In this document: positions 1 through 64,000 of the stretch, piece after piece
How positions within the stretch are numbered: position 1 is the stretch's first letter
Layout of the letters: the number at the start of each line of letters is the position of its first letter
Assembly: GCA_034439475.1 (NCBI GenBank)
Contig: JAWXAN010000042.1
Span: 1 to 64,000, forward strand
DNA from: Candidatus Zixiibacteriota bacterium
GTDB taxonomy: Bacteria > Zixibacteria > MSB-5A5 > GN15 > FEB-12
Direction of reading: 5' to 3'
DNA length: 64,000 nt
Translations under genes and position numbers: made by a program
The notes under the pieces: generated by a model
Seen by the model: the letters and a program-made list of their open reading frames with translations, nothing else
Told to the model about the DNA's origin: nothing
Databases searched by the model: none

Positions 1-1
1 A

Positions 2-301
2 AGTTCTCCGTGCGCTCCCAATAATAATTCTTGCAGCCAGCTCATCGGCGCTCTGCCGGTAGATTCCGCCTGTCTTGATTGTTGTTTTGACCCAACCGGC
101 AATGTTGACTGCGATGCAAGCCAGACTGCAGATATCAGCGATTTAACCGTCTTAATTGATCATCTTTTTATCACCTTAACTCCGCTCTGTTGTCCTGATG
201 CGGCCAACACCGACGGCACTGGAACGACAGATATCTCCGATTTGACTGCACTCATCGATTATCTCTTTATTTCGCTCGCCCCGACTGCGCCCTGTCAGTG
301 A
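2..301 (+). CDS. C-terminus of secreted protein with dockerin-like doublet (5' end outside window)
   Basis: An open frame enters from the left edge and stops at TGA 299-301. The visible 99 residues hold a Cys-rich linker and then two dockerin-like calcium-binding repeats: a first with GNVDCD followed by DISDLTVLIDHLF, and a second with NTDGTG followed by DISDLTALIDYLF. The protein ends APCQ. The same tail design, including a closing CQ, ends the PhoD-like phosphatase at 50143-51738, so this is a shared C-terminal module and not an isolated domain. In dockerin families the repeats bind calcium and dock to cohesins; no cohesin is visible in the window, so a surface-anchoring role is inference only. 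The catalytic or binding part of this protein lies outside the window. Confidence 0.85.
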   Translation, partial: SSPCAPNNNSCSQLIGALPVDSACLDCCFDPTGNVDCDASQTADISDLTVLIDHLFITLTPLCCPDAANTDGTGTTDISDLTALIDYLFISLAPTAPCQ

Positions 302-309
302 GGTGAGAC

Positions 310-333
310 GTCAGTCCGCCGGGGCGGACTGAC
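310..333. repeat. perfect hairpin downstream of dockerin gene
   Basis: The arms GTCAGTCCGCC and GGCGGACTGAC are perfect 11-bp complements separated by two bases. It lies 9 bases after the stop codon and is the first of a tandem series of hairpins (310-333, 351-374, 398-421). There is no T-run, so it is not a classic terminator. The CCGCC..GGCGG core recurs in the dispersed elements at 19522, 49520 and 55084. Confidence 0.7.
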
Positions 334-350
334 CTACTTAAGTCGGAAGA

Positions 351-374
351 GTGTCAGGCAGAGACGCCTGACAC
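351..374. repeat. hairpin, second of tandem series
   Basis: The arms GTGTCAGGC (351-359) and GCCTGACAC (366-374) pair perfectly over 9 bp around AGAGAC-type loop bases. It follows the hairpin at 310-333 by 17 bases. Confidence 0.65.
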
Positions 375-397
375 CACGTTGGATATTAGAAATATTC

Positions 398-421
398 GTG
401 CAGGGCGTCTCTGCCCCGCAC
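398..421. repeat. hairpin, third of tandem series
   Basis: GTGCAGGGC (398-406) faces GCCCCGCAC (413-421) with one mismatch around a GTCTCT loop. The preceding bases GATATTAGAAATATTCGTG resemble the GATATTCGTGATG text beside the repeat at 55175, so this is probably part of a longer mosaic repeat. Confidence 0.5.
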
Positions 422-450
422 CAAAGAGCATTTTGGGAAGCAAAGAAAAG

Positions 451-497
451 CTGGTGCACGGGGCTTTCAAGTCCGCCTGAGGTGGAACGTTCACCAG
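451..497 (-). repeat. dispersed repeat copy related to 49650-49699
   Basis: Read on the minus strand this stretch begins CTGGTGAACGTTCCACCTC, then a GGCGGACTTG-type block, and ends CACCAG. The plus-strand element at 49650-49699 has CTGGTGCACGTTCCACCTC, then GCGGACTTG, and ends CCACCAG. The two copies are about 49 kb apart in opposite orientation. The remainder of 302-668 holds no gene I can support. Confidence 0.6.
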
Positions 498-668
498 CCA
501 CAAAATCCTATCCCTGCACCATGCAGTGGTATATAAATACGCAGATTCCGCCAGATTGTGCGAAACTTTTTCTTACAAAATCCCAAATGTGATACGCACT
601 CTGACGTGGTTAACGATTCAAATCGCGCTCTCCCTTGTAAGTTTGCCAAAAATCAGTAGATTTAGCCT

Positions 669-2993
669 ATGGCCGCGCAAACATATCCCAAACTCCGCTC
701 TGACCTTGTTGCCTCATCTTCAATTGTCGATGGCAGTATCGTCTATACTGTCAAAGACCCAATCACCGGTAAATACTTTCGGCTCCGCGAATTAGAGTAC
801 TGGCTGGTTGGGCAGCTCGATGGAGCGACTGCGCCCGAGACCGTTGCTGAGCGCGTCCGCGAGAAATTCTCGGTCAACATAACGCCCGAGCATGTCGGAC
901 AATTTGTAGCCATGCTCGAGGGTTTGCTGTTTCTTGAAAACAGCCGGAGCGAGCAGGGGATATCGAAACTTTCGGTTCGGGCAGGACAAAAATCATCACT
1001 TGCATCACGGCTGCTCTTTGTGAAACTCAAAGCATTCAAACCGGGTCCATTTCTGGATCGGCTGACCGCGCTCTATCGGCCATTCCACAATCCATTTTGG
1101 TTTGTGATTTCGTGGCTGGTTATCATCACAGGCTTCTCGCTCCTGTTTGCGAACTACTCAGAGTTCAATCTGAATCTTGCTGAATTATTTCATCTCCATT
1201 CTATCGGACTGATAATTGTCGTTCTGTTTGTGATGCTGACTCTGCATGAATACGCCCATGCCATTCTCTGCCGCTACTATGGCGGGGCTGTGCACGAGAT
1301 GGGGTTTTTGCTCATGTATTTCCAACCCTGCTTCTATTGTGATATCTCCGATGCCTGGCTCTTTCCTCAAAAGTCTCGACGCCTTGCGGTTACCTGGGCC
1401 GGGCCGTTTTATCAGTTTCTGATACTTGCGGTAGCGATGATTATTTGGCGGGTGACAGTCGAAGATACAGCCGTCAACATAGTCGCCAGAATGTTTGTTC
1501 TCGTGTGCTGGATAACGACCTTTGTAAATTTCAATCCGCTCATCAAACTCGATGGCTACTATATGCTTTCAGACTGGGTGGAAATCCCGAATCTCCGCCA
1601 AAAGGCATTCGCCTATCTTGGAAATGTGTTGAAGCGTCACATCCTCGGCTGGCCAATTGAGTTGATTATTCCAAGCCGGCGGGAGAGAAAAATTTTCTTT
1701 CTCTACGGCGGCCTCGCGATTCTATTCTCGACTTTCCTGCTGGGTTACATGCTGTATCTGATCGGGGGATTCATCTATGGCCGTTGGGGCGGTTTTGGAT
1801 TGACCTTGTTCATTGTCGCGCTTCTGATTATCTTAAAAGACAGCCTTCGGAACCTATTTTTGGGAACCGTACGGCATGTGATATATATGAAAAAGCTACT
1901 CAGCCAACCTTTCAGACTTGCAACGTACGCGATTGTTCTCATTGCCGTCGTGGTCGTTGTGCTTGCGATCTCCTTTCCTCACCGGGTTTCCGGCAACATT
2001 ACGGTCGAGCCGCTCAACGAATTTTCACTTTCCCTCAATGCCTTTGGCCTCCTTGAACAAAACCTCCGGCTTGGCGGCGAGAGACCCGAAAGCAAATCGA
2101 GTTATCTTCAGATGACCTCAAGCGATATGGCCGCGCTTGAACTGCTGCCGCTCGTCAGCGACGGCGAACAGATTCAGAGTGGAGACACAGTCGCGATTCT
2201 GATTTCAAATCAGATTACCGGGGAGCTCGCCGGAGCCCATTCCGAGCTTGAGCGCCTGCAGAGTAACCTTGTGCTTCTCAAAGCTCCCCCCAAAAAAGAG
2301 CGAATCAGTGAGATGGAATCGCAGGTATCAGCCGCTCAAAGTAATTTCAACCAACTCAAAAGAAACCTCGACAGAATTCAGGAATTGGTCAATCGGAAAC
2401 TGGAGTCGACTGATAAGCTCGAAAGCTCGCAGTCGGCATTTGATATCGCCAAGGCTGAACTGAGCAACAAGGAATCCGCATTGCGCCTGCTCAAATCCCC
2501 GCCGCGACCCGAAGAAGAAACAGTGCTGGCCCATGAAATCTCCAAACAACAGGCGCGGCTTGGCTTTCTCAAAGTCCAGGCCGACGCACAGGTGGTGGTT
2601 TCGCCCATCTCCGGGACAGTATTTGTGGGGCATGGAGCGGGCAAGGACAAGAGTATATTGTCGGTTTGCCAACAAAACGAAATAGAACTGCATATCCCAG
2701 TCTCTGATTTTGATCTCCCGCTGATAAGCCTTGGCCAGACTGTTCAGGTCAAAGTCCGCTCTTATCCTGATAGGCTTTTCGAGGGGCGTGTGGTTCGCAT
2801 ACCTGCAGCGGCTGATAGTATCGCGGGCAAAAATTATTTCCCGGTCTCGGTACTGGTGGAAAACTCAGAGAGCTTGCTTCGCGATGGAATGTCCGGCTAT
2901 GCGAAAATCGAGATTGGCAAAAAATCACTTGTCGCGCTGGCGTATCGAAAATTGTTATCGGGAATCAGAGTCGAGTTCTGGTCATGGTGGTAG
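669..2993 (+). CDS. PqqD-like / site-2-protease (M50) / HlyD-like fusion membrane protein
   Basis: A 774-residue three-part protein. Residues about 5-95 look like a PqqD-type peptide-binding domain (YTVKDPITGKYFRLRELEYWLV). Residues about 145-410 form a polytopic membrane zinc-protease core with HEYAH at 193-197 and the NPLIKLDG motif (Asp about 295) that supplies the third zinc ligand in S2P proteases. After a membrane segment near 416-435 comes a HlyD-like adaptor: lipoyl-type halves around a coiled coil at about 545-620. This matches proteins usually annotated as peptide zinc metalloprotease (YydH-like), which process or export ribosomal peptides; that role is inferred from the family. An in-frame TAG directly upstream (663-665) makes ATG 669 the first possible ATG. 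A small exported Cys/His-rich protein and a 25-residue peptide gene lie downstream. Confidence 0.85.
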   Translation: MAAQTYPKLRSDLVASSSIVDGSIVYTVKDPITGKYFRLRELEYWLVGQLDGATAPETVAERVREKFSVNITPEHVGQFVAMLEGLLFLENSRSEQGISKLSVRAGQKSSLASRLLFVKLKAFKPGPFLDRLTALYRPFHNPFWFVISWLVIITGFSLLFANYSEFNLNLAELFHLHSIGLIIVVLFVMLTLHEYAHAILCRYYGGAVHEMGFLLMYFQPCFYCDISDAWLFPQKSRRLAVTWAGPFYQFLILAVAMIIWRVTVEDTAVNIVARMFVLVCWITTFVNFNPLIKLDGYYMLSDWVEIPNLRQKAFAYLGNVLKRHILGWPIELIIPSRRERKIFFLYGGLAILFSTFLLGYMLYLIGGFIYGRWGGFGLTLFIVALLIILKDSLRNLFLGTVRHVIYMKKLLSQPFRLATYAIVLIAVVVVVLAISFPHRVSGNITVEPLNEFSLSLNAFGLLEQNLRLGGERPESKSSYLQMTSSDMAALELLPLVSDGEQIQSGDTVAILISNQITGELAGAHSELERLQSNLVLLKAPPKKERISEMESQVSAAQSNFNQLKRNLDRIQELVNRKLESTDKLESSQSAFDIAKAELSNKESALRLLKSPPRPEEETVLAHEISKQQARLGFLKVQADAQVVVSPISGTVFVGHGAGKDKSILSVCQQNEIELHIPVSDFDLPLISLGQTVQVKVRSYPDRLFEGRVVRIPAAADSIAGKNYFPVSVLVENSESLLRDGMSGYAKIEIGKKSLVALAYRKLLSGIRVEFWSWW

Positions 2994-3034
2994 GGGGAAT
3001 TCAAATAAATAATGATTTCCCCCTATTTTTTCTA

Positions 3035-3063
3035 TTGACACAAAATCCCAGGCATTCTATTTT
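3035..3063 (+). promoter_or_regulatory. sigma70-type promoter for the 3099 gene
   Basis: TTGACA at 3035-3040 and TATTTT at 3058-3063 are separated by 17 bases. The ribosome site GGAGG (about 3090-3094) and ATG 3099 follow. The promoter implies transcription independent of the upstream fusion gene. Confidence 0.6.
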
Positions 3064-3098
3064 ATCAACACAACAACCTAAAAATTTTTGGAGGTATC

Positions 3099-3590
3099 AT
3101 GAGAAAAATCTTAGCAATTGCGGCTCTAGTAATAGCCGCCGGAATGATGGTCATGGCCGATGAAAAGCCGTGGCTCGATTTGGAAAACTGCGCCTACTGT
3201 AAACAGTTCACTGCACAGCCAGGTCTGATGGAGCATTGCCATCACGAATACCATAACATCAGTAATGGAGTTGTGAGCATATTTACCGTCGAGAAAGACT
3301 ACCAAGACAAGATGGCCGCAGCCATGCTCGGTATGCAGAAGGTCGGCGAGGATATAGGCAAGGGGACGGGCGCAGTTCCTGTATTGTGCGGTCACTGCGA
3401 GGCTTACGGAAAGTTCATGATGAGCGGCAAAGTCAACTCTGAAGAAGTAAAGAGTGGACTTATGACAATGGCGCTTATGACGTCATCGGATTCTGCTACC
3501 GTGGCTGAACTTCACGCTTTTGGAGAGAAAAGCAACGCCGAAGGCAAGAAGATGATGGAAGCGATGATGATGAAGTCATCAAAGAAATAA
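3099..3590 (+). CDS. small exported Cys/His-rich protein, function unknown
   Basis: A 163-residue protein with a clear signal peptide (MRKILAIAALVIAAGMMVMA). The mature part has CAYC near residue 27, a CHHEYH cluster near residue 46 and CGHC near residue 101, followed by a Met-rich, helical, Lys-rich C-terminus. Two CxxC pairs plus the His cluster suggest metal binding (iron, copper or zinc) or a disulfide role in the periplasm, but I do not recognise the family. GGAGG precedes the ATG at good spacing. It has its own promoter at 3035 and a strong terminator at 3610, so it is a monocistron. Confidence 0.85.
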   Translation: MRKILAIAALVIAAGMMVMADEKPWLDLENCAYCKQFTAQPGLMEHCHHEYHNISNGVVSIFTVEKDYQDKMAAAMLGMQKVGEDIGKGTGAVPVLCGHCEAYGKFMMSGKVNSEEVKSGLMTMALMTSSDSATVAELHAFGEKSNAEGKKMMEAMMMKSSKK

Positions 3591-3609
3591 TTTCCCATAT
3601 TTGAATATT

Positions 3610-3662
3610 CCGTCAGGTCTTGGCCATCTTCTTAGATGGGTGTGACCTGACGGTTTCTTTTT
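3610..3662 (+). terminator. intrinsic terminator after 3099 gene
   Basis: CCGTCAGGTC (3610-3619) and GACCTGACGG (3644-3653) pair perfectly over 10 bp. An inner CCATC/GATGG stem lies between them, and TTTCTTTTTTG follows. The stretch from 3663 to the promoter at 3833 shows nothing I can name. Confidence 0.8.
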
Positions 3663-3832
3663 TGTCCTTCCCTGACCTAGAACCAAGATTGAGTAGAGTG
3701 CGATCCTGTACGCCAGCTTTTTTTGGCATCACAGAACCGCCCATAGAGGAAGTATTTTCCGTTCTAAGCCTTGAATAGGCTCGATTCCATTCCACACACC
3801 GCAAGAACTTACCACACAGCTAACCAATTCTC

Positions 3833-3860
3833 TTGACAATAGTTCGTCTGGACTTATATT
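3833..3860 (+). promoter_or_regulatory. strong sigma70-type promoter for 25-residue peptide
   Basis: TTGACA at 3833-3838 and TATATT at 3855-3860 are 16 bases apart. The predicted transcript has a leader of about 160 bases before ATG 4028, with a perfect hairpin at 3976-3998. Confidence 0.65.
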
Positions 3861-3975
3861 TATCGCATGTCAAGTTTAACGACGTGTTTTGTTACGACTG
3901 CGCATGTGAATACTTTAATTAATAAATACCTGTGTGATAATTGTTTTATGAATTTTCCAAGTGAATATAAAAGAA

Positions 3976-3998
3976 ATGCTTCCCGCTCGGGGAAGCAT
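3976..3998 (+). promoter_or_regulatory. leader hairpin upstream of peptide gene
   Basis: ATGCTTCCC (3976-3984) and GGGAAGCAT (3990-3998) form a perfect 9-bp stem with a 5-base loop. It sits 15 bases before the ribosome site. There is no T-run, so a stabilising or translational role is more likely than termination. Confidence 0.6.
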
Positions 3999-4027
3999 GC
4001 ATTAAACAATTTAAAGGAGGTGACTTG

Positions 4028-4105
4028 ATGACGGATTACAAACTTACCGTCGAGGTCCTCGAAGCTCGTATCGCCCCAGGCATGAGCGTCGGCGGTCAAG
4101 GCTGA
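4028..4105 (+). CDS. 25-residue peptide gene, candidate secreted/modified peptide precursor
   Basis: The frame begins ATG 4028 and stops TGA 4103-4105. It is preceded by AAAGGAGGTGA (4013-4023), a near-perfect ribosome site at ideal spacing. The peptide has a polar start, a central VEVLEARIAPG block and a Gly-rich end SVGGQG. It has a consensus promoter (3833), a leader hairpin and an intrinsic terminator (4116), so it is a complete stand-alone unit. The LEARIAP block resembles the LExR(I/L)AP-like motif near the N-terminus of some large exported proteins of Planctomycetes-type bacteria; that likeness is from memory. A PqqD/S2P/HlyD fusion, the kind of protein that handles ribosomal peptides, is encoded 1 kb upstream. 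Leader-plus-GG-core precursor, signalling peptide or short regulatory peptide are all possible. An antisense frame (3860-4099) overlaps but has no such signals. Confidence 0.6.
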   Translation: MTDYKLTVEVLEARIAPGMSVGGQG

Positions 4106-4115
4106 TATTGAAATT

Positions 4116-4150
4116 GAGGGCAGGCCGAAATCCTGCCCTCTTATTTTTTC
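4116..4150 (+). terminator. intrinsic terminator after peptide gene
   Basis: GAGGGCAGG (4116-4124) and CCTGCCCTC (4132-4140) form a perfect 9-bp stem with a 7-base loop. TTATTTTTTC (4141-4150) follows, which overlaps the 3' end of the convergent kinase gene. Confidence 0.85.
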
Positions 4151-7125
4151 CCTACAACTCTGTTCAATTTCCCAATTTCTTGAGCGAGGTAGACTATCTC
4201 GCGCTTATTCTGAAAAATGGTCCTATCCGCAGGCGATACAATGGAATCGCTGACCTTCTTTGCAAGCATGAGCGCTTTCTTGAATACGCCGAATGATTTC
4301 TCGAAATCTTTTTCGATCAGCCGAAGTCGGCCTTCTATTATCGAGTACCGGAGCAGGTCAAAGACAACTCCTGAAACGACAGCAATCTGCTTCGCCCTGT
4401 TTAGAAAAGGAAGAGCCTCATTTGGTTGGCCCTGGGCGATCTTAAGTTCAGCGACCGAACAACAAATAGAACTGACCTCAATGCTGTCTGGCAGAGTTAG
4501 AGCTTCGCCGATATATGGCTCAATCGTAGGAAGCATTCTCATGTCGTTTTTCTCAAGGGCATATTCAAGCATGTTGAACACTAGCCGAATCCTATTGCGA
4601 CGTTCTTTCATATCTTCAGTAAGCGCCATAGCTCTGTCAACATATATAGTTTCATTCGTCAGACGCGTAATAAGGAGCAACGCATTCATTTCATTGAGAT
4701 GATCCTTGCGGCCTTGAGCCTCAACAGTCAGTTTTTTGGCTTGATCGAAGGCAGTCTCACCATCGCCCACGCAGTTGCGAATTTCCGCTTTTTGTATCTT
4801 CGCTGAAAAAACCAGGCTTGGATCATCAATAGAAAGAAGCGTCCTTTCTGCTCGCACCAATGCTTGCTCGGCTTCAGAAATCCTGCCCATCAATCTGAAA
4901 ACCGCTGCCATATCGAGTTGGAAAGAGGCATTGTGTGCGAGGTCGTCAATACTCTCCGAAAGTTCAACCCCCTCTTTGATATACTGGAGCGACTGCTTGA
5001 GTTGTCCGGCACAGATCATCATAGAAGTTAATGTCGCAAGATTGATTAGGACTTCTTTTTTGTTGCCTGTTCTTCGGTTCAGTTCAAGCGACTCGCCTAC
5101 ACAGACAACTGCCTTGCCGCTGTCGCCGCTCAAGTGATAAATATATCCGAGATTATTGAGGGTCCGAGCGATTTCACCCATGTTGCCAAGTTCTTTCTTC
5201 ATATTGAGCGAAAGATTGAATAACCGGATAGCGCGCCCATACGAGCCTCGCATAAAATACATGACCGCGATGTTATTGACAGTCGATGCCACCTCCGCAT
5301 CGGCACCGGCTTTTCTCTGGATGTGTAGCGCCTGTCGGTAATGTGAGAGGGCTTTTGGTAAATCAGAGTTTATCCAGTATAAGTTGCCAAGATTATTCAG
5401 GACATGGGAAATGTCCAGATGGAGATTCAGTTTCTCGTAAATGATAATCGCCTTCTCCAGCGATTGTACCCCGGCCGCAAAGTCCTGCTTGAGTCGATAG
5501 AGATCGCCTAAACTTTTGTGTGCATCGGCGAGCAGTTTTTCTTCTGGAAGTGACTCGAATAGTACAATTAGCCGTTCGTACATCACCATCGACTCGGCGA
5601 ATTCGCCATTCTCTTTGGATATATTCCCAGCGACTAATAAGAGCCCACGGATCAATTTCAAATTATTCGTGAGTTCTGCAAACTCGATCACGCGTCTGAG
5701 AAGATGCATTGCCCGTTTGGGCTGGAGATCTCCATTAAGTCTGATTGCGGCTTGGTATGCGCATCGATCGGCCTCCTCAAGCTTTCCGGCACGAAGATAG
5801 GTATATCCAGCCAGCTCTATCTGTTCCTGTTTTTCGAATCTAATGGCTTGTTTTGACGCAAGCCGTTTGATTGACTTTGGGGAGAGAAACTGAGTCAGCA
5901 TCTCCGAAAAGGCGGGCGGGAGGCCGTAGGCAGAGCAGAGGTTAGTTGAAACAGGAGGCATATAGCAAGTGTTTGGCGTTCTCGCTGAGTATGAAATCAC
6001 CGACTTCTTTGCTTTTAAGGGGAGACAGGAGAAAGCCGCAAGCTCAGACTTCCTCAGTCTGTTCGGCCAAAGCACATCCTGTTTGAAGGTAAATCGGCCT
6101 TTGTCATACTTTAGATTTCCACAGAGAAAATTGGACGCGATGAGAACGCGCAGTTTTTCTGAATGACCGCCGGTAATGTCATCGACACGCCTGCGCTGCT
6201 CATCGCTTATATCGAGAACACTTCCAATCAGTTCGGAGTACTTCTGAGTGCGTCTTGTCAAATGTGATGGCCGCAGGGCATTCTCGAATGGATAATGTGC
6301 GCCAATTTTCTTAAGTTCACAGCAGACTTGCCATGCCGATTCGGGTCGCTGGGATGAATCTTTTGAGAGAAGGCGGTTTATAAACGCAACTAATCCATGA
6401 GGCAGATCTGGACGCAGTTCTTTGATGGGTTTTGGCTCCTGCTCCCTGACACGGCTGTTTATGACAAGCGGGTCATTGTCTTCAGCCATAAATGGATGGA
6501 CACCAGTGAACATCTGATATGCCATCACGCCCAAGGCAAAAAGATCGGAACGATGAGAGGTTTCGCCCGCGACAATTGTCTCTGGGGCCATATATCCCAA
6601 TGTTCCCAGGCCGAGCCGGCAAGAGTTTGACTCATTGACAAGTCTTCCGAGCGAGAAGTCCGAAAGCTTAAGGTAGAAAAATCGGTTATCAGCGCATTCC
6701 CTCCAATTTGAGGGAAGGAAGAAATTGTGTGGTTTGATGTCGCCATGAATTATACCGCTGGCATTGAGATACTCAAGCGAGAGCACTGCTGCTGATAAGA
6801 GATTAACCGCTACTGCTATATCCTCGACTCTTCCCACTGAGTCCAAAGTCGGGCCATGGCACATCTCCAGTAGTAGATACGGCTTTTCAGTGTCCGGTTT
6901 CTCTAAGAGCCTCACAAGTCCCGGGAATCTTCGCCCGCCGATAAGCTCCCATTCGCGGTCAATAAGCGCTTTGAGATCAATTGCCGGGAAAGCGCATGTG
7001 AGAGGAGCTTTGACTGCTGCAAAACGCGCCAAATCGGCAACATAGGCTCGCGAGACCTCCGCTGTTCCTCCGCGGCCAAGCAGACTTATGTCGCTAAAGC
7101 GGGAATCGGATGCCAGAGGGCTCAT
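4141..7125 (-). CDS. Ser/Thr protein kinase with TPR array
   Basis: A 994-residue protein. The N-terminal protein kinase domain (about 11-275) has the Gly-rich loop GRGGTAEV (17-24), ATP-anchoring Lys39 (AVK), the catalytic loop HGDIKPHN with Asp129 (HGD instead of HRD), metal-binding Asp156 in a DFS version of DFG, and GYMAPE. A linker leads into a long TPR region (about 410-900) with repeated A..LG..Y.......A...Y..AL patterns. No membrane segment is evident, so it is probably cytosolic, with TPRs sensing or docking partners. Its ATG follows the stop of the upstream histidine kinase directly (TAAATG), so the two are translationally coupled. Its 3' end meets the terminator of the 25-residue peptide gene. 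Confidence 0.92.
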   Translation of the reverse strand: MSPLASDSRFSDISLLGRGGTAEVSRAYVADLARFAAVKAPLTCAFPAIDLKALIDREWELIGGRRFPGLVRLLEKPDTEKPYLLLEMCHGPTLDSVGRVEDIAVAVNLLSAAVLSLEYLNASGIIHGDIKPHNFFLPSNWRECADNRFFYLKLSDFSLGRLVNESNSCRLGLGTLGYMAPETIVAGETSHRSDLFALGVMAYQMFTGVHPFMAEDNDPLVINSRVREQEPKPIKELRPDLPHGLVAFINRLLSKDSSQRPESAWQVCCELKKIGAHYPFENALRPSHLTRRTQKYSELIGSVLDISDEQRRRVDDITGGHSEKLRVLIASNFLCGNLKYDKGRFTFKQDVLWPNRLRKSELAAFSCLPLKAKKSVISYSARTPNTCYMPPVSTNLCSAYGLPPAFSEMLTQFLSPKSIKRLASKQAIRFEKQEQIELAGYTYLRAGKLEEADRCAYQAAIRLNGDLQPKRAMHLLRRVIEFAELTNNLKLIRGLLLVAGNISKENGEFAESMVMYERLIVLFESLPEEKLLADAHKSLGDLYRLKQDFAAGVQSLEKAIIIYEKLNLHLDISHVLNNLGNLYWINSDLPKALSHYRQALHIQRKAGADAEVASTVNNIAVMYFMRGSYGRAIRLFNLSLNMKKELGNMGEIARTLNNLGYIYHLSGDSGKAVVCVGESLELNRRTGNKKEVLINLATLTSMMICAGQLKQSLQYIKEGVELSESIDDLAHNASFQLDMAAVFRLMGRISEAEQALVRAERTLLSIDDPSLVFSAKIQKAEIRNCVGDGETAFDQAKKLTVEAQGRKDHLNEMNALLLITRLTNETIYVDRAMALTEDMKERRNRIRLVFNMLEYALEKNDMRMLPTIEPYIGEALTLPDSIEVSSICCSVAELKIAQGQPNEALPFLNRAKQIAVVSGVVFDLLRYSIIEGRLRLIEKDFEKSFGVFKKALMLAKKVSDSIVSPADRTIFQNKREIVYLAQEIGKLNRVVGKK

Positions 7126-8919
7126 TTAGACTTTTGCGTTTTGAGTTTGCGGATGGAAGCGCGGAAGTACAAGTGTAAATGTCGAGCCTTGTCCCGCGAC
7201 CGAATCGACAGTGAGCGTGCCGCCATGCTGTTTGACTATCTTGACGCAGTTATATAGCCCAAGACCGTGCCCGCCCTTTTTAGTCGAGAAGTGTAAAGTG
7301 AAAATTTTTGCACGCACTTCATTGCTCATGCCGATGCCGTTGTCTCTAATTTGAACTACAATTTTGTCCTGAGCGGCATCGAATGCGGCAGTCACACCGA
7401 TTTCGCGAGAAAACTGCTTCTCGGTGTCAGTTTGTTTTGACGCATGATCCTCTATAGCATCTGCGGCATTATTGAGCAGATTCATAAGTACTTGCTGGAC
7501 TTGGCCGACATCGATCTCAAGATTCGGTATCTCTACTGTCATATCAATGGTGAAATGGATGAGCTTCAATCGCGGTTGAATACGCATTGAAAAGAGCAGG
7601 TCATCAATAAGTCGTTTAATGTCATAGCTGATATATTCCGGTTCGGGATTGGAGAAATCCATCAAGCTGTCAACAAACCGTTTGATCTTAAAGATATTTT
7701 CGACTATCGATTTGCTATTGAATTTGACCTTGTCAAACTTTTCTCGGTCGATGTTCAGGCTCATCAACTCGGCGTTGTTTGCGATAATGGCTAGATAATT
7801 ATTTAACTCGTGCGCGACAGAGGCCGCCATCTCACCGCGGGCGACCAGTTTCTCGGAGAGAATGACATATTGCTCCATGGTGACTTTTTCTGTGGCATCT
7901 TCCATTGTCATAATAAGGCCGTCGGAACCGTTAGGCAGATTGCTCACCGGCGAAATTTTCAACGAGAGGACTTTCTCAAGATAACCCGTGTTGTGATAAT
8001 AGCGGGCATCGGAATACTCATGCCATGTCGTGAGAACAATATTAATCATCGTCCTCCAGCGGCCACGTTCGGATTCGGGAATGATATCCAAAAACCTTGT
8101 TGGATTGAGATCAAATCCCAGAAGTCGGACATTATCGCGATCCAAGTCGAGAATTTCCAGTCCGACGGTGTTGACCGAGGCAATGCGGCCTGTGTTATCG
8201 ATCACAACTATTCCGACCGGTGAATTTGCGACAATCGATTGATTGAAGCGCTGCAGCCGCTTTAAGGAATCAAAAATATTCGCGTTGTGAAGGGCATTCG
8301 AAACAATTTGGGCATATAGCTCAAAGAGGTACAAATCGGATTTGAGAAACATCTTTGTCTGATTGGAGTTATCGAGATATATTACGCCAATGACAGTGCC
8401 CTTTATCATTAGCGGCACACACATAATCAAACGCAGGTGAAGCTCGACGACAGACTGTTGGTTTGAATAACGGTCGTCAGCCATTGCATCCGATGTGTAA
8501 ACCGCTTTGCCGGTGGAGGCAACCTGCGAAGTAGTACTGTTTGATATCCGGAAATCCTCTTCCATCATTTGCTCTTTGCAGAGGTTGTACCCGGTCTTGA
8601 CTTGAAGTTCTCCTTGTTCGTCAAGAAGCATGATGAGTCCGCGCTCGGCCTGCATCAGCTCGACAGCTTTGCGCATAACCATCTCAAGGACTTCGTTTAT
8701 TTCAAGCGAAGAATTGACAGCAAGCGAGACCTCGAGAATTGCCCGAAGATCTGTCTCTCGACGCACATTATCTCCGTGACCACCATCAATTCGAGGGTTG
8801 GCTTCAGCGACTTCGTCGAGAGTGGCCTCGAGGTCAGCGAAAATATCCGCAGACAAGGTGCTCTTTTCTGAAGTATCTTTGGTGTCGTGTGTTATATCAG
8901 CCATGTTTCCGTCAAGCAT
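7126..8919 (-). CDS. GAF/PAS sensor histidine kinase
   Basis: A 597-residue cytosolic sensor kinase. A GAF domain (about 60-215) is followed by a PAS-like segment (about 225-340), a dimerisation/phosphoacceptor region with His370 in VAHELNN, and a HATPase domain with the N-box LMNLLNNAADAIEDHA, the DNGIGM box and GHGLGLYNCVKI. It phosphorylates an unidentified regulator; no receiver is adjacent. The GAF is soluble, so the input is probably a cytosolic ligand or redox state. It is coupled to the Ser/Thr kinase gene downstream with no gap. Start choice is uncertain: ATG 8919 and ATG 8904 (MADITH) both lack a strong ribosome site. Confidence 0.92.
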   Translation of the reverse strand: MLDGNMADITHDTKDTSEKSTLSADIFADLEATLDEVAEANPRIDGGHGDNVRRETDLRAILEVSLAVNSSLEINEVLEMVMRKAVELMQAERGLIMLLDEQGELQVKTGYNLCKEQMMEEDFRISNSTTSQVASTGKAVYTSDAMADDRYSNQQSVVELHLRLIMCVPLMIKGTVIGVIYLDNSNQTKMFLKSDLYLFELYAQIVSNALHNANIFDSLKRLQRFNQSIVANSPVGIVVIDNTGRIASVNTVGLEILDLDRDNVRLLGFDLNPTRFLDIIPESERGRWRTMINIVLTTWHEYSDARYYHNTGYLEKVLSLKISPVSNLPNGSDGLIMTMEDATEKVTMEQYVILSEKLVARGEMAASVAHELNNYLAIIANNAELMSLNIDREKFDKVKFNSKSIVENIFKIKRFVDSLMDFSNPEPEYISYDIKRLIDDLLFSMRIQPRLKLIHFTIDMTVEIPNLEIDVGQVQQVLMNLLNNAADAIEDHASKQTDTEKQFSREIGVTAAFDAAQDKIVVQIRDNGIGMSNEVRAKIFTLHFSTKKGGHGLGLYNCVKIVKQHGGTLTVDSVAGQGSTFTLVLPRFHPQTQNAKV

Positions 8920-9096
8920 TTCTATCCATGGGTCTATGTCCGTACTATTAGTCTCAGTTTATTTATCGGCAGAAGTCTCAATCGCTTCAGGCTTCGATTC
9001 ATGCTAATTTGAGGAAACGCGAGAGAATGGGGAGGAAAGATGCACAGGAAATGCCTGTTCCTTGGACAAACGGCAGAGAAGTAGAGGGAGCTGGAT

Positions 9097-10839
9097 TTAG
9101 AAGCTATCTCCAATTTGGACATACACTTGAACGTCTTCGCCGCGACGATCGAGTCGCTTGGTCAGGGATACCTTGACGTTTTCGAGAAGATAGACACCGA
9201 ATCCAAAATCCTGTTTTACTTCCGTGCTGTCAAACGAGGGATTGCTTGTAATTTGCCCGGCATTCCACAAAATAGAAAATGCGAAAAGGGATCCCGGTGG
9301 ACTGATTCTATACTCTGCATTCGTCATCCAGAAGCGATTTCCGTTATATTCTTTGTGCTTATAGCCGAGAAGCGTTCCCAAGCCGCCCAGGTAGTACTGG
9401 CGGTTGATCGGCAAATAACCATCGCTACCGCCATACGTTCCACGTAGAAGAAGTATCGAAAAGCTATTTATTTTCTGAAAGCGCGTAAGAGAAAACCGAT
9501 AGCGGCTGTAGTCAAAATCAGCGCCAAGATCAGGATGGGAATAATCGAGTTCAGCTGTTGCACCCCATGAGGAGACTGTGAAGACACCGTCATCAGGACG
9601 GGTATCGTATGAGGCATCCGCATATATTTCGGCAATATTGCCAGTATCTATTTCAGCAATTCCTTGCTCGCGTCGCGCACTGTCCACAGTATGAAAATTC
9701 GGAGGAAAAAGTTTGCTACCGCCGAAGAGCGACCAGAGGTGCGCACGAGATTTAAGCCAGGATGTCGACTCGTTCCTGTAGCCAAGCAGAAAAGAGGATG
9801 AATGACAGGGTTTTACGCGAACATAGGCCTCACCGCCGGTTGCCTCATACCAGTCCTTGAAGTCCTCTCCCGCTATCAACGAATAGACTGTGTTCTCGGT
9901 GTTACTCAAAAGCCTGTCGTCGTTTGATGCCAGCTTTCGGTAAACTGAGCCTCCCAGTTTAAGCTCAAATCTTTTATGGAGCGGTTGTTCAAGCGCCAAC
10001 GAGTGCCGGGTGCGCTTTGAGTTAAAGGCGTACCCTGTGATAAACTTTATATTTGGCAGTATGCTGTCTTCGTCCATATATCCAACAACAAGAAAAGTTG
10101 ATAAGCCGTCTACTCGATTATAGTCAAGGTTTCCGATGAGCGAAACCTCCCGCGGACTGCCTCTCAGACGATCACGCCAATTAGCTCGCCTGTTTTGACC
10201 TGAAAACACACCTCCATATACGGCAGCCTCCTTCGCAAGACTCAAGTCGCCGGTCACAGAAACGATATCTCCTCTAACCACAGCATCCCGCAACACAGAT
10301 ACGTTTCCGAAAAGTGAGATTACATCTTTATTCACTTCACCATTGATCGTGATGTTGCCCGCCACGGAAAAGACGAATCCACGAATGAACTGCCCTGAAT
10401 CAACTGAAATGTCGCCAAACGGATTAATGAGTGCGCCCCGTCTGATTGAGGCTCGAGGGGATTCAGGCGATGTCCGGGCAAAAAACGTGATAGTAGTGGT
10501 TTTGTTGTGAACCTCAGTTGAGGCATCGGCGATTCGGCCATACTCGTACACCACATCCCCCGTTCGAAGACCTAAGGAGTCGAAATACACATTTTCACCA
10601 ACTCGAACTGTACTGTCCGAGACAAAGACATTACGTAACAAAACGATGGGTAAGGTATCTAATTGGTTGGGCACGGTAATCCACAAACGATTGTTGTCAA
10701 AAGAAATGGAAAAATACTCGACTTTAGTGGTGTCCAGTTTGAATTCTTTGTATCGAGTGGTGTTAGATTGTGCATGGAGGCTCGAACAGGAGACAAAGAG
10801 CAGAAATAATAAAAATTGTAACAATCGTCTTTTCATCAT
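9097..10839 (-). CDS. bactofilin-like / Omp85-like outer-membrane barrel protein
   Basis: A 580-residue exported protein. A signal peptide (MMKRRLLQFLLFLLFVSCSS...AQS) is followed by a periplasmic beta-rich region (about 30-130). A segment at about 133-215 has the regular Gly-hydrophobic repeats of bactofilin-type beta-helices (GNITINGEV, GNVSVLRDAVVRGDIVSVTG). The remaining 350 residues alternate like an outer-membrane barrel and include GGLGTLLGYKHKEYNG, which resembles the conserved (V)RGY/F loop of Omp85/BamA-type barrels with Leu in place of Arg. It ends in F, as outer-membrane barrels do. I infer a barrel whose periplasmic arm is a small beta-helix; substrate or role is unknown. An alternative is a simple BamA-like surface antigen. 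Confidence 0.7.
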   Translation of the reverse strand: MMKRRLLQFLLFLLFVSCSSLHAQSNTTRYKEFKLDTTKVEYFSISFDNNRLWITVPNQLDTLPIVLLRNVFVSDSTVRVGENVYFDSLGLRTGDVVYEYGRIADASTEVHNKTTTITFFARTSPESPRASIRRGALINPFGDISVDSGQFIRGFVFSVAGNITINGEVNKDVISLFGNVSVLRDAVVRGDIVSVTGDLSLAKEAAVYGGVFSGQNRRANWRDRLRGSPREVSLIGNLDYNRVDGLSTFLVVGYMDEDSILPNIKFITGYAFNSKRTRHSLALEQPLHKRFELKLGGSVYRKLASNDDRLLSNTENTVYSLIAGEDFKDWYEATGGEAYVRVKPCHSSSFLLGYRNESTSWLKSRAHLWSLFGGSKLFPPNFHTVDSARREQGIAEIDTGNIAEIYADASYDTRPDDGVFTVSSWGATAELDYSHPDLGADFDYSRYRFSLTRFQKINSFSILLLRGTYGGSDGYLPINRQYYLGGLGTLLGYKHKEYNGNRFWMTNAEYRISPPGSLFAFSILWNAGQITSNPSFDSTEVKQDFGFGVYLLENVKVSLTKRLDRRGEDVQVYVQIGDSF

Positions 10840-10974
10840 CCCTCCATACTGTTTGCCCAGCTACACTGATAAACAATCAGCCCGTTGTGACGGACTTTAA
10901 CATAGAACGTGTTTTATACAGCCACGTCAAGCTGGCAGTTCACCTTGCGCCAATTCTCATCTGAGCGGCGTAAA

Positions 10975-13257
10975 TTATCGCTGGCCTCCATTTGATGAAC
11001 GAGTCTCGACACAGGCCGAGTTCATTTTAAAGGCAACAATCGTCGTGTCATCCTGCGGCGGAAAAGTAACATCGAACCGTCGCACATCCTCGAGGATCGC
11101 GGCCATAATTGTTTCGGGGTCTTTCCCCCGGAGGGAAACCAATTGGGCTTTGATCCGCTCCTCGCCGTACTCCTGCCCATTGATATCCATTGCCTCTGAG
11201 AGACCGTCGGTGAAGAAAAATAAAACATCCTCTTCTGCGAGTTTGATTGTTTCTTCGGTGAACTGCAAATGTGAAAATGCGCCGATTACTGGTCCGCCAG
11301 TTATCAATAATTCAACGTCACCATTTTTGCGGACAAGGATAGGGTAATTGTGACCGGCGTTGGCAAAGTGAAAGAGTCCGGAAATCTGATCGAGTTCGCC
11401 ATAGACAAGAGTCACATACTTCTCCGATGAGGTGCTCAAACTTATCTGCCTATTCATATTCGCAAGTATTGTTGCGATGGAATTGCCGTTGTTGACCTCA
11501 CTGCGAAGTATCGCCTGTACCTGAGCAATCAAGAGCGCCGCGGGCATTCCTTTACCTGAGGCATCGGCTATAACGATTCCCAAACGGTTGGTCTTCTCGA
11601 TATGGATGAAATCATAGAAGTCTCCTCCGATAGTCCGCGATGGAATCGAATGCGCGGTAATCGTTCCGCATGGCAGATGAGGCGCCTTGGCAGGCAGCAG
11701 TTCAAGCTGAATCTGACGAGCCATTGAGACCTCTTCCTGAAGGCGTAGCCGTTCAAGCGATTCTACGTAGAGCCGGGCGTTTGTCAGCGCGCCCACCATC
11801 TGATTGGACAGAACGCCAAGCAGGTTCAAGTCCTCGGGAGTATATCTGTATCCAGCGGCTTTTGAGGACAGAGCCAAAAAGCCCAGGAGATTCTTTGCGT
11901 CTTTCATTGGCAAAATGAGTTTGACATTGTGCGATATCAAAAATTCAGCCAGATCAGATTCCTTTTCATAGTTGGAAAGCGAGCCGTAATACGAAGGCGT
12001 GTCCAGAAGATTTATGCCGCGAAGCATCAGGTCCTCGCGATCCACTACGGTGCGTTTATCGTAATCCTCGCTGGGAAGAATGGCGTACTCCCCGATGCTG
12101 TCGTCGTAGATAACAAAATAAACCTGCTCGACGAGCAATGATGTTTTCAGCGTCTCCTCGATGGTTTGCCTGAGAGCTTTCGGTTCAAATTGAGATATAA
12201 TTTGGCGCGAAAACCGTTCGATTATGTTCCGGTGGTCAGAACGGGTGCGCATAAACATCGAACGGATAACATTGTCAATCCAGCTGTTTATAGGCTGAAA
12301 GAGCATAAGGAGAAAAACAATGATCACCCAGCTGACAACTTCGGCCCGCGCTCCAAGGATCGGCGCAAGCATCTCCTGGCACCTCATTCCAATTAAAAGA
12401 TAAATACCGACAAGAATTGCAGAAGTGAAGGTGTAAATCAGCGATTGCCTGAACACCAACTGGACATTCAAAAATTGGTGCCGGACTATGGCGAAGGCAA
12501 GTGTGCCAGAGCCTGCGACTAAAGCGACGATGACACAGAGCCGTGCCACGACAGAGGCGGTCTCTGACGTCGACAGCGCGTTTATAAAAAATGAGAGGGC
12601 ATACAGAGCCAGTGAAATCCGAATGCCCCAGAGTACAATGTGAGTCTGGCTTATCAGGCGTGGATTGCGAAGGTACCGCTTTCCCGTCTCAAAATAATAC
12701 AACGCGACCGCCACATAAATTAGGTTAATTATGCCGAAAATAATCTCTCCGTAGGCATTGGAGAAGTTGAAAAGAATGAGCATACGGGTTGCAAGGTACG
12801 CCAGTGGCTTAAGCACAATGCTCAGCAGCCCTTCTTGTACAAAACCGGAATTGAGAAAACTTATCATCCCCCCGACGTCATAGAAGAAAATTGTCAAAAC
12901 GAGATGCATCGCCTGTGGGAGGAAGATAAGAAGCGGGAGACGCGGGAACCGTAGCTCCCGCAGGCGGTCAGCAGGGAACAGCCATGAAAACAGAAGCAGT
13001 GTTGGGAAAAAGAATTCCCAGAGATAAATGAGGTTGTACAGCGACGAATCTGTCAGCGGTATGGCGCGAAGCGTCTCTCGTCCTAAGAGAAGCCCGATCG
13101 CAAGCGAAAGTGGCCCGAGTCCGGCAAAGAAGAACATGCTCCCGGCGACACGATTAAGACGGTTTGAGAAATTGTCCCGAATGACGGTAACAGCCAGAAA
13201 GACAAGAAATCCGCCTATGAGAAAATATAGAAGTGTTTTGCCGAGGATGAAATCCAT
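10975..13257 (-). CDS. membrane RsbU-like PP2C phosphatase
   Basis: A 760-residue regulator. Residues about 1-310 contain many hydrophobic segments (seven or more membrane helices), then a GAF-like domain (about 350-505), a short coiled coil with RQIQLELLPA, and a SpoIIE/PP2C phosphatase domain (about 540-750) with GGDFYDF, DASGKGMPAAL and FTDGLSEAMD metal-binding motifs. Such proteins dephosphorylate a STAS-domain antagonist to free a partner from an anti-sigma kinase. Adjacent genes encode exactly those partners: an RsbW-like kinase (13286-13705) and an RsbV-like STAS protein (13788-14126). It is the last gene of the operon, 28 bases after the kinase gene. Input is likely a membrane or cytosolic small-molecule cue. 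Confidence 0.92.
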   Translation of the reverse strand: MDFILGKTLLYFLIGGFLVFLAVTVIRDNFSNRLNRVAGSMFFFAGLGPLSLAIGLLLGRETLRAIPLTDSSLYNLIYLWEFFFPTLLLFSWLFPADRLRELRFPRLPLLIFLPQAMHLVLTIFFYDVGGMISFLNSGFVQEGLLSIVLKPLAYLATRMLILFNFSNAYGEIIFGIINLIYVAVALYYFETGKRYLRNPRLISQTHIVLWGIRISLALYALSFFINALSTSETASVVARLCVIVALVAGSGTLAFAIVRHQFLNVQLVFRQSLIYTFTSAILVGIYLLIGMRCQEMLAPILGARAEVVSWVIIVFLLMLFQPINSWIDNVIRSMFMRTRSDHRNIIERFSRQIISQFEPKALRQTIEETLKTSLLVEQVYFVIYDDSIGEYAILPSEDYDKRTVVDREDLMLRGINLLDTPSYYGSLSNYEKESDLAEFLISHNVKLILPMKDAKNLLGFLALSSKAAGYRYTPEDLNLLGVLSNQMVGALTNARLYVESLERLRLQEEVSMARQIQLELLPAKAPHLPCGTITAHSIPSRTIGGDFYDFIHIEKTNRLGIVIADASGKGMPAALLIAQVQAILRSEVNNGNSIATILANMNRQISLSTSSEKYVTLVYGELDQISGLFHFANAGHNYPILVRKNGDVELLITGGPVIGAFSHLQFTEETIKLAEEDVLFFFTDGLSEAMDINGQEYGEERIKAQLVSLRGKDPETIMAAILEDVRRFDVTFPPQDDTTIVAFKMNSACVETRSSNGGQR

Positions 13258-13285
13258 CGCTGTGCTGCTTGCCCTGCGGCTTAAC

Positions 13286-13705
13286 TTATATTGCTTTGGT
13301 GATGCTAATGGTCGTGCCGATAGTGGACGATTCGATATCCACCTTATCCATCAAGGCTCGGACGATGAAAATCCCACGGCCAACTTCTCTTAATAAATTC
13401 TCATCGGCAACCGGATCGGCAACTTCTTCAGCTTGGAATCCATCCCCCTGATCACTGACTGAAATGGTGACGGATCCATTACTTTTGACCAATTTTACTG
13501 TTACTCGCTTACTGACCGATGATTTGTTGCCATGGAGAATTGCGTTATTTACAAGCTCGGAAACTGAGATGGCAATATCGGCGATGATCGACTCGCTTGC
13601 GCCGAAGCCGCGAAGGCTGCCTTCGATGAAAATGTCGACATCGCTGAGATACTCCTGATTGGAGGGAATGACCATTGTGTTGTCGGTGATTATGGGTTTG
13701 TCCAT
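13286..13705 (-). CDS. RsbW-like anti-sigma factor / serine kinase
   Basis: A 139-residue GHKL ATPase of the anti-sigma type. It shows the N-box ELVNNAILHG (near residue 50) and the G1 box DQGDGF, then GRGIFIVRALMDKV. In this family the protein phosphorylates a STAS antagonist on serine and holds a sigma factor or other target. It is flanked by the STAS protein (upstream) and the PP2C phosphatase (downstream) in a three-gene operon. No sigma factor gene lies in the window. Confidence 0.9.
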   Translation of the reverse strand: MDKPIITDNTMVIPSNQEYLSDVDIFIEGSLRGFGASESIIADIAISVSELVNNAILHGNKSSVSKRVTVKLVKSNGSVTISVSDQGDGFQAEEVADPVADENLLREVGRGIFIVRALMDKVDIESSTIGTTISITKAI

Positions 13706-13787
13706 CTGCTGGGCGGCTCCAAAATAACAGGCCGACGGAATGTCGTCTACCTGCGTGGGGTAAAGGTTTTAAGGGTTGGTATGTCTC

Positions 13788-14126
13788 TTACTTGAAACTT
13801 TTAATCGCTTCGTCTATCGAGTCATAGGATTCGAAGACAGTCACAAGTTTCGTTATTGTCAGCAACGATTGAATCTTATCGGTAACATTTGCCAGTTTGA
13901 GTTCCCCGTTGTTATTTCTGAGCGTCGTGTAGCCTGAAATGAGAATTCCCAGGCCGGTCGAGTTCATCCAATCGACCTGCGCGAAGTCGATAATAACCCG
14001 CTTTTTGTTCTTTTCAATATATTCGTAGAGTTTGTCGTGAAGCAGACTGGCGTCCGGGCCACCCATAATTTTACCTTTGGGCTCCAATATCACGACACCG
14101 TTTATTTCCCGGTCGCTAAGTTTCAT
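13788..14126 (-). CDS. STAS-domain anti-sigma antagonist (RsbV-like)
   Basis: A 112-residue single STAS domain. The phosphorylation site appears at Ser56 in WMNSTGLGIL, as in SpoIIAA/RsbV proteins. The ATG at 14126 is chosen over an in-frame start at 14168 because GGAGG lies about 9-11 bases before it and the domain begins at MKLSDREING. It heads the operon STAS-kinase-phosphatase, the three parts of a partner switch. Confidence 0.9.
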   Translation of the reverse strand: MKLSDREINGVVILEPKGKIMGGPDASLLHDKLYEYIEKNKKRVIIDFAQVDWMNSTGLGILISGYTTLRNNNGELKLANVTDKIQSLLTITKLVTVFESYDSIDEAIKSFK

Positions 14127-14333
14127 GAAGCAGGGCCTCCAAAATCTGTTTAATTGTTCTTTACACAACGGAGCACCTTTAGTTTCTCCCGGCTTGAGTC
14201 GAAGCCAAGGATTTAGTGCAATCGCTAAGTCTTTAATTTGCTTGCCGTTCGGTGTTAAGTCAAGGGGTTTTTGGGACTCAAGAACTACCCTGATGGCATG
14301 CTTTCATAAGATATTTCACACAGTACGACTTTG

Positions 14334-14362
14334 TTGACAGCCTCGCAGTGTCCGCGTATACT
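14334..14362 (+). promoter_or_regulatory. consensus promoter, implies leaderless start for 14368
   Basis: TTGACA at 14334-14339 and TATACT at 14357-14362 are separated by 17 bases. The GTG start codon at 14368 lies 6 bases after the -10 box, where transcription would begin. Confidence 0.65.
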
Positions 14363-14367
14363 TTTGC

Positions 14368-15177
14368 GTGACTAATTTATTGAATCCACTCTCGAAGAGT
14401 TCATTTGCCAGAACTGCTGTTTGCTTTGGAATGGTAATGCTCGCCTTAGGCTCCTTCTCCTGTGTCTATAAAAGCGACCCTCCAGAAGCGTTCCAAGATC
14501 CAAGATACGCCAACTGGAGGACATATTCCTATCAACAGCTTCTTGTCAAATATCCACCCAATCATCCCCAAGAGAAAAACCTTGAGTCTTTCTCCAAAGG
14601 GTACATGTTTGCAATCGACAGAATCACACGGGAACTGAAAATACCAGCGATGACCGACACGACAACACTCTTCTTTTATTCGGGCTTTGGGCAGGGAAGG
14701 GAGATAACCGGCAGGCTGTATCCCTTTGCGACCGACACCGCAATTCATTTTTGGCTGCCGAGTTTCCCTGGCCCGGTTATCGTGCAGTATTTGTTGCCCA
14801 AATGGTCCCCGGTGGAGCCGAAATATCCATTCTTAAAGCACGGCCTTATCGCTCTGTATGACTTTTCCGGACAGGACTACCATGCCATGACACTTAATTT
14901 CATCCGAGATAGCAGCCTGATACACCTTGATTCCTTGGCTCTGGATGCGACAGTGAGCAGTGATACCGAGCGATACCAGACCGCTGAAGCCGCATCATTT
15001 GACGCCTTCGTCATGGGAATGTTCGACGTTGAGACGCTTAAAGCGCTCTATGAAACGCAGCTTCCGTTTCCGGATGCAGTCCGAAACATTCTGGGCGCGG
15101 AAATAAGCGTCGTCGAGGATGCCTGGCTCGAGTATGCTATGACGTTGGCTCGAAAGGACACAACAGCCGCTAAATAA
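14368..15177 (+). CDS. lipoprotein of unknown function
   Basis: A 269-residue protein with a lipoprotein signal: a hydrophobic stretch CFGMVMLALGSFSC with the lipobox Cys near residue 32. The mature part shows no domain I recognise. The only plausible early starts are GTG 14368 and TTG 14380. The promoter at 14334-14362 would start transcription at about 14368, and no ribosome site is seen, so a leaderless mRNA is likely. A second lipoprotein follows after 95 bases. The two lipoproteins do not look alike. Confidence 0.8.
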   Translation: MTNLLNPLSKSSFARTAVCFGMVMLALGSFSCVYKSDPPEAFQDPRYANWRTYSYQQLLVKYPPNHPQEKNLESFSKGYMFAIDRITRELKIPAMTDTTTLFFYSGFGQGREITGRLYPFATDTAIHFWLPSFPGPVIVQYLLPKWSPVEPKYPFLKHGLIALYDFSGQDYHAMTLNFIRDSSLIHLDSLALDATVSSDTERYQTAEAASFDAFVMGMFDVETLKALYETQLPFPDAVRNILGAEISVVEDAWLEYAMTLARKDTTAAK

Positions 15178-15272
15178 ACAGACGGTTTTTGCCGATACTG
15201 TGAGGACAGTTTCTTGTTTGTTTTGTATTGTATCGAAGTTGCGACCGGACTTAGTAGAGAGGACATGAGTCT

Positions 15273-16130
15273 ATGTTTCTAAGCACTCCATTTAAATCGA
15301 TCATTTGCATCGGATTTTCCCTATTGCTTGTCAGTTGTGGTGGTCGGAAAGGGAGCAAAGATTCTGCGTCCGAGCAATCAAGCAATGAAACATCCGAAAT
15401 TCGTGAGCTAACCATCGAGCCTGATAATAAAACGATTACTCTCACCTGGAAGACATCGGGCAAAAAGCAGATTAGTTCCTACAATATCTACATCAATCGC
15501 GAGCCTAAACTCGTGCATAAAGAAACCGGACTCCCGCTGGTAGATCCCTTTAACTCTGAACCGTTTCTTGGGGATACTAATCCCGACGACAGCGTCACAA
15601 CTTTTGTGGCGAAAGGGTTGAGGAATGGCGTAAAGTATTATGTTTCGGTTCGGGCAGCCTATTCAAATCAGTCGCTCTCCGAGCCAACCGATGAACTGAT
15701 TGCGGTGTGCGCGCCGCGTGGGAAAATAGTGCTGTCTCTCAGGAGTCAATCTGACAAGGACGGTTACTCTTTAATAAACGACCAATACGTGTCGGCTCAT
15801 GATACCGCCAATGATCTCTATTTTTTCTCAAAAGACACAATAGATTATCTCTGTTCCCCTGCTCGCTTTGACGGTTTTCTTAAAGAAAACACACTGATTC
15901 TGCTCCCGTTTGCAGGCACTCATGACGAAATAATTAGTAAGTCACCTCTCTTCAAAAATTACATAGCTGGAGACAGGGTCACAATAAGAACTGGCGACTG
16001 GGTTCTGCTTCGTATGCCCGATGCCACCCATGCTCTCATTAGAGTTCTTGGGATTAAGGGAAAAGGGACAGATAAAAGGGTTCAACTTTCTTTTGTATAT
16101 TCGCCGCTTCCCGACGAATATTTTTTTTAG
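15273..16130 (+). CDS. lipoprotein with fibronectin type III-like domain
   Basis: A 285-residue protein. The signal FSLLLVSCGG carries a lipobox with Cys near residue 22. Residues about 40-150 look like a fibronectin III fold (ITLTWKTSGKKQISSYNIYI, VKYYVSVRAAYSNQSLSEPTDEL). The C-terminal half is unrecognised and ends YF. It probably sits on the inner or outer membrane facing the periplasm or surface. The ATG start gives a compact signal peptide. Confidence 0.82.
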   Translation: MFLSTPFKSIICIGFSLLLVSCGGRKGSKDSASEQSSNETSEIRELTIEPDNKTITLTWKTSGKKQISSYNIYINREPKLVHKETGLPLVDPFNSEPFLGDTNPDDSVTTFVAKGLRNGVKYYVSVRAAYSNQSLSEPTDELIAVCAPRGKIVLSLRSQSDKDGYSLINDQYVSAHDTANDLYFFSKDTIDYLCSPARFDGFLKENTLILLPFAGTHDEIISKSPLFKNYIAGDRVTIRTGDWVLLRMPDATHALIRVLGIKGKGTDKRVQLSFVYSPLPDEYFF

Positions 16131-16171
16131 ACGCATCTCAACTCATTAAAGACACGCATTCTGTCGCTTGC

Positions 16172-16200
16172 TTGACAGCACGAAGCGCTTACTCTATACT
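16172..16200 (+). promoter_or_regulatory. consensus promoter for icd-purE-purK
   Basis: TTGACA at 16172-16177 and TATACT at 16195-16200 are 17 bases apart. The leader runs about 90 bases to ATG 16298, which follows AGGATAGGAAG. Confidence 0.7.
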
Positions 16201-16297
16201 TGTCCCCTGCATTGTGATTGCGTACATAGTAGAGCTGAACAATCAGCGCTAATAAACGGATGTCGTATGTTTTTAATAGAGGATAGGAAGTAGCTCG

Positions 16298-17746
16298 ATG
16301 GCCGGAAAAAGATCAATCACAGTGGCGCATGGTGACGGCATCGGGCCTGAAATAATGAAGGCAACTTTGCATGTCCTCCACGAAGCAGGCGCGCAGATCG
16401 AAATCGAAGAAATTCAGATTGGCGAGCAGGTATATCTGAGGGGGATTACCGCGGGTATTGAGCCATCGGCCTGGGAATCACTCCGCCGCACTCAAGTCTT
16501 TCTCAAAGCTCCCATAACTACACCCCAAGGCGGCGGTTACCGAAGCCTCAATGTCACCACCCGTAAAACCCTTGGGCTCTATGCCAATATACGCCCATGT
16601 GTCTCATACAGCCCTTTTGTACAGACCAAACATCCAATCATGGATGTTGTCATCGTGCGTGAGAACGAGGAAGACACCTATGCCGGTATTGAGCACAAGC
16701 AGACCGATCAGGTTGTGCAGTGTTTGAAACTCATCAGTCGTCCGGGCTGTGAACGAATTGTCCGCTATGCCTTTGAATACGCCCGCCAGAACAATCGCTC
16801 AAAAGTGACCTGCTTTTCGAAAGATAACATTATGAAAATGACCGATGGTCTCTTTCATAAAGTCTATGATGAGATTGCCTTGGAGTATCCAGATATTCAA
16901 AACGAGCATTGGATTGTCGATATCGGCGCGGCCAAACTCGCCGACACGCCCGAAGCCTTTGATGTCATAGTCATGGAAAACCTTTACGGCGATATTCTTT
17001 CCGATGTTGCCGCGCAGATTGCCGGATCAGTCGGACTGGCCGGTTCGGCCAATATCGGAGAGCAATGTGCCATGTTTGAGGCCATTCATGGCTCTGCCCC
17101 CCGACGTGCTGGGCAAGATGTCGCCAATCCGTCGGGATTGCTGCTTGGGGCAGTAATGATGCTCGTGCATATTAACCAAACCGAAATTGCCGGGCGCATA
17201 CACAATGCATGGCTTAAAACAATCGAAGACGGCATACACACCTACGATGTTTTTACCGAAGCCCACAGCAAGAAAAAAGTCGGCACTAAAGATTTCGCTC
17301 AGGCAGTCGTCGATAGACTCGGCAAACGGCCAGATAAACTCAAACATGCCAGTTACAAATCGGGGTCAAGGCAGTCTTCGCTCTCAAAAATTACCACCAC
17401 CCATCGCACCAAAAAAGAACTCATGGGCGTCGATCTCTTTATCCATTGGACAGGAAGTACCAACCCGCTTGCCGAGGTGATGGAGAAGATGAACGGCGAC
17501 GGAATGAAGCTCACCATGATAAGCAATCGCGGTGTCAAAGTATGGCCTGATGGTTTTCCCGAAACTTTTCTTACCGATCACTGGTGTTGCCGCTTCAAGA
17601 GTGAGACCTATGGGACTCCGGTAAACCACATGCATGTTGTAAAATTGCTCGAACGACTTGCCAAGGCATCAATTGATTTTATTAAGACCGAGCATCTGTA
17701 CACTTTCGACGGCGTACTTGGATTCACACCCGGAAAGAGCGAATAA
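16298..17746 (+). CDS. icd: isocitrate dehydrogenase, Thermus-like long form
   Basis: A 482-residue enzyme of the isocitrate/isopropylmalate dehydrogenase family that decarboxylates isocitrate to 2-oxoglutarate in the TCA cycle. Visible family signatures are HGDGIGPEI near the N-terminus, the substrate-binding RENEEDTYAGIEH region, the metal-binding ENLYGDILSDVAAQIAGS block and the cofactor region IHGSAPRRAGQ. The C-terminal extension of about 130 residues (GVDLFIHWTG...VLGFTP) is typical of the long NADP-type form known from Thermus; cofactor choice is inferred from that likeness. The purE gene begins on the base after its stop codon, so the genes form one operon. Confidence 0.93.
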   Translation: MAGKRSITVAHGDGIGPEIMKATLHVLHEAGAQIEIEEIQIGEQVYLRGITAGIEPSAWESLRRTQVFLKAPITTPQGGGYRSLNVTTRKTLGLYANIRPCVSYSPFVQTKHPIMDVVIVRENEEDTYAGIEHKQTDQVVQCLKLISRPGCERIVRYAFEYARQNNRSKVTCFSKDNIMKMTDGLFHKVYDEIALEYPDIQNEHWIVDIGAAKLADTPEAFDVIVMENLYGDILSDVAAQIAGSVGLAGSANIGEQCAMFEAIHGSAPRRAGQDVANPSGLLLGAVMMLVHINQTEIAGRIHNAWLKTIEDGIHTYDVFTEAHSKKKVGTKDFAQAVVDRLGKRPDKLKHASYKSGSRQSSLSKITTTHRTKKELMGVDLFIHWTGSTNPLAEVMEKMNGDGMKLTMISNRGVKVWPDGFPETFLTDHWCCRFKSETYGTPVNHMHVVKLLERLAKASIDFIKTEHLYTFDGVLGFTPGKSE

Positions 17747-18271
17747 GTGGCGGCCAAGAAAAAGAAATCAAAAACCATAACGGCTTCAAAAGGTCAGCTT
17801 GTCGCGGTTATCATGGGAAGCAAATCCGATTGGGATACGATGGATGAGGCATCCATAATACTGGAGGCGTTTGCAATTCCGCACGAATGCAAAGTTGTTT
17901 CAGCTCACCGCACACCGGATTTGATGGCCAAGTTCGCAAAAGAAGCCGAAGCGCGCGGTATCGAAGTCATAATCGCTGGAGCCGGAGGCGCGGCCCATCT
18001 GCCCGGTATGGTCGCCTCGCATACGCTTCTGCCCGTACTCGGTGTGCCGGTCGTGAGCAAGATGCTCAAAGGTCTGGATTCGCTTCTCTCCATTGCCCAA
18101 ATGCCAGCAGGGATTCCAGTCGGAACACTTGCCGTGGGAAAAGCCGGCGCAAAAAACGCCGCCCTTCTTGCAATCGCGATTTTGGCCAACAAACGCCCAG
18201 AACTCAGAGAAAAACTTCGCAAGTTCCGCTCGGTGCAGACAAAGAAAGTGCGTCAGGAAAAACTCAAGTGA
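17747..18271 (+). CDS. purE: N5-carboxyaminoimidazole ribonucleotide mutase
   Basis: A 174-residue PurE. It converts N5-CAIR to CAIR in purine synthesis, using the product of the next gene. The core starts with [14 protein letters not shown] and has the VVSAHRTPD and [11 protein letters not shown] motifs of the family. It carries a Lys-rich N-terminal extension ([16 protein letters not shown]) relative to typical PurE. GTG 17747 directly follows the icd stop (TAAGTG); an internal start is possible but would lose only the extension. Its stop overlaps the purK start as GTGA. Confidence 0.93.
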
Positions 18272-19437
18272 GCCGGTCGATAACCAAAGGGAATGGTTTA
18301 TCCATTTTACCCGGCTCAACGATAGGCATTCTCGGAAGCGGGCAGCTGGGAAGAATGCTTGCTATAGAAGCCCGAAAAATTGGTTTTTGTGTTCACACAT
18401 ATTCACCCGATAAAAACAGCCCCACGGGACAGATTGCAAATAAAGAGTATGTTGCCGACTACTCTGATTTAAATAAGGTCAGAGAGTTCGCATCGGATGT
18501 CGATGTAATCACTTTCGAGTTTGAAAATGTCCATGTGACTACTGTCGATGCCGCAAGCGCGGTAACGACCGTCCGTCCAGCCGGATCAGTTTTGTATACC
18601 ACCCAAAACCGTCTTCGTGAGAAAACATTCTTGAGCGAAAACGGCTTTCCAGTGGCAAATTTTCGCCACGTCAAGTCACTCAGTGATCTCCAAAGTGCCC
18701 TTCAAAAAATCGGCCTGCCTGCAATTCTCAAAACAGCAGATTGGGGGTATGATGGCAAAGGACAGGTGCGGATTAATTCAGCCGAGGAAGCAGACAAAGC
18801 ATGGTCTTCGCTCGATGCCCCATCGGGAATTCTGGAAGCGTTTGTCGATTTTGAAAGGGAAGTCTCAGTTGTGGCCGCAAGAGCGGTCGACAAAAGCTTT
18901 GCTCATTTTGGTCTGATTGAGAACCGGCATAAGAATCATATCCTCGATCTTTCCATCTATCCTGCGAATGTCTCAGACTCACTTCGAAAAGAGGCAATCG
19001 AGCTGGCGCGAAATATCTTAGCAAAACTCGATGTTGTCGGTGTGCTCTGTGTCGAAATTTTTGTGACAAAAAGCGGCAGTCTGATAGTCAATGAACTTGC
19101 TCCGCGAACCCATAATTCTGGCCATCTGACCATTGATGCCTGTGTCACTAATCAGTTTGAGCAACAGCTTCGCGCGGTCTGCAATCTCCCGCTCGGATCG
19201 ACCGAATATCATTCGCCGGCGGCGATGGCAAACCTCCTTGGAGATGTCTGGGCAAACGGCGAGCCAAACTGGAAGGCCGCATTGTCAATTTCGGGAGTTA
19301 AATTGCATTTGTATGGGAAAGCCGAACCCCGCCCCGGCCGCAAGATGGGACACCTGACGGCACTCGGCGAAAGCCGCGAAATTGCGCTTGAAAGAGTCCT
19401 TGAGGCGAGAAGGCGGTTGGTAGGGGAACGCACCTGA
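18268..19437 (+). CDS. purK: N5-carboxyaminoimidazole ribonucleotide synthase
   Basis: A 389-residue ATP-grasp enzyme that carboxylates AIR with ATP and bicarbonate, supplying PurE. The N-terminus has the Rossmann-like [14 protein letters not shown]. The central ATP-grasp part shows [10 protein letters not shown] and the [11 protein letters not shown] segment, and the C-terminus has [16 protein letters not shown] 18268 is the start because it overlaps the purE stop in a GTGA arrangement and the domain begins about 20 residues later. The frame is open further upstream but that part lies antisense-like inside purE and is not coding. Confidence 0.93.
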
Positions 19438-19452
19438 CTGCACTTTAAATTA

Positions 19453-19499
19453 ACTGAGATTGCCGCGTCGTGCCTTAAGAAGGCACTCCTCGCAACGAC
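19453..19499 (+). repeat. dispersed element B copy 1
   Basis: ACTGAGATTGCCGCGTCG, then an internal inverted segment (GTGCCTTAAGAAGGCAC), then TCCTCGCAACGACATT. The minus-strand copies at 55140-55174 (CTGAGATTGCTTCGTCG...CTCCTCGCAACG) and 55313-55332 (AAGATTGCCGCGTCG) share the ends. A partial fourth copy (GAGATTACCGCGTCC) is at 19621-19636, reaching the DinB-like gene stop. Confidence 0.6.
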
Positions 19500-19521
19500 A
19501 TTTAGGGAACGTCTGCTATAA

Positions 19522-19589
19522 TTTCTAGTACCGCACTCCGCCTTGGCGGGCGGTGTGATTCTGTGGTGTAGGGCGCCCCAAGCTGGGGA
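19522..19589 (+). repeat. dispersed element A copy 1
   Basis: TTTCTAGTACCGCACTCCGCC, then TTGGCGGGCGGTGTGATT, then GTGGTGTAGGGCGCCCC. This is a copy of the element at 43721, 49520 and 55084 (minus). It lies between convergent purK and the DinB-like gene. Confidence 0.6.
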
Positions 19590-19635
19590 TAGCATTCCTC
19601 GCCCGATACTAAGAAAATATGAGATTACCGCGTCC

Positions 19636-20118
19636 TTATTTCGAGGCCTTCCACTTCTCGACATTCCGTTTCATCTGGCCAATATGTGTTACAGTGTGCT
19701 CGTCATAAATCTTCAGCCATTTCTCAAAACTCATCGTCCCACTTTCAGGGTGCTGAATCGTGTTCGACCAGACCGAATCAGGAAGGGATTTTAGAATCTG
19801 GCCGTTTAGCTTTCTGATATATTTGAATGCCTCAAGCGAGTCCTCCATTGACTGTTTGTGATACTCAAGTTTTTTGGTCCACTCATCCTGTTCGTAGGCC
19901 ATAATTGTGTGTCCCGGTTGGGCGATAAAAGTCCTCATACGAACAGAGCTGTTGAGATCGGCATCGGTCAGGTGCACAATAATCTCATGAATGCTCCACT
20001 CTTTGGGCGTCGGCTTATACTGCCAAGCTTCCTTGGGCATCTCTTTTAGCGCATAAACAAGCATGGTGTGGGCGTTGGCGTATGAATTGATATGGGCGGT
20101 GCGTTCATCGCGAGTCAT
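19636..20118 (-). CDS. DinB-like four-helix protein
   Basis: A 160-residue protein resembling DinB/YfiT-type metal-binding four-helix proteins: SIHEIIVHLTDADLNSSVRMRTF carries the first His, and HTVTHIGQMKRNVEKW carries the C-terminal His pair. In this family the three His residues bind a divalent metal and members act as thiol transferases or hydrolases; the substrate here is unknown. ATG 20118 is chosen because GAGGAGAG precedes it and the domain begins at once; the longer frame to 20214 has no such site. The 3' end runs into repeat sequence. Confidence 0.85.
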   Translation of the reverse strand: MTRDERTAHINSYANAHTMLVYALKEMPKEAWQYKPTPKEWSIHEIIVHLTDADLNSSVRMRTFIAQPGHTIMAYEQDEWTKKLEYHKQSMEDSLEAFKYIRKLNGQILKSLPDSVWSNTIQHPESGTMSFEKWLKIYDEHTVTHIGQMKRNVEKWKASK

Positions 20119-20267
20119 AATTTCTCTCCTCTTGGGATGATGTTGGTGGTGACAAAGATTGTAAGCATTGTCTGCTTCATGGGCAAAAATAGCCAGCGGC
20201 TGATGACTTGTCAATATTCAGTCCAAAGGGAAAGCGAAATTTTCTTAAGAATGGATGAAACAGAAGA

Positions 20268-20672
20268 TTATTCTGTCTGAGGTTTTGCCTCAGCGCGCTC
20301 TTTCCAAAGCCAGTCCCGGGTCATGAATTCCCCTTGGTGATTGTCAGCATCGAAAAAATAGAGACTTCGATGTCCGTCATCCCAGATATGTTCGAGCGGT
20401 GTGACCTTCAGTTCAATGAGCTTCTGCTTGTAGTGGTTGTAGTCTTCAGGTTTTATTTGGAAGGCAAAATGGAGATGTTCTCCTCCACGGCCATTCAGAA
20501 GCCCGAGCTTTCCGATTTTCCAGATGCCGAAAGCGGTGCCATCATGCAGAACCAGCGCTTTTGCCGAGCCATCCTGCCAATGGACGATTTTATGATGGGG
20601 GAGAAGAGCGGCATAAAAAGCCAACGCCCGCTCAATATCTTTCACTTCGATGTGAATCTCAAGCAGGCGCAT
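20268..20672 (-). CDS. VOC (glyoxalase/bleomycin-resistance) family protein
   Basis: A 134-residue single VOC fold. LLEIHIEVKDIERALAFYAALL forms the first beta-alpha unit with a metal-ligand-like His, HLHFAFQI carries the second, and SLYFFDADNHQGEFM carries the closing Glu. Family members bind a metal and act on small molecules; the substrate cannot be told. ATG 20672 starts directly at the domain; a TTG start at 20702 would add ten residues. Confidence 0.85.
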   Translation of the reverse strand: MRLLEIHIEVKDIERALAFYAALLPHHKIVHWQDGSAKALVLHDGTAFGIWKIGKLGLLNGRGGEHLHFAFQIKPEDYNHYKQKLIELKVTPLEHIWDDGHRSLYFFDADNHQGEFMTRDWLWKERAEAKPQTE

Positions 20673-20718
20673 GAAAACGTATTGCCACGAGAGCGAATCC
20701 AACCGCTCTCATTCGGGA

Positions 20719-21087
20719 TCAATTATTAATATATTTGCCCAAAATCTGGTTCATCCGCGATGTCATCTTGGAATTTGGCAATACCTCGGTCGCTCCGGCG
20801 GAAAGTGCGGCTTTCATCTGGTCCGCCATGATATGCGGCGAATAGCATACGATAGGAATCTTTTGGGTCGCTTCGTACGAACGAAGCTTGTTAATGAGCT
20901 GTGGGGCCTCGATTCCATTCAAATTCAAGTCAATAATAATAAGATTCGGACGAAGTTCCTGAGCCTTGGCAAAAATGTCGTCCGAACGGATCGCTTTTAT
21001 CCCTTCGACTTCCAAACCGTCGAGAATTGACATAATCTTGGAGGTGAAAATCATATTGTTAACAGCAATAATTACCTTTTTATTCAT
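20719..21087 (-). CDS. stand-alone receiver domain with altered acidic pocket
   Basis: A 122-residue CheY-like protein with no output domain. The phosphoacceptor-like Asp53 is present (IIIDLNLNG), but the N-terminal acidic pair that binds magnesium is replaced by Asn10-Asn11 (AVNNMIF). The usual Lys appears in a PNSKM context near the end. It may be a non-phosphorylated, interaction-only receiver, or one with altered metal binding. It has no adjacent kinase and is 250 bases from the divergent pyruvate kinase gene. Confidence 0.85.
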   Translation of the reverse strand: MNKKVIIAVNNMIFTSKIMSILDGLEVEGIKAIRSDDIFAKAQELRPNLIIIDLNLNGIEAPQLINKLRSYEATQKIPIVCYSPHIMADQMKAALSAGATEVLPNSKMTSRMNQILGKYINN

Positions 21088-21335
21088 CGTTTCCCATTCT
21101 TTGTTACTAAAATCTAACGTCCTCTCCGTTGTGAATGCCTATTATACGCTATTTCAACTGGTTTGTGAAGAGCTTATTTGAGAAAATGCTTAAAGCTACC
21201 GAAAGATTATCATAATTGTCTTATTACTATGCCATTACAGGCAAGAGTTCAAGTGTTTTGTCCAATGAAACACACCAAATTAGACAAAAAGTCAATTTTT
21301 GTTGATTCGTTGTCCAGAAGGCTCTTTTTAGTCAG

Positions 21336-22745
21336 ATGAAAAAAACAAAGATAGTCGCGACATACGGTCCGTCGGTCGCATCCCCTGAAAAAGTGCGCAA
21401 GCTTGTCAATGCCGGAGTGAATCTTTTTCGTGTAAACTGCTCTCATGGCACAAAACCAGACTTCCTGGCGGCTGTTAAAGTCATTCGGGAAGGAACGCGA
21501 CGAGCAAAGTACCCGGTTGGGCTTATTTTTGACATTGCCGGCCTTAAATTGCGTCTTGAGCGTTTTGAAGGTCAAATACCGATTGTACGTGGCCAGCAGT
21601 TGATCCTCACATCCGGAAAATCAGACGTAAAGCATGGCATAATCGGAGTGAACCATCCCGGGGTGGTCGAATCAGTCGAAAAAGGGCAGCGTCTGTTTAT
21701 CGATGATGGCCAGCTTTTGTTCGAGATTCTCTCCGTTGATGGCAAGCGGATCAAGGTCAAAGCCGTCAACAGTGGGACGCTTCTGCCAGCCAAAGGGATA
21801 AACCTCCCTGACACAAAAATTAACATTCCGACCATAACGAAAAAGGATAAGGAAGATATACGCACGGCAGTCGAAGCCGGGGCTGATTTTATCGCGCTCT
21901 CGTTTGTTCGCTCATCGGCTGATATTGCCGAGGCGAGGCGGCTTATCAGTCGAGCAAACGGTCGATTGCGCATCATTGCAAAGCTCGAAAAACGGGAAGC
22001 AATCGACGCTCTCGATGAAATTATGGTAGCCGCTGACGGAGTGATGATTGCCCGCGGGGACCTTGGAGTTGAACTACCTCCGGCCCAACTGCCAAGAACA
22101 CAAAAAAGAATTATCGAGCTTGCAAATAGGTATCACAAGCCGGTCATTGTCGCAACCCAGATGCTTGAGTCGATGAGATTTTCGCCCCGAGCAACCCGCG
22201 CTGAAATAAACGATGTTGCCTCAGCGGTTTTCGACTATGCCGATGCCGTAATGCTTTCGGCCGAAACGGCTTCGGGTGAGTACCCTGAGGAAGCGGTGGC
22301 AACGATGTCGGCGGTGCTTATGGAAACCGAGCCGGTGTCCCCTCCCCATCCAAACACGCTTCAAACACTTATCTTTCGCTCTGCGACAGCCCACGCCATC
22401 GCCGAGGCAGTTAGCCATGCCAATGTCTGCTGTCCGACAAATGTGATCTGTACGTTTACGACCAGCGGGTATACAGCGGAAATGATTTCCAACCTTTTCC
22501 CTTCGCAGATAATTGTCGCTTTGACACCCGACAAGATGGTGTTACGCCAACTCACCCTTCATCGCTCGGTCTATCCGGTTCTGATAAAGCAGCCCCGCTC
22601 GTTCGAAGAGATGCTGAGTGTGGTGGATAAAACCGTGCAGGCGCTCAATGTAGCCCAAAAAGGAGAATTGGTTGTCATTACCGGAGGCACACCTTTCGGA
22701 TCCACAGTTCCGACGAACTTCTTGAAATACCATCAGGTACACTAA
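21336..22745 (+). CDS. pyk: pyruvate kinase
   Basis: A 469-residue glycolytic enzyme transferring phosphate from PEP to ADP. The N-terminus KIVATYGPSVASPEKV carries the family start, NCSHG the substrate site, and IAKLEKREAID with MIARGDLGVELP the catalytic Lys and metal-binding region. The C-terminal domain (TFTTSGYTAEMIS) is shorter or more divergent than in E. coli enzymes. The gene has its own upstream region of 248 bases, in which I see no certain promoter. Confidence 0.93.
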   Translation: MKKTKIVATYGPSVASPEKVRKLVNAGVNLFRVNCSHGTKPDFLAAVKVIREGTRRAKYPVGLIFDIAGLKLRLERFEGQIPIVRGQQLILTSGKSDVKHGIIGVNHPGVVESVEKGQRLFIDDGQLLFEILSVDGKRIKVKAVNSGTLLPAKGINLPDTKINIPTITKKDKEDIRTAVEAGADFIALSFVRSSADIAEARRLISRANGRLRIIAKLEKREAIDALDEIMVAADGVMIARGDLGVELPPAQLPRTQKRIIELANRYHKPVIVATQMLESMRFSPRATRAEINDVASAVFDYADAVMLSAETASGEYPEEAVATMSAVLMETEPVSPPHPNTLQTLIFRSATAHAIAEAVSHANVCCPTNVICTFTTSGYTAEMISNLFPSQIIVALTPDKMVLRQLTLHRSVYPVLIKQPRSFEEMLSVVDKTVQALNVAQKGELVVITGGTPFGSTVPTNFLKYHQVH

Positions 22746-22803
22746 CCGAGACGTGAGGGTTTGGCCTAAAACATGTGTGATCCGCACAGTGTAAAGTTTT
22801 CAT

Positions 22804-23748
22804 ATGTTTTTTCCGATACTAAATAGGATGAATAAAAATATTTCACAGTCCACCCTTATGAGAGCGCTCTTGGTAACGGCTTGTCTTTTCACAGCCACGC
22901 TTCTCACAGCGCAGACTTCAAAACCGGCGAAGTCTAATAAAACACAGTCAAAAGAAATCGCGATTACGTTCGATGAACTTCCAGTGGCTGATCCGTTCGG
23001 AGAGACCGACCGTCAGGCGATAACCTATCTTCTGCTCGAAGGTCTCAAACTCCATGGAGTGAAAGCCGCAGGATTTGTTGTCGGTCAGTATATCGAAAAT
23101 AATTTTGACTTATTGGGACAGTGGCTCAACGAGGGGCACACTATCGGATCAATGACGCTCTCCAATCAGGATTATAACGAGATAGACATTACCAGATTCG
23201 TTCAGGAAATCAAAATGGGCATGGAGACAATTGAGCCAATGCTTGAGGGTTTCGGTCAAAAGAAACGCTATTTCAGGTTCCCGTTCATGCATTACGGCCC
23301 GACTCCAAAAGCAAAAGAGCAGGCCGAGGGATTTCTTGAAAGCAAAAAAGCTACAATCGCCCATGCGACGATAATTCCCGAAGATTATCTCTATAATTTC
23401 TCAATGCAAAAGCTTGGTAAACAGCCCGACTCTCAGGCGCTCAACCAACTGATGAATGAGTATCTCAACCATGTCCTCGATGAGGTTGAGCGAGCCGAAC
23501 TTATGGCCCGTAAACTCACAGGCCAATCGGTAAAACAGATATTACTCCTGCGGGCGAACCGCCTTAATGCCGTATTCATAAATGATCTGCTTGCTGTTTT
23601 AGCAGAGCAGGAATACCGCTTTATTTCACTCGATGCCGCGCTCAAAGATCGAGTTTATAATATGCCCGAGGCATATTTCGGCACTCGCGGAGTGGGCTTT
23701 CTGGACCGATTGGTGAGCAGCGATCCTGATTTTCTCCCTGCCGAATAG
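22804..23748 (+). CDS. exported polysaccharide deacetylase-like protein with altered catalytic motifs
   Basis: A protein of up to 314 residues. A signal peptide (MRALLVTACLFTATLLTAQT) follows possible starts at ATG 22804, 22828 or 22858. The fold is NodB-like: ITFDELPVADP stands in the place of the TFDDGP metal motif, and GHTIGSMTLSNQDY stands where HSxxH is expected, so the two metal-binding His residues are absent. The RFPFMHYG motif follows. It may be an inactive or binding-only homologue, or use other ligands. It follows pyk by 58 bases on the same strand. Confidence 0.8.
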   Translation: MFFPILNRMNKNISQSTLMRALLVTACLFTATLLTAQTSKPAKSNKTQSKEIAITFDELPVADPFGETDRQAITYLLLEGLKLHGVKAAGFVVGQYIENNFDLLGQWLNEGHTIGSMTLSNQDYNEIDITRFVQEIKMGMETIEPMLEGFGQKKRYFRFPFMHYGPTPKAKEQAEGFLESKKATIAHATIIPEDYLYNFSMQKLGKQPDSQALNQLMNEYLNHVLDEVERAELMARKLTGQSVKQILLLRANRLNAVFINDLLAVLAEQEYRFISLDAALKDRVYNMPEAYFGTRGVGFLDRLVSSDPDFLPAE

Positions 23749-23779
23749 TAAACTCATCTGATTTCACACGAAACCTGTT

Positions 23780-24127
23780 CTAATTCGGTGTCTGGATCTT
23801 ATATCGTACCAAGACAATCAACACGATCAGGGCAAAGACTGCCTGTGTTCCGAAGATATACTCGGAACCGGAGCGGACGTCGGAATGCGCCGCGATCCGT
23901 TTGAACGTCATATATGCCAGCATAAGAGTATTGAGGCCGATCCATCCGATTGCAAGGTTGAGAACTGTAGGCGAACCGCCTTTCAGGAAAATCCCGATTA
24001 TTATTGTCACAATGGCAATGCCCCCGTTTATAAACAACGGTGTCGGCGTGTGAGTGCGGTAATAGCCAAAAAGCCCCATGAGCAGCATGTAGCCGCCAAG
24101 AGCGATAACAAGATCGAGCGATTTCAT
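23780..24127 (-). CDS. small four-helix membrane protein
   Basis: A 115-residue protein made almost only of four hydrophobic segments (LVIALGGYMLLMGLFGYY; LFINGGIAIVTIIIGIF; VLNLAIGWIGLNTLMLAYM; AVFALIVLIVLVRY). ATG 24127 is chosen because AAAGGA precedes it at good spacing; the longer frame to 24214 is not supported. The Gly-rich helices resemble TMEM14-type proteins, but I would not name it. It is divergent from the ribonucleotide reductase gene. Confidence 0.8.
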   Translation of the reverse strand: MKSLDLVIALGGYMLLMGLFGYYRTHTPTPLFINGGIAIVTIIIGIFLKGGSPTVLNLAIGWIGLNTLMLAYMTFKRIAAHSDVRSGSEYIFGTQAVFALIVLIVLVRYKIQTPN

Positions 24128-24297
24128 AGACAATTCCTTTCGTATTTGTCCCCTAAAATACACGGGCAAACCGCATTTAGCAATAGTAAGCTTGGCTCCA
24201 GAACAACCTCTCAAAATGTGATTCTCTGCAAGGCAGTCTGGTCATATTATTATCATGAACAGATAAGCCGATAGTATTCGTATAATTAAGGAAGATT

Positions 24298-26547
24298 ATG
24301 TGGACTGACAAAGAAATTGTACTTAGCTCAAACGCCCTTGCGGTTCTCGCGCGCCGCTATCTCATCAAGGATAATGACGGGCGGGTCATTGAAACACCGC
24401 GGGAATTGTTTATTCGGGTGGCGAAATTCATTGCCGAAGCCGATCGCAACTATGGCGCGAATGACACCGAGGTCAAAAAGACTGCTTCGGGTTTTTTTGA
24501 GATGATGGCCTCGCTTGATTTTCTTCCCAACTCACCGACGCTCATGAATGCCGGACGCTCGCTTGGGCAATTATCGGCCTGTTTTGTTTTACCTGTCGGT
24601 GATTCAATAGATGAAATATTCGAAGCCAACAAACAGGCGGCCATTATTCACAAATCCGGAGGCGGAACAGGATTTTCTTTCTCACGGATTCGGCCTCGAA
24701 ATTCGATTGTTGCGACCACAAGCGGTGTAGCGAGCGGGCCAGTCTCGTTTATGAAAGTTATCAACGCTTCGACTGAAGCTATCAAGCAGGGCGGGACCCG
24801 TCGCGGGGCGAATATGGGAATACTCCGTGTCGACCACCCTGATATCATGGATTTCATCACCTCAAAGAGCGATACGGCTGAAATCACTAATTTTAACATT
24901 TCTGTCGCAATTACGGATGCGTTTATGCAGGCACTGGCTGAAGGCAAGGATTATGCCCTCATCAACCCCAAAACGAACAGTCCATATATTCGTGACGGCA
25001 AGGAGCAGACGCTAAAGGCCCTCGAAGTTTTTGAGGCAATTGTGAGCAATGCCTGGCTGACCGGCGAACCCGGCATTGTCTTTATCGATAGAATGAATCG
25101 CAGCAATCCGACTTTTCCGACCGAGACAATTGAAGCGACAAACCCTTGCGGAGAACAACCCTTGCCTCCTTATGATTCCTGCAACCTCGGATCAATTAAT
25201 CTCGGCCATTTTATCAAAGACTCTCTGCCCAATGATTACAGTATCAGCAATGCCCAAGATGGCATCGACTGGCCGCGCCTTGCTACTGTAGTACGACATG
25301 CTGTGCATTTCCTTGATAACGTCATTGATCAAAATAAATATCCTATTCCGGCAATCGAATTCCAGACGAGAAAAAACCGCCGAATTGGTCTTGGAGTTAT
25401 GGGATGGGCTGATATGCTTGTGAAACTCCGTCTGCCCTATGACAGCCCTCAGGCATTGGGGCTGGGCGAGCAGTTAATGAGTTTTATACTTTCCGAAGGG
25501 CGAAACCACAGCTCCGAGCTTGCCACCATCCGAGGGAAATTCCCCAATTGGGAGGGCTCGATATACAAATCCGAGGAGGTGGCGATGAGAAACGCTACTG
25601 TAACCACCATTGCTCCCACCGGAACGATTTCAATTATTGCAAACTGCTCGTCAGGGATTGAGCCCTATTATTCACTGGCGTTTGAACGAAATGTCATGGA
25701 CGGGACCCGGTTGACCGAGATCAATTCGCTCTTTGAGCGAATTGCCCGCATGGAGAACTTCTATAGCGATGAGCTGATAGGAAAGATTTCATCTCGGCGC
25801 TCAATCACTGACCTTCAAGAGATACCGTCAGCAGTCAAGGCTATTTTTGTGACCGCAGCCGATGTCTCACCTGAGAACCATATCAAAATGCAGGCGGTGT
25901 TTCAGAAATTTTCCGATTCTTCAGTTTCAAAGACAATCAACCTGCCTGAATCCGCCACCAAGGAAAATGTCCGTCGCGCCTACGAGTTGGCCTATGAGCT
26001 TGGATGTAAAGGCGTCACGATTTACCGCGATAACTCGCGTCCCAATCAGGTCCTTTCCACAAAGAAAGAGATGGCTGATGAGTCTGTTCAGCCCATTCCT
26101 GAATCCCGTCCCGAAATTCTTAGCGGATTCACCGAAAAAATTCGGACCGGCTATGGTAATCTCTACGTCACAGTCAATAACAAGAACGGACGGCCATTTG
26201 AAGTTTTTGCCCATATTGGAAAATCAGGCTATACTACAATGGCCGACACTGAAGCTATTTGCCGCTTGATTTCTCTTGGACTTCGCTCAGGCATTCCCGT
26301 GACAGAAATAATCAGACAACTCAGAGGAATCGGCGGCTCTCAGCAGATTTACTCAAGTGGCGCCAAAATATTCTCCATCCCTGACGCCATTGCTCAGATA
26401 TTGAACAAACATTTTATTACCCAAGAACATATCGCCGCCGGATACAGCCAGAAATTACCGGGAGAAATATGCCCCGATTGCGGATCTGCCATGCTTGTAG
26501 ATGGAGGTTGTCAATCCTGTCAACATTGTGGTTATTCTAACTGTTAA
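24298..26547 (+). CDS. nrdJ: adenosylcobalamin-dependent (class II) ribonucleotide reductase
   Basis: A 749-residue enzyme making deoxynucleotides with B12 as radical source, so it works with or without oxygen. Seen: SPTLMNAG and GQLSACFVLPVGDS (active-site Cys), the KSGGGTGFSFSRIR loop, NPCGEQPLPPYDSCNLGSINL (active-site Asn/Cys/Glu), TIAPTGTISII, and a C-terminal four-plus Cys tail (CPDCGSAMLVDGGCQSCQHCGY) that shuttles reducing power or binds zinc. AAGGA lies before ATG 24298, with TATAAT at 24281-24286. No cobalamin riboswitch is seen upstream; only 170 bases separate it from the divergent gene. Confidence 0.95.
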   Translation: MWTDKEIVLSSNALAVLARRYLIKDNDGRVIETPRELFIRVAKFIAEADRNYGANDTEVKKTASGFFEMMASLDFLPNSPTLMNAGRSLGQLSACFVLPVGDSIDEIFEANKQAAIIHKSGGGTGFSFSRIRPRNSIVATTSGVASGPVSFMKVINASTEAIKQGGTRRGANMGILRVDHPDIMDFITSKSDTAEITNFNISVAITDAFMQALAEGKDYALINPKTNSPYIRDGKEQTLKALEVFEAIVSNAWLTGEPGIVFIDRMNRSNPTFPTETIEATNPCGEQPLPPYDSCNLGSINLGHFIKDSLPNDYSISNAQDGIDWPRLATVVRHAVHFLDNVIDQNKYPIPAIEFQTRKNRRIGLGVMGWADMLVKLRLPYDSPQALGLGEQLMSFILSEGRNHSSELATIRGKFPNWEGSIYKSEEVAMRNATVTTIAPTGTISIIANCSSGIEPYYSLAFERNVMDGTRLTEINSLFERIARMENFYSDELIGKISSRRSITDLQEIPSAVKAIFVTAADVSPENHIKMQAVFQKFSDSSVSKTINLPESATKENVRRAYELAYELGCKGVTIYRDNSRPNQVLSTKKEMADESVQPIPESRPEILSGFTEKIRTGYGNLYVTVNNKNGRPFEVFAHIGKSGYTTMADTEAICRLISLGLRSGIPVTEIIRQLRGIGGSQQIYSSGAKIFSIPDAIAQILNKHFITQEHIAAGYSQKLPGEICPDCGSAMLVDGGCQSCQHCGYSNC

Positions 26548-26624
26548 TTGTGACGATATAAAAGATAACGGCGGACTGTCTGCCGTATTAGCAAACGAGT
26601 AAATAGCAAGAACGCTGGAATACA

Positions 26625-27284
26625 ATGGATTCAGGTAGCTTCATTCCCGCAGGCAGAACCTCGCTAGTCAAGCGGGGCGAGGTCTCACTTCAGGTGCAAA
26701 CCGAGTACGCAGCTCGCCCGAGTCCGCGCATCACCACCACTGTTCTTAAATCCGGTCAGGTGCTTCATAAAGTGGAAAGGAGTATCGATCAGCCAATCAG
26801 CACGTTTGAAGAACAACAGGAAGCTGAAACAAGCCTAAAAAAACAGCACAGCGCGGTAATTTCTATTATTCAGAATGGCTCATTCCTTCCGACAAAAACC
26901 AATGTTTCTTCGCTCTCCGCTAGGGCACCGAAACTTTCCTACATTGATCGGTTGACTGCTATTACTGGAGTACAAAAAGTGTTCCGGCTTGATGTGGACG
27001 GCAATTTCATCGGCAGCGGTCTACACGAAAAAAATTTCAAAAAGCTCTTTCCACAAATCTTTAAGAATATCAACGAAGTCATTGAGCTCTTTGCTCGTCG
27101 ATCCGGATTCTTGAGTGAACGGGTACATGGTGTATATGAAGTCGAACGTGATCTGCTGTATTATATTTCTGCGAGTACGGAATGCTTTTTTGTCGTTGTT
27201 CAACAGCCAAGTGAGCCTGTTAATTTTGAAAAGGCATTCCGCGCGGCAATCGAAGACGGCATTGACCTTTTAAAGCGTACCTAA
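26625..27284 (+). CDS. uncharacterised protein, possible roadblock/LC7-like C-terminal domain
   Basis: A 219-residue cytosolic protein, family not recognised with certainty. The first 100 residues are polar and look disordered. From about 103 a compact domain begins (IDRLTAITGVQKVFRLDVDGNFIGSGL, then ELFARRSGFL, then LLYYISASTECFFVVVQQ) whose strand-helix pattern recalls roadblock/LC7 or profilin-like proteins that sit near GTPase switches. That is inference from pattern only. No GTPase is adjacent. ATG 26625 is weakly supported. Confidence 0.7.
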   Translation: MDSGSFIPAGRTSLVKRGEVSLQVQTEYAARPSPRITTTVLKSGQVLHKVERSIDQPISTFEEQQEAETSLKKQHSAVISIIQNGSFLPTKTNVSSLSARAPKLSYIDRLTAITGVQKVFRLDVDGNFIGSGLHEKNFKKLFPQIFKNINEVIELFARRSGFLSERVHGVYEVERDLLYYISASTECFFVVVQQPSEPVNFEKAFRAAIEDGIDLLKRT

Positions 27285-27323
27285 CTCGACTCCTTATGTT
27301 CATCTCATTTTTTTACACCGCAT

Positions 27324-27350
27324 AAAAAACCCGCCATTGGTATGACGGGC
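27324..27350 (-). terminator. minus-strand intrinsic terminator of structured RNA
   Basis: On the minus strand CCCGTCA pairs with TGGCGGG (one G-U pair) around TACCAA, then TTTTTT follows. No protein gene on the minus strand lies to the right before 28615, so it serves the RNA at 27361-27548. Confidence 0.65.
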
Positions 27351-27360
27351 TAAATTTGCT

Positions 27361-27548
27361 GGAGAGAGATTTGCGATTTGAAAACACTCCCGATACCTCA
27401 CGGTAAAGGGTTTTTATAATCACTTCTCGCGTTTTGTATTCGCTATCAAATAATTTTCATTATTCGGTTCACGGCGTCTACGCAGCAACGAAGAAACGAC
27501 CTTCATAATTCAGGTGTAAGAGGTTTTCAAATGACTTGTCTCTCCCCA
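27361..27548 (-). ncRNA. structured RNA, 6S-RNA-like architecture
   Basis: On the minus strand the two ends pair: GGAGAGA with TCTCTCC, then after an internal loop ATTTGAAAAC with GTTTTCAAAT (10 bp), then CTCTT with GGGAG-type pairs, then ACCT with AGGT. A bubble of about 7-8 bases per side follows, then further short stems and an AATAATGAAAATTATT end-hairpin. Total length is about 188 bases. A long rod with a central bubble and paired ends is the 6S (ssrS) design, whose RNA binds RNA polymerase. It has a promoter (27562-27589) and a terminator (27324-27350). No primary sequence match was possible. It could be another structured RNA. Confidence 0.55.
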
Positions 27549-27561
27549 AACATCTATATCT

Positions 27562-27589
27562 AATATACACAATCCTATCATGCAATCAA
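27562..27589 (-). promoter_or_regulatory. promoter for structured RNA
   Basis: Reading on the minus strand, TTGATT (27589-27584) and TATATT (27567-27562) are separated by 16 bases. Transcription would start close to 27555, just outside the paired 5' end of the RNA. Confidence 0.5.
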
Positions 27590-27623
27590 ATATATTTCAT
27601 CAATTGCAAATGAAATATATTTG
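27587..27623. repeat. perfect 14-bp inverted repeat, candidate operator
   Basis: CAAATATATTTCAT (27587-27600) and ATGAAATATATTTG (27610-27623) are exact inverted copies with a 9-base spacer. The left arm overlaps the -35 box of the minus-strand RNA promoter by three bases, and acpS starts 44 bases to the right. A dimeric regulator site between divergent genes is plausible. Confidence 0.6.
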
Positions 27624-27666
27624 TAATATTTTGGAACGCGGATAAAACATCAATCAGTGGAGTGAA

Positions 27667-28038
27667 ATGATATCAGCCATAGGACTTGATATTGTAGATA
27701 GCGAACGAATTGTGCGTCTGTTAGACCGCTTCGGCAATAAATTTGCTAAGCGAATTCTTGGTCCGATTGAGATTTCGTATTACAGTAGCCGGATTGACCG
27801 ACAGAATTATCTTGCTGGCCGGTTCGCCGCGAAAGAAGCGGTCATCAAAGGTTTGGGAATATATCTCAAACAGCGCCCGGCATGGAGGGATATTCAAATT
27901 CTCAATGACTCAACCGGACGTCCCGTGCTCCAATTGACTGATGCGCTCAAAAAAAAGCTTGGACGGACGCAGTGTCACTTATCTATAGCTCATGAGAAAA
28001 AAACTGCGGTTGCAGTGGCAATCTTCACAGAGGAATAA
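27667..28038 (+). CDS. acpS: holo-[acyl-carrier-protein] synthase
   Basis: A 123-residue trimeric AcpS-type phosphopantetheinyl transferase that activates ACP from CoA for fatty acid synthesis. The two signatures are GLDIVDSERI near the N-terminus (metal-binding Asp8) and AGRFAAKEAVIKGLG in the middle (metal-binding Glu). Length is normal. GGAG precedes ATG 27667. pyrE follows 7 bases later. Confidence 0.93.
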   Translation: MISAIGLDIVDSERIVRLLDRFGNKFAKRILGPIEISYYSSRIDRQNYLAGRFAAKEAVIKGLGIYLKQRPAWRDIQILNDSTGRPVLQLTDALKKKLGRTQCHLSIAHEKKTAVAVAIFTEE

Positions 28039-28045
28039 GAAAAAA

Positions 28046-28618
28046 ATGCAGGACTCTGATATACTCAAACTATTCAAAGATTCCGAAGCTCTTCTTACCG
28101 GGCACTTTAAACTGACATCGGGGCGTCACTCCGATGTTTATTACGAAAAATTTACTCTCTTGAAAAATCCGACCATCTGCACAAAGATTTGTGAAGCGAT
28201 GGCCGAGCGGCTAAGACCGTTCAAGCCGAGCGCTATTGTGGGGCCGACCACGGGCGGAATAATTATTGCCTATGATGTCGCGCGCTATTTAGGGATTGAA
28301 TCGCTGTATGCCGAGGCCGGAGAAAAGGGGCGCGAGTTTAAAAGAGGATTCTCACTTGAAAAGGGACAACTTGTAGCCATCGTCGACGACGTCCTAACGA
28401 CAGGAACATCGATTAACGAAGTTATCGCGCTTGTGAATTCCTATGGCGCCAATATTGTTGGCATTGGAATGCTTCTGGATCGCTCTGGCGGCGCTGTGAA
28501 GTTTGACTATCCGTTTTTCCCATTAGCCTCGGTCAGCGCCCAAAGCTGGTCGGTTGAAGAGTGTCCCTTGTGCGCCGAAAGTCAGGCATTGACCCAGAGG
28601 GGAAGCAGGCAGTTTTAG
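28046..28618 (+). CDS. pyrE: orotate phosphoribosyltransferase
   Basis: A 190-residue enzyme joining orotate to PRPP in pyrimidine synthesis. The fold is a type I PRTase with the PRPP loop AIVDDVLTTGTS at about 110-123 and LTSGRHSDVYYEKF near the start. It has a C-terminal CPLC segment. ATG 28046 is chosen over an upstream in-frame ATG (27992) inside acpS because it starts the domain and has GAGG ahead. Its stop overlaps the stop of the convergent hybrid kinase gene by a few bases. Confidence 0.92.
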   Translation: MQDSDILKLFKDSEALLTGHFKLTSGRHSDVYYEKFTLLKNPTICTKICEAMAERLRPFKPSAIVGPTTGGIIIAYDVARYLGIESLYAEAGEKGREFKRGFSLEKGQLVAIVDDVLTTGTSINEVIALVNSYGANIVGIGMLLDRSGGAVKFDYPFFPLASVSAQSWSVEECPLCAESQALTQRGSRQF

Positions 28619-30288
28619 TGTGAGATCAGTTGAGGGATTTCGGTTTGGTTTTTGACAGGAAAGTCCAACCGGATGGTCGTGCCTATATCAATAGCTGAAT
28701 CGATCTGAATTTTCCCGCCATGATTTTCTATTATTCTCTTACACACAACCAATCCGAAACCGTGGCCATGAGGTTTGGTCGTGAACTTTTCATTGAATGC
28801 TTTGGTGATATTATCCGCGTCGAATCCGGAGCCATTATCTTTCATAATAAAAGAAAAGCGATTTTGTTTTGGTTCGCATTGCAATTCGACGTCTATGATT
28901 TTAGGTGAGCTACCAGCGAGAGCATCTGCGGCATTATTAAATAAGTTATAGAGCAGTTGCTGTAACTGAGTGGCGTCGGCGTCGATCGGTATATCTTTCG
29001 AGATGATTGAAATGTTAAGTTGAACATCGCGGAACCGGCGTTGAGGTTTGAGATACTCGATGACTTCGCTCAGCGCCCTGTCGAAATAGAGCATTTCTTT
29101 CTTTGAAGAGATTGAGGTCAAATCCATGAGATGACTTGTAAAAACAGTCATCTTATCTATAGTCTTATTGATAGCTATGGCATGCTTTTGAAGGGTATCA
29201 TAGTTCTTTTTCTTGATATGAAGGGCAAGCAGGGAGAGGTTCCCGGCTATTACACCGAGGAAGTTATTCATTTCATGGCCAATCTCGGCTGACATTGCGC
29301 CACGTGTGGCCATCTTCTCCAGATCTATGGTCTGATCTTGCATTTCTTTCAATTTGGTATATGCTTCCTGTGTATCTTCAAGCAGGAAAAGATTTTCAAG
29401 CGTTACGCCGAGCTGCCTTACAAGAAACGAGAGAAATTTGGTGTCTGATTGTTTCCCCTTGCTTGAGTCATCGGGGACAGCTAGCATGAGCCAGCCGTAG
29501 TATCGTTCTCCGACGGCAACGGGTAGCACAAGTATCTGTTTGGACGTCACCGCCTCGCTCCAAGCCGGTTCAGCTTCAGAGCCTGAAGTGAGTCTGCGAT
29601 AATTGCTCCAAAAGGGATGATCACTGAGGGCTGTGAGAATCATTGTTTCCTGGCTGTGATGTTTTTCAAGCTCAAGAACTGCTGTGTTGACTGCTTCGCT
29701 GTTCAAAGCAGATTCTAAGATTTTGCCTTTGCTTGCGGTCAAACTCAAAAGTGCCGAATGCTTTGGATGGCAGGTGATAATACTGCCATGCTGGGCTTGG
29801 TGGTGCATAACTGCAAATTTGAGCGTCGAGGCCAGAACCGCTTCTATATCCGAGGAGGCAAAGAGCATATCGCTTAGGTCGGTGAGCTTCGTCAATTCCT
29901 GATCAGAGCTGCGCGTCGCGTTTTTGGCCTTGCTGGCAAGGGCCTGCCTGACCGCTTGACGGATTTCAGATAATTCAAACGGCTTCATGATGTAATCCGA
30001 AGCCCCGTGCTTGATGGCGTCTTTTGCTGAACTGAGATTGGCGTATCCGGTCATGAAAATTACGGCCAGATCTGGCCGAATGTTCCGAGCTGCCTTGACC
30101 AATTCTATGCCGGTGATGCCCGGCATTCGGATATCTGTTAAAAGCAAGTCGGCCGGTTCAAATGTGAGCGAGTCGAGCGCATCCTGGCCGCGGGTGAAAG
30201 TCTGAACATGATATCCCTCGTCCTCGAGCGCGTCGCGTACCAGCGAAAGGACAATGGCTTCGTCATCGACAACGAGGATATGCAACAT
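28615..30288 (-). CDS. receiver-GAF-histidine kinase hybrid
   Basis: A 557-residue protein with an N-terminal receiver (Asp8-Asp9, Asp52, then Lys in MKPFEL) joined to a GAF-like region (about 150-300), a His phosphoacceptor region with His338 in EIGHEMNNFLGVI and a HATPase domain (LYNLFNNAADAL, DNGSGF, HGHGFGLVVC). With the receiver first, its kinase activity may be controlled by phosphorylation from an upstream kinase. It is the last gene in an operon with two receivers, a HAMP kinase and a binding protein. No membrane segment is seen. Confidence 0.92.
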   Translation of the reverse strand: MLHILVVDDEAIVLSLVRDALEDEGYHVQTFTRGQDALDSLTFEPADLLLTDIRMPGITGIELVKAARNIRPDLAVIFMTGYANLSSAKDAIKHGASDYIMKPFELSEIRQAVRQALASKAKNATRSSDQELTKLTDLSDMLFASSDIEAVLASTLKFAVMHHQAQHGSIITCHPKHSALLSLTASKGKILESALNSEAVNTAVLELEKHHSQETMILTALSDHPFWSNYRRLTSGSEAEPAWSEAVTSKQILVLPVAVGERYYGWLMLAVPDDSSKGKQSDTKFLSFLVRQLGVTLENLFLLEDTQEAYTKLKEMQDQTIDLEKMATRGAMSAEIGHEMNNFLGVIAGNLSLLALHIKKKNYDTLQKHAIAINKTIDKMTVFTSHLMDLTSISSKKEMLYFDRALSEVIEYLKPQRRFRDVQLNISIISKDIPIDADATQLQQLLYNLFNNAADALAGSSPKIIDVELQCEPKQNRFSFIMKDNGSGFDADNITKAFNEKFTTKPHGHGFGLVVCKRIIENHGGKIQIDSAIDIGTTIRLDFPVKNQTEIPQLISH

Positions 30289-30305
30289 GACAGGCTCTAT
30301 AGTAT

Positions 30306-30674
30306 TTAGTGGCTTTTTACCGGTTTGAGAATATTATCTAATATTGATCGAAGCTGGTCTAGTTCAAATGGTTTGCGAATGCAGTTATAGTCGCCTACTC
30401 CATTTATCTGTTCAGCAATTTGATCGGGCATCGAATCGGTGAATAAAAATCGCATGAGCGGTTTTTTCTTGAGTACTGCCGTCAACACATCGTATCCGGT
30501 CGTTTTGGGCAGATGCAAGTCACAAATACAAAGGTCAAACTGTTTTGTGGTTGCCTCGGTAATTCCCTCATGGGCGGTGGCTGAGCAGTGAACTTTATGG
30601 CCTGAATCAGTAAGAAAGTCAGCCAACAATTTTCTTATAATGGCAGAATCATCGATAATGAGTATTTTTGCCAT
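30306..30674 (-). CDS. single-domain response regulator
   Basis: A 122-residue CheY-like receiver with Asp8-Asp9, phosphoacceptor Asp52 (ICDLHLP) and Lys in IRKPFEL. It has no output domain, so it acts through protein contacts or as a phosphate relay. It lies 17 bases before the hybrid kinase gene and 4 bases after another receiver gene. Confidence 0.92.
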   Translation of the reverse strand: MAKILIIDDSAIIRKLLADFLTDSGHKVHCSATAHEGITEATTKQFDLCICDLHLPKTTGYDVLTAVLKKKPLMRFLFTDSMPDQIAEQINGVGDYNCIRKPFELDQLRSILDNILKPVKSH

Positions 30675-30678
30675 CGGT

Positions 30679-31053
30679 TTAATCCTTAGCCTCGAGCGCC
30701 GATGTGACCGTCTTCATCAACTCTTTAATACTAAAGGGTTTGGACAGAAATCCGAAGGCTCCGTTGTTGACCGACTGGCTTACCGTATATAGACTGGAAT
30801 ATCCAGAAATAACAATTACTTTGGCGTTCGGGTTTTTTTCTCTTGCAGCCTTCACAACTTCTTCACCTGGCACCCGGGGCATCCGTAAATCAGTGATAAC
30901 CAGATCGAATTTACGGGCATTGAGTTTTTCGATTGCCTCATCGCCGTCGCTGGCCACGCTTACTTCATAATCTTCCAGAACTTCAGAGAGGAAATCCCTG
31001 ATGATTTCTTCGTCATCTACGATTAAGATTGATTGCTTGACTGCGGAACTCAT
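30679..31053 (-). CDS. single-domain response regulator
   Basis: A 124-residue CheY-like receiver with Asp13-Asp14, Asp55 (VITDLRMP) and the SKPFSI Lys. It has no DNA-binding domain. It follows the HAMP kinase by 27 bases, so phosphate from that kinase is the likely source. The two receivers in this operon are distinct in sequence. Confidence 0.92.
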   Translation of the reverse strand: MSSAVKQSILIVDDEEIIRDFLSEVLEDYEVSVASDGDEAIEKLNARKFDLVITDLRMPRVPGEEVVKAAREKNPNAKVIVISGYSSLYTVSQSVNNGAFGFLSKPFSIKELMKTVTSALEAKD

Positions 31054-31080
31054 CTGTTTCGGTCTTCCAATGCTTTAGAG

Positions 31081-32745
31081 TTATCCGACTATCTTCTCTG
31101 TCTCAATATCGGCTTTTTGCGCATTCTTCTGAACCGGTAGCACGATTGTAAACGTCGTCCCTTGACCTAAAATGGAAGAAACAGTGATTTCTCCTCCGTG
31201 GTCTTTAATTATGCCGTAGCTGACAGAAAGACCCAGACCAGTTCCTTTGCCGATTTCTTTGGTGGTGAAAAATGGCTCAAAGATGCGTTTCAGGTTTTCC
31301 TTCGCAATCCCGCTTCCATTATCTATTATACAAATCTCAACCGCGCCTCCAAATTCCCCGAGTGCCGGTGAGGACCGTGAGATCACCCGAATAACCGAGC
31401 CGGGTTTTGATGCATGCATGGCGTTTATAATGAGATTCGTGAACACCTGCTGAAGCTGACCGGCATTTCCATTGATGATGGGTAGATTAGGGGAGAAATC
31501 TACCGCCAACTCCATCTGATTTATATGGAGTTGGTGTTCAATAAAGGAAATGGTCTCTTCGATGGCTTTGTTGGCATCCGTATCTTCAAAATCGACAGTC
31601 CGTGAGGACCGCGAGAAACGAAGCAGATTCTGCACGATCGTTTTGCACCTGCGTGCCTGTACTTCTATATCTGAAACATAACGAACATAGCTTTCGATTT
31701 CACGTCCCGTAATCTTTTCCGGAGCCTGCTTCTGGAGCTTTTCAAGAGTGAATTGCGCGTAGCCAAGAATGCCCCCAAGGGGATTATTGAGTTCATGCGC
31801 AACTCCTGCCGCCAGTTGGCCGATGGCGCTCATTTTTTCTGACTGGATAAGCTGGGTTTGGGCATCCTCAAGCTGGCCGGTGCGCTCGATTATTTTCTCT
31901 TCAAGGGTCTTATTGTACTGCTCGATTTCAGCCCGAGATTGTTGTAAGGACTCAATCATTTTATTGAATGTGACAGCCAAATGTCCGATCTCATCTTTTT
32001 GGACAATCTCAACTCGACGGCCCAAATCCCCCCGGCTGACTTGATCGGTCACAGCTACAAGTTCTGTGACTGGTTTGGTGATGGCGTTTACGATATAGGT
32101 GATCGTTGCTATCGTTAACAGTACAACCAGCAATGTCAGGAGAATCACAGTTATCGTAGCTTCATTAGTAAGCGCACGCACATGCGCGACCGAGAGACCA
32201 AGTTCGACATGTCCGATCACTTCTCGTTCTTTCTTATAAGATAAGCCCTGATCCAAGCCGCCCGTGACACCAAGATTCTCGCGATTGAGTGTGTGCTTAT
32301 CCGTGGAGATAGGCGACATCAACACCAGAAGTTCCTTCCCGGTCGAATCTACCCATAGCGTAGGCGGCATTTCAGTGGTGTCAGCTTTTGTGCTCTGCCA
32401 TGTTCCATTGGAGACAGTCGGATGCTTGATGCCGACGGTCGCAAGTATATCTCCATCCTTGTTAGTTATAATGGCATACTGAACCGACTCAAAGCGTTTC
32501 AGGACAGCAAGCAGATCAGCAAGTTCGTAGCGCGACTCAAACAGTACGCCGCTTTCGGCATTAATTGCAATCATCGTCATCATAGTCTTTCCGCTGACTT
32601 CAAGCTCACTGTTAAAACCATCGGTTTGCTTCTGGATGAGGTATGTGCTGAGCACGGTCATGCTGATCACGACCAGCCCCGCAATGGGGATGACAAACTT
32701 TTCCCGCAGATTCATCTGGAATTCGCTCAGGCGCCGCCAATTCAT
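31081..32745 (-). CDS. HAMP-domain membrane histidine kinase
   Basis: A 554-residue kinase. An N-terminal membrane helix ([20 protein letters not shown]) and a second one ([20 protein letters not shown]) flank a periplasmic sensor of about 160 residues. HAMP, a coiled coil, His317 ([14 protein letters not shown]) and a HATPase domain ([38 protein letters not shown]) follow. The start ATG overlaps the stop of the binding-protein gene upstream by 4 bases and has a strong AAGGAGG site, so the two are coupled. I infer that the upstream binding protein presents a ligand to the periplasmic sensor. Confidence 0.93.
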
Positions 32746-33740
32746 CGGTATACCTCCTTGGCGACAGCGACAAGATCAGGAGGAATCGTAATTTGCATAT
32801 ACTGGGCGGTCCGCTCATTATAGTGAAACCAGATTACATCAGGCGAAGTCACTGCTATTCCTGAAGGTTTGCCTCCGCCAAGGATAGCGTTGACAATTAT
32901 GCCAGTCTGGCGGCCGATGGCTTTATAATCGAAATCCAGGGCAAAGAGGGCGCCTGATTCGACGACATTTCGACTGAATCCCATAACCGGGATATTCTTT
33001 TTCATAGAGTGCAAAAGAATATATTTGGTCGATTGCGGGGTGAAGAGGTTGGGATCGGCAAGCGACCAAATACCTTGACAGGTTTTCGTAAGAGAATCTA
33101 TGGCCCCAGGCAGTTCCTTTTCATTGTTGATTTGGATAGCAACCAGCGTCAGTCCTGAATCCGCAGCGGCTCGTTGTGCGCGAGGTATTAATGACGCCGT
33201 ATTGGAAGTGTACAATACACCGATCTTTTTGAGCTTGGGAATGATTTTCTTGAAATTCCAAAACTGAATATCGATCGAGATATCCAGAGAGGCGCCGGTA
33301 ATATTATCTTTAGGCTGAAACTTATCTGACACAAAGCCTGACAGTTCAGGATATAGCACAGACGAAAAAACCAACGGCACGCCGGAGAACTCTCTTTGCG
33401 CAACTTTCGTGGCATCGCTTCCAACCGTGACAATAACAGAAGGATTGAATTCCAAAAGGGAATCCATGCTTGACTGCGTCATCAGTCCGGCGCTCGTTAA
33501 ACGATACAGCGAGAATATCGCTTCAGGATATTGTTGACGGATGGTGGTGGTAAGTCCGGAGATGGTTCGTGTCGTGGCAGTCAGACTGTCGGTGGTCAGT
33601 ACCAGGATTTTTTTAGATTTAGCCTGAGCTGCGAATGCGCACACACCAAGAAGCATCGTTGTAGCAATAACGACACGCAATGCGCCATGCCATAAAGAGC
33701 GGCCGACGCGCTTGTTGAATCCGATTGGGCTGTTTGTCAC
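32742..33740 (-). CDS. periplasmic substrate-binding protein (ABC-type uncharacterised, TrpX-like)
   Basis: A 332-residue exported protein. The N-terminus is signal-like (VVIATTMLLGVCAFAAQA). The two-lobe sequence (VLTTDSLTATTRTISGL; PSVIVTVGSDATKVAQREFSGVPLVFSSV; KIGVLYTSNTASLIPRAQ; PVMGFSRNVVESGALFALDFDYKAIGRQTG) fits the ABC-type uncharacterised binding-protein family (often called TrpX-like). No permease or ATPase lies beside it; instead a histidine kinase gene overlaps its end by 4 bases. I infer a ligand sensor and not an importer. GTG 33740 is the start. Confidence 0.88.
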   Translation of the reverse strand: MTNSPIGFNKRVGRSLWHGALRVVIATTMLLGVCAFAAQAKSKKILVLTTDSLTATTRTISGLTTTIRQQYPEAIFSLYRLTSAGLMTQSSMDSLLEFNPSVIVTVGSDATKVAQREFSGVPLVFSSVLYPELSGFVSDKFQPKDNITGASLDISIDIQFWNFKKIIPKLKKIGVLYTSNTASLIPRAQRAAADSGLTLVAIQINNEKELPGAIDSLTKTCQGIWSLADPNLFTPQSTKYILLHSMKKNIPVMGFSRNVVESGALFALDFDYKAIGRQTGIIVNAILGGGKPSGIAVTSPDVIWFHYNERTAQYMQITIPPDLVAVAKEVYR

Positions 33741-33945
33741 TCTGTCGTAACGTACGTCTTAAGGATATATCATTGTTTTACCTGCTCTCTCTATGTATCG
33801 GGTGTAGAGCCGAAAACTTCAGGCCGACTGCGATTCTTTAGACGTTTGCGCGATGGAAAAAATGGGATTGGCTGTTAAGTTTTATTTTACTCAGCCGATA
33901 CCTGAGATAGCCATAAAGGATAAATAGAATACAAAGAATTAAAAA

Positions 33946-36660
33946 ATGCCCGAAGACCGTGCAATAACAAAGATGGAGTCGTTCTTGAAAACGTTTCGAA
34001 TGCCCGCCACACTACTCGTTGTGGGTATCTTTTGCGCGTTAGCATCTGTGCCTACAGAGGCCGCTGTCAGCGGCAAGATTTCCGGTGTCGTTGAGGATGC
34101 AAAATCGAACCAACCGCTGGTCGGAGCATCAGTCAAGATTGCCGGGACCAACTTAGTAATGGAAACCGATGAAGATGGAGAGTATTTCTTTCTCAATGTC
34201 CCAATCGGCAAATACGATGTCGTTGTTTCTTATGTGGGATTTGCATCGTTTACCAAAAAAGAAGTCCGAGTTCTTGTCGATCTCACTACGCCGGTTGATT
34301 TCACGCTCTTCGGTGTTGCAGTCGATTTAAATAGAGAGATGATCGTTTATGCCTCCGAGCCGATTATTCAGCGAGACTTGACTTCATCCCGAGTAATCTA
34401 CACCGCTGATCGACTGAAAAATCTTCCTAATATAGTGACCATTCAATCAGTGCTATCGAACTACTCAGGAGTCGTCGTAGATCGCAATAATGATCTCCAC
34501 ATCCGTGGCGGCCGCACCGGTCAGATAAATTATTATTTTGACGGCTTTTCTGTTCAGGACCCATTTATCTCAGACATCGGAATACGAGTTATTCCGGCAA
34601 CTCTGGAAGAGTTATCGCTCACCAGCGGAGGTTTCGGAGCGGAATATGGCGATGCCCAGTCCGGTATCGTCAATGCAGTAACCCGCGAAGGGGCTTCGAT
34701 ATATAAGGGAAGTCTCCGCGCATACGAAGGCGCAACCCATCCCTATGATGTAACGACCGCCAAATGGGGAGGCCTGCATAGAATAGGAAACCGCTCGACC
34801 AGCTTTGATCTGTCGGGACCGATTCCAGGCATGGATAATCACCGTTACACCTTCTTTAGCGCCGGAGAATACCTCCGTGATGTCGGTTATCTTCCCCATG
34901 AATGGAATATTGGATATACCGGAACCCTCAAACTTGCAATGCAGCCCACAAGTCGCACCAAAATTAGAGGACATCTGACCTATTCAACATCAGATGGCGG
35001 CGTCTATACCCACCGCGATGTCAATGGCGCTTCGTTTGATTTTAATCTCGATGGTTTGCCGCTCTTTGAAAAACGTGGATACCTCGCCGGCCTATCTAGC
35101 AACTTCTTCATCAACTCGGCGACAATCTGGTCGCTCAGCGCGAGCCTCTTCTCGACCCGAACATTGACATCCCCAGGACATCTCTTGGGTCAACATTGGA
35201 GCCTATGGCCCGGCTACTCAGAGAATGCCAACGGCTTGTATAATGGAACGTTGCATGATCGCAATTATATCAATCAATTAAACTTCACCGATCCACAGGA
35301 AGCCGTCGGGTTCGCCAACGGAGATCGCTTTGACCCCACCTATAGTTTCCGCCAAGCCAACTATAATGCGCTGAACACAAGTTTAGTCCGTCAAATTTCA
35401 ACCACTAACCAGGTTAAGACAGGTCTTGATTATCGCAGATATAATGTCACCAGGGACTTCAGACAGTTTTACAATGCCAAACCATACGCCGAGATGTATA
35501 CATCCAGACCAGTTTACGCGTCATGGTTTCTCGAGGACAAACTCGAATACGCCGATTTTGTAATGAATCTGGGCTTACGGTATGATTATCATAACACCGA
35601 TATTTCCTACAATATCACACCGGGTAGTACGCCCACGTATAAGAAAGCCAGCCCGAAATCGGATATTTCGCCCCGTCTCGGCGTGTCATTCCCAATCTCA
35701 GATAAATCGGTAATGCATTTCAATTACGGCCTCTATTATCAGATGCCGCAATACAGGCATCTCTACTTCAACCTCGAAGGCGACCTTACAGGAGGCTTGC
35801 CGCTTCTTGGCAACCCGGACCTGAAACCGGAGCGGACAACTTCATACGAACTTGGATTGAACCATATCCTTGCTCCCGGCCTGAAAGTCGATCTCGCCGC
35901 CTACTACAAGGATATCACAGATTTAGTGACAACACGAACCGTCTATAAGGGGGCGGGGGGCGCAGGAACAAAAAGTACCGGATTTCTCAATTCAGACTAT
36001 GGAACCGTAACCGGTCTTGATATATCCTTGGAGCGCCTACCCGGCAATAGTCACTTTAGCGGATCCATCTCGTATGGATATATGAACGCCAAAGGAAGCG
36101 GTTCGAATGCTCTTGATCCGTACTATTCCTTCCTGACATCCAGCACAGACACCCTTCCGCCTCTGACAGAATACGCGCTTGACTTTGACCAGCGTCACAC
36201 GCTCTCGGTCTTCGGAGATTATAGAGTGCCGGCTAACTGGGATGCCAGCTTATTCGGTTTGAAACTGCCCGGGGCCTGGGGAATCAATATGATTGGCCGC
36301 TATGGCTCAGGACAGCCCTACACCAAAACAGACAGCCGAGGCGAGCGTTTGGGAGAACGGAATGAAGGTCGGATGCCCGCGGTCATTAATGTCGACATGC
36401 GCTTCAATAAGGACTTTGCTTTTGGATATGCGAGCGACGTGTTGACCTTCTTTATCGAAGTCGACAACCTCTTCAACCGTAAAAATGTCATCAATGTCTA
36501 TACACGTTCGGGACTTGCCACCGACGACAATATCGCCCCCGGCAGTTCCGTTTCACTCTCTGAAGAAGACGTTGATAGCGCTAATAAACTGTATGACCAT
36601 GATCCGCAGAACTTCTCTGCCCCGCGCACAATTCGCTCGGGTTTCCAATGGAGTTTCTAA
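33946..36660 (+). CDS. TonB-dependent receptor with carboxypeptidase-like N-domain
   Basis: A 904-residue outer-membrane receptor. A signal peptide (to about residue 40), a carboxypeptidase-regulatory-like beta domain (about 43-125, ISGVVEDAKSNQPLVGASVKIAG), a plug domain (about 145-235, ending GFGAEYGDAQSGIVNAVTREG) and a 22-strand-like barrel follow, ending SGFQWSF with a terminal Phe. It imports an unknown ligand using TonB energy. It begins a three-gene set with the FlgD-like surface protein (36660) and the PorV-like protein (39406). Start ATG 33946 or 33973; neither has a clear ribosome site. Confidence 0.92.
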   Translation: MPEDRAITKMESFLKTFRMPATLLVVGIFCALASVPTEAAVSGKISGVVEDAKSNQPLVGASVKIAGTNLVMETDEDGEYFFLNVPIGKYDVVVSYVGFASFTKKEVRVLVDLTTPVDFTLFGVAVDLNREMIVYASEPIIQRDLTSSRVIYTADRLKNLPNIVTIQSVLSNYSGVVVDRNNDLHIRGGRTGQINYYFDGFSVQDPFISDIGIRVIPATLEELSLTSGGFGAEYGDAQSGIVNAVTREGASIYKGSLRAYEGATHPYDVTTAKWGGLHRIGNRSTSFDLSGPIPGMDNHRYTFFSAGEYLRDVGYLPHEWNIGYTGTLKLAMQPTSRTKIRGHLTYSTSDGGVYTHRDVNGASFDFNLDGLPLFEKRGYLAGLSSNFFINSATIWSLSASLFSTRTLTSPGHLLGQHWSLWPGYSENANGLYNGTLHDRNYINQLNFTDPQEAVGFANGDRFDPTYSFRQANYNALNTSLVRQISTTNQVKTGLDYRRYNVTRDFRQFYNAKPYAEMYTSRPVYASWFLEDKLEYADFVMNLGLRYDYHNTDISYNITPGSTPTYKKASPKSDISPRLGVSFPISDKSVMHFNYGLYYQMPQYRHLYFNLEGDLTGGLPLLGNPDLKPERTTSYELGLNHILAPGLKVDLAAYYKDITDLVTTRTVYKGAGGAGTKSTGFLNSDYGTVTGLDISLERLPGNSHFSGSISYGYMNAKGSGSNALDPYYSFLTSSTDTLPPLTEYALDFDQRHTLSVFGDYRVPANWDASLFGLKLPGAWGINMIGRYGSGQPYTKTDSRGERLGERNEGRMPAVINVDMRFNKDFAFGYASDVLTFFIEVDNLFNRKNVINVYTRSGLATDDNIAPGSSVSLSEEDVDSANKLYDHDPQNFSAPRTIRSGFQWSF

Positions 36661-39392
36661 TGTCCAGACAAATGATAGCTCAAATTATGAAAAATATGGT
36701 ACGTATCTCACTGGTGTGCGTTGCTTTTGCGGCGCTGTCTTATCCGGTTGCTGCCAAACCTCCGTATGCCCCGAACTCAGGCATCATACCCAATGGACCG
36801 GAGCGGACACCTGCCCCGGGCACTATCGATCAAATTATTCACAACATGGGAAACATCGTCACCACGATCGATAACTGGGGTTATGTCGGTGGATACGAAT
36901 ATTCGAATCTCCCGTCAGGCGAATGGCCGCGCAATTCGGGTAATAGCTATATCGGCGAACTATTTTACTGGATGGGAGCCATCACAGCCAATGGCGATAC
37001 CGTAGTGGCAGATGCCTATGAAGACTTTCAGGCCATTCCTTCGATAATAGCGGGAAACAATGCAAATAAGATTCTTCTGTCGACCGACACCACCCGCTAT
37101 TACGATTATGACCCCACAGATACAGTTGGCTTGGGCAGAAATAATCCGGCTCGCGGCTGGAGACTCTGGAATGATTCAACCGGATGGGATTATTCCAAGA
37201 ACTACAATCCCATTACAAGCACTATTGAACCCGGCGGTCCGACTGCGCTGCAGGTCTCTCACTACCGTTTCAACGATGCCGCAACCGGGAGTTCTATTCT
37301 GGGACTCGAAATGACCCACACAGTACTTCAGTGGAATTATTGTTACAATGAAGACTTCGTGTTTGTCATATTGGAGATAACGAACACATCGGCCACAAAT
37401 TATGCCGATTTTGTTTTTGGATTGTATGCCGATATCGATGTCGGCGGGCCGGATGGAAGCGGCGAAAACGGACGGCTCGAGGATCTGGTCGGCTTCGATT
37501 CTACAGAGAATCTAGCCTGGACATACGACCGCATCGGTAAAGACCCGGGTTGGGGTCCCACTGTTCGCACTGGTTTCATGGGCACAAAATACCTCGAAAC
37601 GCCCGATAATATCGGTATGACGTCGTTCCGCAACGAGGACTGGGCGTTGATTCCGCGGGATGATCCCGGACGCTACGCCTTTATCAACTCGACACAGTTT
37701 GATTCGCCACAGCCACCGACCGATCAGTTATATATTCAGTGTACCCGCGGCATCCAACTCGATGCCGGCAAAACGGTTCGTGTCGTGTACGCCCTCATAG
37801 CCGGAGAGGACGAGGAGGATCTTAGAGACAATGCCGATCTCGCCCAACAACTCTATGACAACTATTTTGTCGGGCCCCAGCCCCCTAATACACCGAAACT
37901 CACCGCCAATGCCAGCGACCGCAAAGTATATCTTAGTTGGACTGACACATCCGAAGTCGGCATAGACCCGCTCAGTGGAGAAAACGATTTCTCAGGTTAC
38001 AAGCTCTACCGAAGCGAAGATCGCGGCGAGACCTGGGGCGAGAAAATTTATGTGACCAATAACAGTTGTCTCGATCTCGACTATAAAACCCTTGCCACAT
38101 TTGAGGTAAATTCCCCGGGTGATCCAATACAACGAAGTTTCATAGATACTGCGCTTAACAATGGGGTTGAGTACTGGTATTGTCTGGCCTCATGCGATAC
38201 CGGAGCCTCTGCGATAGGCGTCGACAAGCTGCAGTCCGGTTTTGGTGTTGCCGGCCAGGTATCAAACGTTATCGCAGTAACCCCAAGAAACAACCCTGCT
38301 GGTTTTTACGAAGCCGCAGGCACCGTTAGCCATCTGTACACCGGCACCGACGAACCGTCAGTTGGCTCTGTTTTACCTATCGTCTTTGACCGCGATGTCC
38401 TTCAGGGAAGCGACTATCGCGTTGTATTCCAGGATACAGAACAAAAGACTAATTGGCATCTCATCAATGAGACGACAGGTGATACCGTTCTTGCTAACCA
38501 AGATCGAACCTCGGGCGATCCGGGATTATATGACGTCGCTGAAGGCCTTCGTGTTGTGGTGACAAATGGAGATCACGAGCCCAGAAGCTATGGACAGACC
38601 ACAATCGGCGGAGGGGGCAACAATCTGGTCGTCGAAACATTTTATGGAATAGCCATTCAAGCCTTGACCGGAGATCCTAACGATGTTTGGGGTGACGCGC
38701 CATTCCGTGCCACGTACGAATTTCGCTACACCGGCGATTCCACAATTGCGCCATCATTGCTTCATTATTGGTCTCCCGCCGGCAATTATACCGTGCCGTT
38801 TGAAATCTGGAACGTCACAACAAACCAGAGAGTCTCGTGCGCCGTCTACGATTTCGACGATGACGGGGTCTGGAACACCTTTGACCTGATCGCGGTCGTC
38901 GATTATCCGTATAGTCCAACCGGTGACCTGACCGCTGATGCCTTCCCTTATTATTATTCATGGTTGTTAGGCTTCGATGAAAACGCCTACAGTCCGTCCA
39001 CTGGCGATATCTTCACCATTGAAGGGGCGCCGCTAAATGGTCCCGACGACGTCTTCGTTTTCCGGGCCGACGGAGTAAGTGCAGCGGCAGCGGCAGCCTC
39101 CCTCAAAGACATCAAAGTCGTGCCCAATCCCTACTATGTGCACTATGCGCCTGTCGAATTCCGCGAAGGGGAGAGCATTTTGGAATTCCAGAAATTGCCG
39201 AATGTCTGCACGGTTCGAATCTATACACTTGCAGGAGATCTGGTACAGACTATCGAAAACACGGGCGGCGATGGCGTTGCGCGGTGGAATCTACAATCGA
39301 GCGACAGCAGACAAGTCGCTTCTGGAACATATATTTATCATGTCGAATCACCCTACGGAACAAAAATCGGACGCTTCGCCGTCATAAAATAG
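36660..39392 (+). CDS. large secreted protein with FN3 and FlgD/T9SS-like C-terminus
   Basis: A 910-residue exported protein. Signal peptide (VRISLVCVAFAALSYPVAA), long N-terminal region rich in Trp/Asp/Gly with no family I recognise, a fibronectin III-like segment about residues 410-470 (VYLSWTDTSEVG), and a C-terminal domain about 820-910 (VVPNPYYVHY, RIYTLAGDLVQTIEN, GTYIYHVESP) of the FlgD-Ig or type IX sorting-like kind. ATG 36660 overlaps the stop of the receptor gene (TAATG) with GGAG ahead; an in-frame ATG at 36648 is less likely. Coupling to the receptor suggests joint function at the cell surface. Confidence 0.9.
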   Translation: MSRQMIAQIMKNMVRISLVCVAFAALSYPVAAKPPYAPNSGIIPNGPERTPAPGTIDQIIHNMGNIVTTIDNWGYVGGYEYSNLPSGEWPRNSGNSYIGELFYWMGAITANGDTVVADAYEDFQAIPSIIAGNNANKILLSTDTTRYYDYDPTDTVGLGRNNPARGWRLWNDSTGWDYSKNYNPITSTIEPGGPTALQVSHYRFNDAATGSSILGLEMTHTVLQWNYCYNEDFVFVILEITNTSATNYADFVFGLYADIDVGGPDGSGENGRLEDLVGFDSTENLAWTYDRIGKDPGWGPTVRTGFMGTKYLETPDNIGMTSFRNEDWALIPRDDPGRYAFINSTQFDSPQPPTDQLYIQCTRGIQLDAGKTVRVVYALIAGEDEEDLRDNADLAQQLYDNYFVGPQPPNTPKLTANASDRKVYLSWTDTSEVGIDPLSGENDFSGYKLYRSEDRGETWGEKIYVTNNSCLDLDYKTLATFEVNSPGDPIQRSFIDTALNNGVEYWYCLASCDTGASAIGVDKLQSGFGVAGQVSNVIAVTPRNNPAGFYEAAGTVSHLYTGTDEPSVGSVLPIVFDRDVLQGSDYRVVFQDTEQKTNWHLINETTGDTVLANQDRTSGDPGLYDVAEGLRVVVTNGDHEPRSYGQTTIGGGGNNLVVETFYGIAIQALTGDPNDVWGDAPFRATYEFRYTGDSTIAPSLLHYWSPAGNYTVPFEIWNVTTNQRVSCAVYDFDDDGVWNTFDLIAVVDYPYSPTGDLTADAFPYYYSWLLGFDENAYSPSTGDIFTIEGAPLNGPDDVFVFRADGVSAAAAAASLKDIKVVPNPYYVHYAPVEFREGESILEFQKLPNVCTVRIYTLAGDLVQTIENTGGDGVARWNLQSSDSRQVASGTYIYHVESPYGTKIGRFAVIK

Positions 39393-39405
39393 AGGAGATG
39401 TTAAG

Positions 39406-40386
39406 GTGAAGCTGGCAAAATATTCGTTTATTGTACTGGCGGTTTTTACTGCCGTAAACGTATCCGCTCAACAACAAACCAAAGTTGGATCCGCGGGTGC
39501 GCAATTTCTTAAGATCGGTGTCGGTTCGCGCTATCAGGCGATGGGCGAAGCCGCAGTTGCACAGGCAAATGATATTTATGCCCTGTATTGGAACCCAGCC
39601 GGGCTGGCTTCGCTCGAAAACGGCGCTGTCAGTTTCACAAATGTAAACTGGGTCGCAGACCTCGATCTTAACTATGTCGCGATCGCAAAGAATTTCGAGG
39701 ATGCGGGCGTTTTTGGAGTGTCAGCGATGGTACTTTCCGGGGCGGATCAGGAAATTACAACCTTCGAAGCCCAAACCGGCACCGGACAGATGTACTCCAC
39801 GACCTCGTACGCTGTCGGGCTTACTTTCGCCCGGCAGTTGACCGCTAAGTTTGCCTTCGGAGCGACCGCCAAATATGTAGGGGAGAAAATCCATCTGGTG
39901 CGCTCAAGCGGCATTGCCTTTGATTTTGGGACAATGCTCTATACCGGATTCAAAACGCTCAGAATGGGCATGAGCATCACCAACATGGGACCTCAACTTC
40001 AGTTCAGCGGACCCACCCTAACCGTTCCGGTTGGGAACGTCGATGCCTCGCTCAAGACGACCCCGTACAGCCTTCCTCTGGCTTTCAAAGTCGGCCTGGC
40101 TTATGATATCGTTCTGGGTTCAAAAGCGATGGCATCCGTGTCGGCGGAACTGAAGCATCCCGATGATAACCTTCAGCAGGGCGCAGTCGGTACTGAGATA
40201 GGATTTGATGATAAATTCTTCCTTCGCGCCGGATACAAAATAAATTATGAGGAAGAGGCGCTTTCCCTCGGAGGCGGTCTTATCACCAAAGTTACTACTG
40301 ATACAAAGCTGGCAATTGATTATTCGTGGCAGGATTTTGGCCGGTTGGAATCGGCGCAAAAATTCTCGATTGGCTTCATTTTTTAG
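39406..40386 (+). CDS. PorV/PorQ-family outer-membrane protein
   Basis: A 326-residue exported protein (signal MKLAKYSFIVLAVFTAVNVSAQ) with the family's GVGSRYQAMGEAAVAQANDIYALYWNPAGLA start of the mature part and barrel-like strands ending FSIGFIF. In Bacteroidetes PorV-type proteins help type IX substrates across the outer membrane; here its place directly after a gene with a type IX-like C-terminal domain fits such a role, but no other type IX parts are in the window. Start is GTG 39406 with GGAG ahead. The operon ends at the terminator 40404-40427. Confidence 0.88.
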   Translation: MKLAKYSFIVLAVFTAVNVSAQQQTKVGSAGAQFLKIGVGSRYQAMGEAAVAQANDIYALYWNPAGLASLENGAVSFTNVNWVADLDLNYVAIAKNFEDAGVFGVSAMVLSGADQEITTFEAQTGTGQMYSTTSYAVGLTFARQLTAKFAFGATAKYVGEKIHLVRSSGIAFDFGTMLYTGFKTLRMGMSITNMGPQLQFSGPTLTVPVGNVDASLKTTPYSLPLAFKVGLAYDIVLGSKAMASVSAELKHPDDNLQQGAVGTEIGFDDKFFLRAGYKINYEEEALSLGGGLITKVTTDTKLAIDYSWQDFGRLESAQKFSIGFIF

Positions 40387-40403
40387 CCAGGAAAAGCAAC
40401 GCA

Positions 40404-40432
40404 AAAAGCCCCGCTCTCGGGGCTTTTTTTTG
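40404..40432 (+). terminator. intrinsic terminator of receptor/PorV operon
   Basis: AAAAGCCCCG (40404-40413) and CGGGGCTTTT (40418-40427) pair perfectly over 10 bp around CTCT, followed by further T residues. Confidence 0.9.
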
Positions 40433-40518
40433 GTTTGGTATAGACAATAGGGGTAAAATGCAGTATTATTTGCTCAGTGACACCTACAATATACAGCCAA
40501 GACAAAGGCAAAAGGGTA

Positions 40519-42108
40519 ATGAAGATTTTCAGAGTAGCTCGTTTAACCATAGGGAGCATACTCGTTGCTGTGCTTGTAACTTCTTCCGCCACTGCCCAGG
40601 ACCACAACGGCGCAGGTATACTCAATGATTATTTTGATCTCGTCATCAGCGAAAATTATGAATCAGCAGTGCAACTATGGACTGAGGCCTGTCAGGAACG
40701 ATCGAGTCGTTTTGACATAGAATATACCACCTCTCCATTTAAGATTGATTGCAATTCTATCATAGTTCGGAACAGCGATGCTGTGCGCTACTACCTTTCG
40801 ACCCCGACTCGTCGTTTCGATGAGCTTGAAAAGGGGAAATATTTTCGTTTCGAGTATGTCGTTCCTGTCAACGGCCGTGACATAACCACCTATTACTTCA
40901 CCAAAAAAGACAGGGGTTTGTTCTGGATTATATATCCTCAGGATTATTACGCCAAAGACTGGGAAATTCACGAGTCCAAATATTTCCGCATTCACGCCCA
41001 TCCGCAGGTAGCCATCTACCTTAATCCTGTTGTTTTGGAAGAGGCCGACTATTTTGTCGATCGAATAGCCGACTCGCTTAAATTCACCACCGAAGAAAAG
41101 GCGCTAATCGCAGAGAAAAAGATAGAATTCTTCTATTGTAACGATGACTCAACAGTCCATGAGATAACCGGTGTCCAGACAAAAGGAGTCACCGATCTCC
41201 CTTCAAATGATATTATCTCATCAACTTTCCCGCACCATCATGAAGCCGTTCATTTACTTGTGAATATTAAATTGAAGCGTCTGCCCCTAATGACGCTTCC
41301 GTTTATTCGTGAGGGAATTGCGGTTAACTTTGGCGGACGATGGGGAAAGATGTCCAGTTCGCTCATGGACCTCGGGATTTTTCTTTACCAGGAAGACCTT
41401 GTAGAAATTGATTCAATTCTGACTCTGGAAGGCTTCGACATGTCAACCGGAGCCGATATAGCCTATCCTGTAGCCGGGATATTCACCTCCTATCTTCTAG
41501 AACGGCTCGGATTGGTCAAGTATCTTGACCTGTATATGATTCTTTCCGGAGAACAGAATGGCTTAGATTCTTTGAGCATCTCGGCTATACAGGAGAAATT
41601 TACAACCGCCCTTGGCATGCCTGACTGGGTTGCACTTATGGCCGACTTTGAGAAATTCTCAGATGTTCTTAAACAGAAGCAACTTTTTGCTTCACCCGGA
41701 CGGCTTAATAAAGGCAAAACAATCGTGAAAGACTCCGGCTGGCAGGTATCGCAGGACAAGGAATGGCTCGGATTTGAATATGTCGGCATAGCTGGCGAGA
41801 CCCTCAAGGGAAGTTTCCTGTTTGCAAGTGACAGCCGCCTCAAAAACGAGGCCTCCAATCTCTACGAACAGCAATTCGGAAGCGTCTCTGATTATGCCGG
41901 GTATCGTTTTGTCGTTCGAGTTGACCAGAATGAAGCCGGACTATACGATCTTGGATCGAATCAGCTTGTGGCCAAGTATATCTGGGGCATAACTCCTTCC
42001 AACGAATATTTTGTGGCAGACCAAAACCGCATATCAATCAAATTCAAGAAAGTACTCGTTGGGAAATTAATTCCCACACCCCAAGACTTCAAAACGCTTC
42101 CCCAATAG
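40519..42108 (+). CDS. exported putative gluzincin metallopeptidase
   Basis: A 529-residue exported protein with signal MKIFRVARLTIGSILVAVLV...AQ. A zinc-binding HEAVH motif sits at residues 241-245 in PHHHEAVHLL, and Glu265 in IREGIAVNFGG lies about 20 residues on, the arrangement of gluzincins such as the peptidase MA-like clan. The first 200 residues and the last 130 are unrecognised. I choose ATG 40519 because the signal peptide starts there; an upstream in-frame ATG at 40477 adds only a polar leader. It stands after a terminator, so it is independently expressed. The hairpin at 42119-42151 may close it. Confidence 0.78.
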   Translation: MKIFRVARLTIGSILVAVLVTSSATAQDHNGAGILNDYFDLVISENYESAVQLWTEACQERSSRFDIEYTTSPFKIDCNSIIVRNSDAVRYYLSTPTRRFDELEKGKYFRFEYVVPVNGRDITTYYFTKKDRGLFWIIYPQDYYAKDWEIHESKYFRIHAHPQVAIYLNPVVLEEADYFVDRIADSLKFTTEEKALIAEKKIEFFYCNDDSTVHEITGVQTKGVTDLPSNDIISSTFPHHHEAVHLLVNIKLKRLPLMTLPFIREGIAVNFGGRWGKMSSSLMDLGIFLYQEDLVEIDSILTLEGFDMSTGADIAYPVAGIFTSYLLERLGLVKYLDLYMILSGEQNGLDSLSISAIQEKFTTALGMPDWVALMADFEKFSDVLKQKQLFASPGRLNKGKTIVKDSGWQVSQDKEWLGFEYVGIAGETLKGSFLFASDSRLKNEASNLYEQQFGSVSDYAGYRFVVRVDQNEAGLYDLGSNQLVAKYIWGITPSNEYFVADQNRISIKFKKVLVGKLIPTPQDFKTLPQ

Positions 42109-42118
42109 CCTATCCTGC

Positions 42119-42151
42119 CTCGAGTTTCTTGCCATCAGGCAAGCGTTCGAG
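42119..42151 (+). terminator. hairpin after putative peptidase gene
   Basis: An inner CTTGCC/GGCAAG stem around ATCA lies within outer CTCGA/TCGAG arms. No T-run follows immediately, so function as a terminator is uncertain. Confidence 0.45.
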
Positions 42152-42290
42152 AATCAGCAATTATCTATTTCATCTTTTTTGTACCTCTCAAGCATCTCCG
42201 AAAAGCTTCGATAATAGGAGAACAAGTCGCTTCATTATCAGTTGCTCATTGGTGTTTGCCCGTGAATGACCGTGGGAGTTTATAAAGAGA

Positions 42291-43682
42291 GTGTCTGTAA
42301 CAGATTTTGATCTTGTAGTTATCGGCTCCGGCCCGGCCGGGGAGAAAGCCGCAATTGAGGCATCGAAGATGCGCAAATCTACAGCCATCATCGAGAGCCA
42401 GAGCGTGCAGGGAGGCGTGTGTCTGCATACTGGAACTATCCCGTCGAAAACTCTGCGTGAGACAGTCATGTATGTCGCAGGACTTCGTCAGCGCTCTGTC
42501 TATGGACTTGTGGGTGGCGTCCGCTCGGATGTCAGCATCAAGGAACTGATGTACCGCAAAGACCAAGTTATACAACAGGAGCTCGATGTTATTCAGCAGA
42601 ACATGTCCCGCCATCGAATTGAGGTAGTACATGGAGTGGGCGTGATAACCGACCCGCATACCGTCATTGTGTCTGACAGCGACGCCACAAATCGTATAAT
42701 TCGGGCCGAGGCCATAATAATTTCAACCGGCACACGGTCGCATAGGCTTGAAGGAGTCTGTTTTGATAATCAATACATCTATGATGCGGAGACAATCCTT
42801 GGGCTTGATGTAATCCCGCGGACAATGACCATTGTCGGCGGGGGGGTCATCGGGTGCGAGTATGCCTCAATATTCTCGCATCTGGGAATAAAAGTGACCA
42901 TAGTCGATCAGCGCAAAAGACTTCTCTCGTTTCTTGACAATGAAATCTCCGAAGCTCTAACCTATCTCATGCGCAAATACGGCGTCACATTGGTAATGGG
43001 AGAATCTATCTCCGAAATAAAAGTCGAAGACGATCATGTTGTCACGCTCACCAAAACAGGCCGCCGGATCGTATCCGAACGACTGCTCTATGCCGCCGGC
43101 CGCCGAGGCAACACGGATAATCTTGGCCTTGAATCGGTTGGCCTTGAAGCGGACGAAAGAGGCATCATAAAAGTAGATGAAAAATATCGGACAAATGTCC
43201 CGAGTATTTATGCCGTCGGCGATGTCATAGGTTTTCCTTCGCTGGCGTCGGTGTCGATGGATCAAGGCCGACTTGCGGCCATTCACTGTTTTAAGCAGGA
43301 GAACATTTCTTGCCTCAATACGCTCATGCCCTACGGAATCTACACCATCCCCGCAGTCAGCATGGTCGGAGAAACCGAGGAAGGGCTTGCCGCCGCTGGA
43401 CAGGATTATGAGATCGGCGTCGCGCGTTATTATGAATTGGCTCGTGGGCAGATAATCAATGACCATGATGGCCTGCTCAAGCTTATCTTTGACCGTAATT
43501 CCAAGCGAATCCTGGGAGTGCACATAATCGGGGATGGCGCAACAGAGCTGGTCCATATTGGCCAGGCCGTGATGACTCATGGCGGGACGCTGGATTATTT
43601 TATCGACACCGTTTTCAATTATCCGACTCTGGCTGAAGCGTATAAAGTCGCCGCGCTTGACGGTTTCTCGCGTCTGCAATAA
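42291..43682 (+). CDS. sthA: soluble pyridine nucleotide transhydrogenase (SthA-type)
   Basis: A 463-residue FAD flavoprotein of the disulfide reductase superfamily. It has the FAD Rossmann motif VVIGSGPAGEKAA, GGVCLHTGTIPSK, a second nucleotide motif VGGGVIGCEYASIF and the dimer domain. The redox-active second Cys of CxxxxC is missing (CLHTGTIPSK has one Cys), which fits SthA rather than dihydrolipoyl dehydrogenase. SthA moves hydride between NADH and NADP(H), balancing pools in the cytosol. GTG 42291 starts the frame with GGGAG upstream. Confidence 0.88.
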   Translation: MSVTDFDLVVIGSGPAGEKAAIEASKMRKSTAIIESQSVQGGVCLHTGTIPSKTLRETVMYVAGLRQRSVYGLVGGVRSDVSIKELMYRKDQVIQQELDVIQQNMSRHRIEVVHGVGVITDPHTVIVSDSDATNRIIRAEAIIISTGTRSHRLEGVCFDNQYIYDAETILGLDVIPRTMTIVGGGVIGCEYASIFSHLGIKVTIVDQRKRLLSFLDNEISEALTYLMRKYGVTLVMGESISEIKVEDDHVVTLTKTGRRIVSERLLYAAGRRGNTDNLGLESVGLEADERGIIKVDEKYRTNVPSIYAVGDVIGFPSLASVSMDQGRLAAIHCFKQENISCLNTLMPYGIYTIPAVSMVGETEEGLAAAGQDYEIGVARYYELARGQIINDHDGLLKLIFDRNSKRILGVHIIGDGATELVHIGQAVMTHGGTLDYFIDTVFNYPTLAEAYKVAALDGFSRLQ

Positions 43683-43720
43683 ACAGACGGTTCTTTTTTA
43701 GCTTGGAAATGTCTGCCTGG

Positions 43721-43766
43721 ATTCTTGTACCACACTCCCGACATTTGTCGGGACGGTGTGATCTTA
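43721..43766 (+). repeat. dispersed element A copy 2
   Basis: ATTCTTGTACCACACTCCCG, then GACATTTGTCGGGACGG, then TGTGATCTTA. The core forms a stem of CACAC and CCCGAC with GTCGGG and GTGTG. It lies between convergent sthA and the membrane TPR gene. Confidence 0.6.
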
Positions 43767-43795
43767 ATGTCCCCCTGTGCGTCAACTCTCCGAAC

Positions 43796-45823
43796 CTACT
43801 GTTTCAGCTCGATCACGATCCGATTGAGCCGCTGCGAAATAACTTTTGCATCAGGATGATCAGGCGCGATCTCCAAAAAGCGCCTAAAATGTGCCGCGGC
43901 TTCCTCAAGTCTGCCATCGCGCTCTGCCAATTCTCCTTTGACATAATATGGCATAGGCTGTAGCGAATCGGCGGCTATTACCTCGTTTGCAAGTGAATTT
44001 GCATCGTCGAACTTTTCCTTCTGAAGATAGATGCTCATCAAATCAGAGCGAAGTATGGCATCGGTCGGATATACTTTAAGCATATCATGAATCAACCGCT
44101 CGGCTTCGTTGAATTTACCTGTCGTCATGTAATAGCCATAGTCATTGGTCAGGAAATCCTTGCGGTTTGGCTCAAGCAACAAACAGGTATCCATTTGCGC
44201 TCGTGCTGCGGCAAACTTGCCAATTTTCATCTGAGTTACCGCGGCCAACGCTCTTGGCTCTGTCCAATACGGGAGCCGGGCTATGAGGAAGTACAGTTCC
44301 ACGAGGGCGTCATTGTACTGACCATGAGCAATGAGGTCATTGCATCCGCGGAAGGTCAGAAAATCCGGTGAGACAATCGGTAGTTCATTCTGCCAGCGGT
44401 TTGCCTTTTCAAAATCATCGCGATAAAAATAGGCGTCTCTAAACGCAAGCGAGCCGACTCTGAACCAAACCAGATTAGCTTTGAGATATTCGGTGACCGG
44501 TTTTTCAGCTTGGTCGATTCTTAGCAGGGACGGCAGAAATGCAAGCGGAAGCATGAGCGAAGCAGTTGCCGCCAGTGGCAGGAGAGGTCTTCCACGATAT
44601 TTCACCTCTTCGTCCTGAGAAAATACAAGCGTTGTCAAAATCGAAAGGGGGACCAGAAAAGCCGCCACACGCGGCAAATCCAAGACGACGGAGTTGACGG
44701 GATTTACAATTAAGAGCAGAGTCAAGCCGCCAATTGCCATGAAAAAAGACCCCACAGTGACAGTTCGCATTTGACGAGAAGGCGCTTTTAGACGGTCGAT
44801 TATGGCAAGAGGAAGAAGAAGCGGCGCGAGTAAAAATAGAAGCTGGGCAAGGTCGCGGATCCTTCTCGCATCAACAATCCCATAATCCGTATTTGGTGGT
44901 GTTCCTTCTTGAAAAAGCAGAAACTGTGAGAGATAGAAAGAGTCACCCGCAATCCGATAGACCGCAAACAACAATATCGGAATACTAATCCCAGCAACAA
45001 GAACAGCCGCAATCGGCTTTTGATTCTGTTTCAGTGGCGCCGAAAGGGACACATAAAGCGCCGCAGGCAGTAAATATAATAGGCTGATATGCATAAAAGC
45101 GCCTAAGCCAACTATCAGCCACAACAACAGAAGGCGTTTCGACGAAAATTTTTGAGATAATCTCAATGACACAAATGCAAACCAAAATGAAAGTGAAAAG
45201 AGAATCGTCTCAATTCCCATGAAGCCAAAAAGAATGGCTGCGCCCGCGCCGGAGAGAAGTGTTGCCATCAATAGCGCGCGTCGCGCAGGATTGGTCGTAA
45301 GCGCTCTCACGAGCGCTAACCCCCCGATGATGCCCGCGATAATATTTACGAACGAAAAAACTTTCCATGCCCATACCCCGGCTGTTGTGTCTTCAGAAAT
45401 AAACAGCTTGTGAAATTGAAACAGAGCCGATACCAGAGCAACCGAACCGAACTCATACCAATTGAGTAAAAGTTGTTTCGTCTGGGCAATTTGCGCCACA
45501 CGCAGGTTGCCGCCACCATACAGAAAGGAATCATATCCTGCAAAAACTATGACAGCAAAAAGCAGAACCATCCATGCTGTTATGCGTCTCGGGCAGGTAA
45601 ATAAAAAGGCGAGCGCTCTTTCAGAATGGAAAAGCAGACCAACGCCAATAATTGCGACCGGCCAGAAAATCTTATACCATGCAGGGAGATAACTAAAAAA
45701 ATTGAACGCCCAGGATTCAGGGAAGAGAGTCTTTCCCATGAACTGGAGAAAGACATAGCTCAGAATTATAGCTGCAAGTAAATAATAGAGCGTGTGATTG
45801 ACACCATTGTGGTCATGAGTCAT
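43796..45823 (-). CDS. polytopic membrane protein with C-terminal TPRs
   Basis: A 675-residue protein. Residues 1-450 hold about eleven or twelve hydrophobic segments, resembling the dolichol-mannosyltransferase/O-antigen-polymerase type of inner-membrane protein, although I see no catalytic signature. Residues about 500-675 are TPRs (ARAQMDTCLLLEPNRKDFL; AAAHFRRFLEIAPDHPDAK). It closes the dnaX-ybaB-recR operon, 15 bases after recR, which is an unusual neighbour. Role unknown. Confidence 0.82.
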   Translation of the reverse strand: MTHDHNGVNHTLYYLLAAIILSYVFLQFMGKTLFPESWAFNFFSYLPAWYKIFWPVAIIGVGLLFHSERALAFLFTCPRRITAWMVLLFAVIVFAGYDSFLYGGGNLRVAQIAQTKQLLLNWYEFGSVALVSALFQFHKLFISEDTTAGVWAWKVFSFVNIIAGIIGGLALVRALTTNPARRALLMATLLSGAGAAILFGFMGIETILFSLSFWFAFVSLRLSQKFSSKRLLLLWLIVGLGAFMHISLLYLLPAALYVSLSAPLKQNQKPIAAVLVAGISIPILLFAVYRIAGDSFYLSQFLLFQEGTPPNTDYGIVDARRIRDLAQLLFLLAPLLLPLAIIDRLKAPSRQMRTVTVGSFFMAIGGLTLLLIVNPVNSVVLDLPRVAAFLVPLSILTTLVFSQDEEVKYRGRPLLPLAATASLMLPLAFLPSLLRIDQAEKPVTEYLKANLVWFRVGSLAFRDAYFYRDDFEKANRWQNELPIVSPDFLTFRGCNDLIAHGQYNDALVELYFLIARLPYWTEPRALAAVTQMKIGKFAAARAQMDTCLLLEPNRKDFLTNDYGYYMTTGKFNEAERLIHDMLKVYPTDAILRSDLMSIYLQKEKFDDANSLANEVIAADSLQPMPYYVKGELAERDGRLEEAAAHFRRFLEIAPDHPDAKVISQRLNRIVIELKQ

Positions 45824-45838
45824 GATGAGACGGGCCGC

Positions 45839-46435
45839 TTAAAACTCTTGTCTTCCTTCCAATGCCCGTGAAAGAGTCATGGCATCGGCAAATTCAAGAT
45901 CGGAACCGACCGGCAAACCTCGGGCAATCCGGGTTACTTTTATTCCCAAAGGTTTTATCAAACGGGCAAGATAAGTCGCGGTCGCTTCACCTTCGACATT
46001 TGGATTAGTCGCGACAATGACTTCGTTGACCTCGCCCGCAAGCCGCTCAAGCAGAGCGCGGATACGGAGATCATCTGGGCCGATACCATCAAGTGGGGAG
46101 AGGCGTCCGCCGAGAATGTGATACAGTCCGTTAAAGCCTTCGGCCTTATCGAGCGCAGTGGCGTCCATGGCCTCTTCTACCACACAAATCAGATCTCTGC
46201 GCCGTTTGGGGTCGCTACAAATGCGGCATGGTTCAGTCTCAGTGATGTTAAAGCAAATCGAACAGACGGAGACCTTGTCCTTTACTTCGCGGACTAAATT
46301 CGCCAATTCAAGGGCTTGTTCTGTAGGCATTTTGAGAATATGAAAGGCAAGCCGGGTTGCCGATTTTCTGCCGACACCCGGAAGCCGGGCGAGCCAATTA
46401 ACCAATCGCTCTACGGAACCTGCAGAATTAAACAT
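45839..46435 (-). CDS. recR: recombination protein RecR
   Basis: A 198-residue RecR that works with RecO/RecF in gap repair. It has the helix-hairpin LARLPGVGRKSATRLAFH, a zinc finger (CSICFNITETEPCRIC, near residues 57-72) and a Toprim core (EVIVATNPNVEGEATATYL). Length is normal. It follows ybaB by 11 bases in the conserved dnaX-ybaB-recR order. Confidence 0.95.
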   Translation of the reverse strand: MFNSAGSVERLVNWLARLPGVGRKSATRLAFHILKMPTEQALELANLVREVKDKVSVCSICFNITETEPCRICSDPKRRRDLICVVEEAMDATALDKAEGFNGLYHILGGRLSPLDGIGPDDLRIRALLERLAGEVNEVIVATNPNVEGEATATYLARLIKPLGIKVTRIARGLPVGSDLEFADAMTLSRALEGRQEF

Positions 46436-46446
46436 TCAATAATTTC

Positions 46447-46773
46447 CTAAAAAGGAAGCTTCAAACCCGGAATGTTGAGCCCACCAGTTATTGAGGACAT
46501 TTGTTCGGATTGCAATTCTTGCGCCTTGGCGCGGGCTTGGTTGACCGCAGCCAAAATCAAATCCTGTAGCATTTCTACGTCATCTTTATTGACTACTTCC
46601 GGATCAATTGTTATCGACAGCAAGTCATTCTTGCCATTTGTGATGACTTTGACCATTCCTCCGCCTGAAGTCCCTTCGACCTGCGTGATGTCGAGCTGTT
46701 CTTGCATCTCGGCCATTTTAGCCTGCATCTTCTGCACCTGCTTCATCATATCTCCAAGTCCGCCTTTACTCAT
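46447..46773 (-). CDS. ybaB: YbaB/EbfC nucleoid-associated protein
   Basis: A 108-residue member of the YbaB/EbfC DNA-binding family. MQKVQ...MQAKMAEMQEQL is followed by the GMVKVITNGKNDLLSITIDPEVV core, and GLNIPGL ends it. The family forms tweezer-like dimers on DNA. It lies between dnaX and recR as in most bacteria. Confidence 0.94.
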   Translation of the reverse strand: MSKGGLGDMMKQVQKMQAKMAEMQEQLDITQVEGTSGGGMVKVITNGKNDLLSITIDPEVVNKDDVEMLQDLILAAVNQARAKAQELQSEQMSSITGGLNIPGLKLPF

Positions 46774-46816
46774 ACTAATATCTCTCCTTTATCTTTACCG
46801 CTTAGCAGTTATATGT

Positions 46817-48511
46817 TTAATCGATCTTTTTGATACCGATTATCTCGCCGTCAACTTTTTCAATTATCATTCGCAAATGCGCAGAGCGAGCCAATAGCTC
46901 GTCGGCGTTTATCTTTGGCTGGCCGCCTCGACTCTCAACTTCTCGCGGATCCTCGCGCCGTTTATCAATGTCAAAGTGCACCGATAACGTCGTGCGGTAA
47001 TGATCGCGAAGCGCGCGAGTTATGACCTGCGTGTTATCGGGTTTTCGGACTAGCGAAAGTGACGCTTCGGCCGTTGCAAAGAAGACAGCCGTAACTTTAT
47101 TTTCATTCAGTTCGCGCGGCTCTGACATGCTCATCTGCGACGCCAACATCGGGCTCGATTTCCTGAGTACTGTCAAAAAACCCTCCCAGCCGGCTTGCAA
47201 TTGAGCGAGGTTCATCATACGGGTATGCGGGGCTACCATAGGCTCTTTCTCAAGGTCGCCGGTCATTGGAGCCGGCATTGCCACTGGCGCTATATCCCGG
47301 GCGAAAAAAGTCGGTGAGGAGCCTGACTCCTTACTTTTGCCGCCTTCTGTACTTGTTTCCTGGACAGAAGCAGTCGAGCTGTTCGCCTTAAGATGATCGA
47401 GAACATCGGCGAGGAGGATGGTCGATTCAAGGTCAGCCATGCGGACTGCGGCAATCTCAAGCACTAACCGCTCATCCAATCCGCTCTTCGCGTCTACAAT
47501 CGCTTCGGTCCCGATTTTTATAAGTCGTAACAAATCCCCGACGGAAAAATAGTCCACCTGCGATTTGTAATCGGCGACTTCTGACTGACTGAGAGACAAA
47601 ACTGAATCGGTGTCGGCCTCGCTTTTCATGACAAGCAGAATGCGGAAATGCTCAAGCAACTCCACAAGGAAGTCCTTGGCCTCAATGCCGCTTTCAACAA
47701 CCGTTTTGATGGCCAGAATCGCGCCACGTCGGTCGGCAGCGGCAACAGTTTTTACAAATTCTGTGATAAAGCTCTTGTCTATCAAGCCAAGCGCGAGAAT
47801 AACATCCTGCCCGGTTATCTTATTGCCGGAAAAAGCAACTATCTGATCCAAAAGTGAAAGCGAATCCCGAACCGATCCATCGGCTTTGCGGGCAAGCAAC
47901 CGAAGCGCCTCGGGTTCTATCGTGACATTTTCTTGTTTTGCGATATTACCCAGGTGCGAGGCGAGGTCATCGACTGACACCCTCCGAAAATCAAACCGTT
48001 GAGTTCGTGAAAGAATTGTCTCTGGCAGTTTGAGCGGATCTGTTGTTGCGAACATGAATACAACATGCGAGGGGGGCTCTTCAAGAGTCTTAAGCAGGGC
48101 ATCAAAAGCCGAGCCGGAAAGACGGTGAACCTCATCTATAATATATATTCGTTTTTTGCCCGATGTCGGGAGGTAGCGGACATTTTCGCGAAGTGTCCGA
48201 ATATCATCCACACCCGTATTCGATGCGGCATCGATTTCAAGCACATCGAGTGAACTTCCTGATGTAATCTCGACGCAGGACGGACAAACTCCGCACGGCT
48301 CATCGGAATCCCCTTTGGCGCAGTTTATGGCTTTGGCTAAAATCCTCGCGCAGGTTGTTTTACCCGTGCCTCTGGGTCCGCAAAAGAGATAAGCCGAACC
48401 AACCCGGTTATTGCGGATAGCATTCTTAAGTGTTTTCGTAACATGGTCTTGAGCAACGACATCGGAAAACAATTGAGGCCGGTATTTCCGGGCAAAAACT
48501 AAATAACTCAT
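46817..48511 (-). CDS. dnaX: DNA polymerase III gamma/tau subunit
   Basis: A 564-residue clamp-loader ATPase. Walker A GPRGTGKTTCA (about 45-55), a zinc module with CGVCPSCVE, Walker B/DExx IIDEVHRLS and the sensor TLEEPPSHVVFMFATTD are visible. The C-terminus is a divergent tau region. I see no programmed frameshift site; I did not check exhaustively. It heads the dnaX-ybaB-recR operon. Confidence 0.95.
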   Translation of the reverse strand: MSYLVFARKYRPQLFSDVVAQDHVTKTLKNAIRNNRVGSAYLFCGPRGTGKTTCARILAKAINCAKGDSDEPCGVCPSCVEITSGSSLDVLEIDAASNTGVDDIRTLRENVRYLPTSGKKRIYIIDEVHRLSGSAFDALLKTLEEPPSHVVFMFATTDPLKLPETILSRTQRFDFRRVSVDDLASHLGNIAKQENVTIEPEALRLLARKADGSVRDSLSLLDQIVAFSGNKITGQDVILALGLIDKSFITEFVKTVAAADRRGAILAIKTVVESGIEAKDFLVELLEHFRILLVMKSEADTDSVLSLSQSEVADYKSQVDYFSVGDLLRLIKIGTEAIVDAKSGLDERLVLEIAAVRMADLESTILLADVLDHLKANSSTASVQETSTEGGKSKESGSSPTFFARDIAPVAMPAPMTGDLEKEPMVAPHTRMMNLAQLQAGWEGFLTVLRKSSPMLASQMSMSEPRELNENKVTAVFFATAEASLSLVRKPDNTQVITRALRDHYRTTLSVHFDIDKRREDPREVESRGGQPKINADELLARSAHLRMIIEKVDGEIIGIKKID

Positions 48512-48719
48512 AGACTTTCAATATAACAATTCGAAAGCCAGAGGGGAATCATATTTTCAATACGATTTTGGATTCGTTTTACCGAGCAATGGCTGTGTTT
48601 CTGTGCAGGAGACTAATTTTGAAGAACGTACCAGTCCTACAACTTTCTTGACATTTTCAATTATCTGCACGTCACTGTTACTGAGGATAAAATGACACAC
48701 ACCAGACCAAGAGGCGCAC

Positions 48720-49343
48720 CTGAATTCAAAAAATCGAGGCTCCGTAGTTCTCCTGATTATATCTCTTTGCCTTGCCAGCTCGACCAGTGCCATTGAATAC
48801 AATCCCTCTGCCGCAAAAAGCAAATTCGGAGTTCGGCTTGGGTTTATCTCACCCGGCAATCTTGTCGTAAACGGAGACAAAGAGAGAACCATTCCGGCCG
48901 TTAGCGGGGGCGTTTGGTTTGACATTCCTATCTCCCATGGTCTATTTGTTACTGTGGATGCCGACATCCACGACATCCGCGCCTTTGAAGCCGCCGGAAA
49001 ATTTTTCGATTTAACGATTGGCCTTAAACCGGTAATTAAATTCGAGCGCAAACAAATGCTTTTCAAGCCTGTGCTCTCGTCTGGTATCGGAAGTCTGCCG
49101 CATTTCCAGGAGAAAGTCCCTCGAGTAAACGCCGACTCAAGTGTCAGTTTTGTCACTCTGGTCTATGTTGAGTCAACAGCTCTGCTAATTGTCAAATCGG
49201 GAGTGGAAATTGTTTTTCTTCTTAACAAGAAGACATCATGGATGGTCGAGTTGGTGGTCATGGGAGCTCCGCGAGATTTCAGCAGTAAATCGACTGTGCG
49301 CTTCGGCCCGGCCCTTCTGTTCCGTGCCGGGCTGTTGTTTTAA
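48720..49343 (+). CDS. small outer-membrane beta-barrel protein, possible CTG start
   Basis: About 207 residues. The frame holds a signal peptide (VVLLIISLCLASSTSA) and alternating beta strands (KFGVRLGFISPGNLVV, FVTLVYVESTALLIV, VRFGPALLFRAGLLF) ending in Phe as barrels do. The nearest in-frame stop upstream is TGA 48693-48695, and between it and the signal peptide there is no ATG, GTG or TTG. The CTG at 48720 has GAGG ahead, giving a short basic start LNSKNRGS. The first GTG (48954) would remove the signal peptide and several strands. A sequencing error or a non-ATG start remains open. Confidence 0.65.
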   Translation: MNSKNRGSVVLLIISLCLASSTSAIEYNPSAAKSKFGVRLGFISPGNLVVNGDKERTIPAVSGGVWFDIPISHGLFVTVDADIHDIRAFEAAGKFFDLTIGLKPVIKFERKQMLFKPVLSSGIGSLPHFQEKVPRVNADSSVSFVTLVYVESTALLIVKSGVEIVFLLNKKTSWMVELVVMGAPRDFSSKSTVRFGPALLFRAGLLF

Positions 49344-49403
49344 TGGACGAATTTTGACTTGATAACAGAGTAATTCCTCGTTATTTTCTTTCTCGATCAC
49401 CAT

Positions 49404-49476
49404 GGGGCAGTAGCTCAGTTGGGAGAGCGCCACGTTCGCAATGTGGAGGCCGACGGTTCGATCCCGTCCTGCTCCA
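49404..49476 (+). tRNA. tRNA-Ala (anticodon CGC)
   Basis: A standard cloverleaf: acceptor GGGGCAG pairs with CTGCTCC including the G3-U70 alanine identity pair, a TAGCTCAGTTGGGAGAGC D-arm, an anticodon stem-loop CCACG-TTCGCAA-TGTGG and a T-arm with GGTTCGATCC. The anticodon CGC reads GCG. Discriminator base is A, and CCA is not encoded. Confidence 0.95.
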
Positions 49477-49519
49477 GTTAAATCTTCCCAATACGTCCGA
49501 ATATGTCCGCTTCAGATGT

Positions 49520-49570
49520 CGGCTTTGATTTCTTGTACCACACTCCGCCGCGGCGGACGGTGGGTTCTTA
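49520..49570 (+). repeat. dispersed element A copy 3
   Basis: CGGCTTTGATTTCTTGTACC, then ACACTCCGCC, then GCGGCGGACGGTG, and GTTCTTA at the end. The minus-strand copy at 55084-55125 is close to identical over about 40 bases. Confidence 0.65.
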
Positions 49571-49649
49571 TATGTGGTGCAGGCCGAAGATGGCCTGTAC
49601 CTCTATTTACCCTGGATTCCGGCCTGCGCTGGAATGACATTGGGAGCGG

Positions 49650-49699
49650 CTGGTGCACGTTCCACCTCCTGCGGACTTGCGAGCCTCGTCCTCCACCAG
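49650..49699 (+). repeat. dispersed repeat related to 451-497
   Basis: CTGGTGCACGTTCCACCTCC, GCGGACTTG and CCACCAG ends. It is the plus-strand copy of the element at 451-497. The rest of 49571-49760, between tRNA-Ala and the SRP RNA, shows no gene. Confidence 0.55.
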
Positions 49700-49759
49700 A
49701 TCTTCGCAGGTTAGCTCCCTTCTCACTTTAAACCAATGGAAGCACCCCGAAAATATCGA

Positions 49760-49788
49760 TTGTGAGCATGGCTCGTAGTCGCTACCTT
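49760..49788 (+). promoter_or_regulatory. candidate promoter for SRP RNA
   Basis: TTGTGA at 49760-49765 and TACCTT at 49783-49788 are 17 bases apart, placing the start near 49795-49799, the paired 5' end of the RNA. Confidence 0.4.
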
Positions 49789-49798
49789 AAACAAACAA

Positions 49799-50074
<276 letters not shown>

Positions 50075-50081
50075 AAAATAG

Positions 50082-50113
50082 AAAGCCTCGCGGCATTTAA
50101 CCGCGAGGCTTTT
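50082..50113 (+). terminator. intrinsic terminator of SRP RNA
   Basis: AAAGCCTCGCGG (50082-50093) and CCGCGAGGCTTT (50101-50112) form a perfect 12-bp stem with a 7-base loop, then TTCAATT. Confidence 0.9.
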
Positions 50114-50142
50114 CAATTCATTCGCAAGACGAAAAAAAGAGG

Positions 50143-51738
50143 TTACTGACAGGCGCTCAATGCATCATGCGATATAAACAAGTGATCTATTAGTCCAGTC
50201 AAATCAGATATGTCCAAGGAACCTGCCGAGCCCCCATCAATATTGGCCTCATCCCGGCAGCAGAGCGGACTTAACGAGATAAACAGAAAATCAATCAGCC
50301 GAGTCAAATCCGCGACATCGACAATTGATCCCCCGTCACAATCCACATTTCCGACAGCGCCAACACAGCATTGGCAGAATGACTGGCTCCAGTCCGCTGG
50401 ATAGGTGAAAGAATAATTCATCAACTCTTGTCCGAGGATCGTTCGACCGCTCCAATCGACCCGAATTGAAAAGCCGTTATCAGTAACAGACATAACGCCA
50501 AAATGTCCGGTGCCGCCAACTGCCCCTTCGCTGTAAGGACCGCCCTTGATGCCGGGTGTCCGGTCAAGAGAGGCCGCATGGAAGACAGGAAAAGCGGCGC
50601 ACCCGCTTGCCGAATAATCACTGTTTGTTCCATCATCAATCGCAAGCATATGTGCATCGCCGGAAATCATGCAGATATTGTTGATTCCGTTGTCGGCAAT
50701 AAAATTTGCGATTTCGACCCTTTCATTTGTGTACGCGTACCATCCGTCGTCGCCTGTGAGCCCAATCCATGGCAAAGTATTTACCCAGACAATCAGAGCA
50801 GAAGAATCTTTCGCCTTTAGCAGTTCCTGCTTGAACCATGCTTTTTGCTCAACACCAAGCATTGTTTTATTCGCGTTATCTGCGCCAAGGTAGGGACTCC
50901 GTGCCGAGCGCGAGTCGCACAAAATAAACCTGACTCTTCCAACCGTGAACGCCTGATAAATCGGCACATTGCCCGTTCCGGAGACTAATGGATAATGCGG
51001 TACATATTCCTGATACGTCAGGCGGGCAGGCAATCGTCCTGGCGCCGTCGAATCCGAATTGTTAGGGCCGAAATCATGATCATCCCACATATAGGCAATA
51101 GGAATATTTCGATAAAGCTCGGCCTGTCTCGGCGCTCCAAGAACCTGCTCGAATGCCTGGCGAAATAGAGCTTGATTGTTTGATGCAATATTTTCATAAT
51201 TCATATCCCCCATATGACAGAAGAAAAGGGGCTCTCGCAACCTCAGGGAATCAAAGACAATGCTGTTTGAACCCGTCCACGAGCATGACCCGAGGACAAA
51301 ACTAAAAGAGGCATTACCCGATGGAAATGTTTTGCAGACACCAATTTTCGATGTATCGATCTGTCCGTTGCTTTCAATGGCATAGTAGTAAAGCGTATTG
51401 GCCGCCAGACCGGATATAGTATGCGCCACAACTCGATTGTTTACAGCAGTATTTGCGGTATCAAGTGTTGAATAGAGTGACGCAGAGAGGTTTGCATTTT
51501 CACTAACTGCAATTCTTGTTATAACATTATCAGTAACCAGCTTCGCCCGTACCGAGAATTCCGAAGTGGACACACCGCCCGACCAGAGCCACTGAACATC
51601 GCTGGCGGTAACCGAATTTACCGCGACAATGAGATTGAGACAAACCGATAACAAGACACTCGTTGAGAATATGTTCTTCAAGCCGAAACAATTTAATTTG
51701 TGTAGGATGCCCTTAGATCCGAAGCACAATGTCCGCAT
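50143..51738 (-). CDS. PhoD-like phosphatase with dockerin-like doublet
   Basis: About 531 residues. Signal peptide (SVLLSVCLNLIVAVNSVTAS), an N-terminal beta domain, then a metallophosphatase core with HMGDMNYENIA, DDHDFGPNNSD, WVNTLPWIGL and SGDAHMLA metal motifs of the PhoD alkaline phosphatase/phosphodiesterase family. The last 75 residues are two dockerin-like repeats (GNVDCDGG, then DVADLTRLIDFLF; ANIDGGS, then LDISDLTGLIDHLF) like those at the left edge of the window. ATG 51738 is chosen with AAAGGCGG ahead; an in-frame ATG at 51780 would overlap mscL further. The gene overlaps the 3' end of mscL by 46 bases. It is convergent with the SRP RNA. Confidence 0.88.
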   Translation of the reverse strand: MRTLCFGSKGILHKLNCFGLKNIFSTSVLLSVCLNLIVAVNSVTASDVQWLWSGGVSTSEFSVRAKLVTDNVITRIAVSENANLSASLYSTLDTANTAVNNRVVAHTISGLAANTLYYYAIESNGQIDTSKIGVCKTFPSGNASFSFVLGSCSWTGSNSIVFDSLRLREPLFFCHMGDMNYENIASNNQALFRQAFEQVLGAPRQAELYRNIPIAYMWDDHDFGPNNSDSTAPGRLPARLTYQEYVPHYPLVSGTGNVPIYQAFTVGRVRFILCDSRSARSPYLGADNANKTMLGVEQKAWFKQELLKAKDSSALIVWVNTLPWIGLTGDDGWYAYTNERVEIANFIADNGINNICMISGDAHMLAIDDGTNSDYSASGCAAFPVFHAASLDRTPGIKGGPYSEGAVGGTGHFGVMSVTDNGFSIRVDWSGRTILGQELMNYSFTYPADWSQSFCQCCVGAVGNVDCDGGSIVDVADLTRLIDFLFISLSPLCCRDEANIDGGSAGSLDISDLTGLIDHLFISHDALSACQ

Positions 51739-52160
51739 TTTGCCGCCTTTATTGGGATTGTCATCAAGCAATACGTACATTCTTTTACAACGGAAGCCCC
51801 CACCGGAGTCGGAACTTCCTTTTTGATCATTCTATTCGCTGCCCGCACTAACATAAATACAGAAAATGCAACAATGAGAAAACTTATCACCCGGGTTATA
51901 AACATGCCGTAATTAATAGTCACCGCTCCAGCCGCCGTAGCATCAGATGGAGTTGTGTAAGGAGGAGGAGTGAGGCCGGGCTTTATGACAAGGAAGAGGT
52001 TTGAAAAATCGACATTTCCAAGAGCCAAACCTATCGGCGGCATAATAACATCGCTCACAAGCGATGTCACAATTGTCCCGAAGGCGGCGCCGATGATAAT
52101 ACCGACTGCCATATCAAGCACGTTTCCGCGCATCACAAAATCTTTGAATTCCTTGATCAT
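51693..52160 (-). CDS. mscL: large-conductance mechanosensitive channel with zinc-ribbon tail
   Basis: A 155-residue MscL. TM1 (about 14-41, VLDMAVGIIIGAAFGTIVTSLVSD) and TM2 (about 86-106, MFITRVISFLIVAFSVFMLV) match the family, with the GAAFG gate. The usual short C-terminal helix is replaced or followed by CTYC...CGHC (about 129-146), a zinc-ribbon-like tail, which is unusual for MscL. It opens on hypoosmotic shock. The PhoD-like gene starts inside its 3' end. Confidence 0.88.
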   Translation of the reverse strand: MIKEFKDFVMRGNVLDMAVGIIIGAAFGTIVTSLVSDVIMPPIGLALGNVDFSNLFLVIKPGLTPPPYTTPSDATAAGAVTINYGMFITRVISFLIVAFSVFMLVRAANRMIKKEVPTPVGASVVKECTYCLMTIPIKAAKCGHCASDLRASYTN

Positions 52161-52178
52161 CCCTGTTCCTTATCTAAA

Positions 52179-53084
52179 CTATTGTTTCTTAATATTATCC
52201 CATTTGAGCGAAATTCCAAGTCCCATTGTTTCCTTTATCCTCGTACCGTTATCAATTTGTTTGTCATAGAGCAACTGAAGATACAAATTTGTCTGGATAA
52301 ATTTGGTGACTGTTGCAGAAATAATGTGCTCCCAGTTTACATCGGCCGCTTTCCAATCGTCGTTTACCGCGGCATCCGACTCAGAAAAAAAGAGCGCCTT
52401 GTACAGAGTCAACTTGGTCGAATACGTCAGGCTTGAACCGAGAGAGGTGAGGAAATCGGTGACAGACTCAAGACCGCCATCGTCGGTGATCGTTCTCTCA
52501 GTTGCCACTGGCTGAAGCCCGATAACATCGTTGGTGATAATTTGACGTATGGCAAACCCTAAACGGCTCCGAAACTCGAGAACTTTTGGTTTATCGACAA
52601 ACACGCGCAGAATACCGCCTGACTCGGTTATTTTCAGAGGATTGAGATAACGGCGGACAACCGCATTGCTGGCGTCGGTGAACTGCGTCTCCACACGCCC
52701 TGCAAGATAGGGATCGACATATCCGCCGAACGTGAAGCGGAGTACAGATTCTAAATCGATCAGATCGGTTGACTTTCTCGGTCGTTCCCAAAATGAATTG
52801 CCGGTTGCATCGAACCTTTGGGAATAGGTCTGCCCGAAAGAAAGCTTGAGCGTCGAAAGCGAGTTCAAGCGTCGAGTCAGCTGTTTGCTGGCTTCAGATT
52901 TAGAAGTAAACGTGTATGCCAGCGAACCCGATTCATCACCCGCCCAGTTATCGCTGTATGCGGCCTGAGTCGCAGTGAGTCCGCCTTCGCTTGAGAGCCG
53001 CCATTGTTTGGCGCTATCAGAAATTTGGGCGAACGTGTGCGATGTAAAAAAAAATAGCGCGCCAAGAGTAAATCGGATTTTCAT
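52179..53084 (-). CDS. outer-membrane barrel protein, DUF3078-like
   Basis: A 301-residue exported protein (signal MKIRFTLGALFFFTSHTFAQ). The start of the mature part (GLTATQAAYSDNWAGDESGSLAYTF) and strand-rich remainder resemble the DUF3078 family of FCB bacteria, outer-membrane barrels of unknown role. It is 18 bases before mscL. Start ATG 53084 gives a compact signal peptide. Confidence 0.8.
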   Translation of the reverse strand: MKIRFTLGALFFFTSHTFAQISDSAKQWRLSSEGGLTATQAAYSDNWAGDESGSLAYTFTSKSEASKQLTRRLNSLSTLKLSFGQTYSQRFDATGNSFWERPRKSTDLIDLESVLRFTFGGYVDPYLAGRVETQFTDASNAVVRRYLNPLKITESGGILRVFVDKPKVLEFRSRLGFAIRQIITNDVIGLQPVATERTITDDGGLESVTDFLTSLGSSLTYSTKLTLYKALFFSESDAAVNDDWKAADVNWEHIISATVTKFIQTNLYLQLLYDKQIDNGTRIKETMGLGISLKWDNIKKQ

Positions 53085-53288
53085 CCTGTGCTATCCTTTC
53101 GAAAAAAAACTTTCACGTGTGACGACATTGTTTTCTACTTTCAAGATAGCTGGGCTAAAAATCCAGTCAAACAGAATATTCTTCGTTCTCCCCGAATCCA
53201 AACGGAGCATGACATATTTTCAATAAAATATCTTTCATTCCCTGCTCGGTTCTCCTATACTCAGCGCTTCCTTTTAGCACAAGGCCGT

Positions 53289-54182
53289 ATGGGTTCAGGA
53301 TTTTGGTATCTCATCGCTTCGGTTCTCTTCTGGGGAGTCTCTTACATCTCCATCAAAATAGTGCTGGCCGAGCTTGAGCCGGTCGAAATGATATCGGGCC
53401 GTCTGATTTTAGCTTCGCTCGCGCTCGGCGCCGTTCTTCTTTTCAGGCGCACAGATCCCTTCCGAATCTCCAATTGGCTCGGCATACTCGCCATGTCCGC
53501 GGTAATTTTTCTTCATCTTTGGGTGATGGCGACCGGAATGCAGGAGACGACGGCATCCAATACGGCTTGGATTTTAACCACCGCCCCATTTTTTGTCGCG
53601 CTCCTCTCATGGATGTATCTGAAAGAAAAGCTCAATGCTTCGCAATGGATTGGATTACTGGTTGCCTGCATCGGTGTGGTTGCGCTTGTCTACAACGGCA
53701 ATCCGGCGAATTTGGCGTGGTCTAATTCACGTGGGGATATAATTGTTCTCGGTTCCTGTCTTACATGGGGCGTATACACCGTCGGCATGCGGAGATTGTC
53801 TCAGAAGGTCGATCCACTGGTCGCCACATTCTGGATGTGCCTCATCGCCTCGTGCGTGTGGGTGCCGCATACTCTCTATCACACCGGCTACCAAAAATAT
53901 CTTGACCTCAGTCCGAACGCAGCCGGCCACCTGATCTTTCTTGGGATTTTTTGCCTCGCACTCGCCTTTTGGTTCTGGTCAGAGGGATTAAAACGCCAGC
54001 CTGCAGCCGAAGTCGGCGTGTATCTCTATGTCGAGCCGCTTATCACTGTAGTCGCGGCCTGGTGGCTCATCGACGAGGGAATCACGCTCTGGCTTATTAT
54101 CGGAGCGATATTAATCACTCTCGGTGTCTATATCTCAGAGCGATATAACAGAAAATCTTTCAGCGCAGAGGCAGAGAAATAG
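53289..54182 (+). CDS. EamA-family membrane transporter
   Basis: A 297-residue protein with ten hydrophobic segments in two repeats of five, as in the EamA/DMT drug-metabolite transporter family (FWYLIASVLFWGVSYISIKIV; MQETTASNTAWILTTAPFFVALLSW; YLYVEPLITVVAAWWLIDEGI). ATG 53289 is chosen with AAGG ahead; an in-frame ATG at 53088 would add 67 residues unlike transporter sequence. A second EamA gene starts 2 bases after its stop; the pair may work together. Substrate unknown. Confidence 0.88.
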   Translation: MGSGFWYLIASVLFWGVSYISIKIVLAELEPVEMISGRLILASLALGAVLLFRRTDPFRISNWLGILAMSAVIFLHLWVMATGMQETTASNTAWILTTAPFFVALLSWMYLKEKLNASQWIGLLVACIGVVALVYNGNPANLAWSNSRGDIIVLGSCLTWGVYTVGMRRLSQKVDPLVATFWMCLIASCVWVPHTLYHTGYQKYLDLSPNAAGHLIFLGIFCLALAFWFWSEGLKRQPAAEVGVYLYVEPLITVVAAWWLIDEGITLWLIIGAILITLGVYISERYNRKSFSAEAEK

Positions 54183-54184
54183 AA

Positions 54185-55057
54185 ATGCTGGGAACACGGT
54201 TGCTGCTTTTGTCATGCGTTATCATCTGGGGCTGGACATTTGTCGCCACTAGAATTTGCCTTGAGTATATAAATCAATATGAACTCATAGGGATACGACT
54301 TTTGATCGGTCTGCCGATTTTGCTCGGAATAATTCTTGCCAAAAAAATCCGATGGACATTCGGCCACAAAGACTTAAAATATATCATCGCTGGCTCTTCC
54401 ATAATCATCGCGCATTTCCTTATTCAGGCCACAGCCCTGAAATACACAACCGCAACCAATACCGGCTGGATAATTTCCATGACCCCGCTTATCACTGCGG
54501 TCCTTGCCTATCTTTTTCTCAAAGAAAGACTTGGCAAAGGGGAAATCGCAGGAATAATTATCTCCACTTTCGGTGTGCTGCTTTTGGTGAGCAAGGGTGA
54601 CTTTGTGAATCTCGACTGGCTCCAAAGCAAAGGGGACTGGATGATATTGATTTCGGTCTTTACATGGGCAATTTATACAATCACCACCCGCGACCTCTCG
54701 CGCCAACATCACCCTCTGATCGTGACGCTTGTTGTTTTCTCACCGCTCCTTATAGTATGCTTAACATATATGCTTGGGACATCGGCAATGACGTCATTTA
54801 CCTCGCTTCCAGTAAAACCAATAATCGCGCTTTTGTTTCTTGGCACACTCGGGACAGTGGCCCAGTGGTTCTGGCAGGAGGGAGTAGCGCGGCTCGGTGC
54901 GGCCAAGGCCGGAATCTTTCTTTATTTGGAACCGGTTGCGACAACTGTTCTTGCTGTCCCTTTGATTGCCGATGAGCGCTTCGGATTTTTTACCGCTATC
55001 GGCGGACTATTGGTCCTTTTTGGTGTCTGGTGGGCATCGAGAACCGCAACTAAGTAA
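54185..55057 (+). CDS. EamA-family membrane transporter
   Basis: A 290-residue DMT transporter, ten hydrophobic segments (LLLLSCVIIWGWTFVATRICLE; TNTGWIISMTPLITAVLAYLF; AGIFLYLEPVATTVLAVPLI). It is a paralogue of the upstream gene and nearly touches it, so the two are co-transcribed. Substrate unknown; they could be two alternative exporters or a two-subunit transporter. Confidence 0.88.
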   Translation: MLGTRLLLLSCVIIWGWTFVATRICLEYINQYELIGIRLLIGLPILLGIILAKKIRWTFGHKDLKYIIAGSSIIIAHFLIQATALKYTTATNTGWIISMTPLITAVLAYLFLKERLGKGEIAGIIISTFGVLLLVSKGDFVNLDWLQSKGDWMILISVFTWAIYTITTRDLSRQHHPLIVTLVVFSPLLIVCLTYMLGTSAMTSFTSLPVKPIIALLFLGTLGTVAQWFWQEGVARLGAAKAGIFLYLEPVATTVLAVPLIADERFGFFTAIGGLLVLFGVWWASRTATK

Positions 55058-55083
55058 ACAAAAAAAGCAATTGAAATCGTTGC

Positions 55084-55125
55084 GAGTCCGCCTGTGGCGG
55101 AGTGCGGTGCAAGAAATCAAAGCCG
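55084..55125 (-). repeat. dispersed element A copy 4
   Basis: Read on the minus strand: CGGCTTTGATTTCTTGCACC, GCACTCCGCC, ACAGGCGGACTC. Compared with 49520 on the plus strand it differs at only a few positions over about 40 bases. Confidence 0.65.
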
Positions 55126-55139
55126 AACCCCCAACCCTG

Positions 55140-55174
55140 TCGTTGCGAGGAGCGAAGCGACGAAGCAATCTCAG
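55140..55174 (-). repeat. dispersed element B copy 2
   Basis: Minus strand CTGAGATTGCTTCGTCGC, then TTCGCTCCTCGCAACGA. It matches element B copy 1 at 19453 at both ends. Such CGTTGCGAGG-type elements are seen in intergenic DNA of many uncultured bacteria (from memory). Other mosaic sequence fills 55175-55312. Confidence 0.6.
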
Positions 55175-55312
55175 TTTCCGATATTCGTGATGTAAGGCGC
55201 CCCCGCCTGACAGGCTAATATCTTTTCGCGCGGTCCGCCGTGGTGGACTGTCGCGCGCCATTGTAGGGGGCAACCCCCTGTGGTTGCCATCTTTGCCCCG
55301 TCATCTCTTCCC

Positions 55313-55332
55313 AGACGCGACGCGGCAATCTT
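55313..55332 (-). repeat. dispersed element B, partial copy
   Basis: Minus strand AAGATTGCCGCGTCGCGTCT, matching the AGATTGCCGCGTCG core of the 19453 copy. The remainder of 55058-55441 holds no supported gene. Confidence 0.5.
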
Positions 55333-55441
55333 ATGTTCTTCAATATTCGTAGATCGATACCATCCGAGGTCTCGACACCTTCCCTTCCCCCTACAAAATC
55401 CATAGCAAATCGATGGTAAATCAGACCTCGCATTTCTTTGT

Positions 55442-55870
55442 ATGATGCACACCCAATCCCAACGGCGATGGTTTCTCCACACCGCCCTTAGCTATCTCGG
55501 CACGCCCTACATTTGGGGCGGTGATGACCCATCAGGTTTTGACTGTTCGGGCTTTGTACAGGAATGTCTCAAATCGGCAGGGATTTGGCCGAACAATAAG
55601 GACGCAACCGCACAGGAGTTAGTAACTTACTTCAAATCCAAGGAGATCGCATCCCCCCATGAAGGCGCAGTGCTTTTTACCATGAACGAAAATTCACTTG
55701 CCACACATGTTGTCATCTGTCTCGACGAATATTTCCAAATTGGCGCAAGCGGCGGACGAAGCAGTACAATCTTCGCCCAAATTGCATGGGATACAAATGC
55801 TTATATCAAAATCCGAAAGATTGAATTGCCCCCCGGCAAATTCGCGCTGGTCGATCCATTTGCGCCATAA
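55442..55870 (+). CDS. NlpC/P60-family cysteine peptidase
   Basis: A 142-residue single NlpC/P60 domain, usually a peptidoglycan peptidase. Catalytic Cys35 lies in GFDCSGFVQ, His89 in ATHVVICL, and a polar third residue is plausible near His89. The usual GTPYIWGG start is present. No signal peptide is seen, so it may act in the cytosol, be exported by another path, or belong to a larger process. A hairpin at 55887-55914 follows. Confidence 0.87.
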   Translation: MMHTQSQRRWFLHTALSYLGTPYIWGGDDPSGFDCSGFVQECLKSAGIWPNNKDATAQELVTYFKSKEIASPHEGAVLFTMNENSLATHVVICLDEYFQIGASGGRSSTIFAQIAWDTNAYIKIRKIELPPGKFALVDPFAP

Positions 55871-55886
55871 AAAAAGAGAAAAAAAT

Positions 55887-55914
55887 GAGCCATCCAGTTA
55901 GGGGCTGGATGGCT
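55887..55914 (-). terminator. perfect hairpin with T-run on the minus strand
   Basis: GAGCCATCCAG (55887-55897) and CTGGATGGCTC (55904-55914) are perfect 11-bp complements. On the minus strand a T-rich run (ATTTTTTTCTC) follows, so it reads as a terminator for minus-strand transcripts. The nearest minus gene, PtsN-like, ends 275 bases to the right. The stretch 55915-56188 shows no gene I can support. Confidence 0.6.
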
Positions 55915-56188
55915 CGGGCAGGCAAAAGGGTACCATAAGGACAAGGAATTAATGCCTGAATTTTTATGCAAACTATACAATGATAATTATCGCGCGGAAG
56001 TTCCTCATATCTCAAAGCTGTCGTCCAAATTTTCGGCGACCCTAAGAGAGTCATCCGAATGCTGTGTCTTGGTAGTAAGACGAAAGAGCGTTAAAAAAGT
56101 TTAATTTAATTTGAAAATAATTCTAACAAATTATCGCGAAAGGACTTTGTGAATGAATTGACAGTGAAACAGAGGTTAATCAGTAAAA

Positions 56189-56683
56189 CTAACCGCGGAG
56201 CGCGCGAATAACTTCGCCCGTGTTTGTGACATCCCGAAGTTCCTGACGGATATCTTCGCGCGCCACAAGGGTGGTTAAGGCTTTGAAGGCTTTGAGATAC
56301 AGCGAGTCATCGTATGGTGGGGCGGCCATTACAAAAAAAAGATGCGTCAACTCTTTATCGGGCGCGTCAAAATCATAGCCCGGGGTCGAGCGTGCGAAAC
56401 CAATAATAAAATCTTTGGCCTGCAAAGACCTAATGTGCGGCACAGCGACACCATACCCGATTGCTGTGCTGGCTTTGCGCTCGCGGTTGATGAAGTCTGT
56501 CAGAAGTTTATTCTGGTTGCCGATTTTGGCGCCGAAATTCAGCAGCCCGACCAATTCAGCGAGAATCGATTCTTTGCTTCGCTGAAGCCATTTCTCGCGC
56601 GAGCTGTCTTCGATGTAAGGCTCGACGATTGTTTCCATCTCGAGTTTAACAAGGTCTTCGGTGATGTATCGCGCAAGGTTCAT
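56189..56683 (-). CDS. PtsN-like EIIA domain protein
   Basis: A 164-residue PTS EIIA fructose/nitrogen-type domain (GVAVPHIRS with His83 as the phosphorylation site). Such proteins carry phosphate in regulatory PTS chains or control transport and kinases. No other PTS gene is in the window. ATG 56683 starts the domain; an upstream in-frame ATG at 56821 lacks support. No strong ribosome site is seen. Confidence 0.85.
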   Translation of the reverse strand: MNLARYITEDLVKLEMETIVEPYIEDSSREKWLQRSKESILAELVGLLNFGAKIGNQNKLLTDFINRERKASTAIGYGVAVPHIRSLQAKDFIIGFARSTPGYDFDAPDKELTHLFFVMAAPPYDDSLYLKAFKALTTLVAREDIRQELRDVTNTGEVIRALRG

Positions 56684-56899
56684 GGGGCCATTATAATTGC
56701 CACTTGACCTTAAGGAAATAAAAGATGTGATTGAATTAAAGAAACAATGCAAATTTTGGGAAAAATGCCATTCTCGGAGATTGGATTTAGAATTTTTCCA
56801 GGTTGAAATGAAAATTTTCAATAATACTTCATACTTTGTTTGATATATATGCGTCTATTAAGTATAAAAATGAATCTCTTCTCAGTATCGAGGACAACG

Positions 56900-58264
56900 A
56901 TGAAAAAAGTAATTCGCTGTGTGGCTGCGCTATCGTTGATAGCCTGCTTGGTTAATTTACCCGCTGGAAATATTCTTGCAACTCCACCATCAGACAAACC
57001 TGTTCATGTAACTCTCGAAGCAGAGGGTACGTTTGAGGCAGGGCGTCCAGCTACGTTGAAGCTGGTTTATCGTCGAGATGAAAGTATTTCCTCGTTTAAC
57101 CTTGTCAAAGTTACAGTGGAGCCATTGGGTAAAACGGTTGTCCATAGCAAAACCGAGTGGCAGAGCGATTTTAGTTCATCCGAGGAGTTTGAAGAGCTAA
57201 TCACGCTGACTATTCCACACGGAGAGACAAGCGGAGTTTTCATTATCTTTTACTTCGGTAAATTCCGATGGCCTCATGTAAAATCGTTTGTCTCAACTGG
57301 TGACACCATTGAAATTCATAAAGGTGATATAACGAAGGATCCACCTCCATTCGACGACCTCTTTGGGGACAGCGCTCTGGGAATTAAAGGCAAGCCTCCT
57401 CGCAATGCAGCGGAAAGTTCATATTTTTTTCCTCCTCCCCCACCGCCGCCTTTCGTCAATCCGGATGATACCAATTGGCTCATAATTGACAGTATGAATG
57501 CGGTTTGGATAGGCGGTGATCGCCCATCAACCCGACCGGCCGATTCAGTACGGCTTAACCGATCAAAAGCCGATAAGTTGCGCGATGAAATGAAAGAAAA
57601 GGAGAAGACACCCTTAGATAGTTTGGACAGCGAGGTTTACGAAATAGACGGTGAGTACTTCCACCGGTTGAGAGGCGAATATAAGTTTCGGCACACTCCC
57701 GGGATCACCGACATTAAAGCCCATCACCAACACAGGTATGACTCGCTGTTGGCGGCCCATCCTGACCCTAAGCTGTATGATTTCATTTTTGACTTACGAG
57801 ATTCAGGCAACTACCGCTTTGCCGAGTCGCTTATCACGAAGCTTGAGCCAACCGACAGCGTCGGACTTTACCGAGCGTTAGTCACGAGAAAGACCCTCAA
57901 TGAACTTCACAAGAAGGGAATTAAGTTTAAACAGGGGCCAGAGCTTTTGCGCCAAGAGGCGGAACAGATGGAACGTCGTCACCAGGAAGTAAGACGACTA
58001 GACTCGCTTCGATACGAAGAGCCTGATTCAATACAAAGAAACAGTGAATCGCAATTAGATAATGAAACGCAATCGACTATTTACCTTGAGGGATTCGAGG
58101 GTTTTTTTCCGGGGGATTGGACAGTATTTGATGAGGAACCTACAGGCGGGTATACCTACTGGGGGAAAGTATCAGGTATAAAATACACCGGAAGTTCTTC
58201 CGTTTGGTGCAACGGAACAGGTGTCTCTCCACTTGAGGGCTACTCTAACTGGATGGATGCCTGA
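56900..58264 (+). CDS. exported protein, C-terminal domain apparently truncated
   Basis: 454 residues. A signal peptide (MKKVIRCVAALSLIACLVNLPAG..LA), a beta-rich N-part, a Pro-rich linker (FPPPPPPPF), a charged helical region, and a C-terminal start of a choice-of-anchor/MAM-like beta-sandwich (EGFEGFFPGDWTVFDEEPTGGYTYWGKVSG...SSVWCNG) that ends abruptly at NWMDA. That fold normally continues for 100 or more residues. The stop is 10 bases before the end of the restriction gene. ATG 56900 is chosen with GAGG ahead. It may be a broken remnant or a naturally short protein. Confidence 0.75.
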   Translation: MKKVIRCVAALSLIACLVNLPAGNILATPPSDKPVHVTLEAEGTFEAGRPATLKLVYRRDESISSFNLVKVTVEPLGKTVVHSKTEWQSDFSSSEEFEELITLTIPHGETSGVFIIFYFGKFRWPHVKSFVSTGDTIEIHKGDITKDPPPFDDLFGDSALGIKGKPPRNAAESSYFFPPPPPPPFVNPDDTNWLIIDSMNAVWIGGDRPSTRPADSVRLNRSKADKLRDEMKEKEKTPLDSLDSEVYEIDGEYFHRLRGEYKFRHTPGITDIKAHHQHRYDSLLAAHPDPKLYDFIFDLRDSGNYRFAESLITKLEPTDSVGLYRALVTRKTLNELHKKGIKFKQGPELLRQEAEQMERRHQEVRRLDSLRYEEPDSIQRNSESQLDNETQSTIYLEGFEGFFPGDWTVFDEEPTGGYTYWGKVSGIKYTGSSSVWCNGTGVSPLEGYSNWMDA

Positions 58265-58274
58265 ATGCGAATGA

Positions 58275-59024
58275 CTACACCACGACCATTTCTTCGAACA
58301 GTAGTTCAAGTTTTACCCCTCTTATTCTAAAACAACTTCCATGATCGTGAGGCTTACCGAAACTCTTCGAATGCAGCGTCTTATAGGCTCCAATACGAAT
58401 ATCAAACATTATAAGGCCGTCCTCAATCCCTTTCAGAAATTTGTCGAAATTCAAGTCAAGGTAGAAAATCGCGGAAGTATAATGAAAATATTCAAAGTCG
58501 CCTACTTTCTTCGAGTCAGCTCTTACGAAAAGCATCGCTCGTAATTTGTCACTTATACGCTGTCTGAGGTCTTCAAATGTCCAATATATCTCAGTAGACT
58601 CAAGACTCTGGTTTTTAATACTTTTGATCTGTAGCAGGACGCGATGAATAGATCTGTCTACCTTTAATCCGAAGCTATAACCTCCTATATGTGAGTTGAA
58701 ACAATTACCAAAGCATGATGTATGAAGGACTTTTAAAGCAGGGAATGTTTTATCCGGAGTGCCAAACTTGCCAGTTAAAGTAGCGTTTACTTTTGCAGGG
58801 AATGAGGGGGACTTGGTAAAAATTGTAACGTAAGAGTTGGATCGTGCACGCTGGCTCTTAACTTCAATGCCCTCAAAGTCAGGATTCTTCTTATTATTTT
58901 CAGTGATTCCTAAATGATACTCGAAAGTAAATCCAATGCCCGTGTTGTTACTTCGCAAAGACTGAACAAACCCTAGGGCTTTGATTCGCTGAAATTCCTT
59001 TAAGAGATTTTCCTTATTTACCAT
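58275..59024 (-). CDS. MvaI/BcnI-family type II restriction endonuclease
   Basis: A 249-residue protein. The start resembles MvaI/BcnI enzymes: SLRSNNTGIGFTFEYHLGI, then the catalytic D-x4-E-x-K set Asp49, Glu54, Lys56 in PDFEGIEVKSQR. The family cuts CC(W or S)GG-type sites as a monomer; the exact site here is inference. ATG 59024 overlaps the end of the XRE regulator by 11 bases (coupled); a longer frame to 59069 is less likely. The neighbouring methyltransferase protects the host. Confidence 0.85.
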   Translation of the reverse strand: MVNKENLLKEFQRIKALGFVQSLRSNNTGIGFTFEYHLGITENNKKNPDFEGIEVKSQRARSNSYVTIFTKSPSFPAKVNATLTGKFGTPDKTFPALKVLHTSCFGNCFNSHIGGYSFGLKVDRSIHRVLLQIKSIKNQSLESTEIYWTFEDLRQRISDKLRAMLFVRADSKKVGDFEYFHYTSAIFYLDLNFDKFLKGIEDGLIMFDIRIGAYKTLHSKSFGKPHDHGSCFRIRGVKLELLFEEMVVV

Positions 59025-59274
59025 CTTTAAGAGGTCTTGAAGGCAAAAAGTCTTTTGGGCTACAGTCAAAGAATCGGCTTAATTTATTAATGTGGGAGAG
59101 ATTGTACTTGGCGGTATGTTTTGGACTTTCAATTTTGCCTATAAAGCCAGGAGAAACATTTAGAACTTCTGCGAGGTCAGCCTGAGTCATTCCGGACTTT
59201 TCCCGCATATCTCTAACGGCTTGTATCACAAATTTTTCTATGGGCGTCACTTTTTGTATCACAGCTATTGCCAA
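59014..59274 (-). CDS. XRE-type regulator of restriction-modification system
   Basis: An 86-residue protein with one helix-turn-helix (MREKSGMTQADLAEVLNVSPGFIGKIE). It stands immediately upstream of, and overlaps, the restriction gene. In type II systems a small C-protein of this kind delays endonuclease expression and represses itself. A perfect 16-bp palindrome (59301-59316) lies upstream of both it and the methyltransferase. Confidence 0.88.
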   Translation of the reverse strand: MAIAVIQKVTPIEKFVIQAVRDMREKSGMTQADLAEVLNVSPGFIGKIESPKHTAKYNLSHINKLSRFFDCSPKDFLPSRPLKDGK

Positions 59275-59300
59275 ACTAACCTAAATTTGTTAATCTGTCA

Positions 59301-59316
59301 CTTACCTATAGGTAAG
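59301..59316. promoter_or_regulatory. perfect 16-bp palindrome, likely regulator operator
   Basis: CTTACCTATAGGTAAG is its own reverse complement. It lies between the divergent regulator and methyltransferase genes, 26 bases from the regulator start and 13 bases before the methyltransferase ATG. The TATAGG part could overlap a -10 box. Binding by the XRE protein is inferred. Confidence 0.65.
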
Positions 59317-59329
59317 CACATTTGAAGGG

Positions 59330-60610
59330 ATGAATCACTTGCTCGAGAGTTTGGTCAGCACAGAAAAAAAGTATGCCGATCCATTGTGGGATTTTAGGTC
59401 TGCTGATACAAAGCGCCACACCCATTGTTTCCATAATTATCCAGCGATGATGATTCCACAAATCGCTGGCGCACTATTGGACAAATATGGGGCTGGTGCA
59501 AAGCTACTGTTCGATCCGTATTGCGGATCAGGGACCTCACTGGTCGAGGCGAGTCTCAGAGGTATAGATTCGGTAGGAACAGATATAAACCCGCTTGCTC
59601 GACTAATGTCTTCAGCTAAAACCAGCTTTTTGCCCATAGACGAGTTAGACGGTTTGATTACTGAGTTTGGGGATATGATCTTCTGTTTGGGCTTCTCATG
59701 CGAAAAGGATTTGAAACCCACTTTACCAAACTTTAGGAACATTGATTTTTGGTTCTCACCTATTGTTAAGATGAAGCTAGCTCACGTATTGCAGTTTATT
59801 GGCACCATTGAGGATATTGGTATTCAGAGTTTCTTTAAGGTTTGTTTTAGCGAAACAATAAGAAAAGCATCATGGACACGAAATGGTGAGTTTAAGCTTT
59901 ATCGTATTACTGAAAAGCAAAGAGAAATTTTTGACCCTGATGTCTTTAAAATTATGGTGGCAAATCTTTATCGAGCACGAAATGGATTAAAGAGTTATAT
60001 GTATGATGCAAAGGGTAGAACCGCCGCCAAAGTGTTTGGATTCAACACGGTCGAAGGTATTCCTGACAATGTCCTGCAAAGGGAGTCCGTCGATATTATT
60101 GTGACATCTCCACCATATGGCGATTCTCGAACGACTGTTGCTTACGGTCAGTATTCACGATTGTCATTAGAGTGGCTCGGCTTTGAAGACGCGGGCAAGA
60201 TTGATTCCATGTTAATGGGTGGTAAGAAACCCAATAATTCCGAAAAATTCAAGACATATTATCTTTCTGAAATTGTATCAACCTTGTCAAGTAAAGATCC
60301 GAAGCGCACGGAAGATGTGATTTCATTCTACAAAGACTATGAGGCTTCGATTTCGCATGTGGCTCCTTTGCTGAAGAAAGGTGGAATTTCTTGCTATGTT
60401 GTCGGAAATCGAAAAGTTAAAGGACTCGTCTTACCAACAGATGAAATAACCGTTGAGCTCTTTAAAACTAGAGGATTTTCTCATCTCGAGACGATAATTA
60501 GAAACATACCAAATAAGCGGATGCCCAGTAGGAATAGTCCTTCTAATGTAACTGGTGAACTTGAAGACACCATGACTCAGGAATTTATCGTAGTTATGCG
60601 AAAAGACTAA
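59330..60610 (+). CDS. DNA methyltransferase, N4-cytosine type
   Basis: A 426-residue amino-methyltransferase. The SAM motif I DPYCGSGTS (62-70) comes first and the catalytic motif IV TSPPY (259-263) comes later, an order with a long insert between that may be the target-recognition region. TSPPY suggests N4-cytosine methylation, matching the CCNGG-type nuclease next to it. GAAGGG directly precedes ATG 59330, too close for a standard ribosome site. Divergent from regulator and endonuclease, from which the palindrome separates it. The island is richer in A+T to the eye than its neighbours. Confidence 0.87.
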   Translation: MNHLLESLVSTEKKYADPLWDFRSADTKRHTHCFHNYPAMMIPQIAGALLDKYGAGAKLLFDPYCGSGTSLVEASLRGIDSVGTDINPLARLMSSAKTSFLPIDELDGLITEFGDMIFCLGFSCEKDLKPTLPNFRNIDFWFSPIVKMKLAHVLQFIGTIEDIGIQSFFKVCFSETIRKASWTRNGEFKLYRITEKQREIFDPDVFKIMVANLYRARNGLKSYMYDAKGRTAAKVFGFNTVEGIPDNVLQRESVDIIVTSPPYGDSRTTVAYGQYSRLSLEWLGFEDAGKIDSMLMGGKKPNNSEKFKTYYLSEIVSTLSSKDPKRTEDVISFYKDYEASISHVAPLLKKGGISCYVVGNRKVKGLVLPTDEITVELFKTRGFSHLETIIRNIPNKRMPSRNSPSNVTGELEDTMTQEFIVVMRKD

Positions 60611-60659
60611 TTGCAAACGTGAGCTTGGTCGGGTCGTTTTCTTTCAACTTCCCCCCCTC

Positions 60660-60688
60660 TTGACTTCCTTCCCCCAACGCTATATTAT
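60660..60688 (+). promoter_or_regulatory. candidate promoter for aspS
   Basis: TTGACT at 60660-60665 and TATTAT at 60683-60688 are 17 bases apart, about 100 bases before GTG 60791. Confidence 0.5.
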
Positions 60689-60790
60689 ATAGCTTGAATA
60701 TGCCCTACCAGAATGTCACGTCAGATAACCTTAATTAATTCGGCATTGTGTCGATAATCAATTACATGCCAAATAGTTATCGAGGATTTA

Positions 60791-62653
60791 GTGCCCCACT
60801 TTTCCGAACTTAAACGAACCCACAATTGCGGCGAACTCCGCCCTGACAAAGTCGGTAAGGCTGTCCGACTGAATGGCTGGGTCAATACATATAGAAACCT
60901 CGGCGGATTACTTTTTCTTGATTTGCGCGATAGATACGGTATCACCCAAGTCGTTATCAATCCTGATACTTTCGACAAGCAAATGCTCATCGAAGCCGAG
61001 CGGACCCGGTCTGAATTTGTCGTGGCTGTCACCGGCCATGTTCGCAAACGCCCCGATGGAACCGCCAATCCCAAACTTATGACCGGCGAGATCGATGTTG
61101 TGGCCGACAGTTTCCACATTCTCTCCGAATCGAAAACGCCCCCTTTTGAGATTACTGAAAAATCCACCGCCAACGAGCAATTGCGCCTTGAGTACCGGTA
61201 TCTGGACTTGCGCCGGAAACCGCTTCAGGACAATCTGCGTTTACGCCATCAGGTGGCCCTTGCAGTAAGAAATTATCTCAGTTCAGTCGGTTTCTATGAA
61301 ATAGAGACGCCTCTGCTTATGCGTTCCACGCCCGAAGGCGCGCGCGATTACGTTGTGCCAAGCCGCACCTTGCGCGGTAAATTCTACGCCCTCCCGCAAT
61401 CTCCGCAACTGCTCAAACAGATTCTAATGGTCTCCGGATTCGATAAATATTTCCAACTTGCGCGATGTCTTCGCGATGAAGACCTTCGCGCTGACCGTCA
61501 GCCTGAGCACACCCAGATCGATCTTGAGATGTCTTATGTCACGCCATCCGATGTCTGGGATGTTGTCGAAGGAATGCTGGCGTATGTCTATAAGAATGTG
61601 CTGGGGATAACGATTGAAACCCCGTTTCTAAGACTTGATTATGACGAAGTGATGAAACGATGGGGGATAGACAAACCCGATTTACGTTTAGGAATGGAGA
61701 TTGTCGATCTTTCGTCATTGGTGAAGGATTCCACTTTTGCTCTCTTTGCCGACAATGTGAAAAATGGCGGGGTGGTGAAGGGGATTGTGCTCAAAGGGGG
61801 CGGTTCATATTCACGCAAACAGATCGATGACCTGACTGTCAAAGCGAAAGAATTCGGAGCGGGGGGATTGGCGTATGTCCTTCGCACAGGAGGAGAGTAC
61901 AAATCACCGATCGCAAAGTTTCTCGGCTACGAGACGATTAAATCCTTGTGCGCCCATGCCAAAACCGAAGACGGCGACGCGCTTTTTATCGTGTCAGACA
62001 AATCATATAGGGCCGAGTCAATCCTCGGTCAACTGCGGCTTAACCTTGGCCGGGAACATGGTATGATCAAACACGGAGAGTATAAGTTTTTATGGGTTAC
62101 TCATTTCCCATTGCTTGATTATAATGCCGAGACAAAGGGATGGGATGCTATGCACAATATTGTTTCGCATCCGGTTGAAGCCGACCTTGCGCTAATAGAC
62201 GAGGGGCTGACATCGAAGCTCGACGGATCAGACCTGAATCATCCGTGGCGCCGGGTCAAAGCCTTGCAGTATGATATCGTCATCAACGGTTCTGAGATAG
62301 GCTCGGGGGGACAACGCATCAATCGGCGAGATTTACAGGAAAAAATACTGAAGATTCTTGGAATTGACGCTCAGCGCGCCGACAGAATGTTCGGTTTTCT
62401 TTTGCGTGCGCTCGAGTACGGTGCGCCTCCGCACGCCGGAATTGGAATGGGACTAGATCGTCTTATCTCCATTATCGCTGGTTGCGATTCAATCCGAGAT
62501 GTTATAGCTTTTCCGAAGACCGCCAATGGAAGCTCACCGATGGATAACTCGCCATCGTACATAGAACAGCATCAACTCGATGAACTTGGTATAATAATAA
62601 AAGCGGAGGTGGAGGCTACAGCCGTATTATGCTCACAAACACGGGAGAAGTAA
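60791..62653 (+). CDS. aspS: aspartyl-tRNA synthetase
   Basis: A 620-residue class II synthetase of the bacterial type. An N-terminal anticodon-binding OB fold (residues about 15-105, GWVNTYRNLGGLLFLDLRDRYG), motif 2 region and motif 3 (GIGMGLDRLISIIAGCDSIRDVIAFPK) are visible, with the bacterial GAD insertion (about 300-420). It charges tRNA-Asp, possibly also tRNA-Asn. GTG 60791 starts it, with GAGG about 10 bases ahead. The 3' end overlaps the next gene by 25 bases. Confidence 0.95.
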   Translation: MPHFSELKRTHNCGELRPDKVGKAVRLNGWVNTYRNLGGLLFLDLRDRYGITQVVINPDTFDKQMLIEAERTRSEFVVAVTGHVRKRPDGTANPKLMTGEIDVVADSFHILSESKTPPFEITEKSTANEQLRLEYRYLDLRRKPLQDNLRLRHQVALAVRNYLSSVGFYEIETPLLMRSTPEGARDYVVPSRTLRGKFYALPQSPQLLKQILMVSGFDKYFQLARCLRDEDLRADRQPEHTQIDLEMSYVTPSDVWDVVEGMLAYVYKNVLGITIETPFLRLDYDEVMKRWGIDKPDLRLGMEIVDLSSLVKDSTFALFADNVKNGGVVKGIVLKGGGSYSRKQIDDLTVKAKEFGAGGLAYVLRTGGEYKSPIAKFLGYETIKSLCAHAKTEDGDALFIVSDKSYRAESILGQLRLNLGREHGMIKHGEYKFLWVTHFPLLDYNAETKGWDAMHNIVSHPVEADLALIDEGLTSKLDGSDLNHPWRRVKALQYDIVINGSEIGSGGQRINRRDLQEKILKILGIDAQRADRMFGFLLRALEYGAPPHAGIGMGLDRLISIIAGCDSIRDVIAFPKTANGSSPMDNSPSYIEQHQLDELGIIIKAEVEATAVLCSQTREK

Positions 62654-63612
62654 AACTACGCTCATTCAGCGTACAAGGAATCGATCAGCGGCTTCTTTTT
62701 GGCCAGAACGATATTTTCCTCAGGCTTATAGAATCACGTTTTCACTCAAAAATAATAGCCCGAGGAGATAAAATTGTTCTTGAAGGTTCACCCACTGAGA
62801 TAGACCAGCTTCTGCGACTGCTCGGAGATTTAGTCACCCGGCTCAAACAAGGTGATAACATCACCGAACAGTATGTCAACTACGCCATCAGCATGGTCAA
62901 AGAGAACGGTCATGGTCCGGCAACTGATATTTCAACTGAGGGCCTTCTCACCAGCGCGCTCAAAAAAGTTATAAAGCCAAAAACAGTCGGCCAGACAAAA
63001 TATGTCGAAGCCGTAGATGAAAACGATCTGGTTTTTGCCATAGGCCCCGCCGGAACCGGCAAGACCTATCTTGCAGTTGCGATGGCTGTCGCTGAACTCA
63101 AAGCAAAACGAGTCAATCGGATTGTCTTTACCCGTCCCGCCGTCGAAGCCGGTGAATCGCTTGGATTTCTGCCGGGGGACATTCGCGCCAAAGTTGATCC
63201 GTATCTTCGGCCGGTTTATGACGCGCTCTATGATATGCTCCAGCCTGAGAAGATACGAAACTTATTAGAGATTGGCGTTATCGAGATTGCGCCTTTGGCA
63301 TTTATGCGAGGCCGCACGCTCAACGAGGCCTTTGTGGTATTGGACGAAGCGCAGAATACAACGAGCGCTCAGATGAAAATGTTTCTGACCCGAATAGGGG
63401 AGAAATCCAAAGCCGTTATCACCGGTGATGTCACACAGATTGATTTGGATGAGCGGCACACATCGGGTCTGGTGACTGTGCAGAAAATCCTCAAAGGGGT
63501 CGAAGGTATTGAATTCATGTATCTGACTGAAAAGGATGTCGTGCGTCACCGGCTCGTACAAAGCATCATTAAAGCCTATGAGAAGCATGAGAAACCACGG
63601 CGGAAGGAGTAG
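62629..63612 (+). CDS. ybeZ: PhoH-family ATPase
   Basis: A 327-residue PhoH-like protein: Walker A GPAGTGKT (about 140-147), VFTRPAVEAGESLGFLPGD, VVLDEAQNT Walker B and a DVVRHRLVQ end. The family is linked to RNA handling and ribosome maturation. The order PhoH then 7TM-HD then (outside) YbeY is conserved in many bacteria. ATG 62629 lies inside the 3' end of aspS. Confidence 0.92.
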   Translation: MLTNTGEVKLRSFSVQGIDQRLLFGQNDIFLRLIESRFHSKIIARGDKIVLEGSPTEIDQLLRLLGDLVTRLKQGDNITEQYVNYAISMVKENGHGPATDISTEGLLTSALKKVIKPKTVGQTKYVEAVDENDLVFAIGPAGTGKTYLAVAMAVAELKAKRVNRIVFTRPAVEAGESLGFLPGDIRAKVDPYLRPVYDALYDMLQPEKIRNLLEIGVIEIAPLAFMRGRTLNEAFVVLDEAQNTTSAQMKMFLTRIGEKSKAVITGDVTQIDLDERHTSGLVTVQKILKGVEGIEFMYLTEKDVVRHRLVQSIIKAYEKHEKPRRKE

Positions 63613-63636
63613 GCGGCCTGCTGGGGCAATCGCCGT

Positions 63637-64000
63637 ATGTTTTCACTCTTACTGAGAGCCCGACGGGGCATCAAGAGACTGCTGAAAGTACAGAGCCTGA
63701 ATCGACGGAAAGAAGCTCCGGGGATTCGTTCAAAGGCTCTCAAGTACGGCATGCTTGCGTTTTTTTCAATCGCCATTGGTGTTCTCTATCCCGGTCAGTC
63801 GCTTTTTGACCCGCTTGATATTCCACGCGAGGGAGAGACTGCCGCCGAGGAAATTACCGCTCCGTTTCAAATCGTCATCAACAAAACCGAACGGGAACTC
63901 AGGGCCGAAGAAAATGAAATCAAGTCAAATATCCTTCACATTGTCGACCATGATTCGACAGTTCTTCCACGCATATTAGATTCACTTGCTCTTTTTATTG
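63637..64000 (+). CDS. 7TM-HD phosphohydrolase, N-terminus (cut by window end)
   Basis: The first 121 residues of a protein that runs off the right edge. A basic start leads to one membrane helix (MLAFFSIAIGVLYPGQSLF) and the EEITAPFQIVINKTEREL extracellular region, matching YqfF/PgpH-type proteins (7TMR-HDED plus HD phosphohydrolase), which degrade c-di-AMP in some bacteria. It follows phoH by 24 bases in the conserved gene order. The catalytic HD part is not visible. Confidence 0.82.
   Translation, partial: MFSLLLRARRGIKRLLKVQSLNRRKEAPGIRSKALKYGMLAFFSIAIGVLYPGQSLFDPLDIPREGETAAEEITAPFQIVINKTERELRAEENEIKSNILHIVDHDSTVLPRILDSLALFI

Follow-up and report, generated by a model that had tools for sequence, protein, structure and literature searches.

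Positions 3833-4150 of the window, as we call the whole stretch of 64,000 nucleotides of Zixibacteria DNA analysed here, carry a frame of only 25 codons, and the question raised by this locus is whether so short a frame is a gene and, if it is, what becomes of its product and with which proteins it works. The first-pass annotation had read the locus as a self-contained transcription unit for a small peptide made of a short leader and a core. The gene is real and conserved, and it co-occurs with, and is linked to, the genes of two candidate partners. The explanation towards which we lean, taken as a whole, is that of a secreted octapeptide, cut and exported by a neighbouring RRE-M50-HlyD protein and read as a cell-to-cell signal by a Ser/Thr kinase with TPR repeats (kinase-TPR).

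A conserved gene for a 25-residue peptide

All the elements listed by the first-pass annotation were found in the sequence of the plus strand, where it had placed them: a promoter TTGACA-16-TATATT at 3833-3860 (11/12 match); a perfect 9-bp leader-RNA hairpin at 3976-3998, 5' of the ribosome-binding site AAAGGAGGTGA (4013-4023), which has GGAGGTGA-type counterparts in most relatives; a frame of 25 codons, MTDYKLTVEVLEARIAPGMSVGGQG, from the ATG at 4028 to the stop codon at 4103-4105; and an intrinsic terminator at 4116-4150, which separates two convergent genes and consists of a 9-bp stem (4116-4140, 7 G-C) followed by a T-rich stretch. Promoter-like sites occur in the stretch at chance level, with 4 found against 4.7 expected in shuffles, and the case for a peptide gene therefore rests on conservation. 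Scanned against Rfam, the window gave no RNA family at the peptide locus, and at the cut-offs neither the 25-residue peptide nor any of five longer relatives was matched by a Pfam or NCBIfam model. Elsewhere in the window, a tRNA gene and a large bacterial SRP RNA lie near each other (49404-50073).

A search of related genomes for short frames with the VEVLExRIAP block, as the first-pass annotation had proposed, returned relatives throughout the phylum. Of 80 genomes belonging to the same order, 22 contain the VExLExRIAP pattern and none a reversed control pattern, and a profile built from 31 relatives was positive in 104 of the 132 Zixibacteria genomes searched, with E-values per genome down to 1e-15. 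A second LExRIAP match in the source genome, on contig C7, was set aside because the profile detects the window copy only. The family consensus reads M-x-x-Y-x-L-x-x-E-V-L-E-x-R-I-A-P-x-G-x-S-x-G-G-Q, and over a 15-codon block in 60 copies synonymous differences far exceed nonsynonymous ones (pS 0.74, pN 0.20), which indicates that the peptide is translated and under purifying selection. The conditions under which the first-pass annotation would have given up its reading, a lack of relatives or a broken frame, therefore do not apply. A promoter matching at least 10 of 12 positions stands upstream of 37 of 62 copies, as compared with 4% of shuffles, and a terminator follows 56 of 61 copies (2.8% of shuffles). 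The leader hairpin is common (mean z -1.6; below -1.5 in 34 of 62) but differs in sequence and position. Its 5' arm is often pyrimidine-rich (CCTTCC/CCTCC), both at 3976-3998 and in relatives, and may instead pair with the GGAGG ribosome site as a possible switch. With this conservation, we regard it as virtually certain that the 25-residue frame is a real, conserved precursor gene, and the description of a small-peptide gene that has a promoter and a terminator of its own holds good.

The RRE-M50-HlyD protein encoded upstream

Upstream of the peptide gene, and also on the plus strand (669-2993), lies a gene for a 774-aa protein whose three-part architecture was established by sequence and predicted fold, from a match to NF041824, fold matches of the RRE and HlyD parts, and invariant catalytic residues. 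The N-terminus (about residues 8-90) is a PqqD-like RiPP-recognition element (RRE); the middle is an M50 intramembrane metalloprotease, with the HExxH residues H193/E194/H197 and NPLIKLDGYY at 289-298; and the C-terminal part is a MacA/EmrA-like HlyD adaptor, HlyD adaptors being matched in sequence as well. The NF041824 model (daptide_HExxH) matches residues 28-389 with a score of 225 bits, short of the 300 set as its cut-off, and the arrangement known from daptides, in which an M50 site-2 protease carries an RRE at its N-terminus, is present. In 39 fusion relatives from many phyla, HExxH and the DGYY motif are invariant, and Pfam PqqD matches 33 of 55 fusion relatives. The AlphaFold model of the first 130 residues (mean pLDDT 81) begins with three strands and three helices, and its top six Foldseek matches in the PDB are the leader-bound lasso RREs TbiB1/TfuB1, with probability 1.00 and modest E-values (3.7e-3 to 0.015); the full-length model matches MacA and EmrA in the C-terminal part. 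The C-terminal RVEFWSWW (window 2967-2990) is conserved across phyla, with R767, E769 and W771 nearly invariant, in a region of low predicted confidence. Just 3' of the protease stop codon, many relatives carry a GGAAA-N-TTTCC-like palindrome (L026, L034-L036, L040, L044), which may be a terminator or an operator.

The peptide gene lies 3' of the fusion gene on the same strand in 18 of the 20 relatives first examined. Across the 132 genomes, 97 have both genes, 4 the protease only, 7 the peptide only and 24 neither (Fisher 3e-16, a significance inflated by the fact that these counts treat related, partly incomplete genomes as independent). Two genomes, G005 and G006, constitute a clean joint absence of peptide and protease genes, both of which are kept in G004 of the same genus; at the empty site (L252, L253), tens of bases separate the convergent kinase-TPR gene from the end of a chloride-channel gene, which in many relatives precedes the protease gene. 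We rejected a unit of one gene that functions independently, the peptide gene going with the RRE-M50-HlyD gene, and it is in this functional sense that the self-contained unit of the first-pass annotation must be abandoned: the peptide belongs with the upstream gene and probably with the convergent kinase-TPR gene too. In our assessment, it is very probably the RRE-M50-HlyD protein that processes the precursor. Neighbours named from their sequences as chloride channel, FAD oxidoreductase and amidophosphoribosyltransferase were judged to be ordinary synteny.

Between the protease and peptide genes, the window carries a gene for a 163-aa protein (3099-3590) with no homologue in the other genomes compared and no match in Pfam or NCBIfam. 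It has a hydrophobic N-terminus, CxxC motifs and its own promoter-like TTGACA-17-TATTTT.

Predicted leader, cleavage site and core

Residues L6, L11, E12 and P17 are invariant in the alignment of 31 sequences, and the best-conserved stretch has a parallel in daptides, whose precursors stand beside RRE-M50 fusions and carry the leader motif ELExMEAP with Pro at -1, the leader being removed by the RRE-dependent intramembrane peptidase MpaP (PMC10036551). When LExMEAP is aligned with LEARIAP, cleavage is predicted after Ala16-Pro17, which would divide the peptide into a leader of residues 1-17, MTDYKLTVEVLEARIAP (4028-4078, plus strand), and a core, GMSVGGQG (4079-4105 with the stop codon, plus strand), that agrees with the family consensus xGxSxGGQ. 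The two motifs have the LExxxAP positions in common, with Met(-4) replaced by Arg/Lys and Glu(-3) by Ile/Val. Both the recognition of the leader by the RRE and the site of cleavage are inferred by homology, and by this analogy an M50 cut after IAP is probable. The short leader plus core suggested by the first-pass annotation is upheld as a reading, but VEVLEARIAP, taken there for a central block, would be the part of the leader that the protease recognises, and the core would comprise GMSVGGQG only.

The tail after IAP has 6-8 residues in 76 of 97 Zixibacteria copies and ends in Gln, Gly, Asp and other residues, not Thr. Normally there is one peptide gene per genome, with a near-constant octapeptide tail.

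The convergent kinase-TPR gene

On the minus strand, convergent with the peptide gene, lies the gene of a 994-aa Ser/Thr kinase with TPR repeats (4141-7125; Pfam Pkinase 1e-30, TPR_12 8e-36), our candidate sensor, and next to it on the same strand that of a 597-aa GAF-PAS histidine kinase (7126-8919; Pfam GAF_2, PAS_4, HisKA and HATPase_c), which adjoins the kinase-TPR gene in most relatives. In 74 of 80 testable genomes the kinase-TPR gene is convergent with the peptide gene and no more than 1.5 kb away; the protease gene lies within that distance in 56. In families f4, f7, f10, f12-f16 and f18 the protease gene is elsewhere (in f4, 22-27 kb from the peptide gene where one contig holds both) and the peptide gene is still convergent with kinase-TPR; its other side in these families usually has different neighbours. 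In the 80 genomes from the order, kinase-TPR occurs essentially as a single copy (66 genomes), and its presence tracks that of the peptide, with 61 genomes having both, 10 neither and 9 being discordant (Fisher 1.4e-6). The four discordant genomes with peptide and without kinase-TPR all belong to genus g11, whose tails are SRWGAD-like instead of SxGGQ.

The size of the octapeptide, the adjoining TPR protein and the near-constant tail suggest a peptide pheromone. Considering linkage and size, we rate the sensing of the peptide as a signal by kinase-TPR a serious possibility, to which we give slightly less than even weight. Several observations count against it: a pheromone that diversifies should co-vary with its receptor, and the nearly constant SxGGQ tail shows little of this; the surroundings of the peptide locus yielded no dedicated ABC transporter, outer-membrane channel or peptide importer; and in genus g15 the tail is GWSID, GGQ being lost and the kinase kept. 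Furthermore, convergent adjacency of two genes can persist without shared function.

The proposed mechanism would run as follows. The neighbouring RRE-M50-HlyD protein would bind residues 1-17, as a leader, through its RRE; a cut by the M50 domain after Ala16-Pro17, in or at the membrane, would then release free GMSVGGQG; and the fused HlyD adaptor would pass this octapeptide towards a channel in the outer membrane. Once mature, the peptide would act in Zixibacteria as a cell-to-cell signal, sensed directly or after re-uptake, and its readers would be the convergently encoded kinase-TPR protein and its histidine kinase. More tentatively, and with somewhat less confidence than in the signal at this locus, we envisage a phylum-wide pheromone system in which one protein would recognise a LExRIAP leader, cut behind it and export an octapeptide xGxSxGGQ for a kinase-TPR protein to read, other phyla using the same route to secrete sets of Gly/Asn/Pro-rich peptides.

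Related loci in other phyla

Fusion relatives were found in records labelled Acidobacteria, Verrucomicrobia, Planctomycetota, Rokubacteria, Gemmatimonadetes, Eisenbacteria, Ignavibacteriales and others. Within the 80 best fusion loci (Zixibacteria included), 60 hold short frames that carry the leader motif, 88 frames in total, as compared with 0-2 for each of four scrambled motifs. Outside Zixibacteria, the LExRIAP frames usually lie upstream of the fusion gene, in sets of one to five, and their tails are mostly 30-50 residues long, with abundant Gly, Asn and Pro. No kinase-TPR gene was found next to the fusion loci of these phyla, so signalling would be at most a Zixibacteria use of the machinery.

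Loci L128, L138, L143, L150 and L151 carry 3-5 LExRIAP precursors upstream of the fusion gene, with tail types that recur across phyla, namely GTGGYDGQPGNQ...NPSGSANPE, NPGNNNPPLNNTNNPGNEGTGG, TVGALHNNPNNPNNNN...VPNGAIPEGPAG and GPSNNGNPGNEVSNG; this recurrence reflects either conserved functions or exchange between phyla. Beside the fusion gene of an uncultured bacterium, the minus strand of L154 (8361-8619) encodes three peptides in tandem, nearly identical and ending in LEKRIAPTRAAIAMG.

Alternative explanations

The alternative that survives best, although we hold it unlikely, keeps the same precursor and protease and makes the product an effector, either bacteriocin-like or a surface or matrix peptide, with kinase-TPR incidental or a regulator of production only. 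It would accommodate the other phyla, where the fusion stands beside longer precursors with Gly/Asn/Pro-rich tails and without kinase-TPR, as well as genus g11, where as many as seven peptide genes with SRWGAD/SKYGIG tails stand in tandem (L084/G017, L081/G015, L050/G018) without the kinase; moreover, membrane activity is suspected of daptides, the closest relatives that undergo maturation, and hemolysis assays support this (PMC10036551). Conversely, bacteriocins are usually diversified, whereas the Zixibacteria tail is near-constant and normally comes from a single gene in each genome, and the linkage to kinase-TPR outlasts the linkage to the protease.

Somewhat less probable again is a true RiPP, whose core would be modified before cleavage by an enzyme from another locus, the candidate positions being the conserved Ser and the GGQ end. 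RiPPs typically depend on an RRE for the handling of their leader, the conserved S-x-GGQ tail would be compatible with a site of modification, and an FAD oxidoreductase gene lies near the locus in family f1, with a protein of equal length in f4; however, no modification enzyme is consistently linked, and the FAD gene is usually set apart by the chloride channel gene and is unlinked in other families.

The peptide might also stay in the cell unprocessed, as a small-protein regulator (e.g., an inhibitor or cofactor) of RRE-M50-HlyD or kinase-TPR, in keeping with its very small size, the better conservation of its leader part and its linkage to both proteins. We consider this quite improbable, since the final AP of the motif is the position where daptide leaders are cut, the motif is followed in other phyla by a variable 30-50-residue tail as in leader-core precursors, and RREs bind leaders for processing. 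Finally, a chance open frame in an intergenic region, which a length of 25 codons and local promoter-like sites at chance frequency might suggest, is refuted by the occurrence in 104 of 132 genomes, the purifying selection and the conserved promoter and terminator.

Novelty and implications

In the open-access literature, to which our search extended and which leaves subscription papers outside it, we found no description of peptides with this motif or of an RRE/PqqD, M50 and HlyD fusion. The RRE-M50 leader logic is known already from daptides; what open papers do not describe, as far as we found, is the fusion to HlyD, an octapeptide that looks unmodified, the link with the kinase and the distribution across phyla. 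We know of no cultured members of Zixibacteria, and for this phylum a testable octapeptide is now defined, together with its likely cutting enzyme and likely sensor. The RRE-M50 leader logic of daptides is carried over to many phyla and to a design in which a single protein would recognise, cut and export, and the LExRIAP motif provides a simple handle to find unannotated secreted peptides in environmental bacteria. If the proposal is true, the same delivery machine would serve other cores in Acidobacteria, Verrucomicrobia, Planctomycetes, Rokubacteria, Gemmatimonadetes and others.

Comparison with known systems

The first-pass annotation knew of no named family for the peptide, which agrees with the empty Pfam and NCBIfam searches, but the leader logic does have a named relative in the ELExMEAP of daptides (PMC10036551). 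Daptides (MpaA precursors, with the RRE-fused site-2 protease MpaP; NF041824) are likewise short precursors encoded beside an RRE-M50 gene, their leader ends in LExxxAP just before the core, and the RRE-M50 region is homologous over residues 28-389. In contrast to daptides, an HlyD adaptor is present here and the fusion scores below the NF041824 cut-off; the core has mostly 6-9 residues and ends in Gln/Gly, whereas the daptide core is aliphatic-rich and ends in Thr. No decarboxylase, aminotransferase or methyltransferase genes (MpaB/C/D/M) were seen among the neighbours scanned at the loci, the conserved neighbours being kinases, the chloride channel, the FAD oxidoreductase, an Omp85-like protein and SpoIIE. 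Daptide membership was rejected on these grounds, namely the missing C-terminal Thr (the Dmp site) and the modification genes not seen nearby.

Epipeptides (YydF/EpeX) resemble the proposal in that an M50 metalloprotease (YydH/EpeP/LiaK, NF058609) matures the peptide, and a review notes that EpeP is believed to export its epipeptide as well as to cut it (PMC10885120). Homology is weak, NF058609 giving 36.9 bits against the M50 part (cut-off 225), and the RRE, the HlyD adaptor and the precursor set the present system apart. No radical SAM epimerase or ABC genes were seen among the conserved neighbours identified, and epipeptide identity was rejected because no radical SAM gene was seen nearby and the precursor differs from the YydF type.

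The N-terminal LExR-like motif of the Planctomycete extracellular motif (PF07595) and of the LEPR-XLL domain is a further likeness. These motifs are known from larger, presumably extracellular proteins; one relative of the peptide, from Planctomycetota, scores 12.7 bits against PF07595 (E 0.11, cut-off 25.5), and the window peptide has no match.

In RRNPP systems (Rap, Rgg, NprR, PlcR, PrgX), an exported and trimmed peptide of 5-10 residues is paired with a TPR protein encoded alongside. Membership by homology was rejected, since an N-terminal Pkinase domain stands here in place of the HTH that RRNPP receptors, except Rap, possess, and processing is predicted to be by RRE-M50-HlyD. The likeness lies in the TPR-repeat protein (TPR_12 8e-36) next to the peptide gene, which would here be a candidate receptor fused to a kinase.
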